From Pararhizobium mangrovi (GTDB lineage: Bacteria; Pseudomonadota; Alphaproteobacteria; Rhizobiales; Rhizobiaceae), in the NCBI RefSeq assembly GCF_006516965.1, contig NZ_VHLH01000023.1, forward strand, positions 1-64,000: a DNA stretch of 64,000 nucleotides, given 5' to 3'. Below, piece after piece: positions 1 to 64,000 of this stretch (its first letter is position 1; every line of letters begins with the position of its first letter). A model generated the notes under the pieces. It searched no databases. It was not told where the DNA came from and saw only the letters and a list, made by a program, of their open reading frames with translations. The position numbers and the translations under genes were made by a program.

Positions 1-77
1 TCATCCGGTCCCTCCCTGGACTCTGAAGTCTCACAACCTCAGCATCCCCGGTCCGGACCGGATGGACAACCTAATGA

Positions 78-212
78 AAGCTCACAGCTAGCGGCTCGAA
101 CACGGCCGGGAACTCCGCGGACGCGGGCGGCAATGGTGCGGGCGATGCCGGAGACACAGGCTCGCCGGCGACTCCGGGTTCGAGCGGCAAAGGCGACACT
201 TCCGGTCAATAG
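78..212 (+). other. C-terminal tail of an unidentified Gly/Ser/Asp-rich protein, possibly frameshifted
   Basis: The stretch before the stop TAG at 210-212 reads as a low-complexity tail rich in Gly, Ser, Ala, Asp and Thr with GC-rich third positions, as expected for a disordered protein end. The frame is closed upstream by stops at 72-77 and has no ATG. From base 1 another frame reads a hydrophilic Ser/Pro/Gln-rich stretch up to about position 90, after which that frame becomes Arg-rich, as out-of-frame GC-rich DNA does. The simplest reading is one disordered tail with a frame change near 88-93, either a real lesion or a sequence error. Protein identity is unknown. Confidence 0.3.
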
Positions 213-270
213 CCATTCACCTCTTGCCATGACGGCGCCTACATGCGCCGCCCGCCCTCGTGCGGTTTGA

Positions 271-1770
271 TCACTCGACGCCGAGCTTTTCCTTGACGAT
301 CGCGTTGACGGCCTTCGGATTGGCCTTCCCGCCTGTCGCCTTCATGACCTGACCGACGAACCAGCCCGCAAGGCTCGGCTTGGCCTTGGCCTGTTCGACC
401 TTGTCGGGGTTCGCCGCGATGACCTCGTCGACGGCCGTCTCGATGGCGCCCGTGTCGGTCACCTGCTTCATGCCGCGGCTCTCCACGATCTCGGCGGGGT
501 CGCCGCCCTCCTCCCAGACGATCGCAAAGAGATCCTTGGCGATCTTGCCGGAGATCGTTCCTTTGCCGATGAGGTCGAGGATCGTGCCGAGCTGCCGTGC
601 GGAAACCGGCGTTTCGTCGATACCGCGCCCATCCTTGTTGAGGGCGCCGAGCAGATCGTTGATCACCCAGTTCGCCGCCAGCTTGCCATCTCGCCCTTCC
701 GCGACCTGCTCAAAGAAATCGGCGATCGCCTTTTCCGAAACGAGAATCGAGGCGTCGTAGACGGAAAGACCCAGTTCCGTGACGAAGCGGGCGCGCTTGG
801 TATCAGGCAGTTCCGTAAGCTCGGCCGCCAGTCCCTCGACGAAGGCGTCGTCGAATTCGAGCGGCAACAGGTCCGGGTCGGGGAAATAGCGGTAGTCGTG
901 GGCCTCTTCCTTCGAGCGCATCGCCCGCGTCTCGCCCTTGCCGGGATCGAAGAGGCGGGTTTCCTGGTCGATCGTGCCGCCCTCCTCCAGAATGGCGATC
1001 TGGCGTCGCGCCTCGTGCTCGATCGCCTGGCCGACGAAGCGGATCGAGTTTACGTTCTTGATCTCGCAACGCGTGCCGAAACCCTCGCCCGGCCGGCGCA
1101 CCGAGACGTTCACGTCGGCGCGCATGGAGCCTTCGTCCATGTTGCCGTTGCAGGTGCCGAGGTAGCGCAGGATCATGCGAAGCTTCGTGAGATACGCCTT
1201 CGCCTCGTCGGCCGACCGGATGTCCGGCTTTGAGACGATCTCCATCAGCGCGACACCCGTGCGGTTAAGATCGACGCAGGACATCGACGGATGCCGGTCG
1301 TGGATCGACTTGCCGGCGTCCTGTTCGAGGTGCAGCCGCTCGATGCCGATCTCGATTTCCTCGAACTCGCCCTTGCGGTCCGGCCCGACAGAGATGACGA
1401 CCGTCCCCTCGCCGACGATCGGATCCTTGAACTGGGAGATCTGATAGCCCTGCGGGAGGTCGGGATAGAAGTAGTTCTTGCGGTCGAAGACCGACCGGTT
1501 GTTGATCTTCGCACGAAGCCCGAGACCGGTTCGCACGGCCTGGCGCACGCATTCCTCGTTGATGACGGGAAGCATGCCGGGCATCGCCGCGTCGACAAGC
1601 GCGACATTCGCGTTCGGTGCCTTGCCGAATTCCGTCGATGCGCCGGAGAAGAGCTTGGCGCGGCTCAGCACCTGCGCATGAACCTCCATGCCGACGATGA
1701 TCTCCCAGTCGCCGGTCACCCCCGGAACGGTGCGCTTCTGGTCGAATTGGCGGGCGTCGATGATCGTCAT
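271..1770 (-). CDS. gatB: Aspartyl/glutamyl-tRNA(Asn/Gln) amidotransferase subunit B
   Basis: GatB is the tRNA-binding kinase subunit of the GatCAB complex. It phosphorylates the side chain of misacylated Glu-tRNA(Gln) or Asp-tRNA(Asn) and uses ammonia channelled from GatA to make the amide. The product is 499 residues, the usual length. The N-terminal catalytic cradle begins at [13 protein letters not shown] and includes the zinc-site region and the [19 protein letters not shown] block. A YqeY-like C-terminal domain ends in EKLGVE. The open frame extends to 1932, but the added 54 residues do not resemble the family and the start at MTIIDAR fits. It is the last gene of a gatC-GNAT-gatA-GNAT-small-protein-gatB cluster on this strand. 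Confidence 0.97.
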
Positions 1771-1804
1771 GGATTGGCCTGTCGGTCTGAATGGTGCGGT
1801 CTGG

Positions 1805-1910
1805 CTAGAGCATTTTCCAGCCAGACTGATCCAGTCTGGCGTCGTGATCAATGCGCAAAACAAAGGGATAGAGCGCTGGCCTGTTTCAGTCAGGTCGCAG
1901 AGCGCTCTAG
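1805..1910. repeat. Intergenic palindromic element with hairpin
   Basis: The gap between gatB and the small gene upstream is bracketed by CTAGAG at 1805 and CTCTAG ending at 1910. Inside is a perfect 8-bp stem with a 5-nt loop at 1820-1840 (GCCAGACT / AGTCTGGC). The layout resembles the interspersed palindromes common in rhizobial genomes. It could also end transcription of the 90-residue gene. Copy number elsewhere in the genome cannot be seen here. Confidence 0.45.
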
Positions 1911-1959
1911 ACGAGAAGAAACGGGCTGGCAAGCGGCCGGCATCCGGCCGAATTCTCGT

Positions 1960-2232
1960 TCAGCCCCTGTCGGCCTCGCGGCGGATGAAGTCGGCTTCGG
2001 CGCGGAAATCCCCGTCGAAGGGTTCGCTTCCAGCGCGTCGGTACCAGTAGGCGGCGTTGGATCGGTCGCCTTCCATCCGATGGCAAAGCGCGTGGAGCTG
2101 GTCGAAGAGCGGTTGTCCCTCGTATTGCTGGGCGATCTCGTGGGCGCGTTCCCATCCCTTTCCCATGCGGAAATCGTCTTCGGCGAGACCGTCGAGCGCA
2201 TCGAAGAGCGGGCGTCGCGGATCATCGGACAT
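1960..2232 (-). CDS. Small conserved protein of unknown function (90 aa)
   Basis: The product is a charged 90-residue soluble protein, with no signal peptide or membrane segment. It is rich in aromatic and acidic residues, with stretches WERAHEIAQQYEG, LHALCHRMEGD and ANYWYRRAG-like (AAYWYRRAG). I believe similar short proteins occur in other Hyphomicrobiales, but I know no function. It overlaps the end of the upstream acetyltransferase gene by 11 nt, so the two are probably translationally coupled. A second ATG two codons upstream (2238) is an alternative start. Confidence 0.7.
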   Translation of the reverse strand: MSDDPRRPLFDALDGLAEDDFRMGKGWERAHEIAQQYEGQPLFDQLHALCHRMEGDRSNAAYWYRRAGSEPFDGDFRAEADFIRREADRG

Positions 2233-2740
2233 CGGCAAGCTCCTTCGTCATGAAGACCGTCGCCACATCCCGGTCGAGCGAGGGCGAATAGCGGTCGCTG
2301 AGCGATGAGATACGGTAGCCCCGTCGCTTGTAAAGCTCGATCGCCGGGATATTGCGCGCATGGGTGTGAAGCTCGGCCGTTTCGTAGCCGAGCCCGACGA
2401 TTTCCGCTTCGAGCGCGGCCAGTACCGCCGAACCGACGCCCTGCCCCTGATGATCCGGATCGACCCACAGATCGCTGATCTCGTTCCGCCGGTTTTCCCG
2501 CGCGCCCCATCCGGCGACCGCCACATTGGTTTCGCCGACGAGGATCAGGCTGCGGTGCTCGTGGCAGAAGCGCTCGTAGCTCTGCCGCACGGCCGGTGCG
2601 AGTGCGGCGGTGCTTTCGCCCCAGCTGGCGACGGCGGCAAGCCATGCCGCGTAGCCGATTTCGGCAAGCAGGCCCGTCTCGTGCGGATAGGCATTGCGCA
2701 CCGTGACCAAACTCGCCGCTCCCTTCGCTGCGTTCGACAA
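2222..2740 (-). CDS. GNAT-family N-acetyltransferase
   Basis: The product, up to 172 residues, has the GNAT fold. The acetyl-CoA motif A is visible as DLWVDPDHQGQGVGSAVL (Q/R-x-x-G-x-G/A) near residues 90-110, and the motif B region ELYKRRGYR near 140. These enzymes move acetyl from acetyl-CoA to an amine; the substrate here is unknown. The frame opens with TTG at 2740. A later TTG or GTG (about 2710-2700), placing the start just before TVRNAYP, would match the usual family N-terminus better, so the start is uncertain. The gene lies between gatA and gatB on the same strand. Confidence 0.85.
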   Translation of the reverse strand: MSNAAKGAASLVTVRNAYPHETGLLAEIGYAAWLAAVASWGESTAALAPAVRQSYERFCHEHRSLILVGETNVAVAGWGARENRRNEISDLWVDPDHQGQGVGSAVLAALEAEIVGLGYETAELHTHARNIPAIELYKRRGYRISSLSDRYSPSLDRDVATVFMTKELADVR

Positions 2741-2802
2741 ACCCTAACGGAACGACCGCAAGCGTCGAACTGCTGGCGGGACGGCGCGCCGCGAAGCTTT
2801 GC

Positions 2803-4284
2803 CTACCACCACCGCTCCGGCGTGAATCGGCCCGCCGCCTGCTCGATCGTATGCGCCGCGCGGAACAACGTCTCCTCGTCGAACGGCCGGCCGATGAGCT
2901 GCAGCCCCAGAGGGAGGCCCTTCGCGTCGAGCCCGGCCGGCACCGAGATGCCGGGCAGTCCGGCCATGTTCACGGTGACGGTGAAGATGTCGTTGAGGTA
3001 CATCTTGACCGGATCGGCGGCCATCTCCGCGTCGTCGATGGCAAAGGCCGAGGACGGCGTGGCCGGTGTCAGGATGGCATCGACGCCGTTTTCGAAGGCG
3101 AGGTCGAAGTCGCGCTTGATCAGCGTGCGCACCTTCTGCGCCTTCAGGTAATAAGCGTCGTAATAGCCGGCCGAAAGCACGTAGGTGCCGATCATGATGC
3201 GCCGCTTCACCTCGGCGCCGAAGCCTTTCGAACGTGTGCCCTCGTACATGTCGACCACGTCGTCGGACTGCTCTCGCAGGCCGTAGCGCACGCCATCGTA
3301 GCGCGCGAGGTTCGAGGAGGCCTCGGCTGGGGCGACGATGTAATAGGCGGGAAGCGCGTATTTCGTATGCGGCAGCGTGATGTCGACGATCTGCGCGCCG
3401 GCGTCCTTCAGCCAGTGGATCCCGCGCTGCCACAATTCATCGATCTCGCCCGGCATCCCTTCGATGCGGTACTCTTTCGGAATGCCGATCTTCAGACCCT
3501 TGACGGACTGGCCGACGGCGGCCTCGTAGTCCGGCACGGGACGGTCAAGCGACGTCGTGTCCTTGTCGTCGACGCTGGCCATTTCCTTCAGCATGATCGC
3601 GGCATCGCGCACGTCGCGCGCGATCGGGCCGGCCTGATCAAGGGAGGATGCGAAGGCGACGATGCCCCAGCGCGAGCAGCGGCCATAGGTCGGCTTGATG
3701 CCGACCGTGCCCGTGAAGGCTGCCGGCTGGCGGATCGAGCCACCGGTGTCCGTTGCCGTCGCACCGGCGCACAGGAAAGCGGAGACCGCCGTCGCCGAGC
3801 CGCCGGACGAGCCGCCGGGCACGAGGTTCTCGTTCGACTGCTTGGACCGCCAGGGATTCGTGACCGGACCGTAGTACGATGTCTCGTTCGACGAGCCCAT
3901 GGCGAACTCGTCCATGTTGAGCTTGCCGAGCATCACCGCGCCGGCATTCCACAGATTCTGCGTGACGGTCGATTCGTAGGGTGGCGTGAAGCGGTCGAGA
4001 ATGTGGCTGCACGCCTGGGTGTGCACGTCCTTCGTGGCGAAGAGATCCTTGATGCCGAGCGGAATGCCTTCGAGCGCACCGCCGTCGCCCTTCGCCAGCC
4101 GCTCGTCGGAGGCCTTCGCCATCGCGCGGGCCTTGTCCTCGGTCACGGTGACGTAGGCGTTCAGCTTCTCGTTCGCGCCCCGGATGGCCGACAGATAGGC
4201 GTCCGTCAGCTCCGCGCTGGTGAACTCCTTTTGCCGCAGCTTGTCGCGTGCTTCGGCAATGGTCAGGCTGGTCAGATCGCTCAT
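2803..4284 (-). CDS. gatA: Aspartyl/glutamyl-tRNA(Asn/Gln) amidotransferase subunit A
   Basis: GatA is the amidase subunit that hydrolyses glutamine and supplies ammonia to GatB. The 493-residue product shows the amidase signature: the catalytic lysine in LGIKDLFAT (about residue 79), the Gly/Ser-rich GGSSGGSA block with the cis-serine and nucleophile serine, and [13 protein letters not shown]. The ATG at 4284 overlaps the stop of the upstream acetyltransferase gene by 4 nt (ATGA). The open frame runs further to 4383, but that extension is Arg-rich and unlike the family. Confidence 0.97.
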
Positions 4285-4751
4285 CGGGAAAGGGTCTTTT
4301 CGTAGAATCGGGAATAGCCGGAATCGGGATAGTCGAGCACGGCGCCGCAGGTTGCAAAACCGCCGCGCTCGTAGACGCGCCATGCGGGTTCGAACCCTTC
4401 GGCCTCGCCGGTTTCGAGAACGAGGCGGTTGATCGCCCGTTCGGCGGCGAGCGTCTCGACCGCGGCAAGAAGTTTCGAGCCGATCCGCTGCCCGCGCACG
4501 GCCGGCCGCGTGAACATACGCTTTACCTCGCCGAGCCCGCTGCCGTGCTCCTTGAGCGAGGCCATGCCGACCGCCTTGCCGTCTTCAGTGCGTGCGACAA
4601 AGGTCGTAAGCCCCGGCCCGGCCATCTCCTCGACGGTGAGCTGGAACTGGAACTCGCGCGGCGTCAGCGGCATCATGGTCGCGTTCAGATCCTCGACCAT
4701 AACGCGCACATCGTCCTGAAGCGGGGTTTCGATGCGGATTTCGACCTTCAA
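4281..4751 (-). CDS. GNAT-family N-acetyltransferase between gatC and gatA
   Basis: This 156-residue GNAT protein has motif A at [18 protein letters not shown] (R-G-Q-R-I-G) and motif B at [13 protein letters not shown]. Translation probably starts at TTG (4751) 3 nt after the gatC stop, with GGAG inside the end of gatC as ribosome site. The stop overlaps the gatA start as ATGA. It is therefore locked into the gatC-gatA operon although it is not a subunit of the complex. Substrate unknown. Confidence 0.87.
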
Positions 4752-4754
4752 GGC

Positions 4755-5042
4755 CTACTCCACCACCTTGGGAACGAGGAAGAAACCGTCGTCGGAAAGC
4801 GGTGCGTTGGCGGTGATGGCCTCGGCCTGATCGCCTTCGGTGACGACGTCCTGGCGCTTCTTCATCGTCGTCGGCGCGGCCGACGTCATCGGTTCCACGC
4901 CCTCGACGTCCACTTCGTCGAGCTGCGCGACGAAGCCGAGGATGGCGTTCAGTTCGCCTTCCATGCGCGCGGCCTCCTCGTCCGTCACGGCGATGCGCGA
5001 CAGGCGGGCCACGCGTTTGACGGTTTCGGTATCGACGGCCAT
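4755..5042 (-). CDS. gatC: Aspartyl/glutamyl-tRNA(Asn/Gln) amidotransferase subunit C
   Basis: GatC is the small stabilising subunit that wraps around the GatA-GatB interface. The product has 95 residues, normal for the family. The family pattern is clear: [18 protein letters not shown] at the N-terminus, the helix with [18 protein letters not shown] and the C-terminal [19 protein letters not shown] lies about 7 nt before the ATG. It is the first gene of the cluster on this strand. Confidence 0.96.
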
Positions 5043-5162
5043 TGCGTGTCTCCGGAAAGCGGACGGATGGAGAGCGCTATAGCGGCGCCGCGCCGATGCC
5101 GCAACGGGTCGGCCGCGAATCCGACGGGCCGCACCGCAAGCCGGTGCGACCCGCCGGATGCA

Positions 5163-5858
5163 TCAAAGCTCGAACGGTTCGCCGATCTTCGGCACACGGA
5201 CTTCGGACTTGCCGCCATCCATGCCTTTGACGAAAAGGTCGGCGTTCTGGTCGATGATCGGAAACGTCCCGTAATGGCAGGGGACGACCGTTTCGAACGC
5301 GAAGTACCGCCGGCAGGCGAGCGCCGCCACGGCTCCGCCCATCGTGAAGCGGTCGCCGATCGGCACTAGGCCGATCTTCGGCTCGTGCAACTCGTTGACG
5401 AGGGCCATGTCGCCGAAGATGTCCGTATCGCCCATATGGTAGAGCGTCTTGTCGTTCGGGAAGTGCAGCACCAGCCCGTTGGGGTTGCCGAGATAGATGT
5501 TGTCGCCGAAGGAGGAGGAATGATGGGCCTGGGTGAAGGTCACCGTGAACTCGCCGCACTCGACGGTGCCGCCGGTATTGCCGGGATTGGTGTTCGCCGA
5601 ATCGACGCCCTGGCCGGCGAGGTAGTTGCAGACCTCCATGTTGGATACGAGCATGGCGCCGGTCTTCTTGAGGATATCGGCCGCATCGCCGATATGGTCG
5701 CTATGGCCGTGCGTCAGCAGGAGATGGGTGATTCCCTCGCCTGGTTCCTCCCATCCGCCGTTCCAGGACGGATTGTCGGTCAGGAAGGGATCGATCATGA
5801 TGCGCGCGTCGCCCGTTTCGACGCGAAAGGCGGAATGGCCGTACCAGGTGATTTTCAT
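5163..5858 (-). CDS. UPF0173-type metal-dependent hydrolase (metallo-beta-lactamase fold)
   Basis: The 231-residue product has the metallo-beta-lactamase fold with metal ligands in [12 protein letters not shown] (HxHxDH) and further histidines in [10 protein letters not shown] and the C-terminal PCHYGTF. The start [14 protein letters not shown] is the conserved N-terminus of the UPF0173 (YtkL-like) family. The longer frame to 5906 adds only unrelated residues. Members hydrolyse unidentified small molecules; no substrate is established that I know of. The gene is divergent from ruvX. Confidence 0.9.
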
Positions 5859-5935
5859 CGGCTTCAGGTCCTCTTTTCCTTCATTGCATGCGGCCATATG
5901 GAGCAAGCGATCCCGAACGAAAGAGCGAGCCCGCC

Positions 5936-6415
5936 GTGCCGTTGACGAAACTCGAAGACCTGCCTGCCATCGAACGGAAGACCCTCGCCGGGCTCGACCT
6001 CGGCACGAAGACCGTGGGCCTTGCCGTATCGGACCTTTCCCATCGCTTCGCCACGCCCCGTCCGGTCCTCAAGCGAGGCCGCAAGTTCACCTTCGATGCC
6101 GATGCGCTGGCGGCGTTCTTCGAACGCGAGACCGTCGGAGCCGTCGTCGTCGGCCTGCCCGTCAATATGGATGGCACCGAGGGGCCGCGCGCGCAGGCGA
6201 CGCGGGCGTTCGTGCGCAACATGGCGGCACGATGCGACCTGCCCTTCGCGCTGTGGGACGAGCGGCTTTCCACGGTGGCGGCCGAACGTGCGCTGATCGA
6301 GATGGACGTTTCGCGAAACGGGCGCGCCGAGCGGATCGATTCGGCTGCGGCGGCCTTCATCCTTCAGGGCGCGCTCGACAGGCTTTCGGCACTTTCGGCA
6401 GGCTCGGCGGGCTGA
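5936..6415 (+). CDS. ruvX: Putative pre-16S rRNA nuclease / RuvX (YqgF) family
   Basis: The RNase H-like YqgF/RuvX family is implicated in 16S rRNA 5'-end processing and was earlier called a Holliday junction resolvase. Motifs seen are [17 protein letters not shown] (first catalytic Asp), [34 protein letters not shown] (catalytic Glu) and [11 protein letters not shown] (final Asp). I chose GTG at 5936, giving 159 residues, because the N-terminus then matches rhizobial homologues and AAGAGCGAG precedes it. An in-frame ATG at 5888 would add 16 residues. The 3' end overlaps the convergent downstream gene by 52 nt. Confidence 0.93.
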
Positions 6416-6699
6416 GCCGCAACGATCCGGCGTGCATTCCACCACGCGAAGACCCGTTTTCTCCGGCGCAGCACCACGAGGGCCATCAGGACCGTGGTGT
6501 CGAGCGCGAGCGCCTTGAGGACCAGCGGCGGGATCGATTCGGGTGGAATGCCGAGGATATTGCCGTAGATGCGGAAGACGAGGTCGTGCATCTGGCGGGA
6601 AAAGAAGAACATGCCGAAGTTGAGGTCGTAGTAGGAAAGCCCGTACCACAGGCCGAGAAAGCCGATCGGTCCGGCCCAAAGGATCAGGAACCACTTCAT
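6364..6699 (-). CDS. Small membrane protein, DUF6105-like
   Basis: The 111-residue product has a hydrophobic N-terminal segment ([20 protein letters not shown]), a middle part with [22 protein letters not shown], a second hydrophobic segment near residues 65-80 and an Ala/Glu/Ser-rich tail. It fits what I remember as DUF6105, a short Hyphomicrobiales protein of unknown function. That assignment is from memory. The ATG at 6699 is chosen because the frame upstream to 6918 is Arg-rich. It is convergent with ruvX, whose 3' end it overlaps. Confidence 0.75.
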
Positions 6700-6965
6700 G
6701 GCGCGGCCACGCGGGAAGCGCCGCCTGCTTCCAAGGCCGCCCTCCTGCCGGTCGTCGTTTCGGCAATCGCTTCGCGCACCGGATCCGTCCTTCCTGAGCA
6801 TCGTCTGCTCGGTTGGTAACCCCACGGTGGCCGGAATGCTCCGGCTCGGCAACGTCAACGTTCCATTAAGGTTAACGAAACCGGTCAGGCAGGCGCGGCG
6901 TCCGCCGCTTGGTTGCACTGCCGCGGAAAATGGCCATAACGGGCCGGCACCGCGAGCCAGCCTTC

Positions 6966-7898
6966 ATGATCCCCATATTCGAAAGCATCGTCCCGGTCTT
7001 CCTGATCGTCCTCCTCGGCGTGGCATTGCGGCGCTGGCGGGCCATCGACGCGGGCTTCTGGCGCGGGCTGGAGCAGATGGGCTACTACGTGCTCTTCCCC
7101 GCCTTCCTGTTCCAGACGCTCTACACGGCCAATTTCTCGAACGTGCCTCTGGTCCGCGTCGGGGGAAGCGCGCTCCTGTCCGTGTTCCTCGTCTCGTTGC
7201 TGCTTCTCCTCGCATGGCCCCCGCTGGCGCGCCGCGGCCTCGCTCCGGCAAGCTTCACGACGATATTCCAGACATCGAGCCGCTGGAACGCTTTCGTCGC
7301 GCTGGCGGTGGCGGAAAAGCTCGCCGGGGCCGAAGGCGTTGCCGTCGTCGCCTTCGTGATGGCGGTGATCGTGCTGCCGATCAACCTCGTGAATGTGAGC
7401 GTGCTAGTCTGGTTCAGCAACAGCGACCGGCAGTGGCTGAGCTTCGTGCGGCGCATCGTGACGAACCCGGTGGTGCTGGCCTCGCTCGCCGGCCTCGCGG
7501 CGCGTGCCCTGCCCTTTGCGATCTATCCTCCGGTCGACGAGGCGATCGCGCTCGTCGGCCGGGCGGCCCTCGGCCTTGGGCTGATCATGGTCGGTGCCGG
7601 CCTTCGGATCGAGGATGCGCTGCGGCCCGGCTCGGCCTCGCTCGGCCCGCTCGTCGTCAAGCTCGTCGGCTTTCCCATCCTGATGATGGCGCTCGGGACC
7701 GCTTTCGGTGTCGACCCGGCGAGCTTCTACATGCTCGTCCTGTGCGCAAGCGTGCCTACGGCCATGAACGGCTTCGTGCTCGCCCGCCAGCTCGGCGGCG
7801 ACGCACCGCTCTACGCCGTCGTGACGACGCTTCAGGTGATCGCCTCCTTCTTCACGATTCCCGGCATGCTCTGGCTTGCCAGCGTGGTTGGCGGATAA
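6966..7898 (+). CDS. AEC-family transporter (auxin efflux carrier fold)
   Basis: The 310-residue protein has about ten hydrophobic segments and the Mem_trans/AEC arrangement: N-terminal IVPVFLIVLLGVALRRW, GYYVLFPAFLFQTL near residues 40-55, and a second half repeating the fold with NPVVLASLAGLAAR, LGLIMVGAGLRI and PTAMNGFVLARQLGGD. Bacterial AEC proteins export or import small organic acids, such as malonate or malate; the substrate cannot be told here. The start ATG at 6966 gives the standard N-terminus. Divergent from the DUF6105-like gene. Confidence 0.88.
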   Translation: MIPIFESIVPVFLIVLLGVALRRWRAIDAGFWRGLEQMGYYVLFPAFLFQTLYTANFSNVPLVRVGGSALLSVFLVSLLLLLAWPPLARRGLAPASFTTIFQTSSRWNAFVALAVAEKLAGAEGVAVVAFVMAVIVLPINLVNVSVLVWFSNSDRQWLSFVRRIVTNPVVLASLAGLAARALPFAIYPPVDEAIALVGRAALGLGLIMVGAGLRIEDALRPGSASLGPLVVKLVGFPILMMALGTAFGVDPASFYMLVLCASVPTAMNGFVLARQLGGDAPLYAVVTTLQVIASFFTIPGMLWLASVVGG

Positions 7899-7993
7899 TC
7901 CGCGAAGCGGGCCCTGAGCCCGGCGGACATTGCGGCTCACATAAGGAATGCGCCGCACGATCCGGTGGACCGTACGGCGCTCGTCTTCACTTC

Positions 7994-8026
7994 GACGCCC
8001 GGCGGGATACTTCCGCGCCGGGACGT
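7994..8026. terminator. Hairpin terminator between convergent genes
   Basis: GACG-CCCGGCG at 7994-8004 pairs with CGCCGGG-ACGTC ending at 8026, with one bulged T and a 10-nt loop. It lies between the ends of the AEC transporter and the binding-protein gene and can serve both. There is no clear U-tract. Confidence 0.6.
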
Positions 8027-8036
8027 CCGTCTTCGA

Positions 8037-9092
8037 TCAGGACTTGTTGTCGGCGGCAGCGCTGCGCGCCTGCTTCAGCCAACCGTCGACCTCGTCCTGA
8101 TGATCGCCGATCCACTGCTTGGCCTGCTTCTCGAGATCCTGCGGACTGTCGGCGCCGTTGTTCATCTTGGCGTTCTGGGCAAAGATGTCCTCGACCGGGA
8201 TCGAGACGTTCTGCAGCAGCGACTTGACGGCCGGGTTGTCCTTCAGGAACTTAGTGTTGGCCACGGGCCGGATATCGTTGGCCGGCAGGCCCATCATGCA
8301 CGGATCGTCGGAACAGCCGGTGACGTTCTTGACCTTCGCGGCGTCGGCAAGATCGCTCTGCGCCTTCGGCAGCTTCGTTTCCTTGACCTGCAGCCAGACG
8401 ACGTCCTTGCCGGGCTTCAGTTCGCCCACGGTCCAGTTCGGCGTCCACGTATAGAAGATAACCGGCTTGCCGTTCTTGAAGCGGGCGAGCGTGTCGGCCA
8501 TCGCCGCCGCGTAACCGGCCGTCGACAGGTCGACATTGTCGGCCACCCCATAGTGCTTCATCTGGTATTCGATGATGTTCTGGCATTCCCAGCCGGGCGG
8601 GCAGGAAACCATGTTCGCCTTGCCGTCGCCCGTCGAATCGAACAGCTTGGCGATCTTGTCCTTCTGCAGGTCGCTGACATACTTGATGTCGTACTTGTCG
8701 GCCGTCTTCTTGTCGATCAGATAGCCCTGGAGCGCGCCGCCCTTGGCCACGTAGCCGATGTTCTGCGCGCGACCGTTGAAATTGTCCTCGAAGGGGTTCT
8801 GGTTGGGAAACCAGCCATTGACCCACAGGTCCATGTCGCCCTGGGCGACCGCCTGATAGAAGGCGGCATTCTGCAGCGTGGTGACCCGGCTGACATCGTA
8901 GCCGAGCTTCTGGAAGAGCTGCTTGTAGACTTCGGCCTGCCACCAGCCCGTATCCCAGTTGGCCCGCGCCATCTTGATCGTCGTGCCCTCGCCGGGCTTC
9001 GCGTTGTCCTTGGCGGCGGCGCCAGCGGGCACGGCAAAAGCCATGCTTGCGGCGGCGAGCGCCATCGTGGTCGTGCGAAGAATGGAATGCAT
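8037..9092 (-). CDS. proX: Glycine betaine/proline-type ABC transporter substrate-binding protein
   Basis: The 351-residue product begins with a Sec signal peptide (to about residue 27, VPAGAAAKD). The OpuAC/ProX fold follows, with MARANWDTGWWQAEVYKQL, WVNGWFPNQN and YTWTPNWTVG; the Trp-rich segments typically form the aromatic box binding quaternary amines. Family length is about 330-350. No ATPase or permease is adjacent, so it either serves a transporter encoded elsewhere or was separated from its operon. The ligand could be betaine, proline betaine, choline or another osmolyte; proX is a family-level name here. Confidence 0.87.
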   Translation of the reverse strand: MHSILRTTTMALAAASMAFAVPAGAAAKDNAKPGEGTTIKMARANWDTGWWQAEVYKQLFQKLGYDVSRVTTLQNAAFYQAVAQGDMDLWVNGWFPNQNPFEDNFNGRAQNIGYVAKGGALQGYLIDKKTADKYDIKYVSDLQKDKIAKLFDSTGDGKANMVSCPPGWECQNIIEYQMKHYGVADNVDLSTAGYAAAMADTLARFKNGKPVIFYTWTPNWTVGELKPGKDVVWLQVKETKLPKAQSDLADAAKVKNVTGCSDDPCMMGLPANDIRPVANTKFLKDNPAVKSLLQNVSIPVEDIFAQNAKMNNGADSPQDLEKQAKQWIGDHQDEVDGWLKQARSAAADNKS

Positions 9093-9464
9093 GCGAAGTG
9101 TCCCCTTCGTTTACGGGTCGGAGGCGAAAAACCTCCGCTCAAGAAAACATGCCCTCGCGGCGGTGCGCGAAGACGTGAAACGATGCCGTTCGCGGCTTCC
9201 GGAGCGGGACCCCGGAAGTGCACGGCTCGTGAGGCAACGCGAGGGATTGCGTGAGGTTCACAATTTTCCCGGACATGCCGCTTTCAGCGGCGCCGCCGAC
9301 GGCCACGTTCGCCGCGACGGATCGAATAGCCGGTCGCTCGAAGAGTTCGCCGGCGCTCGGGAAAGGCCCGGCTCGCAGTCTTCTTCGGTGAGCCGGCGCG
9401 CGACCCGAATGCCGCGGTCGCGAACCGCGATCGAGGGCATTTCCAAGCCGGCGAAACAGTTCTA
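9093..9464. other. Intergenic stretch without recognised gene
   Basis: I see no open frame with plausible codon use on either strand in this roughly 370-nt gap upstream of the binding-protein gene. It presumably holds that gene's promoter. A short GCCGCT/AGCGGC hairpin lies near 9275-9290. No riboswitch signature was found. Confidence 0.5.
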
Positions 9465-9485
9465 CCAGGCCATCGCGCGGCCTGG
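9465..9485 (-). terminator. Hairpin downstream of cobO
   Basis: CCAGGCC at 9465-9471 and GGCCTGG at 9479-9485 form a perfect 7-bp stem with a 7-nt loop, 7 nt past the cobO stop. It has no U-tract, but its position suits the end of the long cbtB-to-cobO transcript. Confidence 0.5.
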
Positions 9486-9492
9486 GAGCGCC

Positions 9493-10131
9493 CTAGAATT
9501 CGACGCCCACCTGCGCCTTCACACCCGATCGGAACGGATGCTTGACCATCGTCATCTCCGTCACGAGATCGGCGAACTCGACCAGCTCGTCCTTCGCGTT
9601 GCGTCCGGTGATGATCACATGCGTCATCTCCGGCTTACCTTTCAGCGTCTCGATCACCTCGTCGACCGGCAGATAGTCGTAGCGCAACACGATGTTGAGC
9701 TCGTCGAGCAGGACCATCCGGATCTCCGGGTCCATGATCATTTCCTTCGCCCGGTCCCAGGCAGCGCGCGCAGCGGCGATGTCGCGGCTTCGGTCCTGCG
9801 TTTCCCAAGTGAACCCCTCGCCCATCGTCGCCGTCGTCACGCGGTCCGGAAAGGCTTCGAGCACGGTCCGCTCGCCCGTTCCCCACTTGCCCTTCACGAA
9901 CTGGACGACACCGACCTTCATGCCGTTGCCGAGCGCGCGGAAGATCATGCCGAAGGCCGCCGTCGACTTGCCCTTGCCCTTGCCGGTGTGGACCATGACG
10001 AGGCCCTTCTCGATCGTCTTGGTGGCGATGATCTTGTCGCGCGCGGCCTTCTTCTTCTTCATCTTCTCCGCGTGGCGCGCGTTCAGTTCCTCTTCGGTGA
10101 GATTGGCGAGCTTTTCGGATTTTTCGGCCAT
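9493..10131 (-). CDS. cobO: Cob(I)yrinic acid a,c-diamide adenosyltransferase
   Basis: CobO (CobA/BtuR type) transfers the adenosyl group from ATP to the cobalt of reduced corrinoids in aerobic B12 synthesis. The 212-residue product has the P-loop variant VHTGKGKGKSTAAFG near residue 43, then GVVQFVKG, the VLLDELNIVLRYDYL strand and VIITGRNAKDELVEFADLVTEM at the C-terminus. The N-terminal Lys/Glu-rich helix is typical of alphaproteobacterial CobO. The start is ATG at 10131. It is the last gene of the riboswitch-led B12 operon. Confidence 0.96.
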   Translation of the reverse strand: MAEKSEKLANLTEEELNARHAEKMKKKKAARDKIIATKTIEKGLVMVHTGKGKGKSTAAFGMIFRALGNGMKVGVVQFVKGKWGTGERTVLEAFPDRVTTATMGEGFTWETQDRSRDIAAARAAWDRAKEMIMDPEIRMVLLDELNIVLRYDYLPVDEVIETLKGKPEMTHVIITGRNAKDELVEFADLVTEMTMVKHPFRSGVKAQVGVEF

Positions 10132-10195
10132 GGTCGTCTCTCTTCGTGTCGCGGATGGGTTCGTTCGATCCAAAGATCGCGCCGGTGTTCTGCCC

Positions 10196-10579
10196 CTACT
10201 CTCGTGTCGGCAAGCCGTCTCCGGGGATCATCCACGAAAGACGCTCTCCGTAAAAGTCGTGGCGCGTCGGCCGCAGATCCTCCGGCGCGTCGAAGGCCGC
10301 GACGTAGAGGTCGATCTGGTCGGCTCGTTCATCCGTACGGTAGGAAAGCGGCGAACCGCAGGTGCCGCAGAAGCTGCGCGTAACACCCGGCGAAGAGGCG
10401 TATTCCTGCAGCGTATCTCCTTGAAACACTACCCGTTCGGCCGGAAAGCAGGCGAAGACCGTTGCCGGCGAGGATGTCGCGCGGCGGCAGCTTTCGCAGT
10501 GGCAGAACGTCACCCATTCGGGCTCGCCTTCCGCGGTGAAGGTCGTGGCGCCGCACAGGCACCGTCCGGTTCGCGTCAC
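10196..10579 (-). CDS. GFA/CENP-V-like zinc-binding protein
   Basis: The 127-residue product has the GFA (Gfa-like, CENP-V/GFA domain) zinc pattern: GRCLCGATTF, FCHCESCRRAT and RSFCGTCGSPLSYRT, enough cysteines for two zinc sites. The family was named for glutathione-dependent formaldehyde activation, but most members have no proven activity. The start is GTG at 10579 and overlaps the cobN stop (GTGA), so it is translated with cobN; a role in cobalamin synthesis is not known. It may simply be a passenger of the operon. Confidence 0.85.
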   Translation of the reverse strand: MTRTGRCLCGATTFTAEGEPEWVTFCHCESCRRATSSPATVFACFPAERVVFQGDTLQEYASSPGVTRSFCGTCGSPLSYRTDERADQIDLYVAAFDAPEDLRPTRHDFYGERLSWMIPGDGLPTRE

Positions 10580-13500
10580 GGCGTTTCCTCCCCGTTTGCG
10601 ATGGCTCTCAGATCGAACTGCGCCGAATTCGACTTAGGCTGCCACAGGCCGCGCTCGATCGCCTCGGCAAGCCGGTCGGCCATCTCTTTCAGCGCCGCCG
10701 GGTTCTTCTCTTCCATGAATGCGCGAACCCGCTCGTCTCCGACGAAGGCCTGATAGACCGCCTCGAAGTGATGGTCGCGCACGGCCCCCGTCGTCGCGGA
10801 AAAGGCGAAGAGGTAATCGACGGTCGCCGCGATCTCGAAGGCGCCCTTGTAGCCGTGGCGCATGACGCCATCGATCCATTTCGGATTGACGACCCGCCCG
10901 CGCACCACGCGCCCGATCTCCTCTTCCAGCGACCGGATCACGGGGCGTTCGGGCCGCGAATGATCGTTGTGATAGACCGGCGGGCGCGTACCCCTCATCG
11001 CCTCGACGGCGGCCGTCATGCCGCCTTCGAACTGGTAGTAGTCATCGGAATCGAGGAGATCGTGCTCGCGATTGTCCTGGTTGTGGACGACGGCTTCAAG
11101 CGAGCCGAGCCGGGCCTCGAAGGCGCCGCGTTCCGGCTCGCCCTCGCTACCGGCCCCATAGGCGTAGGAGCCCCAGACCATGTAGGCCTCGGCGAGATCA
11201 CCGCGCTCGTCCCAGCCCTTCTCGTCGATCAGCGCCTGCAGTCCGGCCCCGTATGCACCGGGCTTGGAGCCGAAGACGCGGTGGCCGGACCGGCGCTCGG
11301 CTTCGCCCGCCTCCGTCCCCTCGGCCTCCAGCGCGGCCCGCTCGGCCCGCATGCGCTCGGCAATCGGGTTTTCGCCCTCGTTCTCATCGAGTGCACCGAT
11401 GGCGCGCACCGCGCGATCGAAAAGCGCGATCTGGTCCGGGAACGCGTCGCGGAAGAAGCCGGAGATGCGCAGCGTGACGTCGACGCGCGGCCGTCCGAGC
11501 GTCGCCGGAGGAATGATCTCGTAGCCCGTCACCCGGCGCGAGGTGTGGTCCCAAACCGGTTTCGCGCCGATCAGCGCCATCGCCTGCGCGATGTCGTCAC
11601 CGCCGGTGCGCATGTTGGACGTACCCCACGCCGTCAGCCCGAAGGAGGACGGCCAGTCGCCATGCTCCTGCGTGTAGCGCGCGACAAGCATCTCGGCTGA
11701 TTTCCGGCCGAGCTCCCAGGCAGCCGGTGTCGGCACCGACCGACTGTCGACGGAATAGAAGTTGCGCCCCGTCGGCAACACGTCCGGCCGCCCCCGCGTC
11801 GGCGCGCCCGAAGGCCCGGGCGGCACGAAGCGACCGGCAAGGCCGGTGAGCAGCCCTTCGATCTCCGCAGGGCCGGAGCGGACGATCGACGGCTTGATGC
11901 GCGTTTCGATCGCTTCGAGCACGGCGCGCGTGGCCATCCAGTCCGCCGGACAGGCCGTTTCGCCCGCGACGAGCTTCGCCGCCAGAAGCTCGATGCGCTC
12001 GACGGTATCGCCCGCCGTCCGCCATGGATCGTCGCCAAGATTGGCGAGAATGGCCGGGCGCAGGCCGCGCCACGGCTGTGCCATGTCGCAATCCAGCGGA
12101 TCGAACGCCTCGGCGCCCGATCTCTCCCCTTGCTGGGGAGATGTCGGCGAAGCCGACAGAGGGGGGTGAACCCTCTCCGCACGATCGCCAACCGCAGCAC
12201 TTGTCGCAACCTGCCCCCCTCTGCCCTGCCGGGCATCTCCCCCGCATGGGGGGAGATCGGGTGTGGCGGATGCTTCGGCGTTGCGGGAGCGCGAGGAACT
12301 TGCGCCGGCCCCCCCATCCGTCTCGCTGCGCGAGCCACCCTCTCCCCGTTGGGGCGAGGGGGTCGTGCGGCCAGCGCTCCGCTCCCCCTTCTCCCCACCG
12401 GGGAGAAGGTGGCCCGAAGGGTCGGATGAGGGGCTGAGCCCCAGGTCCCCGGCGATCGCTCGCTGAAGGCTCGCCTCCCCGGCCGCATTTCCACGCGGCA
12501 CGCGCGCGAGGGCGACGGTCAGGTCCGTCAGCAACCGGCCCTCCGGCGCGCGGCCGAAGATATGCAGGCCGTCGCGGATCTGCACTTCCTTCAGATCGCA
12601 GAGATAGGCGTCGAGCTTTTCGAGCGCGGTGTCGTCGGCCTCGCCGGCCGCGATGCCCGCATCGGCATCCAGCCCCGTGTCGCGGATGAGATCGAGGATC
12701 TGGCCCCTGAGCAACCGCAACCGCCGCGGATCGTTGCCGGACGCTTCGTAATACTCGTCGACCAGCGCCTCGAGATCCCTCAGCACGCCGTAGCTTTCCG
12801 CGCGGGTGAGCGGCGGTGTCAGGTGGTCGATGACGACGGCGGCGGTGCGGCGCTTGGCCTGCGTGCCCTCACCCGGATCGTTCACGATGAAGGGATAGAG
12901 CTGCGGCACGGGACCATAGACGGCCTCCGGATAGCAAGTCTCCGACAGCGCCAGTGCCTTGCCGGGCAGCCACTCCAGATTGCCGTGCTTGCCCATATGG
13001 ACGATGGCGTGCACGCCACAGGTCTCGCGCAGATAGGCGTAGAAGGCGAGATAGCCGTGCGGCGGCACGAGGTCAGGCGAATGGTAGGTTTCCTTCGGGT
13101 CGATGTTGTAGCCACGCGCGGGCTGGACGCCGATCAGCGTCTCGCCGAAGCGAGCGAGCGGCAGGCAAAAGCGCCCCTCGGCAACGAAGGGATCGTCGAC
13201 CGGATCGTCCCAGCGATCGGTGACTTCGTCTCGAACGCGCTCGGGAAGCGTTGCGAAGAACGCCCGGTAGGCGTCGAGCGACATCGTTTCGCGGATCTCG
13301 CGCGCATCGATGGCGGCGTTGGTCGGGCCGGCCATCAGATGAGCGATCAGCGCATCGCCATCTGCCGGCAGGTCGGCGACCGGGTAGCCCTCGGCGGCCA
13401 TCGCCCGTAGCGCCTCGATGGTGCCGGCCGGCGTGTCGAGGCCGACGCCGTTGCCGAGCCGGCCGTCGCGGTTGGGGTAGTTGGCAAGCACGACGGCGAC

Positions 13501-14832
13501 CCGGCGCCGGGCTGCCGGCGTGCGCGACAACCGCGCCCAGTTCGCCGCAAGCCGCGCGACGAAGCGGCAGCGACCGGCGTCCGGCTCGTGCGCGACGATG
13601 TTCGCCTCGGTCGCCGCGTCGTAACGGGCGGCCGACTTGAAGGAGACCGCGCGGGTCAGCACCCGCCCGTCGACCTCCGGCAGCGCAACGTTCATGGCTA
13701 GGTCGCGTGCCGCAAGACCCTGCGCCGAGGTTTCCCAAGCTTCGTGCGCAGAAGCGGAGAAGACGGCCTGAAGCACGGGCGCGCCCGCCTCGTCGAGCAC
13801 GGTGGGCGTTCGTTCGCCGCCCGGCGCGGAAACGGCAAAGCCGGTGGCGTTGACGACGACGTCAGGCGGGGTGCGGGCGAAGAGCGTGCGCAGCGTGTCG
13901 ACGGAGACCGGGTCCTTGAGGCTGGCGACGAAGACCGGCAGCGCGCGCATGCCCTCGGCTTCGAGCGCCCGGCACAGTGCCTCGACCGGCTCCGTCTGTC
14001 CGGATTGGACGAGCGCGCGGTAGAAGCACACCGCGACGGTCGGCTTGGTCTCCTCCGTTGCGATCCCGATCGAGGATGATGCGGCTTCAGCGGAAGATGC
14101 GTGGGCTTTGGCTTGTGGAGACGTGCCCCCCTCTGCCCTGGCGGGCATCTCCCCCGCAAGGGGGGAGATCGGAAGTGGCGAGGCCTGGGCTTTATCCGAT
14201 CGAAGAGTGTGGTCAACATCACCCCCTCCCGCGCCTTCGGCGCGAACTTTCCCATTCAAGAGGGAGGTCCATGCCTGTGGTACGGCCTCCGCGCGATCCC
14301 ATAGGCCTGCCTTCAGCAGGGGCGCCGCGGTCCCCGGCTTTTCGCCGCCTTCGATCAGGGCTACGCAATAATCCAGAAACGCGGTCGCATTCGCCGGACC
14401 GCCCTCGATCAGGTAATGCCAAAGCGCTTCCCGGTCGTTCGCATCCACCGTCGAGAACGCGGCCAGCCCCTCGTCCGGCTTGTCGTCGCCGGGCAGCACG
14501 GCGAGCGCGATCCTGTGCGTGACGGCAGCGGCGTGAAGCGCTTCCAGCGCGTAGGCGAAATAGCTGGCGCCGCCGAGGGCGCGCACGACGATCAGGCGGG
14601 CATGGCGGGCGGTGCGCTCGACATAAGTGTCGACCGACATCGGATGCTTGAGCTGCATCAGGCTCGCGAGCCGGAGCGACGGGCGCGACCCCTCCTGCCC
14701 CTGCGCGGCAGCGAGCGAGGCGAGTTCGGTGTCGGCTGCGGACAGCACGCAGACGTCACCCGGCGTCTGGCCGAGATCGATGGCCTCTTCGCCGTCGGCG
14801 ATCGTGCCTTTCTGGGCTAGGAGCAGGTGCAT
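10576..14832 (-). CDS. cobN: Cobaltochelatase subunit CobN with two repeat-derived insertions
   Basis: CobN is the large subunit of the ATP-dependent aerobic cobaltochelatase, which inserts Co2+ into hydrogenobyrinic acid a,c-diamide with CobS and CobT. The product is 1418 residues, roughly 150 more than I expect for the family. The excess is two low-complexity stretches, about residues 195-262 and 790-910, made from palindromic DNA repeats. Family blocks are otherwise intact: HMGKHGNLEWLPGKALALS, VDSRSVPTPAAWELG, AWGTSNMRTGGDDIAQAMAL, MVWGSYAYGAGSEG and NPKWIDGVMRHGYKGAFEIA. The stop overlaps the next gene. The ATG at 14832 follows a 339-nt repeat-containing gap after cobW. Confidence 0.96.
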   Translation of the reverse strand: MHLLLAQKGTIADGEEAIDLGQTPGDVCVLSAADTELASLAAAQGQEGSRPSLRLASLMQLKHPMSVDTYVERTARHARLIVVRALGGASYFAYALEALHAAAVTHRIALAVLPGDDKPDEGLAAFSTVDANDREALWHYLIEGGPANATAFLDYCVALIEGGEKPGTAAPLLKAGLWDRAEAVPQAWTSLLNGKVRAEGAGGGDVDHTLRSDKAQASPLPISPLAGEMPARAEGGTSPQAKAHASSAEAASSSIGIATEETKPTVAVCFYRALVQSGQTEPVEALCRALEAEGMRALPVFVASLKDPVSVDTLRTLFARTPPDVVVNATGFAVSAPGGERTPTVLDEAGAPVLQAVFSASAHEAWETSAQGLAARDLAMNVALPEVDGRVLTRAVSFKSAARYDAATEANIVAHEPDAGRCRFVARLAANWARLSRTPAARRRVAVVLANYPNRDGRLGNGVGLDTPAGTIEALRAMAAEGYPVADLPADGDALIAHLMAGPTNAAIDAREIRETMSLDAYRAFFATLPERVRDEVTDRWDDPVDDPFVAEGRFCLPLARFGETLIGVQPARGYNIDPKETYHSPDLVPPHGYLAFYAYLRETCGVHAIVHMGKHGNLEWLPGKALALSETCYPEAVYGPVPQLYPFIVNDPGEGTQAKRRTAAVVIDHLTPPLTRAESYGVLRDLEALVDEYYEASGNDPRRLRLLRGQILDLIRDTGLDADAGIAAGEADDTALEKLDAYLCDLKEVQIRDGLHIFGRAPEGRLLTDLTVALARVPRGNAAGEASLQRAIAGDLGLSPSSDPSGHLLPGGEKGERSAGRTTPSPQRGEGGSRSETDGGAGASSSRSRNAEASATPDLPPCGGDARQGRGGQVATSAAVGDRAERVHPPLSASPTSPQQGERSGAEAFDPLDCDMAQPWRGLRPAILANLGDDPWRTAGDTVERIELLAAKLVAGETACPADWMATRAVLEAIETRIKPSIVRSGPAEIEGLLTGLAGRFVPPGPSGAPTRGRPDVLPTGRNFYSVDSRSVPTPAAWELGRKSAEMLVARYTQEHGDWPSSFGLTAWGTSNMRTGGDDIAQAMALIGAKPVWDHTSRRVTGYEIIPPATLGRPRVDVTLRISGFFRDAFPDQIALFDRAVRAIGALDENEGENPIAERMRAERAALEAEGTEAGEAERRSGHRVFGSKPGAYGAGLQALIDEKGWDERGDLAEAYMVWGSYAYGAGSEGEPERGAFEARLGSLEAVVHNQDNREHDLLDSDDYYQFEGGMTAAVEAMRGTRPPVYHNDHSRPERPVIRSLEEEIGRVVRGRVVNPKWIDGVMRHGYKGAFEIAATVDYLFAFSATTGAVRDHHFEAVYQAFVGDERVRAFMEEKNPAALKEMADRLAEAIERGLWQPKSNSAQFDLRAIANGEETP
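12116..12455. repeat. Cluster of palindromic repeats inside cobN
   Basis: At least three palindromic units lie in this coding stretch. One starts near 12118 (CTCTCCCCTTGCTGGGGAG core), one at 12213-12261 has the CCCCCCTCTGCCCTGCCGGG opening and a CTCCCCCCATGCGGGGGA type core (minus strand), and one near 12340-12440 has ACCTTCTCCCCGGTGGGGAG (minus strand). Units of this kind are widespread between genes in Hyphomicrobiales. Here they are translated as a Gly/Ser/Pro/Arg-rich stretch. Confidence 0.8.
14124..14173. repeat. Palindromic repeat unit inside cobN (first insertion)
   Basis: This unit is nearly identical to the one at 12213-12261: both start CCCCCCTCTGCCCT, share CGGGCATCTCCCCCGCA and end in GGGGGGAGATCGG. 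It is read in a different frame from the second copy. Translated here it gives PISPLAGEMPARAEGG, flanked by Ala/Ser-rich filler. Confidence 0.8.
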
Positions 14833-14917
14833 GGTCTCGGTGTGTCCGGTGCCTCTATGGTTGGTTCGGTGGGTTGCGCTTCTGACGACCCATCCACGCT
14901 CGTCGACGGGATGCGGG

Positions 14918-15157
14918 GTTGGATACTCGGGTCAGGCCCGAGCATGACGGGCGGAGAGGCTATGGCTTCCGCCGTAGCTCAGCATCCCGTCTCGCCCGCC
15001 GCAGTGCCTTCCAGGATCGTTCTAACCCAGTCGTTGCTACCCTATCCGGCGTCATCCCGCCCCCCTCTGCGTCATCCTAGGGCTTGACCCTAGGATCCAA
15101 CCACGCACGTCGCGCGGATGGTGGGTTAGATGCTCGGGTCGAGCCCGAGCATGACGG
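14918..15157. repeat. Interspersed palindromes in the cobW-cobN gap
   Basis: The 339-nt gap between cobW and cobN holds no credible gene. It carries TACTCGGGTCAGGCCCGAGC near 14923, GTCATCCTAGGGCTTGACCC near 15072 (with its arm TAGGATCC) and TGCTCGGGTCGAGCCCGAGC near 15131. Each is an imperfect inverted repeat, two ending in GCATGACGG. They look like members of one dispersed family. Whether cobN is co-transcribed with cobW through this gap is not certain. Confidence 0.7.
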
Positions 15158-15171
15158 TTGAAACAGCTTAC

Positions 15172-16248
15172 CTACGCCGCTTCGGCCTCCTCCAGCGCAC
15201 CGGCGATCGCATCCCGCACAGCCTGTTCGTCCATCTCCGAAAGCCCGATGACCACCAGTCGCGTCGCGCGCGTTTCGGCCGGTGTCCATGGACGGTCAAA
15301 ATAATGGTCGATGCGGCTGCCGACGGCCTGCACGACGAGGCGCATCGGCTTTCCGGGAACGTCGACGAAGCCTTTGAGCCGGAGGATGTCGTGCGCGTCG
15401 ATCACGCCCTGCAGGCGCTCGGCGAAGGCGGCCGGTGAAGCGACCGGACCGAGTTCGACGACGAAGCTCGCGAACTCGTCGTGGTCGTGCTCGGCGCCGT
15501 CTTCGTGTTCGAGTTCGTGATGCGACTTGCGGTTTTCGATGTCGGCTTCCGTGCCGACGCCGAGACCGAGCAGCACATCGGCCGGCACACGGCCATTGTG
15601 GGCTTCGATCAGTGTCGGCGTGCGGCGGGTCTTGCCCTCGATCTCGGCACGAACGGCAGAAAGGCCGTCGGAGTCCAGAAGATCGGCCTTGTTGAGGACG
15701 ATCAGATCCGCGGCGGTGAGCTGGTCCTCGAACAGTTCTTCGAGCGGGCTTTCGTGATCGAGCGACGGGTCGACCTCGCGCTGCGCGTCGACCTTCGACG
15801 GATCGTCGGCAAAGCGGCCGGCGGCGACCGCCGCGCTGTCGACGACCGTCACCACGCCGTCGACGGTGACCTGCGTCTTGATGCCCGGCCAGTTGAAGGC
15901 GGCGACGAGCGGCTGCGGCAAGGCGAGGCCGGAAGTCTCGATGACGATGTGGTCCGGCCGGTTCTCGCGCTGCAAGAGCTTTTCCATGGCGGGAATGAAG
16001 TCGTCGGCGACGGTGCAGCAAATGCAGCCATTCGTCAGTTCGACGATGTCGTCCTGCGTGCAGGTTTCGTCGCCGCAGCCGGCGAGCACCTCGCCGTCGA
16101 CGCCGAGGTCGCCGAACTCGTTGACGATAAGCGCGATCCGCCGGCCGCCGGCATGGCCTAGCATGTGGCGGATCATGGTCGTCTTGCCGGAGCCGAGGAA
16201 GCCGGTGATGACGGTGGCGGGGATCTTCGCGGTGGTCGGCGTATTCAT
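15172..16248 (-). CDS. cobW: CobW-type GTPase of cobalamin biosynthesis
   Basis: CobW is a G3E-family P-loop GTPase metallochaperone thought to deliver cobalt to the chelatase. The 358-residue product shows Walker A GFLGSGKTT, the metal-binding NGCICCTVADD (CxCC), IVIETSGLALP, the guanine motif VLNKADLLD and a His/Asp/Glu-rich stretch HHELEHEDGAEHDHDEF before the C-terminal CobW_C domain. The start at ATG 16248 removes a 21-residue upstream stretch unlike the family. It follows cobP by 7 nt. Confidence 0.95.
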   Translation of the reverse strand: MNTPTTAKIPATVITGFLGSGKTTMIRHMLGHAGGRRIALIVNEFGDLGVDGEVLAGCGDETCTQDDIVELTNGCICCTVADDFIPAMEKLLQRENRPDHIVIETSGLALPQPLVAAFNWPGIKTQVTVDGVVTVVDSAAVAAGRFADDPSKVDAQREVDPSLDHESPLEELFEDQLTAADLIVLNKADLLDSDGLSAVRAEIEGKTRRTPTLIEAHNGRVPADVLLGLGVGTEADIENRKSHHELEHEDGAEHDHDEFASFVVELGPVASPAAFAERLQGVIDAHDILRLKGFVDVPGKPMRLVVQAVGSRIDHYFDRPWTPAETRATRLVVIGLSEMDEQAVRDAIAGALEEAEAA

Positions 16249-16255
16249 GGCTGGA

Positions 16256-16777
16256 TCATCCCTTGAGCGTGAGTGGCAGGCCGGCCGCGATGAAGGTGAC
16301 GGTGTCGGCACGTGCGGCGATCGCCTGGTTCAGCCGGCCGGCGTGGTCGCGAAAGCGCCGCGCCATGGCGTTGTCCGGCACGATGCCGAGGCCGACCTCG
16401 TTGGCGACGAGGATCGCCGGGCCGTTCAACGCGGCAACGGCGGCGACCAGCGCATCGATTTCGGCATCCATGTCCGCCTCGGCGATCATGCGGTTCGTCA
16501 GCCACAGCGTCAGGCAGTCGACGAGGAGGATGCGCCTCTCGCCGGCCTCCGCCGAGAGCGTACCGGCAAGATCCGCCGGTGCCTCGATGGTGGTCCATGC
16601 CGGTCCGCGACGCGCACGATGGGTGGCGATGCGCTCCGTCATCTCGTCGTCGAGCGCCTGGGCGGTGGCGATGTAGAGGGGAGCGAGCCCCGTTTCCGCG
16701 ACGCATCGTTCGGCGAAGGCCGACTTGCCGGAACGCGCGCCGCCGAGGACGAGGTGCGTTCCGGTTCGCGCCGTCAC
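16256..16777 (-). CDS. cobP: Adenosylcobinamide kinase / adenosylcobinamide-phosphate guanylyltransferase
   Basis: CobP (CobU) phosphorylates adenosylcobinamide and adds GMP in nucleotide-loop assembly. The 173-residue product has the P-loop LVLGGARSGKSAFAE, then YIATAQALDDEMTERIATHRARRG (with the guanylylated His region), ILLVDCLTLWLTN and ANEVGLGIVPDN, all hallmark blocks. The start is GTG at 16777, overlapping the cbtA stop as GTGA. Confidence 0.96.
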   Translation of the reverse strand: MTARTGTHLVLGGARSGKSAFAERCVAETGLAPLYIATAQALDDEMTERIATHRARRGPAWTTIEAPADLAGTLSAEAGERRILLVDCLTLWLTNRMIAEADMDAEIDALVAAVAALNGPAILVANEVGLGIVPDNAMARRFRDHAGRLNQAIAARADTVTFIAAGLPLTLKG

Positions 16778-17517
16778 GACGCCCTCGCCGACGCCTCTTC
16801 GGTGGCGAAGCGTTCGGTGAAGAGGCCCATCAGCCCGCCGAGCACCAGCCAGAAGAAGAGCGTCGTCGCCAGCGCCGAGGCCGCGAAGGCGGCGGCGAGG
16901 CCGGCCGGCACCGGGCTTTCATGGGTCGGCGGCTGTGGCGCGCCGACGATCTGCGGTGCAGCGACGAGAACGACGCCGAGCGCCTTCGCCCACCCCTCCG
17001 GCCGCATGGCCATGAGGTAGATCCCGGCGCCAGACGCCGCGACGGTGGAAAGCCACCAGATCTGGCGAGCCGTCAGGTCGGCGGCGGGCATGGCGGGCAG
17101 TTCCGGCGGCAGGCCGAAAGCCGGCAGGAGGTGGACGGCGAGCCATGCGCCCGCCCCCCACAACACTCCGGTGCGTGCGGTGATCGTGTTGCCGGTCAGG
17201 AGAACGACGGCGGCCAGAAGCAGCGCGTAGCCGGCGCCAACGACGAGGTTCGCCATGATCGAGCCGGCGTAGCGGTCGACGCCGAAGAGCCTCGTGTTGC
17301 TCCCGTCATGGCCGTGCGCCTCGCCGGAATGGGCGTAGGCGGGCGTGACGAGGTGCAGACCGCCGGGCGTTTGCATGGAAGCGGCATCATGGCCGCCGTT
17401 TTCGTAGATTTCCGCGTGTTCGATCAGCGGAACGAGTCTTGCCTGCTGGACGCCCGTCATCAGGACGCCCGCGATCAGGCCGGCCGCGATTACGGCCAAC
17501 AGCATGCGTGCGATCAT
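16774..17517 (-). CDS. cbtA: CbtA-type cobalt transporter subunit
   Basis: The 247-residue membrane protein is the predicted cobalt transporter CbtA, found under B12 riboswitches in alphaproteobacteria. About five or six hydrophobic segments are seen: residues 2-22, 90-112, 118-136, 150-170, 178-195 and 210-235. A periplasmic loop near residues 30-80 is rich in His, Asp and Glu (AHSGEAHGHDG), suited to metal binding. It lies directly downstream of cbtB in the riboswitch operon. Confidence 0.92.
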   Translation of the reverse strand: MIARMLLAVIAAGLIAGVLMTGVQQARLVPLIEHAEIYENGGHDAASMQTPGGLHLVTPAYAHSGEAHGHDGSNTRLFGVDRYAGSIMANLVVGAGYALLLAAVVLLTGNTITARTGVLWGAGAWLAVHLLPAFGLPPELPAMPAADLTARQIWWLSTVAASGAGIYLMAMRPEGWAKALGVVLVAAPQIVGAPQPPTHESPVPAGLAAAFAASALATTLFFWLVLGGLMGLFTERFATEEASARAS

Positions 17518-17636
17518 GCGCTCGACACCTTTTCCAATTGCTTAGCCGAGGTCGGACCGATGCACATGACGTGCACGTTCGGTCGCAACCGTTCACCGGT
17601 CTCGTGAAAGCCGTTTTCAGCTTTCAGCAGAGACGG

Positions 17637-17816
17637 CTAGTGGCAGGGAAAGCCGTAGGAATGGCGCGTGTCGTGCGCGGTGTCGTGCAGCGTCTGCGCA
17701 TGCGACAGGCCGGCGCCGTAGATCAGGAAGCTGCCGACGAGCAGGGCAGCGAGACCAGCGACGAGCCGATCGCTGAGCGTGAGCGGGAAAGACGACGTTA
17801 GCGTCCGGTGAGCCAT
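17637..17816 (-). CDS. cbtB: CbtB-type cobalt transporter small subunit
   Basis: The 59-residue product has one membrane segment (RLVAGLAALLVGSFLIYGAG) followed by a short histidine-rich tail (LHDTAHDTRHSYGFPCH), the signature of CbtB, partner of CbtA. GGAGG lies 6 nt before the ATG at 17816. It is the first gene after the cobalamin riboswitch, consistent with repression of cobalt uptake by adenosylcobalamin. Confidence 0.93.
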   Translation of the reverse strand: MAHRTLTSSFPLTLSDRLVAGLAALLVGSFLIYGAGLSHAQTLHDTAHDTRHSYGFPCH

Positions 17817-17877
17817 GACAACCTCCGTGAATGGCCGGCGGGGAAAGCCTCCCCAAGCGCGGGCGGGATCGCCCTTC

Positions 17878-18224
17878 GGACGGCAGGTCTCCTGGCTCGC
17901 GGGTCCGCGCGATTTCTCGCGCACGGGTTCCCTCGCCTTCCCGGCATGGTTCGCGGCGATGAAGGGGGACGATTCGTAGACGCTAGAGGCGTCCGCCCTG
18001 GTTGCTCATGCCGCCACGCCAGTGGCTTTTCCGATGCCTTCGACCGCTTCCGCCCACCCGGCACAACGCCGGCCGGCCACGGAAATCGCTTATCCGGCAC
18101 CGGATGGAAACCCTCGCCACTCTACAGTCGCGGGGTCGGCTGCGATAAAGGCGCCCTGCTTGGGTCCACCCGTCGCATTCCCTTTTCATCCCCGACCGGA
18201 ACTACCGGTCCGGGAACCATCCGG
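17878..18224 (-). promoter_or_regulatory. Cobalamin (B12) riboswitch
   Basis: The minus strand carries the conserved B12 box GCCAGGAGACCTGCC at 17892-17878. Upstream are CGGGAAGGCGAGGGAA, GCCACTG, CCCGCGACTGT (about 18135-18125) and AAAGGGAATGCGA (about 18185-18173), in the order expected for a cobalamin riboswitch. At nearly 350 nt it is longer than the usual 200 or so, because the region between CGACTGT and GCCACTG is expanded by extra hairpins. It precedes cbtB by about 60 nt. The expected effect is that adenosylcobalamin binding shuts down the cobalt uptake and B12 operon. Confidence 0.88.
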
Positions 18225-18230
18225 GGTCGA

Positions 18231-18259
18231 GTGTTACGTGCGGTGCGCGGGGGTGTCAA
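18231..18259 (-). promoter_or_regulatory. Sigma-70 promoter of the B12 operon
   Basis: The minus strand has a perfect -35 TTGACA (18259-18254), a 17-bp spacer and -10 TAACAC (18236-18231). The predicted transcription start, near 18224, falls at the 5' end of the riboswitch. Confidence 0.7.
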
Positions 18260-18571
18260 TCGCTTCCCATCGGTCCGCCATCGGAGCACGGCGTTACGGG
18301 ACGGGACGAAAAACGGGATACATGTCATCCGAAGCGGATCTCAAGGCTTCGAACGAGCAAATTATTTCACGTGCTCTCGAACGCACGCATTGTCGTGCCT
18401 GAACAACGGCTTGCCGATCATTAAACTCTTAACAATCGATGAACGTACCGCAGCGCAGCGACGATTTCTTCTTCACAGACGCCGAAGTGGAGTTATTTTC
18501 CGTGTCTGGCGCGGTTTGCGCGGTCCGTCCGGACAGCTGGTCGTCTTTCGATCGGCTTCTCTGGCACAAGG
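18260..18571. other. Intergenic region without a recognised gene
   Basis: Roughly 310 nt between the divergent B12 promoter and the 25-codon ORF. I see no coding frame with convincing composition. The stretch near 18415-18440 (ATTAAACTCTTAACAATCGA) is AT-richer than its surroundings and could be the promoter of the small ORF. Confidence 0.4.
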
Positions 18572-18580
18572 ATGACTGAC

Positions 18581-18658
18581 ATGGAACTCGCACGTTCGTT
18601 CAATGTCCTCATGGTCTGTGCTGCGTTCGCCTTCGTCGGGGTCATGCTTTTCGTCTGA
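18581..18658 (+). CDS. 25-residue single-pass membrane micropeptide
   Basis: ATG at 18581 opens a 25-codon frame encoding a short polar N-terminus (MELARSFN) and one hydrophobic helix of about 17 residues (VLMVCAAFAFVGVMLFV). AAGGA precedes it by 8 nt; another in-frame ATG at 18572 would add MTD. The composition, ending right after the helix, is typical of real bacterial micropeptides rather than of random GC-rich DNA. I do not know a function. It stands alone between the B12 operon and metF. Confidence 0.55.
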   Translation: MELARSFNVLMVCAAFAFVGVMLFV

Positions 18659-18748
18659 GCCCCGTCAGCGTCCGGCACTAAAATATCTTAACAGTCGAAT
18701 GGCTTTGTCACCGCACGCTCCATCACCTGCGAGCATGCACGAAATCGA

Positions 18749-18780
18749 AAGCCGCCGCGCTTGCAAAGGCGCGGCGGCTT
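18749..18780 (-). terminator. Terminator downstream of metF
   Basis: A perfect 12-bp stem (AAGCCGCCGCGC / GCGCGGCGGCTT) with an 8-nt loop starts 26 nt after the metF stop and is followed on the minus strand by TTTCGATTTC. It is a good intrinsic terminator. Confidence 0.8.
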
Positions 18781-18805
18781 GTCGTCGCCTTGCCGGAAGC
18801 GATCC

Positions 18806-19717
18806 TCAGGCGGCCGCCTCCTCGCGGTTCTCGCCGCGCAGTCCCAGCATATGGCAGATGGCGTAGACGAGCTTCGCGCGGTTCATCGTATAGAAGTGGA
18901 AGTCGTGCACGCCGCGCTCGACGAGATCCATGACCTGGTCGGCGGCGATCGTCGTGGCGACCAGCGCACGCGTCTCGGGGTCGTTTTCCAGCCCGTCGAA
19001 GCGCTCTCCAAGCCAGTCCGGAATATCGGCCCCGCACATGTTCGCGAACTTCGCGACCTGTCCGAAATTGTGGATCGGCAGGATGCCCGGCACGATCGGG
19101 ATATAGATGCCCGCGCGTCGGGCACGCTCGACGTAGCGCTCATAGGCGTCGTTGTCGAAGAAGAACTGGGTGATCGCCCTCGTCGCACCGGCATCCATCT
19201 TGCGCTTAAGGAGATCGATATCCGTCGCGAAATCGGGACTTTCCGGGTGCTTTTCCGGGTAGGCAGAGACCGAAACCTCGAAATCCTCGTCGATCGCGCG
19301 GATGCCGGCGGCAAGCTCCGCACCGTTGGCATAGCCGCCCGGATGCGGCGCGTACTTGGTGCCGATGCCCCCTTGCGGATCGCCGCGCAGGGCCACGAAA
19401 TGCTTCACGCCGACATCGGCGAACTCGCGCACGACGGCATCCACTTCCTCGCGCGTGGAACCGACGCAGGTCAGGTGCGCAGCTGCGGCAAGGTCGGTCT
19501 CGGCATGGATGCGGCGCACGGTATTGAGCGTCGGGCCGCGCGTGGAGCCGCCCGCGCCGTAGGTCACGGAGACGAAGTCGGGATGGTACGGGGCCAGACG
19601 GGTCACGCTCTCGAAGAGAGTCGTCTCCATGTCGCCGTTCTTCGGCGGAAAGAACTCGAAGGAGACGTTGATGCGGTTCGCGTTCAGCGATGCGTTGGAT
19701 CGGCGAAGGATCGACAT
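18806..19717 (-). CDS. metF: Methylenetetrahydrofolate reductase
   Basis: MetF is an FAD enzyme reducing 5,10-methylene-THF to 5-methyl-THF for methionine synthesis. The 303-residue product carries NVSFEFFPPKN (catalytic Glu region), SVTYGAGGSTR, AHLTCVGSTREEV, VALRGDPQGG, AITQFFFDNDAY and PGILPI, all standard. The start at ATG 19717 is only 4 nt after the upstream regulator stop, so the two form one operon under the palindrome at 20749-20778. Confidence 0.97.
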   Translation of the reverse strand: MSILRRSNASLNANRINVSFEFFPPKNGDMETTLFESVTRLAPYHPDFVSVTYGAGGSTRGPTLNTVRRIHAETDLAAAAHLTCVGSTREEVDAVVREFADVGVKHFVALRGDPQGGIGTKYAPHPGGYANGAELAAGIRAIDEDFEVSVSAYPEKHPESPDFATDIDLLKRKMDAGATRAITQFFFDNDAYERYVERARRAGIYIPIVPGILPIHNFGQVAKFANMCGADIPDWLGERFDGLENDPETRALVATTIAADQVMDLVERGVHDFHFYTMNRAKLVYAICHMLGLRGENREEAAA

Positions 19718-19721
19718 GAGG

Positions 19722-20738
19722 TCAGGCGGCTCCTCTTTGCGTTGCGGAGTCGTCGCCCTCGGCGACGAGCAGCCTGCGATCGCGCGCAAGCCAGATGGTG
19801 ACGGTGAGCGACCTTTCGGACGCGGTGTCCGGCGGCAGGTCGATGACGGACTCGACTTCGAGATCGGCCTCTTCCAGCCAGTCCGACACGGTTTCATGGG
19901 AAAAGCCGAGGCGCTGATGCGCATGATCGGAACGCAGATATTCGAGATCGTGCGGGGCGAAATCAACGATGGCAAGGCGGCCCGCCGGCGCGAGCATGCG
20001 CGCGGCCTCGGCGATCGCCGAACCGGCATCCTGCACGAAATGCAACACCTGATGCACGGTCACGAGATCGTAGCGGTTGCGTTCCAGCGGCGGGTTGAAA
20101 AGGTCCCCATGGCGCACGGAGGCGTGCATGATGCGCGCCTCGTCGAGATTGGCCCTTGCGACGGAAAGCATGTTGCGGCTCGCGTCGACGCCGTAGCCAC
20201 GGCGGTAGATGCCCTGGAAGAGTTGCAGGATCCGGCCCGTGCCGGTACCGAGATCGAGCATCGAATCGATCGGCTTCGAACCGACGAGTTCCACGAGCTT
20301 CGCCTCGACGCGCTCTTCGGGCACGTGGAGGCTGCGCAGTTCGTCCCAGCTTTCGGCGTTGCGGGCGAAATAGGCCTGCGCCCGTTCCGCACGGGCGCGC
20401 TTGACGCCGGAAAGTCGCTCCGCGTCGCGCGCGAGCACCGCATCCTGCGTATCGCTCGCCGCGATGAGGGTGCGCACCAAGGCGGATTCGCCGCCCTCGC
20501 CCGTCAGGCGGAAATAGGCCCAGGCGCCTTCCTGATAACGCTCGATGAGCCCTGCTTCCATCAGCAGTTTCAGATGACGCGAGATCCGCGGCTGCGACTG
20601 ACCGAGAATCGCGGTCAGGTCGGTAACCGTCAGGTCGCCATCGGCCAGAAGGGCAACGAGACGCATACGCGTGGGCTCGCCGGCCGCTTTCAGCACATCC
20701 ACCAGGGTATCGAGATCGAGACGGACCGGGTCCAGCAC
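19722..20738 (-). CDS. ArsR-family regulator fused to a SAM-dependent methyltransferase (SahR-like)
   Basis: The 338-residue product joins an N-terminal ArsR winged helix (about residues 5-90, with LTVTDLTAILGQSQPRISRHLKLL as recognition region) to a class I methyltransferase domain (motif I LDLGTGTGRIL near 160, then GVDASRNML, VHQVLHFV). The ArsR part lacks the usual CxC metal site, so metal sensing is unlikely. From memory, such fusions beside metF in alphaproteobacteria belong to the SahR group, which senses S-adenosylhomocysteine/SAM; that name is an inference. I chose GTG at 20738 over TTG at 20750 because GGAGGG lies just before it. A long palindrome directly upstream suggests autoregulation. 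Confidence 0.88.
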   Translation of the reverse strand: MLDPVRLDLDTLVDVLKAAGEPTRMRLVALLADGDLTVTDLTAILGQSQPRISRHLKLLMEAGLIERYQEGAWAYFRLTGEGGESALVRTLIAASDTQDAVLARDAERLSGVKRARAERAQAYFARNAESWDELRSLHVPEERVEAKLVELVGSKPIDSMLDLGTGTGRILQLFQGIYRRGYGVDASRNMLSVARANLDEARIMHASVRHGDLFNPPLERNRYDLVTVHQVLHFVQDAGSAIAEAARMLAPAGRLAIVDFAPHDLEYLRSDHAHQRLGFSHETVSDWLEEADLEVESVIDLPPDTASERSLTVTIWLARDRRLLVAEGDDSATQRGAA

Positions 20739-20748
20739 TACGCCCTCC

Positions 20749-20778
20749 AAATGATATAAAGATATGTTTATATCATTT
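20749..20778. promoter_or_regulatory. 30-bp palindromic operator upstream of the ArsR-metF operon
   Basis: AAATGATATAAA and TTTATATCATTT form perfect 12-bp arms around a 6-bp centre (GATATG). The AT-rich palindrome stands out in GC-rich DNA and ends 11 nt before the chosen GTG start, next to the ribosome site. The most likely ligand is the encoded ArsR-type regulator. Confidence 0.8.
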
Positions 20779-21002
20779 GCGAGGCCTGCGCAAGGCGTCG
20801 CTTCGGTCTGCCGACCGGCGCGCGACGATCGTGCAGCGGCATTCTGCGACGCCGGATGTCGCTCGTAAAACGGTGGCGAACTGCAAGATCGAATGTTGCA
20901 GGCACGATGGTCCGGCTATTTCAGGTTCGGTTCAATTGCGGTTCGTGAATTAACGGTTGGGCAAGAGTGCCCGGTGATGCTCGCGCCAAAAGGAGGACAA
21001 GA

Positions 21003-21512
21003 ATGCCTCAATCGCAGAAACACCCGAACTACCTGACGCGCCTGGCCGACGAAAGGCGACAATGGCCCCGGCGGCAGACCAATTTCGCCGTCCGCATCGT
21101 CTTCACGTCCCAAGGCGTCAAGAAGATGAAGGCGGTACGAGCGAGTGTGGTCAATCTTTCGGAGGGAGGCGCCGCGATCATCTCGAACGATTTGCCGGCG
21201 ATTCCCCAGCATTTTTATATTGCGCTCGGAAAGTTCGAAGTTCTCATTCCGTGTGCCAGCCTGGGAATACGCTACGACGTGATGCGGCTACGCTTCGTCA
21301 AGGATCAGCCGACCGTGCTGATCGACGCCCTAAGCGCGGTCCGCTTTCCCATGGCACTGCTCGATCCGCTCGCGCACAGCGATTATGCAAACCTGCTGCG
21401 ATACGCCGGCGATTCATGCGTCAAGCACACGCAGACCGGCAGCCGGACCCTTTACGCCAGGACGACCGACCGTGCCGACCGCCTTTTCGATGCGCGAGCG
21501 AGCGAGATCTAG
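21003..21512 (+). CDS. PilZ-domain protein
   Basis: The 169-residue cytoplasmic protein has the c-di-GMP-binding PilZ pattern: RQWPR (RxxxR) near residue 20 and VVNLSEGGAAI (NxSxxG) near residue 52, on a small beta-barrel-like sequence. A strong ribosome site (AGGAGG) precedes ATG 21003, so the longer frame from 20967 is not used. A C-terminal extension of about 60 residues has no recognised motif. It is monocistronic, in a region with no motility or cellulose genes, so the target is unknown. Confidence 0.85.
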   Translation: MPQSQKHPNYLTRLADERRQWPRRQTNFAVRIVFTSQGVKKMKAVRASVVNLSEGGAAIISNDLPAIPQHFYIALGKFEVLIPCASLGIRYDVMRLRFVKDQPTVLIDALSAVRFPMALLDPLAHSDYANLLRYAGDSCVKHTQTGSRTLYARTTDRADRLFDARASEI

Positions 21513-21543
21513 GTCGTCCGCGCACCGAACGATATTCCGGTCC

Positions 21544-22146
21544 TCAATAAATCCACTGTTCGGGAAGCCGCAGCTTCACCGTTTCGCCTGCCACCACGCG
21601 TCCGGGCTTTTCGACCCATGCGACGAGACCGCGCCGGCGTTCGGCCGCCTTCGGAAAGGCGAGCGCCAGATCCTGCTGGGGCCGATCGGGATAATGACGC
21701 GCGATCGCGTTGCCGGCGATCCGGCACGGCCCGTTCTGGCTGTCGATCTTCACGGTCGCGCCCCCTTCGAAGAAAAGCAGCGTGCCGGCCGGCAGCATGG
21801 AAAAACGTTCCACCCCCTCGATCAACAGGTTCGCACCGATCCATTCGGGCTCGATATGTGCGATCTCCATCGCGCTCGCGGCTGCGGCCAGTTCGTCGGC
21901 GGCGACAAGGGAAAGCTGGCGTTCGTTGCGCATGGGCGTGCCGCGCGGATACCACGGCTCGCGCCCGCCGGACCGGCGCGTCGTTCCGGCATGCACGTCG
22001 CCGACGATACCTTCGAAGGTCAGATCGAGCGCATCGACGGACGCGCTGACGAAATCGCTTCCTCGCGCGGCGTAGGTCGCCGCGACGCGGCCTTCGAGCT
22101 TCCGTCCGGGCACGATCTCGATAAGCGAATCAGGCATTTCGACCAT
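21544..22146 (-). CDS. MOSC-domain protein
   Basis: The 200-residue product matches the MOSC (molybdenum cofactor sulfurase C-terminal) fold in stand-alone form. The segments FEGIVGDVHAGTTR, PRGTPMRNERQLSLV, IEPEWIGANLLIEG and the conserved cysteine in NGPCRIAGNAI are seen. Stand-alone MOSC proteins such as YiiM act in Moco-dependent detoxification of N-hydroxylated compounds or carry sulfur; the exact role here is unknown. ATG at 22137 is a possible alternative start. Convergent with the PilZ gene. Confidence 0.87.
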   Translation of the reverse strand: MVEMPDSLIEIVPGRKLEGRVAATYAARGSDFVSASVDALDLTFEGIVGDVHAGTTRRSGGREPWYPRGTPMRNERQLSLVAADELAAAASAMEIAHIEPEWIGANLLIEGVERFSMLPAGTLLFFEGGATVKIDSQNGPCRIAGNAIARHYPDRPQQDLALAFPKAAERRRGLVAWVEKPGRVVAGETVKLRLPEQWIY

Positions 22147-22275
22147 CACGACGACCCTTGTTCGACTTCGGGGAGTATCGCGCAAGCAGCCGCACGTGAC
22201 CAGCCCGCACGGTTGCGGCGGCAATGGACGTCGGATAAACGGCGTCGGCCATTCAAACCTCGAGGTTTCAGTCCG

Positions 22276-22821
22276 ATGATCGTGCGCCCCTTCCGTCTGA
22301 GCGATGCCGATACTGTCGTCGGCTGGTTCAAGACCGCACGCGAAGTCGCGACCTGGGGAAGCCCGGCACGCCGCTTTCCGCTCGATACGGTCGAGATCGC
22401 CGGATTCTTCGCCGAGACCGGCGGCGAACGCCCCGCAAAGCGCATGTGGATCGGGGAAGACGCGAACGGCCACGCGGCGGCGACCGCGACGACCTTTCTG
22501 AACTGGGATCAGGCGATCGCACGCATGGCGCTGATCGGCGTCGATCCCGCATGTCGCGGTCAGGGCCTGGCGCTGCCGTTTCTTCGCGACGTCGTCGACG
22601 CGACGATGGACAGCGCCCCGTTCGCACGCCTGGAACTCAACGTCTATACGTTCAACGAACCGGCGATCCGCACCTATGAACGCCTCGGCTTCGTTCGCGA
22701 AGGCGTCCATCGCTCCTCCGCCCGGTTCGGTTCGGAACGTTGGGACACGGCGCACATGGCGATGCTGCGCGACGAATGGGAAGCCGAACGGGCCGGCCGA
22801 TCGATCGCATCAACCCGATGA
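22276..22821 (+). CDS. GNAT-family N-acetyltransferase (RimJ/RimL-like)
   Basis: The 181-residue product begins MIVRPFRLSDADTVVGWF and has the acetyl-CoA motif LIGVDPACRGQGLALPFLRDV with the later block NVYTFNEPAIRTYERLGFVREG, typical of the Acetyltransf_3 (RimJ/RimL) group. This group acetylates ribosomal proteins, antibiotics or polyamines; the target is unknown. It is divergent from the MOSC gene. Confidence 0.88.
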   Translation: MIVRPFRLSDADTVVGWFKTAREVATWGSPARRFPLDTVEIAGFFAETGGERPAKRMWIGEDANGHAAATATTFLNWDQAIARMALIGVDPACRGQGLALPFLRDVVDATMDSAPFARLELNVYTFNEPAIRTYERLGFVREGVHRSSARFGSERWDTAHMAMLRDEWEAERAGRSIASTR

Positions 22822-22882
22822 TGCGCGTCTTCGCCCTGATCGGCCTACCAAACCGAACGGCAAAACATCGCCGGAATGCCGG

Positions 22883-22911
22883 TTGACACCGGCAAAGCCG
22901 CCCCCTTATAT
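22883..22911 (+). promoter_or_regulatory. Promoter of the tRNA-Met gene
   Basis: TTGACA at 22883-22888, a 17-bp spacer and TTATAT at 22906-22911 make a near-consensus sigma-70 promoter. It lies about 45 nt before the mature tRNA. Confidence 0.75.
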
Positions 22912-22955
22912 CGCGCCGTCGCCGCGAGGCCCGATGATTTCCGGCCCGGCGCGAT

Positions 22956-23032
22956 GGCGGAGTAGCTCAGTCGGTTAGAGCAGAGGAATCATAATCCTTG
23001 TGTCGGGAGTTCGAATCTCTCCTCCGCTACCA
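22956..23032 (+). tRNA. tRNA-Met (anticodon CAT), elongator type
   Basis: The 77-nt cloverleaf runs from GGCGGAG to the encoded CCA. The acceptor stem is GGCGGAG/CTCCGCT with a G-U first pair. The D-arm contains AGCTCAGTCGGTTAGAGC. The anticodon stem GAGGA/TCCTT encloses ATCATAA with anticodon CAT at 22990-22992. The T-arm is GGGAGTTCGAATCTCTC. A weak or paired 1-72 position and lack of the initiator GGG/CCC anticodon-stem pairs support elongator Met. Confidence 0.96.
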
Positions 23033-23136
23033 TCCGCCCTTCTCGATCCGATCCGTCTTGCGAAAGCCGAAACGTTTTCGGCCCGGATATGTGTTCACGA
23101 CGCCGATGGGCGGCCATAGGCGCCGGAAAGCGGATA

Positions 23137-23871
23137 TCATTCGGCTTTGCGCCACGCTTCCTTGAGTTCGGCGACGATTTGGGTCGAGGTCCGGCGGGAT
23201 GTTTCCGGCGCGAAGCCGAAGGCCCTGGCGCGTGCCGAGACCTTGGGAGCCGCTTCCGAGGCGGATGCGTGCAGTTCTTCGATGGGCAGGCGCCGAACGA
23301 TTGCGGGAAGCGTGTCGGGACGGATGCCGGCACCGGGCATGAGGACGATGCGTCCGCGGGCCGTTCGCTCGAGGCCTTCCAGTCGGTCGAGGCCTTCCGT
23401 GGCGCGCGGTGCGCCGCCGGAGGTCAGGATGCGCTCGAAGCCGAGATCGATCGCGCATTCGAGCGCCCCGTTCAGGTCCGGGGCAAGATCGAAGGCGCGG
23501 TGAAGCGTCGTCGACAGGCCGAGATCGGCGGCATGGGCACGGAGGGCGCGCAGGCTCGCCGCGTCGAGCCGATCGTCCGGAAGGCTTGCGCCGAGAACGA
23601 CGCCGGCGAGGCCCGCTTCGGCCGTGTCGTCGATATCGCCGCGCATCAAGTCGAAATCGCCCCGTTCGAAGACGAAGTCGCCCGCTCGCGGACGGATCAT
23701 CGCGTTGACGGGGATCGGTGCGCTGGCGGCCAGCCGCATCAGGCTACGCTGCGGAGTCAGGCCACCGAGGGCGAGCGCCGAACACAGCTCGATGCGGTCG
23801 GCACCGCCGGCGATCGCGGCGGTGAGGCTTTCGGCCGTGTCGACACAGATTTCGAGAACGCGCGTCCTCAC
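23137..23871 (-). CDS. cutC: CutC-family protein
   Basis: The 244-residue TIM-barrel protein belongs to the CutC family, originally linked to copper homeostasis but biochemically unresolved. Family blocks seen are LEICVDTAESLTAAIAGGADRIELCS, GGLTPQRSLM, VNAMIRPRAGDFVF, GVVLGASLPDDRLD, LHRAFDLAPD, RILTSGGAPRA and IVLMPGAGIRPD. The start GTG at 23871 overlaps the stop of the ROK kinase gene, so the two are coupled. Some CutC proteins sit beside amino-sugar genes, and the context here would fit a role in sugar metabolism as well as metal handling. Confidence 0.92.
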   Translation of the reverse strand: MRTRVLEICVDTAESLTAAIAGGADRIELCSALALGGLTPQRSLMRLAASAPIPVNAMIRPRAGDFVFERGDFDLMRGDIDDTAEAGLAGVVLGASLPDDRLDAASLRALRAHAADLGLSTTLHRAFDLAPDLNGALECAIDLGFERILTSGGAPRATEGLDRLEGLERTARGRIVLMPGAGIRPDTLPAIVRRLPIEELHASASEAAPKVSARARAFGFAPETSRRTSTQIVAELKEAWRKAE

Positions 23872-24776
23872 ATCCGACCCGCTTGCGCGGCGAGCGCAGC
23901 CCCGACCAGGCCGCCATTGCCGGTGCATCGAGCGGGAACGACGAGCGGCTCGTCCGAGCGCCGCAGGATGCGCGCACGCACGCTTTCGTCGAGTGCTTCG
24001 AGCAAGGCGGTTTCCCGGCCGAGCCCACCGCCTACCGGGACGATGTCGGCACCGACCACGTTTACGCAGAAGGCAAGCGGCTGCGCGACGAGTTCGACGT
24101 AACATGCCAGCGTTTGCGCGACCCGGGGGTCGCGCACGCGCCATGCATCCATGATGTCGATGCTCGTCCATGTCTCGCCGGTCAGATGCGTGTGCAGGCG
24201 TTCGAGGCCGCGGGCGCCGCCGATGGTGTCGATGCAGCCGCGCTGCCCGCACCCGCAGGCAAACCAGGGAATGTCGACCGGTGGGTCGCCTGCCTGCTTC
24301 GCGAGGATCGGCGCGTGGCCCCATTCGCCGGCAAAGCCGCCCGCCCCCTCGACGAGCCGGCCCGAGACGACGAGGCCGCCGCCGACGCCCGTTCCCAGTA
24401 TGACGCCGAAGACGACCCGGTGGCCCCGCCCCGCCCCGGCGCCGGCTTCCGCCAGCGCGAAGCAGTCGGCGTCGTTCGTCACGTGGACCGGACGGGCGAG
24501 CGCAGCCGAAAGATCTTCGGCCAGACGCCGTCCGTTGGCGCAGGGAACGTTGGCGCAGGTGATGCGTCCGCTCGACGGATCGACGACGCCGGCGATCGCG
24601 ATCGACAGCGGCTGCGTTGGCGCACCCCCGGACGCCGCGAGTTCGTCGATCGCCCGGCAGAACGCCTCGAAATCGTCCGTCGGCGTCACGCGGGACCCGA
24701 GATCGCGAAGGTCGTTCGGCGAGCGTGCCAGGGCTGCCTTGATCGCCGAGCCGCCGATGTCGAAGCACACCGTCAT
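23868..24776 (-). CDS. nagK: ROK-family kinase, N-acetylglucosamine kinase-like
   Basis: The 302-residue product has the ROK ATP-binding start CFDIGGSAIKAAL, the sugar-binding ILGTGVGGGLV, the zinc motif CGCGQRGCIDT and VGGGLG. The stretch ANVPCANGRRLAEDLSAALA and TNDADCFALAEA closely recall E. coli NagK, so GlcNAc 6-phosphorylation is the best guess. Other hexoses (ManNAc, glucose) are possible. Coupled with cutC and divergent from a LacI regulator. Confidence 0.85.
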   Translation of the reverse strand: MTVCFDIGGSAIKAALARSPNDLRDLGSRVTPTDDFEAFCRAIDELAASGGAPTQPLSIAIAGVVDPSSGRITCANVPCANGRRLAEDLSAALARPVHVTNDADCFALAEAGAGAGRGHRVVFGVILGTGVGGGLVVSGRLVEGAGGFAGEWGHAPILAKQAGDPPVDIPWFACGCGQRGCIDTIGGARGLERLHTHLTGETWTSIDIMDAWRVRDPRVAQTLACYVELVAQPLAFCVNVVGADIVPVGGGLGRETALLEALDESVRARILRRSDEPLVVPARCTGNGGLVGAALAAQAGRM

Positions 24777-24913
24777 GCTAAATCTTCCCTCGCGGACGAT
24801 CCGCGTGTTCGCACATGATGACGCCGACCGGCGGGGTTGCTACAGACCGGTCCGCAACACGATGACGGGAGCGCGCCGCGTGCGCCGGGCTCCCGCCCCG
24901 AAAGGACGAAACC

Positions 24914-25912
24914 GTGTCCGAACCGACGAACGAGGGCAAGCCGCCGACGATCGCGGAGGTCGCCGCACGTGCCGGCGTATCCCGTGCGATCGCCTCGCGC
25001 GCGCTCTCGGCCGCACCGCGACCCGTTTCGGCCGAAAAACGCGCCCGCGTGCTCAAGGCGGCCGACGAACTCAACTATCATCCGAACCCGCTTGCCCGCA
25101 GCCTGACGACGAAGCGGCTCGACCTTGTCGCTGTGGTCGTCAACCATATCCACGATCTTTCCGACCTCGACATCTTCGACCTCCTGATCGAGGCAATTCA
25201 GCGCCACGGCAAGCAGGTCATCCTGGTGCGCGTCGGATCGGTGACGGGGGTCGCCGACCTGTTGCGCGAAGGCGTGTCCTACCATGTGGACGCCGCCCTC
25301 GTCTTTTCCGATTTCGCCGATGCCGCGACGGTGCGCCGCATGTTCCGCAGCGATCTCGTCGTCATGCTGAACGGGCTCCACGACGCGAAGTCGCCGGCAG
25401 TGCTCGGCGGCGACGAAGGCATTGCCGAAGCCGTTTCCCACGCGGCCGAAAACGGGGTAAAGACCGCCGCTCTCGTGACCGGCCGCCCCTCCTCGCTCGT
25501 CGAGCGCGTGCGGGCGGAAGCCTATCGCGCCGCCTTCGCCGAAACCGGCATTGCGCTCGTCAAGCTCGTCCAGGGTGATTACTCTTACGAGAGCGGCTAC
25601 CTTGCAGCCGGCGAGATCGCCGAGGCCGGCCTGCCGGACGCGATCTTCTGCACGTCCGACGCCATGGCGATGGGCGTGCTCGACGCCAGGCGCGCCGACT
25701 TTCCACAGAACCGACCGACGCGCTTCCGGCTCTTCGGGTTCGACAACCTGTCGATGACGAATTTCGACGCCTACCCGATCTCCAGCATCGGCTACGACAA
25801 GGCCGACTACGTGGCGCAGATGCTGCGTTTTCTCGAGACACCGACACGCTTCGAACCGTCCGGCGGTCCGGTCGTGCTGCCGACCCGCTTCTTCCCGCGG
25901 CTGACGGGATAG
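24914..25912 (+). CDS. LacI-family regulator
   Basis: The 332-residue repressor has an N-terminal helix-turn-helix (PPTIAEVAARAGVSRAIASRAL, residues 10-31), a hinge helix (NPLARSLTTKR) and a periplasmic-binding-protein-like sensor domain. The start is GTG at 24914 with AAAGGA before it. It lies divergent from nagK-cutC and convergent with the ABC/glycosylasparaginase operon, so it plausibly controls both. The effector is likely a sugar or glyco-amino acid. Confidence 0.92.
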   Translation: MSEPTNEGKPPTIAEVAARAGVSRAIASRALSAAPRPVSAEKRARVLKAADELNYHPNPLARSLTTKRLDLVAVVVNHIHDLSDLDIFDLLIEAIQRHGKQVILVRVGSVTGVADLLREGVSYHVDAALVFSDFADAATVRRMFRSDLVVMLNGLHDAKSPAVLGGDEGIAEAVSHAAENGVKTAALVTGRPSSLVERVRAEAYRAAFAETGIALVKLVQGDYSYESGYLAAGEIAEAGLPDAIFCTSDAMAMGVLDARRADFPQNRPTRFRLFGFDNLSMTNFDAYPISSIGYDKADYVAQMLRFLETPTRFEPSGGPVVLPTRFFPRLTG

Positions 25913-25939
25913 GCGGCGCCGCGCGAGAGCGGCACCGCC
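25912..25939. terminator. Bidirectional hairpin terminator
   Basis: GGCGG-C-GCCGC pairs with GCGGC-A-CCGCC around a 6-nt loop, leaving only a C/A mismatch. It separates the LacI gene from the convergent binding-protein gene. No U-tract is present. Confidence 0.6.
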
Positions 25940-25946
25940 GGCGCAC

Positions 25947-26738
25947 TCACCACATCGGCAGCAGCTTCGGCGGGTTCGCGTCCTTGCCCCACCACTTCTT
26001 GTAGTTCGCCTCGTAGGCGCCGGACTCGATGTAGTCCGAGATGAAGAGGTCGAGCCAGCGCACGAACTCGAGATGGCCCTTCTGCACGCCCATGCTGATC
26101 GGCTCGTTCGAATAGAGACCGTCGAGCGTCTTGAGCTTGTCGTTCTTGCTGGCGAGGTAGTCGACGAGTGAGGAGTCCTCGATCGCCGCGTCGACGCGCT
26201 TCTGGCGAAGCTGGAGCACGCCGTTCGGCGAGAAATTGTCGACGTAGACGCGCTGGGCGTTCGGAGCCTTTTCTTCAAGGAACGTCGCGCCGGTCGTCCC
26301 ACGGCCGACGACGACCTTCTTGCCGGCGAGATCCTTGAGCGAATTGATGCCGGAATCCTTCCAGGCAATCAGCCGCAGACCAGCGCGATTGTAGGGAATG
26401 GTGAAATCGATCGACTTCGCCCTTTCGAGCGTCGCCGTCGTATTGGCGACCACGACGTCGAGCTGGCCGGAGACGAGCATGGAAATGCGCGCGTCGCCCG
26501 AGACGTCGGTGAAGACCGGCTTCACGCCGATCGCCTCGGCGAGCCGTTTGGCGACGTCGACGTCGTAGCCGACCGGATTGTTCTGGTCGTCGCGGAAGCC
26601 GATCGGCTCGCCGCCGAGTGATACGCCGATACGGATCTCACCACGCGAGCGGATGTCGTCCAGCATTCCCGCCATGGCGGGGATCGGTGCGGACGCAAGG
26701 ATCGCGAGCGCACCGAGAGCAGCAAGAATTCGCTTCAT
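25947..26738 (-). CDS. Polar amino acid-type ABC transporter substrate-binding protein
   Basis: The 263-residue product has a Sec signal peptide (MKRILAALGALAILASAPIPAMA) and a family 3 extracellular binding domain: IRSRGEIRIGVSLGGEPIGFRDD, PVGYDVDVAKRLAEAIG, DVVVANTTATLERAKSIDF and KKVVVGRGTTGATFLE. It is the last gene of an operon with two permeases, an ATPase and a glycosylasparaginase, so the likely ligand is an amino acid or an amino-acid conjugate. Confidence 0.92.
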   Translation of the reverse strand: MKRILAALGALAILASAPIPAMAGMLDDIRSRGEIRIGVSLGGEPIGFRDDQNNPVGYDVDVAKRLAEAIGVKPVFTDVSGDARISMLVSGQLDVVVANTTATLERAKSIDFTIPYNRAGLRLIAWKDSGINSLKDLAGKKVVVGRGTTGATFLEEKAPNAQRVYVDNFSPNGVLQLRQKRVDAAIEDSSLVDYLASKNDKLKTLDGLYSNEPISMGVQKGHLEFVRWLDLFISDYIESGAYEANYKKWWGKDANPPKLLPMW

Positions 26739-26740
26739 TA

Positions 26741-27676
26741 TCAGTTCTCCCTCTGGGTATGGGCAGGTCGGGCGGTGCGAAGTTCCGGTTCCGCCATGCC
26801 CTCTTTCCACAGCCAGTACGTGATCGCGTCCTGGCAGCGGAAACTCGTAACCTCGTGATTGCCGCCGGCATCGATGGCATGGATGACGACGGGACCGAGA
26901 AAGCCGGTATCGAGTTCCGCCAGCTCTTCGACGGCAAGGTCGACGGCGTCGACGAGCGTGAAGCCGAGCTTAATGGCCAGCACGACCGTGCGCGACGTGG
27001 CGCAGCGGATCGTCATCTCGCCGGTATGGGTGCAGGCGGCCGCACCGTATCGGCTGTCGGCGTAAAAGCCGGCGCCGGCGATCGGCGAGTCGCCGAGGCG
27101 GCCTGGATATTTCCACGCCCAGCCCGAGGTCGAGGTCGCGGCCGCCATCTGGTCCTTCGCGTCACGGCAGAGAAAGACCGTCGTGTCGCGCACGCGCTCG
27201 GGATCGGTGATCGTGCGGCTGAGCGGCGCGAGCGGGATATCGGGGAACGCGGCCAGTTCTTCCCGGGAGAGTTCCTTTTCCAGCCGTTCGCGCCAGACGC
27301 GGCGGCTGTCTTCGAGAAGGGCTTCCTCGCGCGGCAGGCCGATCTCGTCGGCGAAGCGTCGCGCACCCTCGCCCGTCAGCGTCACGTGCGGCAGCCGCTC
27401 CATGACCGCGCGCGCGAGTGCGGCGACCGGCACGGTTTCCGGCACCGCGCCGACCGAACCGACGCCGCGGGTCGCACCGTCCATCACGCCGGCATCGAAC
27501 TCCATGCGGCCGAGCATGTTCGGCCAGCCGCCATAGCCGACGCTGCGCACCTTCGTCTCGCGCTCGACATGGGCGATCCCGGCGAGGATGGCGTCGAGGC
27601 CCGCGCTACGCGACTTCAGGAGGTCGGCGCTCTCGGAAATGCCGGGCCAGGCTTCGGAATTGGCAAGCAGGATCAT
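26741..27676 (-). CDS. N4-(beta-N-acetylglucosaminyl)-L-asparaginase-like Ntn hydrolase
   Basis: Glycosylasparaginases cut the amide bond joining GlcNAc to asparagine, releasing aspartate. The 311-residue product has the self-cleavage site RVRDTTVFL with Asp164-Thr165; Thr165 would become the N-terminal nucleophile. ATSTSGWAWK and GRLGDSPIAGAG follow, matching bacterial glycosylasparaginase, and THTGEM is the substrate-binding loop. Isoaspartyl peptidases share the fold, so substrate is not proven. It is cytoplasmic (no signal peptide), which requires uptake of the glyco-amino acid by the surrounding ABC transporter. Confidence 0.85.
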   Translation of the reverse strand: MILLANSEAWPGISESADLLKSRSAGLDAILAGIAHVERETKVRSVGYGGWPNMLGRMEFDAGVMDGATRGVGSVGAVPETVPVAALARAVMERLPHVTLTGEGARRFADEIGLPREEALLEDSRRVWRERLEKELSREELAAFPDIPLAPLSRTITDPERVRDTTVFLCRDAKDQMAAATSTSGWAWKYPGRLGDSPIAGAGFYADSRYGAAACTHTGEMTIRCATSRTVVLAIKLGFTLVDAVDLAVEELAELDTGFLGPVVIHAIDAGGNHEVTSFRCQDAITYWLWKEGMAEPELRTARPAHTQREN

Positions 27677-27682
27677 CGGCGT

Positions 27683-28417
27683 TCAGTCCTTGCGCATCTT
27701 CGAGAGGAATTGTGCGACGCGCGCATTCGCCATGCCACCGTCTTCGGCGAAGAACGTCTCGCACGGCAGGTCCACGAGAAGCCTGCCCTGATCGAGGAAG
27801 ACGATGCGGTCGGATATCGAACGGGCGAACGCCACCTCGTGCGTGACGAAGATCATCGTCGTTCCCCTGCCGGTCAGGTCGGCAAGGATTTCGAGCACTT
27901 CGGCCGTCATCTCCGGATCGAGCGCGCTCGTCACCTCGTCGAGCAGCAGGTAGCGCGGCTTCATCGCGAGCGCCCGACAGATGCCGACGCGCTGGCGCTG
28001 GCCGCCGGAAAGCTGGGCGGGATAGGCGTCCGCGCGGTCGCCGAGCCCGACGGACTCAAGCAGCGCCCGCCCCTCCTTCTCGGCCTCCGCCGCGTTTCGC
28101 TTGAGGACCTCGACCGGTGCCAGCGTCACGTTTCGCAACGCGCTCAGATGCGGATAGAGGTTGAAGAGCTGGAAGACCGTACCGGAGCGCTTGCGCGCCT
28201 CGGCGAGTTCCTTCGGGTTCGACACGTCGAAGTCGTCAACCGTGATCCGTCCGGCGTCGATCCTTTCGAGCCCGTTGATGCAGCGGATCAGCGTCGACTT
28301 GCCGGAACCGCTCGAGCCCAGGATCGAGACCACCTCGCCGGGTTCGATCGAAAGGTCGATCCCGTCGAGCACGGTGACTTTGCCGAACGCCTTCTTAAGG
28401 TTCTCGATGCGGATCAT
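27683..28417 (-). CDS. Polar amino acid-type ABC transporter ATPase
   Basis: The 244-residue ATPase carries Walker A GSSGSGKSTL, the signature LSGGQRQRVGICRAL, Walker B YLLLDEVTSALD and the switch His in FVTHEVAFAR, typical of GlnQ/HisP-type enzymes. It lies 6 nt before the glycosylasparaginase gene and 4 nt after the permease gene. Confidence 0.95.
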   Translation of the reverse strand: MIRIENLKKAFGKVTVLDGIDLSIEPGEVVSILGSSGSGKSTLIRCINGLERIDAGRITVDDFDVSNPKELAEARKRSGTVFQLFNLYPHLSALRNVTLAPVEVLKRNAAEAEKEGRALLESVGLGDRADAYPAQLSGGQRQRVGICRALAMKPRYLLLDEVTSALDPEMTAEVLEILADLTGRGTTMIFVTHEVAFARSISDRIVFLDQGRLLVDLPCETFFAEDGGMANARVAQFLSKMRKD

Positions 28418-28421
28418 GGCT

Positions 28422-29093
28422 TCACAGCCCCTTCCATGCACTATGGGCCGTCAGCCGCCGCTCGACGAAGCCGCCGGCAAGCGCGATAATCTTCGCGGCG
28501 AGATAGTAGAGCACGCCAACGACCGTCCACACGATGAACGGCTTCAGCGTGCGCATGTTGAGGATGTCGCCGACCTTCGTCAGGTCGACCACGCCGATCA
28601 CCGAGATGAGCGAGGTCACCTGAAGCTGGTTGACGAGCAGCGCCGTCAGCGGCCCGGTCGCGAAGGCGACGGCTTGCGGCGCGATGACGTGACGAAGGAC
28701 CTGCCAGCGCGTGAGGCCGAAGACGCGACCCGCCTCGATCTGCTCGCGATCGATCGATTCGACCGCCGACACGACGATGACGTAGACGAAAGCCGCCGTA
28801 TTCAGAGCCAGCGTGAAGAAGGCCGCCTCGAACGGCGTGACGTCGATTTTGAAGAGCGCCGGAATGCCGAAGAAGACGAGGAAGAGCTGAACGAGCACCG
28901 GCGAGTTCTTCAGCATTTCCGTGACGAAGGTAACGAGCTCGCGCGCCACCAGCACGCGGTAGTAACGGACGACGGCAAGCAGCGCACCGAGGACCACGCC
29001 GACGAGCGATGTCGTGAGGAAGAGCGTCAACGAAACGCCAAGTCCGTTCAGAAGCAGGACGATGTCGTGCGGTCCGAAATCGGCGTAGCGCAT
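28422..29093 (-). CDS. Polar amino acid-type ABC transporter permease
   Basis: The 223-residue membrane protein has about five helices and the His/Glu/Gln-type EAA loop (EAGRVFGLTRWQVLRHVIAPQA). MLKNSPVLVQLFLVFFGIP is the typical segment after helix 2. ATG 29093 overlaps the upstream permease stop (TGATG); an in-frame GTG lies one codon upstream. Confidence 0.93.
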   Translation of the reverse strand: MRYADFGPHDIVLLLNGLGVSLTLFLTTSLVGVVLGALLAVVRYYRVLVARELVTFVTEMLKNSPVLVQLFLVFFGIPALFKIDVTPFEAAFFTLALNTAAFVYVIVVSAVESIDREQIEAGRVFGLTRWQVLRHVIAPQAVAFATGPLTALLVNQLQVTSLISVIGVVDLTKVGDILNMRTLKPFIVWTVVGVLYYLAAKIIALAGGFVERRLTAHSAWKGL

Positions 29094-29761
29094 CACACGG
29101 CCTCCAGCACGCCGCGGTTCAGGCGGCGGTGGAAGCGGGCGATGGCGATCGAGAGCAGATAGGTGAGGCTCGCATAGGCCAGGAGAAGCACGGCGTAGAC
29201 CTCGAACGGACGAAAGGTCTGCGACGCGACGATCTTGGCGCTGCCGGTCAATTCGTTGAGCGTGATCGTGGACAGGATCGACGACGTCAGGATGAGGTTG
29301 ATCAGCACCGAACCGAGCGGTCGCACGGAAAGACGAAGCGCGATCGGCATGACGATCTTCAGGAACGTCGTCCGCCGCGAAAGCCCATAGACCTGAGCCG
29401 CCTCGACGATCCCCGGATCGATGGCCAGGATGCCGGAGCGGATGACGTCGGAAGCGAAGGCCCCGCCCGCGATCGAAAGCGCCAGAACGCCGGTGGCGAA
29501 CGCATCCACGTAAATGCCGAGTTCGGGCAGCCCGTAATAGAAGAAGAAGAGCTGAACGAGGAACGGAATGTTGCGGAAGATGTCGACATAGACGGTGGCA
29601 ATGCCGCGCAAGAGCCGCGAGCCCGAAGCGCGCATCATGGCGATGGCCGCGCCGACGACGACGGCGCCGGCAAGCGCCAGCACGCAGACTTCGACCGTAA
29701 GAAGCGCTCCCTGCGCCAGCAAGGCGATGTGGGGCGCCAGATCGGAAACGATGAGGTTCAA
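29093..29761 (-). CDS. Polar amino acid-type ABC transporter permease
   Basis: The second permease of the pair has FRNIPFLVQLFFFYYGLPELG and the EAA loop EAAQVYGLSRRTTFLKIVMP. The start is uncertain. The frame opens with ATG at 29845, but a LacI-type operator and a possible -35 TTGACA (29821-29816) lie within that extension. TTG at 29761 gives an N-terminus (LNLIVSDLAPHIALLAQGAL) typical of the family, 222 residues. No strong ribosome site is seen for either start. It is the first gene of the operon. Confidence 0.9.
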   Translation of the reverse strand: MNLIVSDLAPHIALLAQGALLTVEVCVLALAGAVVVGAAIAMMRASGSRLLRGIATVYVDIFRNIPFLVQLFFFYYGLPELGIYVDAFATGVLALSIAGGAFASDVIRSGILAIDPGIVEAAQVYGLSRRTTFLKIVMPIALRLSVRPLGSVLINLILTSSILSTITLNELTGSAKIVASQTFRPFEVYAVLLLAYASLTYLLSIAIARFHRRLNRGVLEAV

Positions 29762-29778
29762 ACCGGCAACCGTTCGAG

Positions 29779-29792
29779 TGAAACCGATTTCA
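29779..29792. promoter_or_regulatory. LacI/GalR-type operator upstream of the glycoasparagine operon
   Basis: TGAAACCGATTTCA is a near-perfect 14-bp palindrome with the central CG step usual for LacI-family sites. On the minus strand it lies about 25 bp downstream of TTGACA, so a bound repressor would cover the transcription start. No good -10 box was recognised. The LacI regulator at 24914-25912 is the obvious candidate ligand. Confidence 0.45.
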
Positions 29793-29953
29793 GTTTCGAC
29801 CGCATCGCGCGCGGTTGTCAAGGCTATCGAGCGACCGGCACGCATGTGCTCGCGCAGGCCGGATATCCCCTCGCGGCACGTCGTGCACCGGCGAACCGGC
29901 GCGACACCGGCGGCCCGTTGGCCGGACGTTGCCGCGAACGGTTGCCGGGTCGT

Positions 29954-30934
29954 TCAGTTCGCGCGGGCCAGAAGGTCGACGCCCATCTGGTCGAACAGGT
30001 CCAGATAGTCGAGCAGGACCCAGTTCTCCATGACCTTGCCTTGAGCGCAGCGGTAAAAGTCCATCACGCGAAGGCTCAGCGCCTTGTTCGTCGCCGGAAC
30101 GCCTAGGTAGTCGCCCCTGTGCGTCATGGTCATCGAGGGCCATCCGGAAACCGCCGCGTAGTCGCCGTCGCCGATCCGGCAGTAATGGTTGCCGCCCTCG
30201 CGGTCGGGAAACGCCTTCAGGAAGGGCTCGCGATGGTCCTTCACGAACCCGTCCCACCGGTAGTTCGAACCGATCCCGCCCGGCCCGAACCACAGCATGT
30301 CTTCATGCCAGTATCCTTCGTCACCGGTCTGCCTGTCGGAGGAAAAAGTCGCCGGATCGAACGCGTGGAGATCGCCAAGCATGCCTTCGACGACGTCGAG
30401 GCTCCCCTCGCCGCTCTCGCGGTTTGCCGGAAGGACGCCGTCATGCGTCGCCGGGCCGGGGAACAGCATTTCCGTTCCCAGTTCGTCAGGCAGGGGAAAG
30501 CATCCGGCCTGGCGCATCAGGTCGATGAAATCGAAGATGATCTTCGCCTCGACGATCTTGCCCTCTTCCACCCGGTAGAATTCGCCCGAACGCAGGAAAG
30601 CCAGCCGCCCGCTCGGCCTGATGCCGCAAAGCGCCTCTTCGAAATTTCCGAGGTAGTGGGTGATGGATGCGACCCACTGGCCGTGCTCGGCGCGACGGTT
30701 GCGCGCGCCGATGAAGATCTCATCGCGCCGGCGCGTGTGGCGCAGCGCGCGGCGAAGCGGCAGGACGACACGTTCGAGCACGGCCTCGCGGCCCTCGACG
30801 CGATTGATGGGAAACGCGACGTCGAAGACGCAATCGGCCGCCAGATGCTTTTCGGCAAGGTCGCGAAGCGCCGTCTCGGGCGATGCGACCAAGCCTTCCA
30901 GGATAGTCCGTGTTTCGCCGCGAAAGTCCGCCAT
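29954..30934 (-). CDS. Tandem NTF2/SnoaL-like protein A
   Basis: The 326-residue product consists of two NTF2-like (SnoaL/ester cyclase type) alpha+beta cone domains, about residues 1-150 and 180-326. The second ends in a motif shared with its paralogues in this island: LRVMDFYRCAQGKVMENWVL then LDLFDQMGVDLLAR. No signal peptide is present, so it should be cytoplasmic. The family includes cyclases, isomerases, dehydratases and non-enzymatic binders. It is transcribed divergently from the island's ABC transporter, with two LacI-type operators between. Function unknown. Confidence 0.75.
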   Translation of the reverse strand: MADFRGETRTILEGLVASPETALRDLAEKHLAADCVFDVAFPINRVEGREAVLERVVLPLRRALRHTRRRDEIFIGARNRRAEHGQWVASITHYLGNFEEALCGIRPSGRLAFLRSGEFYRVEEGKIVEAKIIFDFIDLMRQAGCFPLPDELGTEMLFPGPATHDGVLPANRESGEGSLDVVEGMLGDLHAFDPATFSSDRQTGDEGYWHEDMLWFGPGGIGSNYRWDGFVKDHREPFLKAFPDREGGNHYCRIGDGDYAAVSGWPSMTMTHRGDYLGVPATNKALSLRVMDFYRCAQGKVMENWVLLDYLDLFDQMGVDLLARAN

Positions 30935-30954
30935 TCCAGTGCTCCGAACGGTTT

Positions 30955-30970
30955 TTGAAATCGTTTGCAA
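30955..30970. promoter_or_regulatory. LacI-type operator 1 in the divergent promoter
   Basis: TTGAAATCGTTTGCAA is a LacI-family palindrome with central CG. Its reverse complement differs from operator 2 at a single base. It lies 21 nt upstream of NTF2-like protein A. Confidence 0.7.
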
Positions 30971-31009
30971 AATAGGGTTGCCAAAGCGAGCCGGCCGTGT
31001 CTAGTCTTT

Positions 31010-31025
31010 TTGCAAACGAATTCAA
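31010..31025. promoter_or_regulatory. LacI-type operator 2 in the divergent promoter
   Basis: TTGCAAACGAATTCAA lies 18 nt before the ABC ATPase start. Its centre is 55 bp from that of operator 1, about five helical turns, an arrangement that allows a looped repressor. Confidence 0.7.
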
Positions 31026-31043
31026 AAACGGGAACGACAGCGT

Positions 31044-32099
31044 TTGGCAGAGGTTCAGCTGCGTAACGTAACGAAGCACTGGGGCGGGTTCACCGCGGTC
31101 GACGACCTCAGCCTGACGATCGCCGATCACGAGTTTCTCGTGCTCCTCGGCCCGTCCGGTTGCGGCAAGACGACGACGATGCGCATGATCGCCGGTCTCT
31201 CCGATGTGTCGGGTGGCGAGATCCGGATCGACGGGCGCAAGGTCAACGCGCTGGAGCCCAAGGATCGCGACGTCGCAATGGTGTTCCAGAACTACGGGCT
31301 CTATCCGAACCTGAACGTCTACGAGAACATCCGCTTCCCCCTCAAGGTCCGCAAGATCGACGCGTCGACGCATCGCGAGCGGGTACTGAAGGCCGCCGAA
31401 CTCGTCGAGTTGCAGGATCTGCTCGAACGCCGCCCGCGCGAGCTTTCCGGCGGCCAGCGCCAGCGCGTGGCCCTCGCGCGTGCCATCGTGCGCGAGCCGA
31501 ACGTCTTCCTGATGGACGAACCGCTTTCCAATCTCGACGCGAAGCTTCGGGTCTCCACCCGCGCGCAGATCAAGAACCTGCAGCATGAGCTCAGCGTCAC
31601 CACCGTCTACGTCACGCACGACCAGATCGAGGCGATGACGCTCGCCGACCGCGTCGTTGTCATGAACCGCGGCGTCGTACAGCAGATCGGCACGCCGATG
31701 GAGATCTACGACCGCCCGTCGAACACGTTCGTCGCCGGTTTCATCGGCTCGCCGGCGATGAACCTCATCGAGGGCAGCCTTGCCGGCGGCGTCTTCAAGG
31801 CGGGCGATATGCGTGTCTCCGGCCTTCCCGACGACGGCCGTGACGGGGACGTCGTGCTCGGCTTTCGCGCGGAGGATGCCTTCGTCGCGGACGGTGAAGA
31901 GCCGGCGGAACTCGAAGCGGCGATCTACAGCGTCGAGCTGCAGGGCGACGCGACCATGGTCACGATGCGCGTCGGCGGGGAACTGTGTTCCATCAAGGCG
32001 GCGAAGAGCTTCGAGGCACGCATCGGCGACCCGCTGCGCGTGCGCATTCCATCCGGCATCTGCCACCGCTTCGACAAGAAGACCGGCGCGCGGCTTTGA
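31044..32099 (+). CDS. CUT1-type (UgpC/MsmK-like) ABC transporter ATPase
   Basis: The 351-residue product has Walker A GPSGCGKTTTMRMIAG, signature LSGGQRQRVALARAI, Walker B VFLMDEPLSNLDAKLR and the switch His in VYVTHDQIEAMTLADR. A C-terminal TOBE/MalK-like regulatory region follows, as in carbohydrate-type importers. The start appears to be TTG at 31044, giving the usual MAEVQLRNVTK N-terminus. It opens the rightward operon of the island. Confidence 0.94.
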   Translation: MAEVQLRNVTKHWGGFTAVDDLSLTIADHEFLVLLGPSGCGKTTTMRMIAGLSDVSGGEIRIDGRKVNALEPKDRDVAMVFQNYGLYPNLNVYENIRFPLKVRKIDASTHRERVLKAAELVELQDLLERRPRELSGGQRQRVALARAIVREPNVFLMDEPLSNLDAKLRVSTRAQIKNLQHELSVTTVYVTHDQIEAMTLADRVVVMNRGVVQQIGTPMEIYDRPSNTFVAGFIGSPAMNLIEGSLAGGVFKAGDMRVSGLPDDGRDGDVVLGFRAEDAFVADGEEPAELEAAIYSVELQGDATMVTMRVGGELCSIKAAKSFEARIGDPLRVRIPSGICHRFDKKTGARL

Positions 32100-32157
32100 G
32101 GCACGCGGGCAAGCCGTCCATTCGGTTCGTGAACGACCTTCAAGAAGGGAACTCGAA

Positions 32158-33372
32158 ATGATGAAGAGCATCACAGCAGCCTTACTCCTGTCCGCCGCCA
32201 CGGCCCTGCCGGCGCACGCGGCATGCGCCTTCAAGAACACCGTGCCGCTGAAGACGATCTCGGCCGGCTTCCAGGCCTGGAAATCGGTGACGTCCGCCAT
32301 GCAGGAATGCGGCAACGTCCAGTCGGACATGGACCAGAACTTCCAGGAAAAGGAGCCGGCCGCGCTCGCCGCGAACCCCGCCCTTTACCAGATTGCCGGC
32401 GTTGCCAACGAAACGCTCGTTCCGCTTCTCAACGACGGCACCATCCGTCCGCTCGACGCGCTGATCAAGAAGTACGGCGGCCAGTTGCAGTCGAACCAGC
32501 TCATCAAGATCAACGGCAAGACCATGGCCATCGCCATGGACGTCAACCTCGAAAACCTGATGTACCGCAAGGACATCTTCGAGAAGCTGAATATCGCGGT
32601 ACCGAAGAACTACGACGAGGTTCTCGACGCGGCGAAGAAGATCCAGAAGTCCGGTCTCGTCCAGTACCCGCTCGGCGCCACCTATCAGAGCGGCTGGAAC
32701 ATCGCCAACGAGTTCGTGAACCTCTACCTCGGCTTCGACGGCAAGCTGTTCGGCGACCACAACGAGCCCGCGATCAAGTCCGAGGCGGGCGTCAAGACGC
32801 TGAAGATGATGAAGGCGCTCTCGCAGTACATGGACCCCGAATACCTGACGGCGGACTCCACCTACGTCCAGCGTCAGCTCCAGGAAGGCAAGATCGCGAT
32901 GTCCAATCTGTGGGCCTCGCGTGCCGGCGCCATGGAAAACAAGCAGGAATCGCAAGTCGTCGGCAAAATCGGCATGGCGGCCGCACCCTCCGCCTATCCG
33001 GGCGGCAAGCCGGCGACCGCCGTCTGGTGGGATGGCATCACGATCGCCAAGAACATCACCGACGAGCAGGCCGATGCCGCGTTCCGTGTCGCCATGGAAG
33101 GCATCGACACCGAGATGGCGAAGGCCAACAGCGAGGACGTGATCTGGCTGATCAAGGGGTACGAGCCCGGACCGCTTGCAGAAGGCGTCGCGGCTTCGGC
33201 TGATGCGGGCGCACCCCCCTACCCCGCCTCGACGGCGATGGGCGTGATGCAGACGGCGATCGGCAACGGTGTCCCGGACTTCATGACCGGCAAGAAGTCG
33301 GCCGAGGCCACGCTCGCCTCGATCGAGGACGACTACCGCACCGGCGCCAAGGAAAAGGGTCTGCTCCAGTAG
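32158..33372 (+). CDS. CUT1-type ABC transporter substrate-binding protein
   Basis: The 404-residue protein begins with a Sec signal peptide (cleavage near AHA-ACAF, about residue 21) and a family 1 extracellular solute-binding domain. Segments such as QIAGVANETLVPLLNDGTIRP, FDGKLFGDHNEPAI and AYPGGKPATAVWWDGITIAKN fit UgpB/MalE-like proteins. A mature N-terminal cysteine pair may form a disulfide. The ligand is unknown but should be the substrate degraded by the island enzymes. ATG at 32161 is an alternative start. Confidence 0.92.
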   Translation: MMKSITAALLLSAATALPAHAACAFKNTVPLKTISAGFQAWKSVTSAMQECGNVQSDMDQNFQEKEPAALAANPALYQIAGVANETLVPLLNDGTIRPLDALIKKYGGQLQSNQLIKINGKTMAIAMDVNLENLMYRKDIFEKLNIAVPKNYDEVLDAAKKIQKSGLVQYPLGATYQSGWNIANEFVNLYLGFDGKLFGDHNEPAIKSEAGVKTLKMMKALSQYMDPEYLTADSTYVQRQLQEGKIAMSNLWASRAGAMENKQESQVVGKIGMAAAPSAYPGGKPATAVWWDGITIAKNITDEQADAAFRVAMEGIDTEMAKANSEDVIWLIKGYEPGPLAEGVAASADAGAPPYPASTAMGVMQTAIGNGVPDFMTGKKSAEATLASIEDDYRTGAKEKGLLQ

Positions 33373-33384
33373 GACGATCGGACC

Positions 33385-33412
33385 GCCCGGACGCCGGCAT
33401 CGGTGTCCGGGC
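33385..33412 (+). other. Intercistronic stem-loop after the binding-protein gene
   Basis: GCCCGGAC at 33385-33392 pairs perfectly with GTCCGGGC at 33405-33412. Placed after a binding-protein gene and before the permeases, it probably stabilises the upstream mRNA or partly terminates, keeping the binding protein more abundant. Confidence 0.6.
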
Positions 33413-33450
33413 CCCTTCGCTTGCTTGCAGGATGATCGGAGAGCCACGCT

Positions 33451-34479
33451 TTGAAACCGCGGATATTCCTGTTCTTCGTCGGCCCGTCGCTCTTCCTGAT
33501 GACGCTCTTCATCGCGGTTCCGCTCGTCAGCGTGTTCGTGCAGAGCTTCTTCGTCACCCATCAGGTTTTCCACGAGGTTACGACGAAGAGCTGTTCTCCG
33601 GGCTTCATGAAGCAGACCTGCACGGAGAGCACGCGTACCGAGCCTGTCCTCGGCCCCGACGGCGTGCCCAAGACGGAAACGCATTTCGTCGGTCTCGGCT
33701 CCTATCGGAGCCTTTTGAAGCCGGCAGCCGTCAAGGCCGCGTTCTCGGCGGCCGGAAACGGCATCGGCGACCTTCTGAATATCGACTTCTACCGGGCGCT
33801 GCGTTTCACGCTGACCTTTACCCTCGTGACGCTGCCCCTCGTGATCGGCTTCGGCATGCTGACGGCGCTCGCACTCAACAACGTGACGCAAGCCGTTCGC
33901 GGGCCGCTGATCTTCACCTTCCTGCTGCCGTTCATCATCACGCCCATCATCGGCGCGCTCGCCATGCGCTGGCTGTTCGTGGGCAACGGAATCATGGCCG
34001 ATGCGCTGAACGGGCTGCTCTCACAACATTTCGCCATTCTCGCGCATGGCTGGTCGCTCGAACTGCTCATGCTGTTCTTCCGCGTGTGGTACGTCGCCCC
34101 CTTCGCCTTCGTCATCTTCTATGCCGGGCTGCAGACCGTCGACCGGGACGTCATGGAATCGGCGATCGTCGACGGCGCCTCGCGCGTCGAGCGCCTGCGC
34201 TACGTCATCATTCCGCATCTCGCGCCGCTCATCACCTTCGTCGCGCTGATCCATCTCATGGACGCCTACCGCGTCTTCGAGGAGATCATCGGCTTTTCGA
34301 GCCAGGCGCATCGCATTTCCCTGCAATGGCTGACCTACGATCTGCTGGTTCCCGATTCGAGCGGAAACCGCGCGATCTCGCGCGCCTCGGCATCGTCGAT
34401 GCTGACGCTGATCGGCATCGTCATTTTGCTGATACCGCTGCTGCGCCGTGCGTGGCGCGAGCATCTGGGCAGAGGCTGA
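33451..34479 (+). CDS. CUT1-type ABC transporter permease (MalF-like)
   Basis: The 342-residue membrane protein has an N-terminal helix (IFLFFVGPSLFLMTLFIAVP), a periplasmic loop of about 80 residues containing two cysteines (SCSPG and QTCTE) and then the permease core with the EAA-type loop ESAIVDGASRVERLRYVIIP. The start is probably TTG at 33451 with GGAGAG before it. Partner of the following permease. Confidence 0.92.
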   Translation: MKPRIFLFFVGPSLFLMTLFIAVPLVSVFVQSFFVTHQVFHEVTTKSCSPGFMKQTCTESTRTEPVLGPDGVPKTETHFVGLGSYRSLLKPAAVKAAFSAAGNGIGDLLNIDFYRALRFTLTFTLVTLPLVIGFGMLTALALNNVTQAVRGPLIFTFLLPFIITPIIGALAMRWLFVGNGIMADALNGLLSQHFAILAHGWSLELLMLFFRVWYVAPFAFVIFYAGLQTVDRDVMESAIVDGASRVERLRYVIIPHLAPLITFVALIHLMDAYRVFEEIIGFSSQAHRISLQWLTYDLLVPDSSGNRAISRASASSMLTLIGIVILLIPLLRRAWREHLGRG

Positions 34480-34489
34480 GGATGCTCCC

Positions 34490-35701
34490 ATGAACGATAC
34501 CGCCGTCCTTCGCCAGCCCTTCGTCCTGCGGTTCGCCACCGTCGGCTTCATCGTCTTCTGGACGATCCTCGCGGCGTTCCCGCTGCTGTGGATCACCCTG
34601 ATGTCGTTCAAGTTGCCGATCGACGCCTTCGCGTCCGATCCGCTGCGCGTCATCTTCGGCTTCACGACACTTCGCGAACGCGGCGGCCTGTCGGTGACGG
34701 CGCTCGTGCTCGGCGCGTTCGCCCTCTGGCTCGCCTACCACGGCGCCGAGCATCACGGCCGGCGGTTCGCGCGCTATCTGGCGCTCGGCGGACGCGAATG
34801 GCTCGGCTGGCTGCTTGCTGCCCTCGTCTACGTCATCGCACTGATCCTCGGCCTCTTCTGGATCCTGCCGGCCATCGTACGCGTCGTCGAAGCGATCCTT
34901 TCCCACATTCCCGTTCTCGATTACCTCGCCAGGCCCATGATGGGGCTGACGATGCAGAACTACCGGGCCGTATGGATCGGCTACCGGTTCTACGACAACT
35001 TCATCAATTCGATGATCGTCACGACCGGCACGGTCGTCATCTCGCTGACGGTCGGCACGCTCGCCGGTTACGGCCTCGCGCGCACCCGCAGCAACGTGGC
35101 GTTCTGGCTGCTGATCGCAGCCTTGATCTTTCGCGCCCTGCCGCATTCGGTTCTTGTCACGGGTTACCTTCCGGTCTTCATCCATTCGCGCGAGTTCCTG
35201 GCGCCGTTGTGGAACTGGCATGCGACGGCGTGGTTCTTCCACCTCTTTTCCGACCAACCTCCGACGCTCTACGGCCAGCCGCTTGCCGTCATCATGGTGC
35301 TGGTCTCGATCAACCAGCCCTTCACGATCTGGATGCTGCGTTCGTTCTTCATGAACATTCCCGCCGAACTCGACGAGGCGGCAAGGGTCGACGGCTGCTC
35401 GCATCTCGGCGCGTTTCGCCGCGTGATCATGCCGGTGATGTGGCCGGGCGTCATCACGACGGGGCTGTTCTCCTTCCTGCTCGCCTACAACGACTACCTC
35501 GTGTGTTCGCTGCTGCTCGATGCGCAATCGCAGACGATGGTCCCGGCGATCACGAGCTTCTTCAACCGCGAAACCACGACGACCGACCAGGTCCAGGCGG
35601 TCGCGGCGGCCGTGTCCATCACGGCACCGCTCTTCCTGCTGGTCATCGTCTTCCAGAAACAGATCGTGTCCGGCCTCACGCAGGGCGCGGTGAAAGGATG
35701 A
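34490..35701 (+). CDS. CUT1-type ABC transporter permease (MalG-like) with extra membrane segments
   Basis: The 403-residue product has the MalG core: [17 protein letters not shown], the EAA loop [21 protein letters not shown] and a C-terminal GLTQGAVKG. It is about 110 residues longer than usual. The excess lies between the first helix and the core (about residues 55-150) and contains two more hydrophobic stretches, [17 protein letters not shown] and [20 protein letters not shown]. The stop overlaps the start of the next gene (ATGATG region). Confidence 0.9.
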
Positions 35702-36249
35702 TGCGAGACATGACCGAGCGAAATGCGCGACCCGAACAGGCAGTGCTGACGCGCGACAACGACCGGTCGAAGACCGAGGAGACGCGCACCGTAGTCGAAG
35801 GCATGGTGGACGGGCTGAACGACCACGTCATCGACGGCATCGGCGCCTTCTTCGCCCCGGACTTCCACTGGATGGGCAATGCCGGCTGCGGCACGAAGAA
35901 CGGTCTGCGCGAATTCCAGGACAACTGGCAGCGCCCCTTCCAGGCAGCCTTTTCCGACAAGGTGTGCATCGACGAAGCCCGGCTTGCCGAGGGCGAGTGG
36001 ATGGCCGCCTTCGGCCGCCAGGAGGCGACGCATTCCGGCGAGTTCATGGGCATCGCCCCGACCGGCAAGCGCGTCGAGATCCGCTACATGGACTTCTGGA
36101 AGGTCGAAGACGGAAAGATCGTCGACAACTGGGTGATGGTCGATTTTCCGCACGTCATGCGCCAGCTCGGCGTCGATCCGTTTTCGGGCCATGGATGGGA
36201 AGAGTACGATGCGGGGCGCAAGATCCCGCCGAGACCCGACGCCGCGTGA
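35698..36249 (+). CDS. Single-domain NTF2/SnoaL-like protein B
   Basis: The 183-residue product is one SnoaL-like domain of about 140 residues after a charged N-terminal leader. It has the island motif [20 protein letters not shown] followed by [13 protein letters not shown], closely like the C-terminal domains of proteins A and C. The start overlaps the permease stop, and hisD-like follows after 41 nt. Function unknown; an isomerase, dehydratase or cyclase acting on the imported compound is conceivable. Confidence 0.75.
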
Positions 36250-36290
36250 AACGTGGCGCAGCAACGAACCAGGACTTGAGGAAACGCATC

Positions 36291-37616
36291 ATGGCTGAGC
36301 ATCTGAAGAGCGGCCTCAGCGCGGTCGAACGTTCCGAAGAGGATGCGCGCACCCGCGAGATCGTCGAAACGACACTGAGCGATATCGAAAAGCGCGGCGA
36401 CGAAGCCGTCCGCGCGCTTTCCGAAAAGTTCGACGGCTACGCGCCCGAAGCGTTTCGCCTGTCGGAAAGCGACGTCGAGGCCCTCGTCGCAAAGGTTCCG
36501 GCGAGCGATCTCGACGACATCCGCTTCGCTCAAGCGCAGGTGCGCGCCTTCGCCGAAGCGCAGCGCGCCTCCATGCGCGACATCGAGATCGAAACCGAAC
36601 CGGGCGTCCTTCTCGGCCACAAGAACATTCCGGTGCAATCGGTCGGCTGCTACGTGCCGGGCGGCAAGTTCCCGATGGTCGCCTCGGCGCATATGTCGGT
36701 GCTGACGGCGTCGGTCGCCGGCGTGCCGCGCATCACCGCGGCGACGCCGCCCTTCAAGGGCGAGCCAAACCCCGCCGTCATCGCCGCAATGCATCTTGGC
36801 GGCGCGCACGAGATCTACTGCCTCGGTGGCATTCAGGCGGTCGGCGCCATGGCGATCGGCACCGAGACGATCGCCCCGGTCCACATGCTGGTCGGCCCTG
36901 GAAACGCTTTCGTCGCCGAAGCCAAGCGCCAGCTCTTCGGGCGCGTCGGCATCGACCTCTTCGCCGGCCCGACGGAAACGATGGTGATCGCCGACGAGAC
37001 CGTCGACGCGGAGATGTGCGCGACCGACCTCATCGGCCAGGCCGAGCACGGCTACAATTCTCCCGCCGTGCTGGTGACGAATTCGCGCCGGCTCGCCGAG
37101 GATACGCTCGCCGAGATCGAGCGTATCCTTGCGATCCTGCCGACGGCGGATACCGCGGCGAAGAGCTGGGCCGACTACGGCGAGGTCATCGTCTGCGACG
37201 ATTACGACGAGATGCTGCGGGTCGCCGACGAGATCGCCTCCGAGCACGTGCAGGTGATGACCGACCGCGACGACTGGTTCCTGGAAAACATGACGTCCTA
37301 CGGCGCGCTCTTCCTCGGACCGCGCACGAACGTCGCCAATGGCGACAAGGTCATCGGCACCAACCATACCCTGCCGACGAAGAAGGCGGGCCGCTATACG
37401 GGCGGACTCTGGGTCGGCAAGTTCCTAAAGACGCACAGCTACCAGAAGGTGCTGACGAACGAGGCCGCCGCACGCATCGGCGCCTACGGCTCGCGGCTGA
37501 GCATGCTCGAAGGCTTCGTCGGCCATGCCGAGCAGTGCAATCTGCGCGTTCGCCGCTATGGCGGCATCAACGTGCCCTATGGCGAAGCGGCCCCGCGGCG
37601 GGACGCCGACGAATGA
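36291..37616 (+). CDS. HisD-like zinc-dependent alcohol dehydrogenase (histidinol/sulfopropanediol dehydrogenase family)
   Basis: The 441-residue product belongs to the histidinol dehydrogenase family, NAD+ enzymes oxidising a primary alcohol to a carboxylate in two steps. Catalytic residues are kept: Gln250 and His253 (GQAEHGYNS), Glu318-His319 (ASEHVQV), Asp352 ([14 protein letters not shown]) and His412 (EGFVGHAEQ). It is unlikely to be the histidine-pathway enzyme because it sits in a catabolic operon without other his genes. Paralogues such as HpsN oxidise 2,3-dihydroxypropanesulfonate, but no other genes of that pathway are seen. The substrate is open. Confidence 0.88.
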
Positions 37617-38677
37617 ACATGGACGCTTCCGATCGACCGACGCGCGGCAAGGGGCGGATCGCGCCGCTTCGTGCGGCGATGTACGACTTTTGCGAAGCCG
37701 GCGTGCGCGACGCGCTTGCGGACGTCGTCGCGCCGGGCGCCGGCATCCGTCTGTGCCATCCGCTCGGCGACGTCGAAGGTCCGGAAGCTTTCTACGATAC
37801 GGCCTATGCACCGCTATTGCAGGCGATCCCGGATCTCGAACGGCGCGACTATATCGTCATGGCCGGGCCGACCAAGGAAGGCCGCCAGTGGATCGGCTGC
37901 GCGGGCTACTACACCGGCCGCTTCGCGCATCCGTGGCTCGACATTCCGCCGACCGGGCATCAGGTCCATCTGCGCTTCCACGAGTTCTTCCGGATGGAAG
38001 ACGATCGCGTCGTCGAGATCCAGGCCATCTGGGACATTCCGGAACTCATGATGCAGGCGGGCGCCTGGCCGATGGCACCCGGCCTCGGACGGGAATGGCA
38101 CGTTCCCGGACCGGCGACGCAGGACGGTATCGTCGCCGGACCGTACGACGCGCAGGCGAGCGAGGCGACGCGCGGCCTCGTCGTCGACATGCTCGACCAT
38201 ATGAAGCGCCATCCGAGCCAGGGTGGTCCCGAAGTCATGGAAATGGCCCGTTTCTGGCACGAACGCATGAGCTGGTACGGCCCCGCCGGCATCGGTACCG
38301 GACGCGGTATCGACGGGTTTCGGAACTGGCACCAGATCCCGTTCCTGAACGCCATGCCCGATCGCGGTCGCGACGCCGGCGGGACCACGCATCATTTCTT
38401 CGCCGATCGCGCCTACGCCGCCGTTACCGGCTGGCCGAACATGGTCCAGACCGTCAGCCATGACGGCTGGATGGGCATCGCGCCGAGCGGAACCCGCATC
38501 GCACTGCGCAGCCTCGATTTCTGGCGGCTCGAAAACGGCCGGATCCGCGAGAACTGGGTGCTGATCGATCTGCTTCACGCCTACGACCAACTCGGCGTCG
38601 ACGTGCTCGGGCGTATGCGCGAGTTCAACAAGGCACGTACCGGCTTCGATCCCCATACCGGAAGGCAGGCAGCATGA
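37613..38677 (+). CDS. Tandem NTF2/SnoaL-like protein C
   Basis: The 354-residue product contains two NTF2-like domains. The first (about 15-170) has [24 protein letters not shown], and the second (about 195-340) ends in [20 protein letters not shown] and [16 protein letters not shown], closely matching protein A. Around residues 230-245 it has [20 protein letters not shown], the counterpart of YWHEDMLWFGPGGIGSNYRW in A. ATGA overlaps couple it to both hisD-like and SDR genes. Function unknown. Confidence 0.75.
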
Positions 38678-39441
38678 GCGAGCTCCCGCAAACACCCACG
38701 ATGCGCCTCGACGGCCGTCGCGCGCTCGTCGCCGGGGCCTCGTCGGGTATCGGTTTCGCCTGCGCGGCCGCTCTCGCCGAGGCCGGTGCCGAGGTCACGC
38801 TCGCCGCGCGCAACGCCGAGCGGCTCGACGAAGCCGTCACCGCAATTCGCGAGGCCGGCCACGCGGCATCCGGCCTGACGCTCGATATCGCCGACGTCGA
38901 GGCGGTCGGCGAAACGGTGGCGCGGGCCGGACCCTACGATATCCTCGTCAACAGTGCCGGTCTCGGACGCCATTCCCCGGCGCTCGAAACGACGCCGGCC
39001 GATTTCGATACCGTCTGCGCGATCAACCTGCGCGGTGCCTATTTCCTCGCCCAGACCGTCGCAAAGGGGCTGATCGAAGCCGGAAAGCCGGGCTCGCTGA
39101 TCACGATCTCCTCCCAGATGGGCCATGTCGGCGGCGTCGACCGAGCTGTCTACTGCGCGACCAAGCATGCCGTCGAGGGCTTCACGAAGGCGATGGCGAT
39201 GGAGTGGGGAAAGGACGGCATCCGCGTCAACACCATCGCACCGACCTTCATCCGCACGCCGATGACCGAGGCGATCTTCGCCCAACCCGACAAGGTGCGC
39301 TGGATCGAGGAGAAGATCCGCCTCGGGCGCGTTGGCGAAGCCGGCGACATCATGGGCGCGGTGCTCTACCTCGCAAGCGATCTCTCCGTCATGGTGACGG
39401 GCACCTCGCTCCGCGTCGACGGCGGCTGGACGGCGGGCTGA
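38674..39441 (+). CDS. Short-chain dehydrogenase/reductase
   Basis: The 255-residue classical SDR has the dinucleotide motif VAGASSGIG (Gly21-Gly27), LVNSAG, catalytic Ser147, Tyr160 and Lys164 (YCATK) and the C-terminal VDGGWTAG. The residue pattern after strand 2 (AARNAER) suggests either cofactor is possible. It probably oxidises or reduces a sugar-alcohol or hydroxyacid intermediate. ATGA/TGATG overlaps tie it to its neighbours. Confidence 0.93.
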   Translation: MSELPQTPTMRLDGRRALVAGASSGIGFACAAALAEAGAEVTLAARNAERLDEAVTAIREAGHAASGLTLDIADVEAVGETVARAGPYDILVNSAGLGRHSPALETTPADFDTVCAINLRGAYFLAQTVAKGLIEAGKPGSLITISSQMGHVGGVDRAVYCATKHAVEGFTKAMAMEWGKDGIRVNTIAPTFIRTPMTEAIFAQPDKVRWIEEKIRLGRVGEAGDIMGAVLYLASDLSVMVTGTSLRVDGGWTAG

Positions 39442-40463
39442 TGGCGCAGGAAAAGATCACGTCCTTCGAAGTCGCCAAGCTCGCCGGTGTCAGCCAGTCC
39501 GCCGTCTCGCGCTTCTTCACGCCCGGCTCTTCCGTCTCGCGCAAGACGGCGGACAAGGTGCGCGAAGCCGCCGATACGCTCGGATACCGGCCGAACGTTC
39601 TCGCCCGTTCGCTCATCACCGGGCGCAGCCGCATCATCGGCCTCGTGGTCGCCTATCTCGAGAACCACTTCTATCCCGAAGCGCTCGAGAAGCTCTCGAA
39701 CGCGCTACAGGCGAAGGGCTACCACGTGCTGGTCTTCATGGCCTCGCAGACAGCCGGCAACATCGACAGCGTGCTGAGGGAAATCCTCGACTATCAGGTC
39801 GACGGCATCATCCTCGCCTCCGTCGCGCTTTCCTCCGAGCTCGGCGGCCAGTGCAAGGCGGCCGGCGTTCCTGTCGTCCTCTTCAACCGGCATCAGAACG
39901 ATCCGACCCTGACGTCGGTATGCTCCGACAACGTCGCCGGCGGGCGTGAGGTCGGTCGGCTCCTCGCCCGCGCGGGCCACCGGCGCATCGCCCATATCGC
40001 CGGCTGGGAAGGCGCCTCCACACAGCGCGAGCGCGAGGCCGGTTTCCTCGAAGGCCTTCGGGAATGCGGCGCGGAGCTCTACGCCCGCGAAGTCGGCAAT
40101 TTCGCGCCCGAATCCGCGCGGGAGGCCGCCCGGCGCATGTTCGACACCGGCGACCGGCCGGACGCCGTCTTCGTCGCCAACGACCATATGGCCTTCTTCG
40201 TGATGGACGTGCTCCGTTTCGAACTCGGCCTTTCGATTCCGGACGACGTCTCCGTCGTCGGCTTCGACGACGTGCCGCTCGCCGCATGGCCCGTCTACGC
40301 GCTGACGACGGTGCGCCAGCGGGCAAATGCGATGGTGGCCGAAACCGTGAGCGCCATGCTCGCACAGATCGAAAATCCGGGCACGGAACCGACACAGGTA
40401 TCCATCGAGGCTCCGCTGATCCTGCGAAGCTCGGCCAGAAAACCCCAAGCACGGACGGACTAG
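39441..40463 (+). CDS. LacI-family regulator of the island
   Basis: The 340-residue repressor has the HTH TSFEVAKLAGVSQSAVSRFF (residues 7-26), hinge helix RPNVLARSLITG and a sugar-binding-type sensor domain with IIGLVVAYLENHFYPEAL and DDVSVVGFDDVPLAAW. It is embedded in the catabolic operon (one-base overlap with the SDR gene). It is the natural candidate to bind the three related operators at 30955, 31010 and 45094. Confidence 0.94.
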   Translation: MAQEKITSFEVAKLAGVSQSAVSRFFTPGSSVSRKTADKVREAADTLGYRPNVLARSLITGRSRIIGLVVAYLENHFYPEALEKLSNALQAKGYHVLVFMASQTAGNIDSVLREILDYQVDGIILASVALSSELGGQCKAAGVPVVLFNRHQNDPTLTSVCSDNVAGGREVGRLLARAGHRRIAHIAGWEGASTQREREAGFLEGLRECGAELYAREVGNFAPESAREAARRMFDTGDRPDAVFVANDHMAFFVMDVLRFELGLSIPDDVSVVGFDDVPLAAWPVYALTTVRQRANAMVAETVSAMLAQIENPGTEPTQVSIEAPLILRSSARKPQARTD

Positions 40464-41432
40464 ATGCAAGGCTTCGACACGAAGTTCTCGGACTTTCCCG
40501 ATTACATCATCGGCGTTACCAAGGAGATATGGGAAGACCGCGGCATCGCCACGCTTCACCGATACTACGCCCCGGACATCGTCGTGCGTTCGCCCGCATC
40601 GGTCGTGGTCGGCAACGAGGGGGTGATCGCGGCGACGATGGCGACGCTCGCCGAGTTTCCCGACCGGACGCTGCTCGGCGAGGACGTCATTTGGTCCGGC
40701 AGCCCCGAGGATGGCATGCTTTCCTCGCACCGGCTGCTTTCCACCGCGACCCATCTCGGCCACGGCGCCTACGGTCCGGCAACGGGGCGCAAGCTCACCT
40801 ATCGCATCATCGCCGACTGCCATGCGCGCGACAACCAGATCGACGACGAGTGGCTGATCCGCGATCAGGGCGCGATCGTTCGCCAGATGGGCTGGACCCC
40901 GGAGGCCTACGCCCGCGACCTCATCGAGCGCGAGGGCGGGCCGGAAAACTGCGTCCGACCGCTTTCGCCGGAGACCGATCGCAAGGGTCCCTACACGGGC
41001 CGTGGCAACGACGACGCGTGGGGCGAGCGATACGCTTCCATTCTGGAACGGATCATGGATGCGGACCTCGGCTCGATCCCGAAGGAATACGACCGGGCCT
41101 GCCAACTGGAATATCCCGGCGGCGTGACCGGCCACGGCCACGGCGAGGCCGACCGGTTCTGGATCGGCCTGAGGGCGAGCTTCCCACACGCCCGCTTCAG
41201 GATCGAGCACCGGATCGGCAGGGACGATTCCATGATGGCTCCGCGCGCTGCGATCCGCTGGAGCCTGCAGGGCAAGCACGACGGATGGGGCGTCTTCGGC
41301 CGTCCGACCGGTGCGGAAATCTACGTTCTCGGCGTCTCGCACGCCGAATTCGGTCCGTGGGGCCTGCGCCGCGAATATACGCTCTACGACGAAACCGCGA
41401 TCTGGAAGCAGATCATTCTCAAGACCGGATAA
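40464..41432 (+). CDS. Tandem NTF2/SnoaL-like protein D
   Basis: The 322-residue protein starts right after the LacI stop. Two NTF2-like domains are inferred: about residues 1-150 (with RYYAPDIVVRSPASVVVGNEGV and MLSSHRLLSTATH) and 180-322 (SIPKEYDRACQLEYPGG, IRWSLQGKHDGWG, HAEFGPWGLRREYTLYDETA). It is more distant from A-C and lacks their ENWV motif. No signal peptide. Function unknown. Confidence 0.7.
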   Translation: MQGFDTKFSDFPDYIIGVTKEIWEDRGIATLHRYYAPDIVVRSPASVVVGNEGVIAATMATLAEFPDRTLLGEDVIWSGSPEDGMLSSHRLLSTATHLGHGAYGPATGRKLTYRIIADCHARDNQIDDEWLIRDQGAIVRQMGWTPEAYARDLIEREGGPENCVRPLSPETDRKGPYTGRGNDDAWGERYASILERIMDADLGSIPKEYDRACQLEYPGGVTGHGHGEADRFWIGLRASFPHARFRIEHRIGRDDSMMAPRAAIRWSLQGKHDGWGVFGRPTGAEIYVLGVSHAEFGPWGLRREYTLYDETAIWKQIILKTG

Positions 41433-41490
41433 GCGCACCGCGCCCGCATCGGGCGCAGCGATCGAACAAGCAGCCCAAGGGAAGGAAAAC

Positions 41491-42462
41491 ATGACCGCAA
41501 AGCTCGAAGAAATCGCAGCACGCACCGTGCGCTACGGCGAACTCCAGCCGTGCCGGACCGCCTTCATCGATGCCCATACGCCGGGCTCGAACCAGAAGGA
41601 GAACTTCACCATCATCGGCGGCGGCGTCTCCGAAAGCGCCGACCAGCACGTCCACATCAAGGAGACGCCGGGCTTCAACATCGGCGCCGCCGGCCAGCCG
41701 CCGCATTGCCGCAACTCGCTGCACGTCCACCGCACGGCGGAGATCTTCTTCGTGCTGAAGGGCCGCTGGCGCTTCTTCTGGGGCCGTTGGGGCAAGGCCG
41801 GCGAAGTGGTGCTCGAGGAAGGCGACATCTTCGACATTCCGACCGGCATCTTCCGCGGCTTCGAAAACGTCGGCACCGACTACGGGATGATCATGTCGAT
41901 GCTCGGCGGCGACGACGCCGGCGGCGGCGTGGTCTGGGCGCCGCAGGTCATCGAGGACGCGCGCGACCACGGGCTGGTGCTCGGCGAGAACGGCAAGCTC
42001 TACGATACGCAGAAGGGCCACTCCCTTCCCGATGGCGTCGGCCCGATGCCGGTGCTGAACGAGGATGAACTGAAGGCCATACCCGAAACGCCGGCGGAGG
42101 ACGTCGTGCCGCACTACGTCGCCCGCTACAACGATCTGATGGCGATGGCCGAGAAGAAGCCGGTGAAGGTGGTCGGCGCCGAAGGGCTGATCCGCGACCG
42201 GCCCGGCTTCGACGTCGAGCTCGTGAACGGGGCGTCGATCGCCGGCACGCCGCAGAAGAGCGAACGCCATCAGGTGCTGATGGTCATGCGCGGCCATTGG
42301 AAGATGGCGTTCGACGGTGGCGAGATGATCCTCGCGCCCGGCGATACCTGCGCCGTCCCGCCGGACTTCGACCACACGCTCGAGCCGTCCATGTCGGGCG
42401 AAGCGAGCCTTTACCGCGTTTCCAACACCGACGATACCGCCGGCGCCACCTGGAAGCCGTGA
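41491..42462 (+). CDS. Bicupin protein
   Basis: The 323-residue product carries two cupin barrels. The first (about 70-150) has a possible metal site in CRNSLHVHRTAEIFFVLKG and LEEGDIFDIPTGIFRGFENV. The second (about 240-315) reads HQVLMVMRGHWKMAFDGG and LAPGDTCAVPPDFDHTLEP. The layout resembles gentisate dioxygenase-like or isomerase bicupins, but no specific family was recognised. A strong GGAAGGA ribosome site precedes it. It ends the rightward operon of the island. Confidence 0.82.
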   Translation: MTAKLEEIAARTVRYGELQPCRTAFIDAHTPGSNQKENFTIIGGGVSESADQHVHIKETPGFNIGAAGQPPHCRNSLHVHRTAEIFFVLKGRWRFFWGRWGKAGEVVLEEGDIFDIPTGIFRGFENVGTDYGMIMSMLGGDDAGGGVVWAPQVIEDARDHGLVLGENGKLYDTQKGHSLPDGVGPMPVLNEDELKAIPETPAEDVVPHYVARYNDLMAMAEKKPVKVVGAEGLIRDRPGFDVELVNGASIAGTPQKSERHQVLMVMRGHWKMAFDGGEMILAPGDTCAVPPDFDHTLEPSMSGEASLYRVSNTDDTAGATWKP

Positions 42463-42472
42463 CAGGAGCCGA

Positions 42473-42511
42473 CCCGACCACGCGCCGGTTCGAAACCGGC
42501 TCGCGGTCGGG
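42473..42511. terminator. Strong bidirectional terminator between convergent island operons
   Basis: CCCGAC, CGCG and CCGGTT on the left arm pair with AACCGG, CGCG and GTCGGG on the right arm, with two-base bulges. It separates the bicupin gene from the leftward RraA-like gene. Confidence 0.75.
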
Positions 42512-42523
42512 TGATCGGCCGGA

Positions 42524-43222
42524 TCAGGTTCGCGCCTTCTCGAATGCCGCCCAGGCAGCCTCGAACCGGTCGAAGTCGAAATCGGGCGCGCGTGCCGCGT
42601 CGAGGACGATCCGTTCGGTGCGTTGCAGCGTGCCGATCGCCTTCTGGAGATCGGGCAGCACCGCATCGGGAATAACGACCGCGCCATGGCGATCGGCATG
42701 GAGCCAGTCGTCGGGCTCGACGCGCATGCCGAAGATTTCGACCGGACCGGCCACCTCGACGACATGCACGAAGGCATGGCTCGGCCCGATCGAACCGGCG
42801 ATCACCGGAAAGCCCGGTGCAAGATCGGCAAGATCGCGCATGACGCCGTTGGTCAGCGCGCCGGCGAGACCGAAACCCTTGTGGACGCTCGTGTTGATCT
42901 CGCCCCAGAAGGCACCGACAGCCGTCTCCCCGTCCATATCCTCGACGACGGCGAGCGACGGCCCCTGCCCCTCCGCCATGTAGCGGTAGTAGGCCATGCG
43001 CCGTTCACGCACCGTTTCCGCCGGTTCCTCGCTCGGCGAGACGGCCGCGATCCGTGCGGTGCGCGCCCGTCCGACGATGGCGCCGGCCTCCGGCGCGCTC
43101 GAAAGCACGGTCCGCCGCGTGAACCGATCGAAACCACGCCGGCCCTCTGCGACCTCGATCGCGTTGCATACGGTCGGCGTATCCACCTGCTTCAACAGGT
43201 CGAGAAGGGCATCGTCCATCAT
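42524..43222 (-). CDS. RraA-like protein (4-hydroxy-4-methyl-2-oxoglutarate aldolase / oxaloacetate decarboxylase family)
   Basis: The 232-residue product has the RraA-like fold, often called demethylmenaquinone methyltransferase-like in error. The catalytic pair of the class II HMG aldolases is present in TNGVMRDLADL (Arg129-Asp130), with VHKGFGLAGALTNG before it and WLHADRHGAVVIP near residue 175. Such enzymes split branched hydroxy-oxo acids to pyruvate or decarboxylate oxaloacetate, so it may act at the end of the pathway. ATGA overlap with the hydrolase gene. Confidence 0.87.
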   Translation of the reverse strand: MMDDALLDLLKQVDTPTVCNAIEVAEGRRGFDRFTRRTVLSSAPEAGAIVGRARTARIAAVSPSEEPAETVRERRMAYYRYMAEGQGPSLAVVEDMDGETAVGAFWGEINTSVHKGFGLAGALTNGVMRDLADLAPGFPVIAGSIGPSHAFVHVVEVAGPVEIFGMRVEPDDWLHADRHGAVVIPDAVLPDLQKAIGTLQRTERIVLDAARAPDFDFDRFEAAWAAFEKART

Positions 43223-43914
43223 TCCTCCAGCCAGCGGGCGAGCGCCGCCGTCGTTTCTTGGGGTTTTTCGAGCGTCGGCAAATGTCCGGCATCGTCGATG
43301 ACGGTGAGATGCGCACCGGGCACGAGATCGCGCATCAGTTCGTGCCTAGCGAGGGGACAGAGTTCGTCCTCGCGCCCGCAAAGGACGAGCGTCGGAACCC
43401 GTACCTCGCGCAGCACCGCCTGGCGGTCCGGCCGGTCGCGAAGCGCACGCGACTGATTGCAGAAGACCTGCGGGCCGAGCGCGAGCGCCATCTCCACGCA
43501 TAGGTCCAGAATTTCCGTGCGCCGGGCGTGGTGAGCGAGGTAATGCGGCTTCATCTCCTCGCGCATGACCGCCGCAAGGCCACCGCCGAGCGCGCGTTCC
43601 ATCTGCGGTCCGCGTTTCGCCCGCATCGCTTCGTTTTCGGCAAGCGGGTTCGTGTCGAGAAGCGCAAGGCGTGCCACCCGTTCGGGTGCAGCCGCAAGAA
43701 CCGCCATCGCGACGATGCCGCCCATCGAAAGGCCGGCGAGCGCGAAATGCGGCGGCGCGTCGCGAAGCACCGCTTCGGCGAGCCCGTCCACCGTATCCGT
43801 TTCCCCCAGCGGGGCGCAGTGGATGGCGCGGCCCGCCGACAACGCGCCGATCTGCGGCGCGAAGAGACGCGCATCGCACATCATGCCGGGAAGGAGAACG
43901 AGCAGCGGGTTCAT
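43219..43914 (-). CDS. Alpha/beta hydrolase
   Basis: The 231-residue hydrolase has the nucleophile elbow GLSMGG (about residue 75), an acid region CGREDELCP and catalytic His in DDAGHLPTLEKP. LLVLLPGMMCDARLFAPQ supplies the oxyanion-hole strand. It resembles lactonases and esterases of aromatic or sugar-acid pathways. It overlaps neighbours at both ends, placing it in a three-gene leftward operon. Confidence 0.9.
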   Translation of the reverse strand: MNPLLVLLPGMMCDARLFAPQIGALSAGRAIHCAPLGETDTVDGLAEAVLRDAPPHFALAGLSMGGIVAMAVLAAAPERVARLALLDTNPLAENEAMRAKRGPQMERALGGGLAAVMREEMKPHYLAHHARRTEILDLCVEMALALGPQVFCNQSRALRDRPDRQAVLREVRVPTLVLCGREDELCPLARHELMRDLVPGAHLTVIDDAGHLPTLEKPQETTAALARWLEE

Positions 43915-45041
43915 TACCCGGCGGCCAGCTTCGCCCCTTCGGCGAGCGCGGCGAGCTTGGCATAGGCGATCTCGGGATCGACGGCGCCGAAACCGGCAAA
44001 GGTTCCGAAACCGCAATCGCTGCCTGCCATGACCCGATCCGGGCCGACGATATCGGTAAACCGTCGAACGCGCTCTGCAACCAGGTCCGGGTGCTCGACG
44101 AAGTTCGTCGTGGTGTCGACGACGCCCGGCACCAGCACCTTGTCTTCCGGAATTTCGCTCTTTCGGTCGCGAAAGATGGTCCATTCATGCCCATGGCGCG
44201 GGTTCGAGGTCTCGAAGAGCACGTAGCGCGCCTTCGCCGCCATCAGCGTTTCGAACACTTCGTTCATCGGGATGTCGCAGACATGCGGGCCTTCGTAATT
44301 GCCCCAGCAGATGTGGATGCGCACCCGCTCGGCCGGAACGTCGGCCAGCGCATGGTTCAGCGCATCGACATGCTGACGGGCGATCTTCACGAACTCCGCA
44401 TCGGAAAGATCGGCAAAGAGCATGTGCCTCGAAAGCGCGAGGTCCGGACAATCGAGCTGCAGGTCGAGCCCGGCCGCCACGATCGTCTCGTATTCCGCCT
44501 TCATCGCGTCCGCGAGCGCCTGAAGATACGCCTCGCGTGTCGGATAATAGGTGTTCTGCAGGAAAAGCGAGATCACGCCCGGCGAGGCGGCGTTCATGAA
44601 GCCGCGTTCCGCGCCATGTTCGGCCATCGCCGCCTTGAGGTTGTCGATATCGGTTTCGAGTTCGCCCTGTCCCTTCGAACGCACCTCGCCGATGCATTGG
44701 GGTCGCGCATATTGCGGCGTGCCGCCGCTGTCCGCCACGCGCTTGAGATAGCTCGGATAGAGTTTCAGGTCGGCCGGCGCATTGCGCTCGCTGTCGCCGC
44801 CGAAGCCGGTGTAGCGGTCCTTCACATAGGTCGCGTAGCTGATCTTCGAGGTCTCGCCGTCCGAGACGATGTCGATGCCAGCCTCGACCTGCCGGCGCAC
44901 GGTCTCGCAGACGTTGCGCCGCATGCATTCGTCGAAGGCCTGCGGATCGTAGGTTTCGCCGTGCTCGCGCGCGAAGATGAAATCCACCACTTCCTGCGTG
45001 CGTGGCAGCGAACCGACATGCGTTGCCTTGACCCGCTTCAT
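43914..45041 (-). CDS. Stand-alone MetE-like zinc methyltransferase (cobalamin-independent methionine synthase C-terminal domain)
   Basis: The 375-residue protein is the catalytic half of MetE without the N-terminal domain. Zinc ligands are conserved: His243 and Cys245 (RIHICWGNYEG), Glu277 (LFETSNPRHG) and Cys343 (AGSDCGFGTF). THVGSLPRT and DIVSDGETSK are other family blocks. It heads a leftward operon with an alkyl-bond hydrolase and an aldolase, so it may remove or transfer an alkyl group of the substrate rather than make methionine. The ATG at 45041 is preceded by GGGGAGG. Confidence 0.87.
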   Translation of the reverse strand: MKRVKATHVGSLPRTQEVVDFIFAREHGETYDPQAFDECMRRNVCETVRRQVEAGIDIVSDGETSKISYATYVKDRYTGFGGDSERNAPADLKLYPSYLKRVADSGGTPQYARPQCIGEVRSKGQGELETDIDNLKAAMAEHGAERGFMNAASPGVISLFLQNTYYPTREAYLQALADAMKAEYETIVAAGLDLQLDCPDLALSRHMLFADLSDAEFVKIARQHVDALNHALADVPAERVRIHICWGNYEGPHVCDIPMNEVFETLMAAKARYVLFETSNPRHGHEWTIFRDRKSEIPEDKVLVPGVVDTTTNFVEHPDLVAERVRRFTDIVGPDRVMAGSDCGFGTFAGFGAVDPEIAYAKLAALAEGAKLAAG

Positions 45042-45093
45042 GATGTCCTCCCCGTTCCGTTCCATCTCACGATCGACCCTTCATACCTGCGTT

Positions 45094-45109
45094 TTGCATG
45101 CGATTGCAA
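45094..45109. promoter_or_regulatory. LacI-type operator 3, upstream of the MetE-like operon
   Basis: TTGCATGCGATTGCAA is a LacI-family palindrome with CG centre, matching operator 1 (reverse complement) at 13 of 16 positions. It lies 53 nt upstream of the MetE-like start and suggests that both ends of the island are controlled by the same repressor. Confidence 0.6.
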
Positions 45110-45251
45110 TGGAGCCCTGTATGGGGTGAGGGTACGATCGCGTTCGAGGGATTTCCGTTACCGGTACGCGCCGGCAACCGACAATTTCGCATTTGCACGG
45201 AAGCGCCACATGCATCGCTTCCATCCGACGATCTTACGCGAAAATGTCGGT

Positions 45252-47120
45252 TTAGCCGTTGGCGGTCGCCGGACGAGCAAAGACCCGGCTTCGCAAGCTC
45301 GGGCGGCCTGCCGCGTTTGCCGGGCGGTACTCGCGATCCCTGGCCATGCGGTACAACGCATCGTTGGCGGGACCCAGAAGTTCGCACGCCGCATCGAACG
45401 ATTGCCGGATCGTATCGAGTTCGGCGAGTGCTTCGGGCGTTTCGCCCTCTTCGACCAGGTCCGAAAGAAGGGTGTGGGCGCGAAGGATCAGGTCCGGAAC
45501 CTTCACCGCCTTATCGATCGTCGCGAAGCGAGGCCCGTCTTCGCCGGCCGTCGCCGCGAAGTCCCGATCGATCGCCATGCAGATGGCTTCGTCGCGTGGT
45601 GGCCAGACCCCCGGCGTCACCGCTTCAAGCGAACGCATCGCCTTCCGCCAGTCGCTGCGCCAGTGCGTCGCGTCGAGGAAGACGCGCGGCCGATCGCGGC
45701 TCGCCTCTTCGCACGCCAGCGCACACCGCAGCCAGCCGACAAGGCCTTGTTCGATCGGAAGGCCGTGCTCTGCCTGAAGGCGATTTGCATAACGGAGCGG
45801 GTCGGCAACCATGATCACGGTCGCAACCGCGAGGCCGCAGGAATCCGCCATGCTATTCCACAGAGGCAGCAGCCGGCAGAGGCTCGGCTCGCTGAAAACC
45901 ACCAGGTCCAGCGCGGGAACGTCCCGGAAGATCGCCTCGAAAAGTGCCGAGGCATGGGTCGTCACGTCGTCCTGCAAGGACAGGTTGCCGATACCGTGAA
46001 GCGCGATTTCCGGTGCGATGCCTTGATCGCGAAGTACCGAGGCGTGCAGCTTGCAAACCGCGCCTTTGTCGTTTCGATCCGGCCCGAAGGCGCCGAGACG
46101 GCGAAGGAGCGCATCGAAATCCACGGTCGGCCCACAACCGGTCACGAGCACGATCCGCCCCAATGCTTCCGCCACCGATCGTCGCTCGATCCTGTGAGCC
46201 TGCGATACGCTCGTCTCCCGTTCCGAAGCCCGTGCCTCGAAAAACGAACGCATCGTCGTATCGATGCTGAGTTCGCCCGCAAGAACCCCGGCCTGGAGCG
46301 CGCGGGCGTCCGGCAACGCCTCGCGAAAAGCGTCGTCGATGGAACCGGAACATTGTCGCATTCGGTTCCAGCGGCGGTACTTCCAAGACTTTTTCTGCGG
46401 AAGGTCACGGTTCGCGTCGACCGCTGTTCCGATCCGCTTCACGGATGCTTCGAAGCGCTCCCGGCTTCGCACCGGAAAATGATAGACGACGATGTCGCAC
46501 GTGCCGACATCGGCCTCGCCGATCTCGTAGGATGCCGAATGGGCACCCCGCTCGATATGGTGCAGATCGCGCGTCGCGAAGACGGCTTTGGGGGGTTGCG
46601 AAAGCGTAAAGTAGGAAGCGGGCAGCGGGTCGCGCATCCGGTCGGCAAGCTTCGGCATGGCGCGCGGCGGTGTCGCGCGATAGGCGAGCGTCTGCTGCCA
46701 GCCGTCGGTCGCAAGCCGGTCGCGGTCGCCGACCATGTTGCGGCGCTCGCATCTCAGGGCCTTTTCTCGCCGTCCGCGGAGCGCCTGCTTCAGCGTACCG
46801 GCCGGGTTCATCCAGAACTCGTCCGCATCGCTGCTGATGACCCGATCCGCGCCGTAATCGTCGCGAGCGATGCGGGCCATGCGTGTCGCCCACCGATCCT
46901 GCTCGTAGGCGTCGGAAGGTTCGTCGAAGAGGACGATCTCGCCGCGTTCGGCGCGCTTGCGAAGGATTTCGCGCGTACCGTCACGCGAAGCGTTGTCGGT
47001 GACGATGATGACGTCGATATCTCTTTGCAGGTGAAAATCGATCACCGTATCGATGATGTCCGCTTCGTCGCGCACGAGCAGCGTGAGGGCCAGTGTGATG
47101 TCGTTCGCCGCAGGCTTCAT
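45252..47120 (-). CDS. Two-part protein: GT2-type glycosyltransferase domain and sulfotransferase-like C-terminal region
   Basis: The 622-residue product starts with a GT2_4/GT92-like domain: LALTLLVRDEADIIDTVIDFH, VIIVTDNASRDGTREIL, and RVISSDADEFWMNP (DxD near residue 97). From about residue 330 a separate region, with GRIVLVTGCGPTVDFDALLRRL and HIGIGN-like (HGIGNLSLQD) segments, looks like a degenerate sulfotransferase or related nucleotide-binding domain; this part is tentative. The start overlaps the stop of the 1345-residue protein gene (ATGA). Likely role: making or decorating a surface polysaccharide. Confidence 0.7.
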   Translation of the reverse strand: MKPAANDITLALTLLVRDEADIIDTVIDFHLQRDIDVIIVTDNASRDGTREILRKRAERGEIVLFDEPSDAYEQDRWATRMARIARDDYGADRVISSDADEFWMNPAGTLKQALRGRREKALRCERRNMVGDRDRLATDGWQQTLAYRATPPRAMPKLADRMRDPLPASYFTLSQPPKAVFATRDLHHIERGAHSASYEIGEADVGTCDIVVYHFPVRSRERFEASVKRIGTAVDANRDLPQKKSWKYRRWNRMRQCSGSIDDAFREALPDARALQAGVLAGELSIDTTMRSFFEARASERETSVSQAHRIERRSVAEALGRIVLVTGCGPTVDFDALLRRLGAFGPDRNDKGAVCKLHASVLRDQGIAPEIALHGIGNLSLQDDVTTHASALFEAIFRDVPALDLVVFSEPSLCRLLPLWNSMADSCGLAVATVIMVADPLRYANRLQAEHGLPIEQGLVGWLRCALACEEASRDRPRVFLDATHWRSDWRKAMRSLEAVTPGVWPPRDEAICMAIDRDFAATAGEDGPRFATIDKAVKVPDLILRAHTLLSDLVEEGETPEALAELDTIRQSFDAACELLGPANDALYRMARDREYRPANAAGRPSLRSRVFARPATANG

Positions 47121-50100
47121 TCGTTGAGGCTTTCGTGTTCGATGACGTAGAGTTGCCGGCCGCCATCGTGAAGCGAGGTGACGAGGATGCGACGCCCGTC
47201 GCGCGTCGGGACCGGATGGAGATCGCAGCGAAACGGCCCGTGGTTCGGCACGTGGTTGGAAAAGGCGGCGATCTCCCGTTGTTCGCCGCTTGCAACATCG
47301 AGGAGCGCGACCGTCACCCGCTCCTGATACGGCGTGTCGAGCACCCAAAGGTCCGGGTCTTCGGCGAGATGGCGAATGTGGACGTTGCGCGTGATCGTTT
47401 CCGGCAGGAGCGCACGTTCCTTCGTGCCGTAAGGCGCCGTGTCGGAAAAGAGACCGAGATTGCCTTCCGCCTGGTGCCAGCAGTAAAGCCGATCGTCGTC
47501 GAGCCACATGACGTGCGAGGTCCCGCGTCCAAGGATGCGCAGGTCGGTCCCGTCGCTCCCGCAGGTGACGCTCACCCCCATCGTGCCCTTCCAGCGGATC
47601 TTCGGACCGCGGTCGCGCCATCGAAACTTCGCGGTAAAGCGCTTTCCCGATGGCGACAGCTTGACGTGATTGAACCAGTAGATGCGATCCGCCGCGCGAT
47701 GCTCGTCCCGCTCTTCGCGATCGAGATAAGCCATCAGCGCTTCGCGAGCGCGCGCAAGAGAAAGAACGATTTCGTTGAAGCCCGTCTCGAGATGCATGCG
47801 CCAGATGCCGTCGTCGAGCGGCGCATCCTCCTCGAGCTTTGCTCCGGCACCGCCGGTATAGCCGTACCCGGGTCGCGCCTCGTCGAGACGCGCCATGTTG
47901 ACGCCGAGTGCGAACACCGCTGCGGGATCCACCGCGTAGACGGGGCGGGGCAGCGTCGAGACACGGCCGGTCCCAACGTTCAACTGTCGCGCGACGAAGG
48001 CGTCGCCGTCGCGATCGTTCCAGAACAGTCGTTCGCCCGAGGGGTGCCACTGCGCCATCGGTCCCTGTTGCCAGCTCCACGCAGCCGAGGTGCCGACCGG
48101 CGTGAACCCGCCGGCCTCGATATCCACCAGCCCGATTGTGATTTCATCCGCAGGCGTCATCCATCGCTCGGAGAAATTCGATTCGAAGGCGACCGCCCGA
48201 CGTTCGGCGGAGTCGACGACCGGAATGTCGTAGTAGCTGTGCGCGTGGAACCGCGCCTGCCCGGTTCCGCTCGTAAGCTGGCGCACGCGCCATCCGGCAG
48301 AAGCCTCGGGCGCGCCGCTACTCGTCCCTGCTTTGCGCATCGTCCGGTTTGCACTTCGAAACGCGCGCGCCTGGCTTCGATAATCGGCAAAGGCACCCTT
48401 CCAGTCGGCCGGCGCGCGGTCCATCGGACCGCGAACGGGAACGGTGTCGACGTCCACCCTTCCCTCACCCTTCGCCAGATAGTCGAGCATGCGCTGGCCG
48501 TAGGTCGTGCCGGCCGTGCTTGCCCCCGGTGTATTCATCCGCCGTTCGATCGAGGCCTGGACCGCGCCGTGCCACTTGAAATGGTTCACCCGCGCCGGCA
48601 AGCGGAACCGGAACGCCGGATCCTTGATGCGCGGGAATGCAGCAAGGTTCATGCCGTAGGCAAAGGCCGCGTTCTTTTGCAGTGGGCCGTGACCACCCCG
48701 CCCCGGCTCGAAGCGTGCGCGGAAGAGCATCATGGTCACCGTTCCGGTCGCATCCTTCTCGCCGTGGCGCTTGCCGGCCGTGCACATGATGTCGGCTTCG
48801 AGGGGAAACTGTCGATCGAGAGACCGCTCAGGCGTGATCGGTGGCAGCGTCCCGTCTACGGCCAGCCGGTCGATCATCGGTCCGTCCAGGACGTCGAACC
48901 TGTTTTCCTCCATCCAGGCGATCATGTCGCCAAGCGGAGCGGGATAGACGTGGAATTCGTCGACGTCGGCGCTCACCACCCAGTCATCGGCAGCGCAGCA
49001 GCGCTGCTGCATTTCGCGCCGGCGCTCCCACATCGTCTCGCTCGTATAGGCCCCGATCCATACGTCCGGTTCGCCGACGCCCCGGTCGCGGAGCACGCGA
49101 TGCGCGGCGGCGAGCTTCGCTTCGTCGCGTTCGGCCTGGTTGAGGATGAGGTGCATTGTCGCCGGATCGAGCCCGAGCCCGATATAGTGATCCAGAAACG
49201 GCGCCAGCAGCGCAGCATCCGCATCGAGGCCGACGCAGGAAAAGAGCCGAACGCCACGAAGCGGCCGGACTTCGGCGGATTCCGGTGCTCCTTCCGTCTT
49301 TGATGGGGCGACAGGCACGGTCGTCCTTCGGGCCGAACCGTCGGCCGAGTCGTCGAACGTATAGCCGTTCAGGAAATCGTGCGTGCGCACGAGCCCGTCG
49401 ACGGCCTTGCGGTCCTCCTTCCGCCAGGCGATGTCGTGGCGGCTGCTGTTGGGAGCGGCATGCGTGATCGCTGCGGCGCCGGCGAGAGCGGCCTCATCTT
49501 CCGCCAGACCGAGGAAACGGAAGATTGTTGCCATCGTCGCGGCCGGATCGGCGACGAAGGCTTCGTGGCGCACTTCCAGCCAGTCCTGCGGGGCGACACG
49601 GGCTTTCAGCGAGGCAAGCCCCGCACAGAGCGTTCGATAGTCCTCCACCATTTCCGGCAGGACGCTGCCGGAGATCGATCCGCGCTCCTGCTTCAGTCGC
49701 GCCTTGAACTCCGTCTCGTCGCCGGCGGCGATACGCAACGCGTCGTAATGGCGGCCCTTGCGCAGGCTGAGCGTCGCGACGTTGTCGAACGGGTTCCGAA
49801 CGACGGAGATCCATGCCTTGCGCTGAGCGGGAAAGGCACCGTCGACCGCGGAAAGGATCTCCGGGCGTTCGCTCAGGCGGCGCAATGCCCAGTCGCCCTT
49901 CTTGTCGCCGAGAAGTTTCGGCGCCTCGGCGCGGCCGCCACTTGCGCCCGGAACCCGATAGGAATGGCCGTTCCAGCTCCGTCCGCTCGCTTCGAACGCC
50001 GCGGAGTTTTCGGCGATCAACGCGAAGATCTCCTCGGACGAAAAGCCCTCTTCCACGAGGCCGACCATATCGAGCTCGTGCGACACGAGCGCGGCCGGGT

Positions 50101-51154
50101 GGGCGTCGATCAGCGAACCGATGATGGAATGTCCCGAACGCGGAAACCCGGCGAACTGGACGAGCGTGTCGACCTTGCCGAGATCCATCGTCTCGCGCCG
50201 CTTCAGCGCTCGCTCGCGCAACGCTTCGAAAGGTACCCGGGAATGGCGCCGCGACTTCGCGCCTTCGAACACCGGAATGGCGTGATCCCGCCGCTTCTCT
50301 AACTTTTCTTCGGATCGAGGCTTACCGGTTTTGCCGCCTGCGCGAACGGTATCGTCATCGGATGTCGCCGAAGCCGCGTGGTCGTCCGCTTGCCTATGGG
50401 CAACGTATTCCGGGGGGGTCTTCAAAGGGAGCCCGAACGCGGCGAACGCCTCGTCGACGTGGCGCGCAGGCGTCGTTTCGGGGCGTTTCGGTTTATGGTT
50501 CGGCGTATTGGTGCGCCGGGCGAGCCGATATGCGGCGCGAATAACGAAACGGATCGGCCGTGTGACGCGCCAGCTATTGCTACGCAGAAGCGCATCGTAG
50601 CGCCTCTCGAGAAGGTCCGCATGGTGCGCAAGCGCGTTTCGTTCCTTGAGCAACGGCGCGACGAGACGTGATTTCGCGGCCTCGTAGTCGACAGCCATTT
50701 TCTCGCAGGCGGACCGAAGAGCCGCGACGTCCGCTTCGAGCTTCGCTCGCGCCTCTTCGCTTCTTTCGCCGCGCTTGCGTTCTTCCCGAAGTTCGAGGTC
50801 GTGCCGGTCCTTGTCGGCCCGCCGCGCGGCGTCGCGGTCGCTCAATGCGGCTTCGCGCTCGCGCAGGACGACGTCACGATCGCGCAGCGCGGCATGCGTC
50901 TCCTCCAGTGCCGCCTGGCGATCGGTGCATCGCCGTTCCAGCACCGCGACCCGCTCTCGAAGTTCGCGTTCCTCGCGCTCCATCTCCAAAAAGGCGAGCT
51001 CGGTCTTCCGCCGTGCGGCGATCGCACGCTCGGCGACATCGTCACGCGCAGCGAGACTTTCGCGCAATCGCTCGACCTCGCCGCGCAGGTACTCCAGCTC
51101 ACTGCTGCGGCGTTCGCTCCTTACGAATTTCGCGGCCATTTCGACGTCATTCAT
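47117..51154 (-). CDS. Giant fusion: coiled coil, sulfotransferase, GT2-type glycosyltransferase and beta-propeller
   Basis: The 1345-residue protein has a long charged coiled coil (about 15-200) ending in LLRSNSWRVTRPIR, a phrase common at glycosyltransferase junctions. A sulfotransferase domain follows (about 330-600) with the PAPS loop FAGFPRSGHSIIGSL and 3'-phosphate region WISVVRNPFDN. Next is a GT2_4/GT92-like domain (about 635-900) with FSCVGLDADAALLAPFLDHY and DVDEF. The C-terminal 350 residues have beta-propeller character (WHPSGERLFWNDRDG, VKLSPSGKRFTAKF, HVMWLDDDRLYCWH). No signal peptide. ATG 51154 is chosen; a GTG lies three codons upstream. Confidence 0.75.
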   Translation of the reverse strand: MNDVEMAAKFVRSERRSSELEYLRGEVERLRESLAARDDVAERAIAARRKTELAFLEMEREERELRERVAVLERRCTDRQAALEETHAALRDRDVVLREREAALSDRDAARRADKDRHDLELREERKRGERSEEARAKLEADVAALRSACEKMAVDYEAAKSRLVAPLLKERNALAHHADLLERRYDALLRSNSWRVTRPIRFVIRAAYRLARRTNTPNHKPKRPETTPARHVDEAFAAFGLPLKTPPEYVAHRQADDHAASATSDDDTVRAGGKTGKPRSEEKLEKRRDHAIPVFEGAKSRRHSRVPFEALRERALKRRETMDLGKVDTLVQFAGFPRSGHSIIGSLIDAHPAALVSHELDMVGLVEEGFSSEEIFALIAENSAAFEASGRSWNGHSYRVPGASGGRAEAPKLLGDKKGDWALRRLSERPEILSAVDGAFPAQRKAWISVVRNPFDNVATLSLRKGRHYDALRIAAGDETEFKARLKQERGSISGSVLPEMVEDYRTLCAGLASLKARVAPQDWLEVRHEAFVADPAATMATIFRFLGLAEDEAALAGAAAITHAAPNSSRHDIAWRKEDRKAVDGLVRTHDFLNGYTFDDSADGSARRTTVPVAPSKTEGAPESAEVRPLRGVRLFSCVGLDADAALLAPFLDHYIGLGLDPATMHLILNQAERDEAKLAAAHRVLRDRGVGEPDVWIGAYTSETMWERRREMQQRCCAADDWVVSADVDEFHVYPAPLGDMIAWMEENRFDVLDGPMIDRLAVDGTLPPITPERSLDRQFPLEADIMCTAGKRHGEKDATGTVTMMLFRARFEPGRGGHGPLQKNAAFAYGMNLAAFPRIKDPAFRFRLPARVNHFKWHGAVQASIERRMNTPGASTAGTTYGQRMLDYLAKGEGRVDVDTVPVRGPMDRAPADWKGAFADYRSQARAFRSANRTMRKAGTSSGAPEASAGWRVRQLTSGTGQARFHAHSYYDIPVVDSAERRAVAFESNFSERWMTPADEITIGLVDIEAGGFTPVGTSAAWSWQQGPMAQWHPSGERLFWNDRDGDAFVARQLNVGTGRVSTLPRPVYAVDPAAVFALGVNMARLDEARPGYGYTGGAGAKLEEDAPLDDGIWRMHLETGFNEIVLSLARAREALMAYLDREERDEHRAADRIYWFNHVKLSPSGKRFTAKFRWRDRGPKIRWKGTMGVSVTCGSDGTDLRILGRGTSHVMWLDDDRLYCWHQAEGNLGLFSDTAPYGTKERALLPETITRNVHIRHLAEDPDLWVLDTPYQERVTVALLDVASGEQREIAAFSNHVPNHGPFRCDLHPVPTRDGRRILVTSLHDGGRQLYVIEHESLNE

Positions 51155-51302
51155 AGTGCACACTTTTCAGATCTGACGGCGTCAACCCTTGCGTGTCCCG
51201 GGATATCATGGCGCCCTTCGGGCATGCCAGTTCCGCACCCGAATTTTCGTTGGCTCCTCAGTGTTTCGCCGTCCGCGTGAACCACCGGTTCAGAATGCAT
51301 CG

Positions 51303-52337
51303 TCACGATGGCGCCTCGCCGATCAGCCGCGGGACACGCAGCGACAGCCACGTTCGGCTCCGGCCCGAAAGGGCCGCAACGGCAAGCGCAGAGCCGGCGA
51401 AGCGACGTGTCGCCCGGGCAAAGCCGAGCCTCGGGATCGCCGCCTCGCAGGCGCGCATCCAGAAGTAGCCGCAGGCGAAACGGAACGCGGGCGGCTCGAT
51501 CGCCTGCGTGCGCGCGTTCACTTCCTGAAGATGCATAAGCCAGTCGCCGGCCCAATCGAGAAAGGCTTCGTCGACGGTATCGCTTCGCCGTTTCGGTTCG
51601 CCGAGCATGACGTGACGTGCAAGGTCGTCGGCATCGAAGGTCGCGCCAAAACGGTGGAGGACCCGTTCGAGGATTGCCGTCTTGCTTGCGCGGATCGCAT
51701 CGCCGCGACTGCGCACGACCTGCCCGGGGTGCGTTCGCCGGTCGACGAGGACGTGTGGCAGGTTGGTGATCCGGTGCGCCTCGGCAAGCCGCACGAAGAC
51801 GTCGACATCGCTGCATACCGCGAGTTCGTCGCGATACGGATAGCGTTTGAGCACTTCCGCGCGCCCCATGACGGACGATTGCTGGAAGGCGGACTTGAAG
51901 ACCAGCCAGGCCTTCACCGTCTGTGCGGAAAGCGGCGGAACCCGCTTTCCGCGAAGCGGCCTGCCCGCGGCATCGAGCTTGCCCGCCGCGCCGCCGACGA
52001 GCGCGAAGCCGGGATTGTCCCGGAAGAAGCGGATCTGGCGCGCAAGACGATCGCGGCGCGCATGGTCGTCGCTGTCGAGCCACGCGACGAACGTGCCGCG
52101 CGCGGCTTCGAGCCCGGCGTTGCGGGCCTGGGGAATGCCCAAGTTGCGGCCGTTCGAAACGATTCTCAGGCGCCGATCCGTCACGGCCTTGAGAACGTCC
52201 GGCGTTTCGTCCGTCGAACCGTCGTCGACGACGATCAGTTCGAGATCGGAAAAGCTCTGGCCGAGCACGCTTTCGACGGCGCCGCCGATGAAGGCTGCTC
52301 GATTGTGCACTGGAACGATGACCGAGACGGCTGGCAT
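51303..52337 (-). CDS. GT2-family glycosyltransferase
   Basis: The 344-residue enzyme has the GT-A start VSVIVPVHNRAAFIGGAVES, the nucleotide-sugar motif LIVVDDGSTDETPDVL, and the DxD-like WLDSDDHARRDRL (about residue 93). A C-terminal helical extension of about 120 residues has no recognised motif. The ATG at 52337 is the canonical family start. It precedes the giant fusion gene by 148 nt in the same direction, probably for the same surface glycan. Confidence 0.92.
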   Translation of the reverse strand: MPAVSVIVPVHNRAAFIGGAVESVLGQSFSDLELIVVDDGSTDETPDVLKAVTDRRLRIVSNGRNLGIPQARNAGLEAARGTFVAWLDSDDHARRDRLARQIRFFRDNPGFALVGGAAGKLDAAGRPLRGKRVPPLSAQTVKAWLVFKSAFQQSSVMGRAEVLKRYPYRDELAVCSDVDVFVRLAEAHRITNLPHVLVDRRTHPGQVVRSRGDAIRASKTAILERVLHRFGATFDADDLARHVMLGEPKRRSDTVDEAFLDWAGDWLMHLQEVNARTQAIEPPAFRFACGYFWMRACEAAIPRLGFARATRRFAGSALAVAALSGRSRTWLSLRVPRLIGEAPS

Positions 52338-52508
52338 CGGATGTCGCTTTCGAACTCGAATGCTGGGTGCGGGTGCGTTTGCCCCGCCACCTGAAACATT
52401 TTGGCGCCCGTGTGAACCCGTTCGCTTCGTGAACACCACCGAAGAGAGATTTCGAGCGAACGGACACCCGATCGAAAGGGAGGTATTTCGCCCGATCCGG
52501 CATCTCGC

Positions 52509-52526
52509 CTGTCATCATGGTGTTAC
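52509..52526 (+). promoter_or_regulatory. Possible Pho box upstream of the PhoX-like gene
   Basis: CTGTCAT at 52509-52515, a 4-bp spacer CATG and GTGTTAC at 52520-52526 resemble a rhizobial PhoB site (two CTGTCAT-like repeats 11 bp apart). The first repeat is perfect and the second weak. It lies 46 nt before the start codon. Confidence 0.4.
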
Positions 52527-52571
52527 AGACGGGCGCGAGGGTCCGTCGGACAGCCAATGGAGACAGGTCCC

Positions 52572-54515
52572 ATGAGCGAAAACGCTACCCTCACCCGCCG
52601 ATCCGTCGTCAAGATGCTCGGCGCCGCTTCCGTCGCCCTGCCGATCGCCCGCCTTGCCCATGCGAGCGGCATGGCAAACGGCAGCGCGCACGAAGCGGCG
52701 TCCGGCAAGCCCGGTTCCCTGCGCTTCAAGGGCATGAAGGCGCCCGATCTTCAGGACCCGAAGGCAATGGCACGCGTGAGTGTCGGCTCCAGGCTCGGCT
52801 ACCAGGGAACGGGCGGAACGGACAAGGTTTCGGATCTCTCCTACCATGCCTTCTTCAAGACCGGCGACGAAGTACCCGGCCCGGACGGCTCGACGGTCGT
52901 CGCGGGTGGCTACTACGACATCGAGGGCAAGCCGATCATGGACCTCTCGGTCGAAGGCGAGAAGCGCCAGTTCTTCTCCGACTGCCCGGACGGCATGGCG
53001 CTCCTGCAGCCGATCGACGGCGTCGACAAGGAGGCGCTCGGCGTAAAGGGCAATCCGGTCTTCGCCGTGGTTCAGTTCGAATATACGAGCCGCAACCTCG
53101 CAAAGAACGACATGTACGGCCACCTGCCCTCGCCAATCGCCGTGCTCACCTTCGACCAGGATCCCGACACCGGCCACCTGAAGCTCGTACGCTACGCCAA
53201 CGTACCGACGGCGAGCTCGCACGGCCTGTGGATCACCTGCGGCGCGTCGCGCTCTCCATGGAACACGCATCTTTCGAGCGAGGAATACCCGTCCGACGCC
53301 TTTGCGCCGTACCCTGAGCGCTTCCGCGCCTTCATCGCCAATCTCTACGGCGACCGGGACGCGATCGACGATCCGGAAAAGGCCAATCCCTACCTCTACA
53401 ACCACATCCCCGAAGTCACGGTGAACGCCGACGGTACCGGCTCGATCAAGAAGCACTACTGCCTTGGCCGCATCTCCCACGAGCTCGTGCAGGTCTGCCC
53501 GGACGAGCGCACCGTGCTGATGGGCGACGACCATACCAATGGCGGCGCCTTCGTCTTCGTCGCCGACCGACCGCGCGACCTGTCTTCGGGCACGCTTTAC
53601 GCAGCGCACTGGGAGCAGGTCTCCGGCAAAGGTCCGGGCAAGGGCAAGCTTTCCTGGAACCGCCTCGGCCATGCGATGAGCGACGAGATCGAGCACCTCG
53701 CCAAGACCCTAAAAGCGACCGACATCATGGATGTCATGGTCAAGGAACCGGCCGAGGAAGGCTTCACGAAGATCGTCTATGCCGGCAACGAGAACTGGGT
53801 ACGTGTCAAGCCCGGCATGGAAAAGGCGGCAGCCTTCCTGGAGACGCACCGTTTCGCGGCACTACGCGGCGCGAGCCTCGGCTTCACCAAGTGGGAAGGC
53901 ACCACCGTCAACGGCGCAGACAAGGTCGCATACGTGGCGATGAGCTACATCCAGGGGCCGATGGTCGACGGGACGAGCGACATCCACGTCGAGGGACCGA
54001 AGGCGGGTGCCGTCTACGCGCTGAAGCTCGAAGGCGGCCAGCACGACGCCTTTGGCGATCCGATCGACAGCGAATGGATGCCGGTCACGATGGAAGGCGT
54101 CGAGGCATTGACCGGCAAGGATCTCGACGAGGCCGACGATCTCGGCAACCTCGCCGATCCCGACCGCGTCGCCAACCCGGACAACATCAAGTATTCCGAA
54201 GACATGCGGACGCTCTTCGTCAGCGAGGATTCGGGCCTGCACGTCAACAACTTCATGTGGGCCTACAATGTCGACGACCGGAGCTGCACGCGTGTGCTTT
54301 CCGCTCCTTCCGGTGCCGAATCCACCGGCCTCCAGTCCGTCGACAACATCAACGGCTGGACCTACATCATGAGCAATTTCCAGCATCCGGGCGATTGGGA
54401 AAGCCCGCTCCATGACAAGGTCAAGGACACGCTGGAACCGCTGATCGACCAGAATTACAAGAACCGCTACGCCGCCGAGGTCGGCTACATCGCCGGCATG
54501 CCGGCTGCAAGGTAG
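52572..54515 (+). CDS. phoX: PhoX-like alkaline phosphatase (DUF839 family)
   Basis: The 647-residue product begins with a Tat-like signal (TRRSVVKMLGAASVALP, twin Arg at residues 9-10), suiting export of the folded metalloenzyme. The PhoX/DUF839 six-bladed propeller follows, with SHGLWITCGASRSPWNTHLSSEE, VMGDDHTN-like (LMGDDHTNGGAFVFV) and EDSGLHVNN blocks. The cysteine after the Trp (ITCGAS) and the Glu of SEE are typical metal-centre neighbours. PhoX releases phosphate from organic esters in the periplasm. It is monocistronic, followed by a terminator. Confidence 0.87.
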   Translation: MSENATLTRRSVVKMLGAASVALPIARLAHASGMANGSAHEAASGKPGSLRFKGMKAPDLQDPKAMARVSVGSRLGYQGTGGTDKVSDLSYHAFFKTGDEVPGPDGSTVVAGGYYDIEGKPIMDLSVEGEKRQFFSDCPDGMALLQPIDGVDKEALGVKGNPVFAVVQFEYTSRNLAKNDMYGHLPSPIAVLTFDQDPDTGHLKLVRYANVPTASSHGLWITCGASRSPWNTHLSSEEYPSDAFAPYPERFRAFIANLYGDRDAIDDPEKANPYLYNHIPEVTVNADGTGSIKKHYCLGRISHELVQVCPDERTVLMGDDHTNGGAFVFVADRPRDLSSGTLYAAHWEQVSGKGPGKGKLSWNRLGHAMSDEIEHLAKTLKATDIMDVMVKEPAEEGFTKIVYAGNENWVRVKPGMEKAAAFLETHRFAALRGASLGFTKWEGTTVNGADKVAYVAMSYIQGPMVDGTSDIHVEGPKAGAVYALKLEGGQHDAFGDPIDSEWMPVTMEGVEALTGKDLDEADDLGNLADPDRVANPDNIKYSEDMRTLFVSEDSGLHVNNFMWAYNVDDRSCTRVLSAPSGAESTGLQSVDNINGWTYIMSNFQHPGDWESPLHDKVKDTLEPLIDQNYKNRYAAEVGYIAGMPAAR

Positions 54516-54554
54516 GTATAGCGCCTGCAGCACCTTTCCGTTGCCGATACGAAG

Positions 54555-54588
54555 AAAGCCGTCGCGGCACTTCCTTCGCGACAGCTTT
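54555..54588 (+). terminator. Terminator after phoX
   Basis: AAAGC-C-GTCGCG pairs with CGCGAC-A-GCTTT around a 10-nt loop, with one C/A mismatch. The stem ends in TTT. Confidence 0.7.
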
Positions 54589-54656
54589 CGATGATCGGCG
54601 ATACGCCGGAAAGCGACCTGCAGCGTAACGCCGCCCGTAACCTACCGTTGCCCAGC

Positions 54657-55748
54657 CTACCGCCGCAACGTCTGCCCGTCGGCGTCGAAGAGGTGCAGCG
54701 CCTTCGGCTCGGCGGTGAAGCGCGCGGTCTTGCCGCGCTCGTAGGAGCGCGTGCCGGCGAGCTTGACGATGATTGGCTCGTCGTCGGCCGTCAGGCCCTC
54801 GATGTAGACGAGCGTCACCTCGCCCAGCGTCTCGACGATCGAGACCTTACCCTCGAACAGGAAGTCCTCGCCCTCGGCCGGCCGCAGATCTTCCGGTCGC
54901 ACACCGAAGCTCGCCGCTTCGCCTTTGCGTGCGGCGTCGCTCGCCAGATCAAGCGTCACCGCTTTGCCGCCGGCAAGGGTAACCGTCGTCGTCGCGCCCG
55001 TCTCCTCGATCGTCGCCGGCAGGATGTTCATCGCCGGCGAGCCGATGAAGCGCGCGACGAAGAGGTTCGCCGGGCGCTCGTAGAGTTCGAGCGGCGCGCC
55101 CACCTGTTCGATCGTTCCCCCCGAAAGCACGACGATCCGGTCGGCGAGCGTCATCGCCTCGATCTGGTCGTGCGTGACGTAGATCATCGTCGTCTCGGGC
55201 ATCGTTTCGGCGAGCTTGGCGATCTCGATGCGCGTCGCGACCCTCAGCGCCGCGTCGAGGTTCGACAGCGGCTCGTCGAACAGGAACACCTTCGGATTGC
55301 GGCAGATCGCCCGGCCGATCGCCACGCGCTGGCGCTGCCCGCCGGACAAGGCCTTGGGCAACCGGTCGAGGAACGGTGTCAGCTGCAGGATCTCGCCCGC
55401 TTCGCGCACGCGGGCGTCGATCTCCGCCTTCGGCCGGCGGGCGATGCGCATGCCGAACGCCATGTTCTCGTAGACGCTCATATGCGGGTAGAGCGCATAG
55501 GACTGGAAAACCATGGCAATGCCGCGCTTCGACGGCGGCACCTGGTTCACCACCTCTCCGCCGATCGTCATCGTGCCGCCGGAAATGTCCTCCAGCCCGG
55601 CGATCATCCGAAGCAGCGTCGACTTTCCGCAGCCCGAGGGACCGACGAAGACGACGAACTCGCCGTGCCGGATCTCGAGGTCGATCCCATGAATGACTTC
55701 CACCGCGCCATACGCCTTGCGGATGTCCTTCAGCATGACACCAGTCAT
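54657..55748 (-). CDS. aglK: Alpha-glucoside-type ABC transporter ATPase
   Basis: The 363-residue MalK-like ATPase has Walker A GPSGCGKSTLLRMIAG, signature LSGGQRQRVAIGRAI, Walker B VFLFDEPLSNLDAALR, switch His IYVTHDQIEAM and a C-terminal TOBE domain. It is the last gene of an aglEFGK-like operon, from memory of the Sinorhizobium agl genes. It lies 92 nt after aglG, exactly where aglA would be expected in a full operon. Confidence 0.92.
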   Translation of the reverse strand: MTGVMLKDIRKAYGAVEVIHGIDLEIRHGEFVVFVGPSGCGKSTLLRMIAGLEDISGGTMTIGGEVVNQVPPSKRGIAMVFQSYALYPHMSVYENMAFGMRIARRPKAEIDARVREAGEILQLTPFLDRLPKALSGGQRQRVAIGRAICRNPKVFLFDEPLSNLDAALRVATRIEIAKLAETMPETTMIYVTHDQIEAMTLADRIVVLSGGTIEQVGAPLELYERPANLFVARFIGSPAMNILPATIEETGATTTVTLAGGKAVTLDLASDAARKGEAASFGVRPEDLRPAEGEDFLFEGKVSIVETLGEVTLVYIEGLTADDEPIIVKLAGTRSYERGKTARFTAEPKALHLFDADGQTLRR

Positions 55749-55840
55749 CGCCTTCTCCCTTTGCCTACGGTCTTACGCCGCTGATACCACGAAAATCGCC
55801 GGACCGGCCCTCGATACGCCATACCGTGCATCGACCCAAT

Positions 55841-56992
55841 CTATCCCCCCTTTACCGAACCGGCGAGAAGACCGCGCACGAGGAAGCGCTGCAGGGCGAA
55901 GAAGACGATCAGCGGCACGATGATCGTGATGAAGGCCGACGCGGTCAGGATTTCCCAGTTGTTGCCGCGCGAGCCGAGCAGATTGACGAGGCGCGCCGTC
56001 AGCACGAGCTTGTCGTTGCCGGTGCCGAGGAACACCAGCGCGACGAGCAGGTCGTTCCATGTCCACAGGAACTGGAAGATGGCGAAGGAGGCGAGCGCTG
56101 GAAACGAAAGCGGCAGGATGATCTTGCGGAAGATGTCGAAATCGCTCGCCCCGTCGACACGCGCCGATTCCATGATCTCGCGCGGCAGGCCGGCGATGTA
56201 GTTGCGCAGCAGGTAGATGGCGAGCGGCAGGCCGAAGGCCGTATGCGCCAGCCATACCCCCACATAGGTCTGCGCCGGCACGCCGAAGAAACCGCCGATG
56301 CCGTTATAAAGGCGAAGCAGCGGGATCAGCGACATCTGCAGCGGCACGACGAGCAACCCTACGACGACCGCAACGAGCAGCAGCCGCCCCGGGAAGCGCA
56401 TCCAGGCGAGCGCGTAGGCTGCGTAGGCCGCGATCAGGATCGGGATCGCGGTCGATGGGATCGCCACCGTCAGCGAATTGATGAAGGACTGGCCGATGCC
56501 TTCGGCGCGCAGCACTTCCTGATAGTTGCGCAACGTGAAGGCCGGCGGCTCGACCGAAGTGTAGAAGATGCGTTCGCCGCGTCCGCCCTCGGGCTTCTTG
56601 TCGAAGGTCATCCGGTAGTCGCCGTTCTGGGCGACCGTCAGCGTTCCGCCGCTCCTCAGCTTGGCCGTCTCGCCCGCATCGAAGGCGCGCGGCTTCATGA
56701 AGGAGGATCCGAACGCGGAGACGGAGCCCGATCCGTCCTTGCCGAAGACGTTGCCCGACAGGGCGAAGCCGTCTTCCGCCTGACTCGCCGTATCGGCCGG
56801 CGGCGTCGTGAAGGTGTTGTTCTGTTCGGACGCCGAAAGGGCCGTCCACCATCCGGAAGTCGCGATCTGATCCGGCTGGCGCAGCGAGGAGATCAGCAGG
56901 CCGGCCGTGGGGATGGTCCACACGATCACGAGGACGAGCACGGAAAGGTGCGTGAGGAAGAGCAGTGGAGACTGGCGCAGGGACGAGAACAT
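55841..56992 (-). CDS. aglG: Alpha-glucoside-type ABC transporter permease AglG
   Basis: The 383-residue MalG-like permease has an N-terminal helix, a large periplasmic region of about 110 residues (with SGSVSAFGSSFMKPRAFDAG and YTSVEPPAFTLRNYQ) and the core with the EAA loop ESARVDGASDFDIFRKIILP. The enlarged first periplasmic loop is typical of AglG-type proteins. It lies 6 nt after the aglF stop. Confidence 0.9.
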   Translation of the reverse strand: MFSSLRQSPLLFLTHLSVLVLVIVWTIPTAGLLISSLRQPDQIATSGWWTALSASEQNNTFTTPPADTASQAEDGFALSGNVFGKDGSGSVSAFGSSFMKPRAFDAGETAKLRSGGTLTVAQNGDYRMTFDKKPEGGRGERIFYTSVEPPAFTLRNYQEVLRAEGIGQSFINSLTVAIPSTAIPILIAAYAAYALAWMRFPGRLLLVAVVVGLLVVPLQMSLIPLLRLYNGIGGFFGVPAQTYVGVWLAHTAFGLPLAIYLLRNYIAGLPREIMESARVDGASDFDIFRKIILPLSFPALASFAIFQFLWTWNDLLVALVFLGTGNDKLVLTARLVNLLGSRGNNWEILTASAFITIIVPLIVFFALQRFLVRGLLAGSVKGG

Positions 56993-56998
56993 GGTGCC

Positions 56999-58003
56999 TT
57001 ACCTCAGTTCCTGACGCGCGTTGTGGATGTTCCAGATCATGATCGGGACGACGAGCACCATGATCACGAGCGCGATCACCGCGCCGCGGCCGAAGTCGCC
57101 ACCGCCGCGGAACATCCATTCGAACATGAGGTTGGCGAGCACCTGGGTGTCCCACTGGCCGTTCGTCATCGCCAGCACGATGTCGAAGACCTTGAGGACC
57201 AGGATGGTGATCGTCGTCCACACGACGGCGATCGTGCCCCAGATCTGCGGGACCATGATCTTGAAGAAGATCTGCAACCCGTTGGCGCCGTCGATGACGG
57301 CGGCCTCGATCGTCTCGTCGGGGATGGAGCGCAGGGCCGCCGACAGGATGACCATGGCGAAGCCCGTCTGGATCCAGACGAGGATCACCATCAGGAAGAC
57401 CGAATTCCAGAAGGGGATCGTGATCCACGCGTGCGGATTGCCGCCGAAGAAGACGACGACGGCGTTCAGCAGGCCGATCTGCTCGGACCCGGCGGGACGG
57501 AAATCGTAGATGAACTTCCAGATGACCGAGGCACCGACGAAGGAGATCGCCATCGGCATGAAGATCAGCGACTTGGCGATGTTGCCCCACCAGATGCGGT
57601 CGGCGAGCGCGGCGATGACCAGTCCGAAGAAGGTCGACAGCGCCGGGACGATCAGCAGCCATAGCAGGTTGTTGACGATCGATTCCCGGAATTCCGGATC
57701 GACCAGCATCCAGTGATAGTTCGAAAGACCGACGAAATCGATGCCGGCCTTGCCGTGGAAGCTCAGCCAGATCGATTCGAGCACCGGATAGACGAGGTAG
57801 ACCGAGAGAATGACGATCGCCGGCAGCATGAAGAGCCAGGGGCGGATCGCGTTGGCACGCCGGAGGTTGCGCGAGGCACGCGCACCTTCCGCGTCGCGAT
57901 AGGGCAACGCACGGTCGAGCAGGAGATTGCTCGCGTAGAAATAGATCGCTGCGCCGGCAAGTCCGATGACGACGGTGACGAGGGCGTAGACCAGATGCCC
58001 CAT
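56999..58003 (-). CDS. aglF: Alpha-glucoside-type ABC transporter permease AglF
   Basis: The 334-residue MalF-like permease has about six helices and the EAA loop EAAVIDGANGLQIFFKIMVP. MPMAISFVGASVIWKFIYDFRP and GGDFGRGAVIA are AglF-type blocks. A strong GAGGAGGGG ribosome site precedes ATG 58003. The frame upstream to 58213 is unrelated Arg-rich sequence. Confidence 0.92.
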   Translation of the reverse strand: MGHLVYALVTVVIGLAGAAIYFYASNLLLDRALPYRDAEGARASRNLRRANAIRPWLFMLPAIVILSVYLVYPVLESIWLSFHGKAGIDFVGLSNYHWMLVDPEFRESIVNNLLWLLIVPALSTFFGLVIAALADRIWWGNIAKSLIFMPMAISFVGASVIWKFIYDFRPAGSEQIGLLNAVVVFFGGNPHAWITIPFWNSVFLMVILVWIQTGFAMVILSAALRSIPDETIEAAVIDGANGLQIFFKIMVPQIWGTIAVVWTTITILVLKVFDIVLAMTNGQWDTQVLANLMFEWMFRGGGDFGRGAVIALVIMVLVVPIMIWNIHNARQELR

Positions 58004-58112
58004 GACGGCCCCTCCTCGTTGAAAACACTTATGTGTCTGAACGCTCGCGAAGGGTCGCGAGAGAAAGGTCCGGCGCGCAACTCTTCCCCGTGCGCGCCGG
58101 AAACGGCTGCGG

Positions 58113-59468
58113 CTACTTGATCGCGTCCCAGGCCTTCTGGATCTCCTCGGCCGACTGCTTGGCGGACATGCCGCCGACGAAGTCGACCATGCCCTTCCAG
58201 AAGGCGCCGGCACCGATCTTGCCCGGCATCAGATCGGACCCGTCGAAACGGTAGGTCGTGGCGTTGAGGAGGATGTCGTCCTCACGCTTCAGCACGTCGT
58301 TGGTATAGACGGCCGTGTTGACCTGCTTGAACGGGGTGAGAAAGCCGGTCTGCGCCATCCAGATCTCGTGCGAGATCGGCGTCTTGAGGAAGTCGATGAA
58401 GGCTTCCGCCGCCTTGCTGTCCTTGGTGATCATCGCGAGCGTGCCGGCGCCGAGCACCGGACGGCCGAGATCCTTGTCGCCGTAGGGCGGAAAGTAGAAG
58501 AAGTCGACGTCCTGGCCGACCTTCACGTTCTCCGGGAAGAAGTCGGAAATGAACTGCGCCTGCTTGTGCATGAAGCACTTCGGCGGAATGGAGAAGAGCC
58601 CGTTGGGCGCCTCGCGGAAATCGGTCGTGGCGACGGCCTGCGGCCCGCCGGCGACGAATTTCGGGTTCTTCGCGAACCAGCCGAACGTCTTGATCGCCTC
58701 GACGATCTTCGGATCGTCGAACGGGATCTCGTTCGTCACCCACTTGTCGTAGACGCTCGGATCCTGCTGGCGAAGCAGGATATCCTCGACCCAGTCGGTC
58801 GCCGGCCAGCCCGTCGCGCCGCCGGAGCCGAGGCCGATGCACCACGGCGTGCCGCCGTCGTCGACGATCTGCTGCGTCAGCTTCTTGAGGTCCTCCATCG
58901 TCTTGGGGACCTCGTAGCCGGCATCCTGGAAGTTCGCAGGCACGTACCACACCAGCGACTTGAGGTCGGCCTTGTAGGGCAAGGCGTAGAAATGCTTGTC
59001 GCCGTCCTTGCCCGTATAGGTGCCGAAACCCTTCCAGGAATCGCCGGCCGCGTAGTTCTTCTGCACGAAGTCGGCCGTATCCTGACCGAGCGGGGTGAGC
59101 AGGCCCTTCGAGGCGAGATCTTGGATCAGGCCCGGCTGCGGCAGGATGGCGATGTTCGGTGGGTTGCCCGCCTGGGTGTCGATGACGATCTGCTGTTCGT
59201 AGTTTTCGGAGGAGGAGTAGTCGACCTTGGCACCGGTCGCTTCCTCGAAATAGGCGATCACGCTCTGGAAGAGATCCTCGTCCTGCCCGCGCCACGGACC
59301 GAAGATCGTCAGGGTCTGGCCCTTGAGATCGTGATTGTCGGCGAAGTCGTGGTAGCTCTTCCAGTGGAAGTCGCTGTTTTCGTCCGGCTTGAACTTCAGG
59401 TCCGCCGCATGTGCGGAAACGGCGAGCAGCGCAACCGCCGCCACGCTCGTAAGGCATTTTTTCAGCAC
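58113..59468 (-). CDS. aglE: Alpha-glucoside-type ABC transporter substrate-binding protein AglE
   Basis: The 451-residue protein has a Sec signal peptide (MLKKCLTSVAAVALLAVSAHA) and a family 1 solute-binding domain with LTIFGPWRGQDEDLFQSVIAYFEE, WCIGLGSGGATGWPATDWVEDILLR and CFMHKQAQFISDFFP. These blocks match AglE of trehalose/maltose/sucrose-type transporters. It is the first gene of the operon. No AglR regulator or AglA glucosidase is in the window. Confidence 0.92.
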   Translation of the reverse strand: MLKKCLTSVAAVALLAVSAHAADLKFKPDENSDFHWKSYHDFADNHDLKGQTLTIFGPWRGQDEDLFQSVIAYFEEATGAKVDYSSSENYEQQIVIDTQAGNPPNIAILPQPGLIQDLASKGLLTPLGQDTADFVQKNYAAGDSWKGFGTYTGKDGDKHFYALPYKADLKSLVWYVPANFQDAGYEVPKTMEDLKKLTQQIVDDGGTPWCIGLGSGGATGWPATDWVEDILLRQQDPSVYDKWVTNEIPFDDPKIVEAIKTFGWFAKNPKFVAGGPQAVATTDFREAPNGLFSIPPKCFMHKQAQFISDFFPENVKVGQDVDFFYFPPYGDKDLGRPVLGAGTLAMITKDSKAAEAFIDFLKTPISHEIWMAQTGFLTPFKQVNTAVYTNDVLKREDDILLNATTYRFDGSDLMPGKIGAGAFWKGMVDFVGGMSAKQSAEEIQKAWDAIK

Positions 59469-59831
59469 GTTCGTCCTCCCAGATCAAAACGGAGACCCAA
59501 TCTCCCGCCGGCTGCAATGCCGTACGCTGCAAGGCCTCCAGTCCCTGCATCGAAGCGCAGGATCGTCTTGCGGTCAGCCAAAAGTCAAGGGACAATCCGC
59601 TTTTGCAGTTACCGGACAGGCGTTTGTCCCGCATCGCGCGGTTCGCCGCGAGGTTGCGGTGTCTCGGCACCTCGGGACGATCACAAAAGCAAGAGTTGTC
59701 CCGTTACCCCCTGCCCTCCGCAACCATCGTGCCCTACCCTTGTGAAATACCGTCCCGGAACTTGATGGTCCGGCCTCTGGCTGCGACGCTCGCGACGCGC
59801 AGTCTTCTCGATGGATGGGGACAGGAGCACG
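59469..59831. other. Divergent intergenic region between aglE and paoA
   Basis: About 360 nt without a credible gene. On the minus strand CTTGAC near 59602 may be the -35 of the agl operon, and CTGCAAAAGCGGATTG next to it resembles a weak LacI-type site. The direct repeat CTGCAA occurs twice near 59512-59532. The paoABC promoter should also lie here but no clear boxes were found. Confidence 0.4.
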
Positions 59832-60500
59832 ATGTCAAAAGAGAAGATGTTCGAGATCAACCGCCGCGATCTGATGATCGTGGGCGCTGCGACCGCTGCG
59901 AGCACCGGCCTGCCCGCAACCGCCTACGCCGAAGCGACACCGGAGGCGGTCGTCAAGCCCGACGACCTCGCAAGCCTCGACGATACGCTGAAGTCGACGG
60001 TGAGCTTCACCGTCAACGGCGAGAAGCACGAACTTTCCGTCGACAACCGCACGACGCTTCTCGACGCGTTGCGCGAGCGCATGCAACTCACCGGCACGAA
60101 GAAGGGCTGCGACCACGGCCAGTGCGGCGCCTGCACGATCACCGTCAACGGCCGACGCATCAATTCCTGCCTGACACTCGCAGCTCTCCACGACGGCGAT
60201 GAGATCGTGACGATCGAAGGGCTCGGCCAGCCGGACAATTTGCATCCGATGCAGGCCGCCTTCATCGAGCACGACGGCTACCAGTGCGGCTACTGCACGC
60301 CGGGCCAGATCTGCTCGGCCAAGGAGACGCTCGAAGAGATCAAGGCGGGCATTCCGAGCAACGTGACGAAGGATCTGAGCGGCCCGATCGAGGCGACGGA
60401 CGACGAGATCCGCGAGCGCATGAGCGGCAACATCTGCCGCTGCGGCGCCTACAGCAACATCCTCGCCGCCATCAACGACGTGAAGGGGCAGAACGCATGA
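59832..60500 (+). CDS. paoA: Aldehyde oxidoreductase iron-sulfur subunit (PaoA type)
   Basis: The 222-residue product opens with a Tat signal ([20 protein letters not shown]), marking periplasmic export. The two [2Fe-2S] clusters are visible: the plant-type [22 protein letters not shown] and the helical-domain [10 protein letters not shown] with NICRCGAY. It is the small subunit of a xanthine-oxidase-family molybdenum hydroxylase. ATGA overlap with paoB. Confidence 0.94.
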
Positions 60501-61447
60501 GAGCCTTCAGCCTAGAGCGGGCGAGCGACCCGCAGCAAGCGGCGAAATCCGCCGCGAGCCACGAGAACTCCAAGTTCATCGCCGGCGGCACCAACCTCAT
60601 CGACCTGATGAAGCTCGAGATCGAGACGCCGACCCATCTCGTCGACGTCACGCAGCTCGGCCTCGACAAGATCGAGGAGACGGACGAAGGCGGCCTGCGC
60701 ATCGGCACGCTCGTCTCGAACACCGACCTCGCCGCCGACGATCGCGTTCGCCGGGACTATCCCGTCCTGACGCGAGCGCTGGTCGCCGGCGCGACAGGCC
60801 AGCTTCGCAACAAGGCGACGACGGGCGGCAATTTCCTCCAGCGCACCCGCTGCCCGTATTTCTACGACACCAACATGCCGTGCAACAAGCGCAACCCCGG
60901 TTCCGGCTGTGCTGCGATCGGCGGCTATTCGCGCCAGCTTGCCGTCATCGGCGGGTCGGACCATTGCATCGCGACGCACCCTTCCGACATGGCGGTCGCC
61001 ATGCGCGTGCTCGATGCCGAGCTCGAGACAGTCGATCCGGACGGCAAGACGCGCTCGATCGCCGTCGACGATCTTTACCGCCTGCCGGGCGACACGCCGG
61101 AGAAGGAAACGAACCTCAAGCCCGGAGAGGTCATCACCGCCGTTACCCTGCCGAAGCCGGTCGGCGGCAAGCAGATCTACTACAAGGTACGCGACCGCTC
61201 CTCCTACGCCTTCGCGCTCGTCTCAGTCGCCGCGATCGTCCAGCCGGACGGCACCGGCCGCGTCGCGCTCGGTGGCGTGGCACCGAAACCGTGGCGCGAC
61301 GAGGAGGCCGAAAAGGCGCTTCCGCAAGGCGCCGGCGCCGTGATGGACACGCTGCTCGCCGACGCCAACCCGACCGACGACAACGAATTCAAGGTTCCGC
61401 TCGCCAAGCGCACGCTGGCGGCGGTCCTTCAGGAAGCGGGGAACTGA
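60497..61447 (+). CDS. paoB: Aldehyde oxidoreductase FAD-binding subunit (PaoB type)
   Basis: The 316-residue product has the FAD loop [14 protein letters not shown] and the [21 protein letters not shown] block. A cysteine set ([21 protein letters not shown]) matches the extra [4Fe-4S] site described for E. coli PaoB, which ordinary xanthine dehydrogenases lack. It passes electrons from the iron-sulfur subunit to its acceptor. Confidence 0.94.
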
Positions 61448-61450
61448 TCC

Positions 61451-63643
61451 ATGCGTTTCGACAAGCCCGCAGGGGACTCGGTCCTCGCCGATACCAAAGT
61501 CATCGGAAAGCCGGTCCATCGCGTCGATGGCCCGCTGAAGACCACCGGCACCGCCCCTTATGCCTATGAGCGCCACGACGTCGCCGCGAACCAGCTCGTC
61601 GGCTGGCCCGTGGGCGCGGCGATCGCCAAGGGCAAGCTGAAATCCGTCGGCACGAAGAAGGCGGAGGCCGCGCCCGGCGTCGTCGCCGTCCTGACGACGC
61701 TGCAGTTCGACCGGCTGCCGCTATCGCAGTGGAACACGGCCAACCTTTTCGGTGGCGACCAGATCGAGCACTATCACCAGGCCGTCGCCCTCGTCGTCGC
61801 CGAGACGCTCGAGACGGCCCGCGCCGGTGCGGCGATGCTCGAATTCGACTATGCACCGGACACCGAAGCGAGCTTCGATCTCTCGAAGACCGCGCCGACC
61901 GGCGACGAACAGCCGCTGAGCGACGTCGGCAATTTCGAAAAGGCCTATGCCGACGCGCCGGTGACGATCGACGTCAACTACACGACGCCGGCCGAAAGCC
62001 ACGCCATGATGGAGCCGCACGCCTCCATCGCCGCCTGGGACGGCGACGAAGTCACGCTGTGGACATCGAACCAGATGATCCAGTGGGACAAGATGGCGCT
62101 CGCCACCACGCTGAAGACGACGCCGGACAAGGTGCGCATCGATTCGCCCTATATCGGCGGCGGTTTCGGCTCGAAGCTGTTCCTGCGTGCCGACGCCGTG
62201 CTCGCCGCGCTCGGGGCCAAGCGAACCGGCAAGCCGGTGAAGGTGCAGCTTCCCCGCCCGATGATCTTCAACAACACGACCCATCGCGGCCTGACGGAAC
62301 AGCATCTGAAGATCGGTGCCACTCAGGATGGCAAGATCGTCGCGATCAGCCACGAGAACAAGTCGAACGCCCTGCCCGGCGGCAGCAGCGAAAAGGCGCC
62401 CGCGCCGACGCAGCATTTCTACGCCACCGACAATCTCTACTGCATCAACCGCACCGCGGAGATGCACCTGCCGGAATCGAACGCCATGCGGGCGCCGGGC
62501 GAAGCGTCCGGCCTGATGGCGCTCGAAGCCGCGATGGACGAGCTTGCCGAAAAGCTCGACATGGACCCGGTCGAACTGCGCATCATGAACGACGCCAAGG
62601 TCGATCCATCGAACCCCAACAAGACGTTCTCGCGACGCCATTTCGTGGAATGCCTGCGCACGGGTGCGGATCGCTTCGGCTGGTCGAAGCGCAACAGGAA
62701 GCCCGGTGACACGCGCGAAGGTGCATGGCTGATCGGCCACGGCGTCGCCGGTGCCTATCGCGGTGCGCCGGCGCAGGCATCCGGCGCGGAGGTCGCGATC
62801 CGTCCGGACGGCGGGGTCGTCGTGCGCACCGACATGACGGATATCGGCACGGGCTCCTATACGATCCTCGCCCAGACGGCGGCCGAGATGCTCGGCGTGC
62901 CGGTCGAGCGCGTACGCGTCGAACTCGGCGATTCGCGTTATCCGGTCTCGTCCGGCTCCGGCGGCCAGTTCGGTGCGGTAAGCTCGACGGCCGGCGTTTA
63001 TGCCGCCTGCGTCGCGCTGCGCAAGAAGATCGCCGACGAACTCGGAAAGAAGCACGACGACCTGACCTTCGCCGACGGCGCCGTTCATGCCGGCGGGTCG
63101 ACGACGGAACTGAAGAAGCTGACCCGTGGCGGTCGCGAGCTTTCGGCGATCGACACGATGCATTTCGGCGATTTCCGAAGCGAGAAGTACGTCGTCTCCA
63201 CCTTCGGCGCGCACTTCATCGAGGCGCGCGTGCATTCGCTGACCGGCGAGGTTCGGCTGAACCGGATGCTCGCCGTGTGCGACGCCGGGCGCATCCTCAA
63301 TCCGATTACGGCGCGAAGCCAAGTCATCGGCGCCATGACGATGGGCGCCGGTGCGGCCTTGCTCGAAGAGATGGCCGTCGACCACGATCGCGGCTTCTTC
63401 GTCAACCACGATCTTGCCGGCTACGAAGTTCCCGTGCATCTCGATATCCCGCATCAGGAAGTCGTATTCCTGGACGTCCTCGACCCGGTCTCGACCCCGC
63501 TTAAGGCCAAGGGCGTCGGTGAGCTCGGCATCTGCGGCGTCGCCGCTGCGATCGCCAACGCCGTCAACAACGCCACCGGCATCCGCGTGCGCGACTATCC
63601 GATCACCCTCGACAAGATCGTCGGCAAGCTGCCGACGATCTGA
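61451..63643 (+). CDS. paoC: Aldehyde oxidoreductase molybdenum-binding subunit (PaoC type)
   Basis: The 730-residue subunit carries the cytosine-dinucleotide molybdopterin centre. Characteristic blocks are the GGGFGSK loop (about residue 236), EPHASIAAWDGD, MRAPGEASGLMALEAAMDEL, MTDIGTGSYTILAQTAAEML and the catalytic Glu in KGVGELGICGVAAA near the end. Together with paoAB it should oxidise a broad range of aldehydes to acids in the periplasm. A dedicated XdhC/PaoD-type chaperone gene is not within the window. Confidence 0.95.
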   Translation: MRFDKPAGDSVLADTKVIGKPVHRVDGPLKTTGTAPYAYERHDVAANQLVGWPVGAAIAKGKLKSVGTKKAEAAPGVVAVLTTLQFDRLPLSQWNTANLFGGDQIEHYHQAVALVVAETLETARAGAAMLEFDYAPDTEASFDLSKTAPTGDEQPLSDVGNFEKAYADAPVTIDVNYTTPAESHAMMEPHASIAAWDGDEVTLWTSNQMIQWDKMALATTLKTTPDKVRIDSPYIGGGFGSKLFLRADAVLAALGAKRTGKPVKVQLPRPMIFNNTTHRGLTEQHLKIGATQDGKIVAISHENKSNALPGGSSEKAPAPTQHFYATDNLYCINRTAEMHLPESNAMRAPGEASGLMALEAAMDELAEKLDMDPVELRIMNDAKVDPSNPNKTFSRRHFVECLRTGADRFGWSKRNRKPGDTREGAWLIGHGVAGAYRGAPAQASGAEVAIRPDGGVVVRTDMTDIGTGSYTILAQTAAEMLGVPVERVRVELGDSRYPVSSGSGGQFGAVSSTAGVYAACVALRKKIADELGKKHDDLTFADGAVHAGGSTTELKKLTRGGRELSAIDTMHFGDFRSEKYVVSTFGAHFIEARVHSLTGEVRLNRMLAVCDAGRILNPITARSQVIGAMTMGAGAALLEEMAVDHDRGFFVNHDLAGYEVPVHLDIPHQEVVFLDVLDPVSTPLKAKGVGELGICGVAAAIANAVNNATGIRVRDYPITLDKIVGKLPTI

Positions 63644-63691
63644 CCACGATGCCCGGTCGGCGTGGGCCATCGGCCCCGCCGCCCGGTTTGG

Positions 63692-64000
63692 TCACGCTTC
63701 GCGCCGGTGAGCGGGCGAGAGGCTCAGGCGCAAGGCAAGGATGGTGATGGCCGCGCCGATGACCGTCCTGATCGTCGGCGTATGGTCGAAAAAGGCGTAA
63801 TCGGCGATCATCGAGAGGACGATGGTGAAATAGCCTATGGGCGCAAGCTTGCTGGCGGGCGCAAGGCGATAGGCACGAAGGAAGCAGAGCTGGGCGATCT
63901 GGGCGACGATGCCGATCGCGACGAGCATCGCGAGGTCTGTCCACCGTGGCATTTGCCAGCTCAGCCCGGCGGGAATTGCGGTGAAGAGCGTCAGGCCGAC
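63692..64000 (-). CDS. EamA/DMT-type transporter, C-terminal part (runs off the window)
   Basis: The frame is open to the window edge and supplies the last 102 residues of a membrane protein. It includes DLAMLVAIGIVAQIAQLCFL, RAYRLAPASKLAPIGYFTIV and TVIGAAITILALRLSL, the typical end of an EamA drug/metabolite exporter. The 5' end lies beyond 64000. Convergent with paoC. Confidence 0.85.
   Translation of the reverse strand, partial: VGLTLFTAIPAGLSWQMPRWTDLAMLVAIGIVAQIAQLCFLRAYRLAPASKLAPIGYFTIVLSMIADYAFFDHTPTIRTVIGAAITILALRLSLSPAHRREA

Follow-up and report, generated by a model that had tools for sequence, protein, structure and literature searches.

Hairpin-forming DNA repeats appear to have entered the same two linkers of CobN repeatedly in rhizobia-like bacteria

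Sequence comparison indicates that hairpin-forming DNA repeats have entered the same two linkers of the cobaltochelatase subunit CobN repeatedly, and in frame, in many rhizobia-like bacteria. The gene considered here is cobN of Pararhizobium mangrovi, carried on a 64,000-nucleotide stretch of DNA (the window), for which an earlier note had proposed that palindromic repeats are inserted into the coding sequence. This proposal is borne out by uninserted relatives with sharp edges, by the scatter of the insertions on the tree, by covariation within the hairpin, and by a frame that stays open throughout. Proteins of this cell probably contain additional segments derived from mobile DNA (translation is inferred; there is no proteomic evidence).

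Results

Repeat units in the window cobN

The window CobN scores 1707.8 bits against TIGR02257 (curated cut-off 822.05), with the match split into two stretches, and the solved CobN 9uk9 aligns to it in three stretches that are interrupted at the two enlarged linkers (Table 1). These linkers compare with medians of 22 aa (site 1) and 7 aa (site 2) in unexpanded relatives, giving net gains of about 65 and 108 aa, respectively. Upstream of cobN on the same strand lie cobW (15172-16311) and a CbtA gene (16774-17517).

The earlier note had placed two near-identical units in cobN, read in different frames while the gene stays open; the positions were right, as were the different frames and the single open frame. 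The two units form a 69-bp pair (12200-12268 and 14112-14180) of 88% identity, and a 30-bp core (up to three mismatches) occurs twice in the window, compared with a mean of 0.00 in 100 dinucleotide shuffles, none of which contained two. They belong to a repeat termed F1. Its arm, some 46 bp long, has the potential to form two hairpins, terminates in a G run and is frequently found in inverted pairs; judged by eye, the arm extends from about GATCTCC to CAGAGGGGGG. The enlargement of the second insertion to about 115 residues by further units was also described correctly, the additional units being a third F1 arm in inverted orientation and two units of a second palindrome, F2. At site 1, the insertion exceeds the one unit originally named there. 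By eye, its start shows a pair of hairpin-like segments plus a G run, ordered as in F1, from which a diverged arm is inferred as a possibility. Folding of the five units in the window gave z-scores of −1.49, −1.51, −2.49, −1.53 and 0.44, and the stretch of F2 unit 2, which has the last of these values, folds no better than its shuffles. No Rfam match at the gathering score was obtained over 9000-16500.

Table 1. Features of cobN and its repeat units, in window coordinates
Feature	Position	Strand	Basis
cobN, cobaltochelatase subunit CobN, 1418 aa, two enlarged linkers	10576..14832	-	TIGR02257, single open frame
Site 1 linker, aa 177-263, 87 aa	14044..14304	-	111-CobN alignment; 9uk9 alignment break at 186, restart 262
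Possible diverged F1-like arm, start of site 1	14222..14269	-	By eye only, inference
F1 arm within site 1, read PISPLAGEMPARAEGG	14124..14173	-	Repeat comparison; predicted 9-bp hairpin, then second hairpin
Site 2 linker, aa 795-909, 115 aa	12106..12450	-	111-CobN alignment; 9uk9 alignment break at 800, restart 908
F2 palindrome, unit 1, CACCTTCTCCCC..GGGGAGAAGG, read SSDPSGHLLPGGEKGE	12372..12440	-	Near-identical readings twice in IleRS of window genome
F2 palindrome, unit 2, CCCTCGCCCC..GGGGAGAGGG, read SPQRGEGGSRSETDGG	12309..12362	-	Detected at 12338-12360; ends by eye
F1 arm within site 2, read PDLPPCGGDARQGRGG	12213..12261	-	Repeat comparison; rare frame, 2/37 forward arms
F1 arm, inverted, within site 2; cobN-strand reading HPPLSASPTSPQQGERS	12116..12170	+	Repeat comparison; fold z-score -2.49

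Palindromes also occur between cobW and cobN (14887-15157). Two of them start with CGTCAT, one on the minus strand (14920-14949) and one on the plus strand (15070-15099); the former is covered, and the latter touched, by a pair of 64-bp direct repeats (14887-14950 and 15094-15157; 81% identity). These intergenic palindromes resemble the F4 repeats described below, which lie within cobN of another genome (G207, locus L142).

Insertions across relatives of CobN

An alignment of 111 CobN proteins was assembled from the window protein, 11 records of a named collection and 99 genomes of the window's family (a label that is itself inferred). By its named records, the set consists mostly of Rhizobiaceae, complemented by a small number of other Alphaproteobacteria (L015-L017). 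Excluded were the short-type CobN of about 1100 aa (L157-L160 among them) and the partial or truncated CobN of G110, G092, G159 and G212, and L017, which is cut by its contig, was omitted at site 1 and from the tree. The alignment was the means suggested in the earlier note for defining the insertion edges, and it reveals sharp edges at two sites. Among 75 protein-by-place cases of insertions of at least 12 aa relative to an uninserted reference, 72 fall at these sites: 36 proteins at reference residues 181-197 and 36 at residue 741, with two at residue 444 and one (16 aa) near the C-terminus. Four rows that appear separately at residue 181 duplicate proteins already included at 197 and were counted once.

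With expansion defined as at least 36 aa at site 1 and at least 18 aa at site 2, site 1 is expanded in 29/110 proteins and site 2 in 36/111, both sites in 25 and either or both in 40 of the 111; the longest linkers reach 182 aa (site 1) and 175 aa (site 2). In a rapidly built tree of the CobN core (110 rows, without the linker columns), 70 of the 110 proteins are unexpanded, and the minimum number of changes is 16 for site 1 and 20 for site 2, gains and losses pooled. The window row clusters with eight unexpanded rows at a support of 82, which is under the tool's starred level. Among the named records, the closest relatives belong to Rhizobium, Ciceribacter, Oricola and Rhizobiaceae without a genus name, in agreement with the earlier assignment to an order other than that of Rickettsia. 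Insertion would have been refuted had close relatives carried the same segments as conserved domains. This was not found; in relatives with insertions, the repeats at these places are mostly different ones, although close sisters can share them. An assembly error is an unlikely source of the inserts, because they recur in many separate assemblies.

Outside the two sites, the CobN of L145 (G168) has a 75-aa insertion at reference residue 444 that reads as an F1 pair, and a close relative, L093, carries 22 additional residues at this position; residue 444 is thus possibly a third, rare insertion place. Some short-type CobN contain an apparent extra stretch near profile position 480.

Content, frame and turnover of the linkers

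When the 65 expanded linkers were searched with loose motifs for five repeat families, 42 matched F1, 21 F2, 14 F3, nine F5 and two F4, and eight matched none of the five sets; one linker may count for several families, so the tallies overlap. F1, F2 and F3 have a CTCCCC/GGGGAG core in common and, judging from their sequences, may be related to one another. F4 fills both CobN sites in one genome only (L142), and it alone can clearly be told apart by sequence from the other repeats at these places, since F1-F3 share their core. Content can also differ between close sisters: it is not the same at site 1 of Rhizobium daejeonense (L011), Ciceribacter sichuanensis (L012) and R. cremeum (L018), for which a 500-aa core stretch is 95% identical in both of the pairs measured (two of three). 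At site 1 of L141, one arm and its spacer have apparently been lost in frame relative to L137, as if between GGGGGAGAT repeats. The loop of the left F1 arm at site 1 of L137 and L141 holds an apparent further, nested palindrome.

The coding frame is free of stops in 65/65 expanded linkers. Stops are present in the other frames in 38 and 59 linkers (sense) and in 43, 41 and 34 (antisense), about two thirds overall. The genes were found through long open frames, so that a broken gene would appear short; only L017 falls below 1200 aa. Forward F1 arms are distributed over the three frames as 33, 2 and 2 (n = 37) and reverse arms as 17, 16 and 0, counts that include shared ancestry. The idea that the units are stop-free by design was dropped, as mononucleotide shuffling of the F1 and F2 units yields sequences equally stop-free in six frames in 10-34% of cases.

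In 13 sister comparisons, the dN of the insert exceeded that of the core in all 13, with dN/dS values of 0.38-1.7 for inserts and 0.05-0.2 for cores. The dS of the insert was lower than that of the core in 11 of the 13; this may mean that the inserts are younger than the species split or that they are constrained as DNA. The comparisons were hand-chosen, the numbers are small and some of the alignments are poor.

Conservation and genomic distribution of the F1 hairpin

Given these fold z-scores of the window units, covariation provides the better evidence for a hairpin. Of 37 distinct arms, 36 have C-G, T-A or G-C as the outer pair of hairpin 2, compared with a shuffled mean of 17.5 and 0/2000 shuffles reaching 36. 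The 37 arms were drawn from 101 copies, and only arms with a 10-nt second hairpin were used. Pairing holds in 25/25 distinct cobN arms and in 18/19 from loci L161-L190. This covariation implies that the hairpin is kept as nucleic acid, and the F1-encoded peptide looks, by inference, like a by-product of the conserved hairpin.

A strict F1 pattern detected 2291 copies in 95 of 199 family genomes; the reversed-pattern control detected none. Strict F1 is present in 31/36 genomes with an expanded CobN versus 16/64 without (p = 4e-9). The 100 genomes that contributed a CobN sequence contain 1377 strict copies, of which 45 fall inside cobN versus about 1.1 if evenly spread, an approximately 41-fold excess. 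The expected value is rough, as it assumes a mean genome of 4.9 Mb, and related genomes are not independent. Both strict copies in the window genome are within cobN; with looser patterns, the proportion is 3/4 (wider gaps) or 2/4 (three mismatches). Two F1-rich genomes, G164 (85 strict copies) and G122 (63), have no expanded CobN linker.

Thirty F1 loci were retrieved, of which the 17 listed each come from a different genome. An inverted pair was present in 15 of the 30 retrieved loci, with 57-101 bp between the arms, and inspection by eye of these 15 paired elements revealed no target-site duplication. As a candidate for mobilization, Y1_Tnp was found in 22/199 genomes and is absent from the window genome. 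F1 is present in 11 of the 22 genomes with Y1_Tnp and in 84 of the 177 without (p = 0.83), so a Y1 transposase is unsupported as the general mover of F1; Y1_Tnp is somewhat commoner in F1-rich genomes (8/35 versus 14/164, p = 0.03), a weak excess.

Repeats in other genes

The isoleucyl-tRNA synthetase (IleRS) gene of the window genome (L150:2363-5692, G000:C17) contains two in-frame F2 insertions, one after HPLKG and one after MDKDL, with readings near-identical to those of F2 in cobN. This is the one clear IleRS of the genome, the next among the matches listed being 29% identical. Relatives lack such a repeat insertion in 21/22 cases at the first place and 22/23 at the second; L198 was dropped from this alignment (frame not found) and L214 covers the second place only. 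The exception is the IleRS of L203, in which both places are occupied: the first insertion contains F3 motifs, and the second gives no more than loose F5-like matches. In a few other relatives, the second place carries a loop of roughly 10 residues. A separate loop of IleRS is variable as well, with 12-35 extra aa in 12 of 23 relatives. The earlier note called CobN essential-looking. In the absence of essentiality data, 'essential' fits IleRS better; the label is weaker for CobN because the window genome encodes a second CobN-like (PF02514) protein. That protein (G000:C59:112039-115152) is an open frame of 1276 aa with 30-37% identity to the window CobN.

F1 occurs within other proteins too. 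In G013, a protein with biotin carboxylase and biotinyl domains carries an F1 pair in the region separating the two. A frame of at least 200 aa crosses the element in 12 of the 30 F1 loci (16 frames, all scanned), with a Pfam match in five of the 12. F1 lies between Pfam-matched parts of one protein in L167 (glyS beta) and L179 (UvrD helicase), and before the domain in L170 (FtsY), L185 (SLT_2) and L174 (FGase), for which the in-gene status is uncertain; all five placements rest on Pfam matches alone. An open frame on C44 (L151) was not counted as an in-gene case, as the element precedes the likely start (by eye). In L154 (G019:C6), an F1 pair apparently links two consecutive genes, for a peptide transporter permease and an ATPase, so that they form a single open frame.

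Properties of the inserts in the protein

Structure prediction was suggested in the earlier note as a check on whether the insertions fall in surface loops. An AlphaFold model of residues 1-1190 (12 sequences) has a mean pLDDT of 57.5. Residues 184-261 and 801-907 are below 50, with block means of 23-46, and the sole element listed within the inserts is a helix at 188-192. The conserved residues 1007-1135 are mostly at 26-39, and 502 of the 1190 residues are below 50. As conserved parts score nearly as low, the low pLDDT is weak evidence of insert disorder, which remains unproven. Order-promoting residues account for 9% of the site 2 insert and 17% of the site 1 insert, versus 30% of the core.

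Discussion

We consider it likely that mobile palindromic repeats inserted into cobN and persisted almost exclusively at two linkers that tolerate in-frame, stop-free inserts. The comparisons establish, at the level of sequence, two fixed places, scattered lineages, several repeat families, an open frame, fast protein change and covariation in the DNA hairpin; the steps between these observations are inferred. The hairpin repeats would copy around the genome by a transposition-like process, the mobilizing enzyme for which is unidentified. Most arrivals within genes would be lost, and those that arrive in frame in a tolerant linker would remain, since their removal must be in frame too. The linkers would then be translated and kept in the protein as flexible loops. 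Restriction to two places would reflect tolerance more than target choice, a preference that rests on the different contents found at the same places and is weakened by the core common to F1-F3.

The opposite emphasis, with the two places acting as DNA target hotspots for the mobilizing enzyme and tolerance being minor, draws on the strong concentration at two places and the high F1 density in cobN, and a single enzyme could serve F1, F2 and F3 through their common core. We judge it unlikely because F4, with its different sequence, is also at both places in L142, site 1 has three different contents in the sisters L011, L012 and L018, and such insertions are found at two other places in IleRS and at a third in the CobN of L145. 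Alternatively, the repeats may have been recruited, so that mRNA hairpins between domains, or the added peptide, help CobN folding or regulation. The two places are often filled jointly (25/29 site 1 cases), but genome-wide repeat load also predicts that both are filled; hairpin pairing is kept in the cobN copies, but it is likewise kept in loci L161-L190. Together with the majority of CobN that are unexpanded, the turnover of content between sister species and the possibility of in-frame loss (L141 versus L137), this makes recruitment rather improbable.

We give very little credence to removal of the inserts, whether before or during translation (bypassing or RNA excision) or afterwards (protein processing). 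Their large size and capacity to form hairpins would suit such a process, but removal at the RNA level does not demand that the frame be kept and stop-free, as it is in every expanded linker; protein cleavage is not addressed by this argument. Retention of translated inserts at tolerant linkers remains the preferred reading. A further and more tentative idea, possible although we do not lean towards it, is that the linkers are refuges for selfish palindromes. A copy in frame would outlive intergenic copies because only an in-frame event can remove it, and could preserve, perhaps even reseed, a nearly lost element; CobN would be a main refuge in the family, common to several repeat families.

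In-gene palindromes are already known from Rickettsia, Wolbachia, REP, ERIC and Neisseria repeats. Rickettsia and Wolbachia palindromic elements (RPE and WPE) are described as short repeats, in frame in conserved genes at solvent-exposed places (PMC3767692, PMC2229807); a common region of one gene is hit in both genera, and an ATGAC motif is described for some RPE (PMC3767692). The parallel with Rickettsia drawn in the earlier note holds for behaviour, as the cobN and IleRS repeats are also inserted within genes without breaking the frame, whereas kinship is not shown. The rhizobial repeats differ in that they are found in another order, have GC-rich arms of about 46 bp that are often in inverted pairs, and fill the same two linkers of one enzyme in many species. 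GTAG- or CGTC-tagged REP are small palindromes, often inverted dimers, some of them in genes and some genes being hit twice; in two Xanthomonas, recB carries REP at nearly the same position (PMC3733652). F1 arms differ in lacking a terminal GTAG or CGTC (judged by eye) and in a presence that does not follow Y1_Tnp, an association examined at the genome level only; by contrast, F4 in the cobN of L142 and its look-alike upstream of the window cobN begin with CGTC.

ERIC, YPAL and Correia elements are small repeats reported as fused in frame to genes of enterobacteria and Neisseria (PMC2229807). They have other sequences and occur in other bacteria, and recurrent filling of fixed linkers is not described in the portion available. 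Rhizobium-specific intergenic mosaic elements (RIME) are palindromic in structure. To judge from their title alone, they resemble the present repeats as mosaic repeats of rhizobia and differ in being called intergenic. Among the literature matches listed, which comprised the openings of abstracts, with subscription papers mostly outside reach, there was no rhizobial or CobN in-gene palindrome.

In the family of the window, which is largely free-living, filling, change and loss have recurred many times in the same two linkers of a single enzyme, with unexpanded sisters as controls. Such segments in proteins of the CobN and IleRS type should not be annotated as conserved domains. The CobN system lets one test how mobile DNA makes new protein stretches, what limits the survival of an insert, and whether genes shelter repeats.
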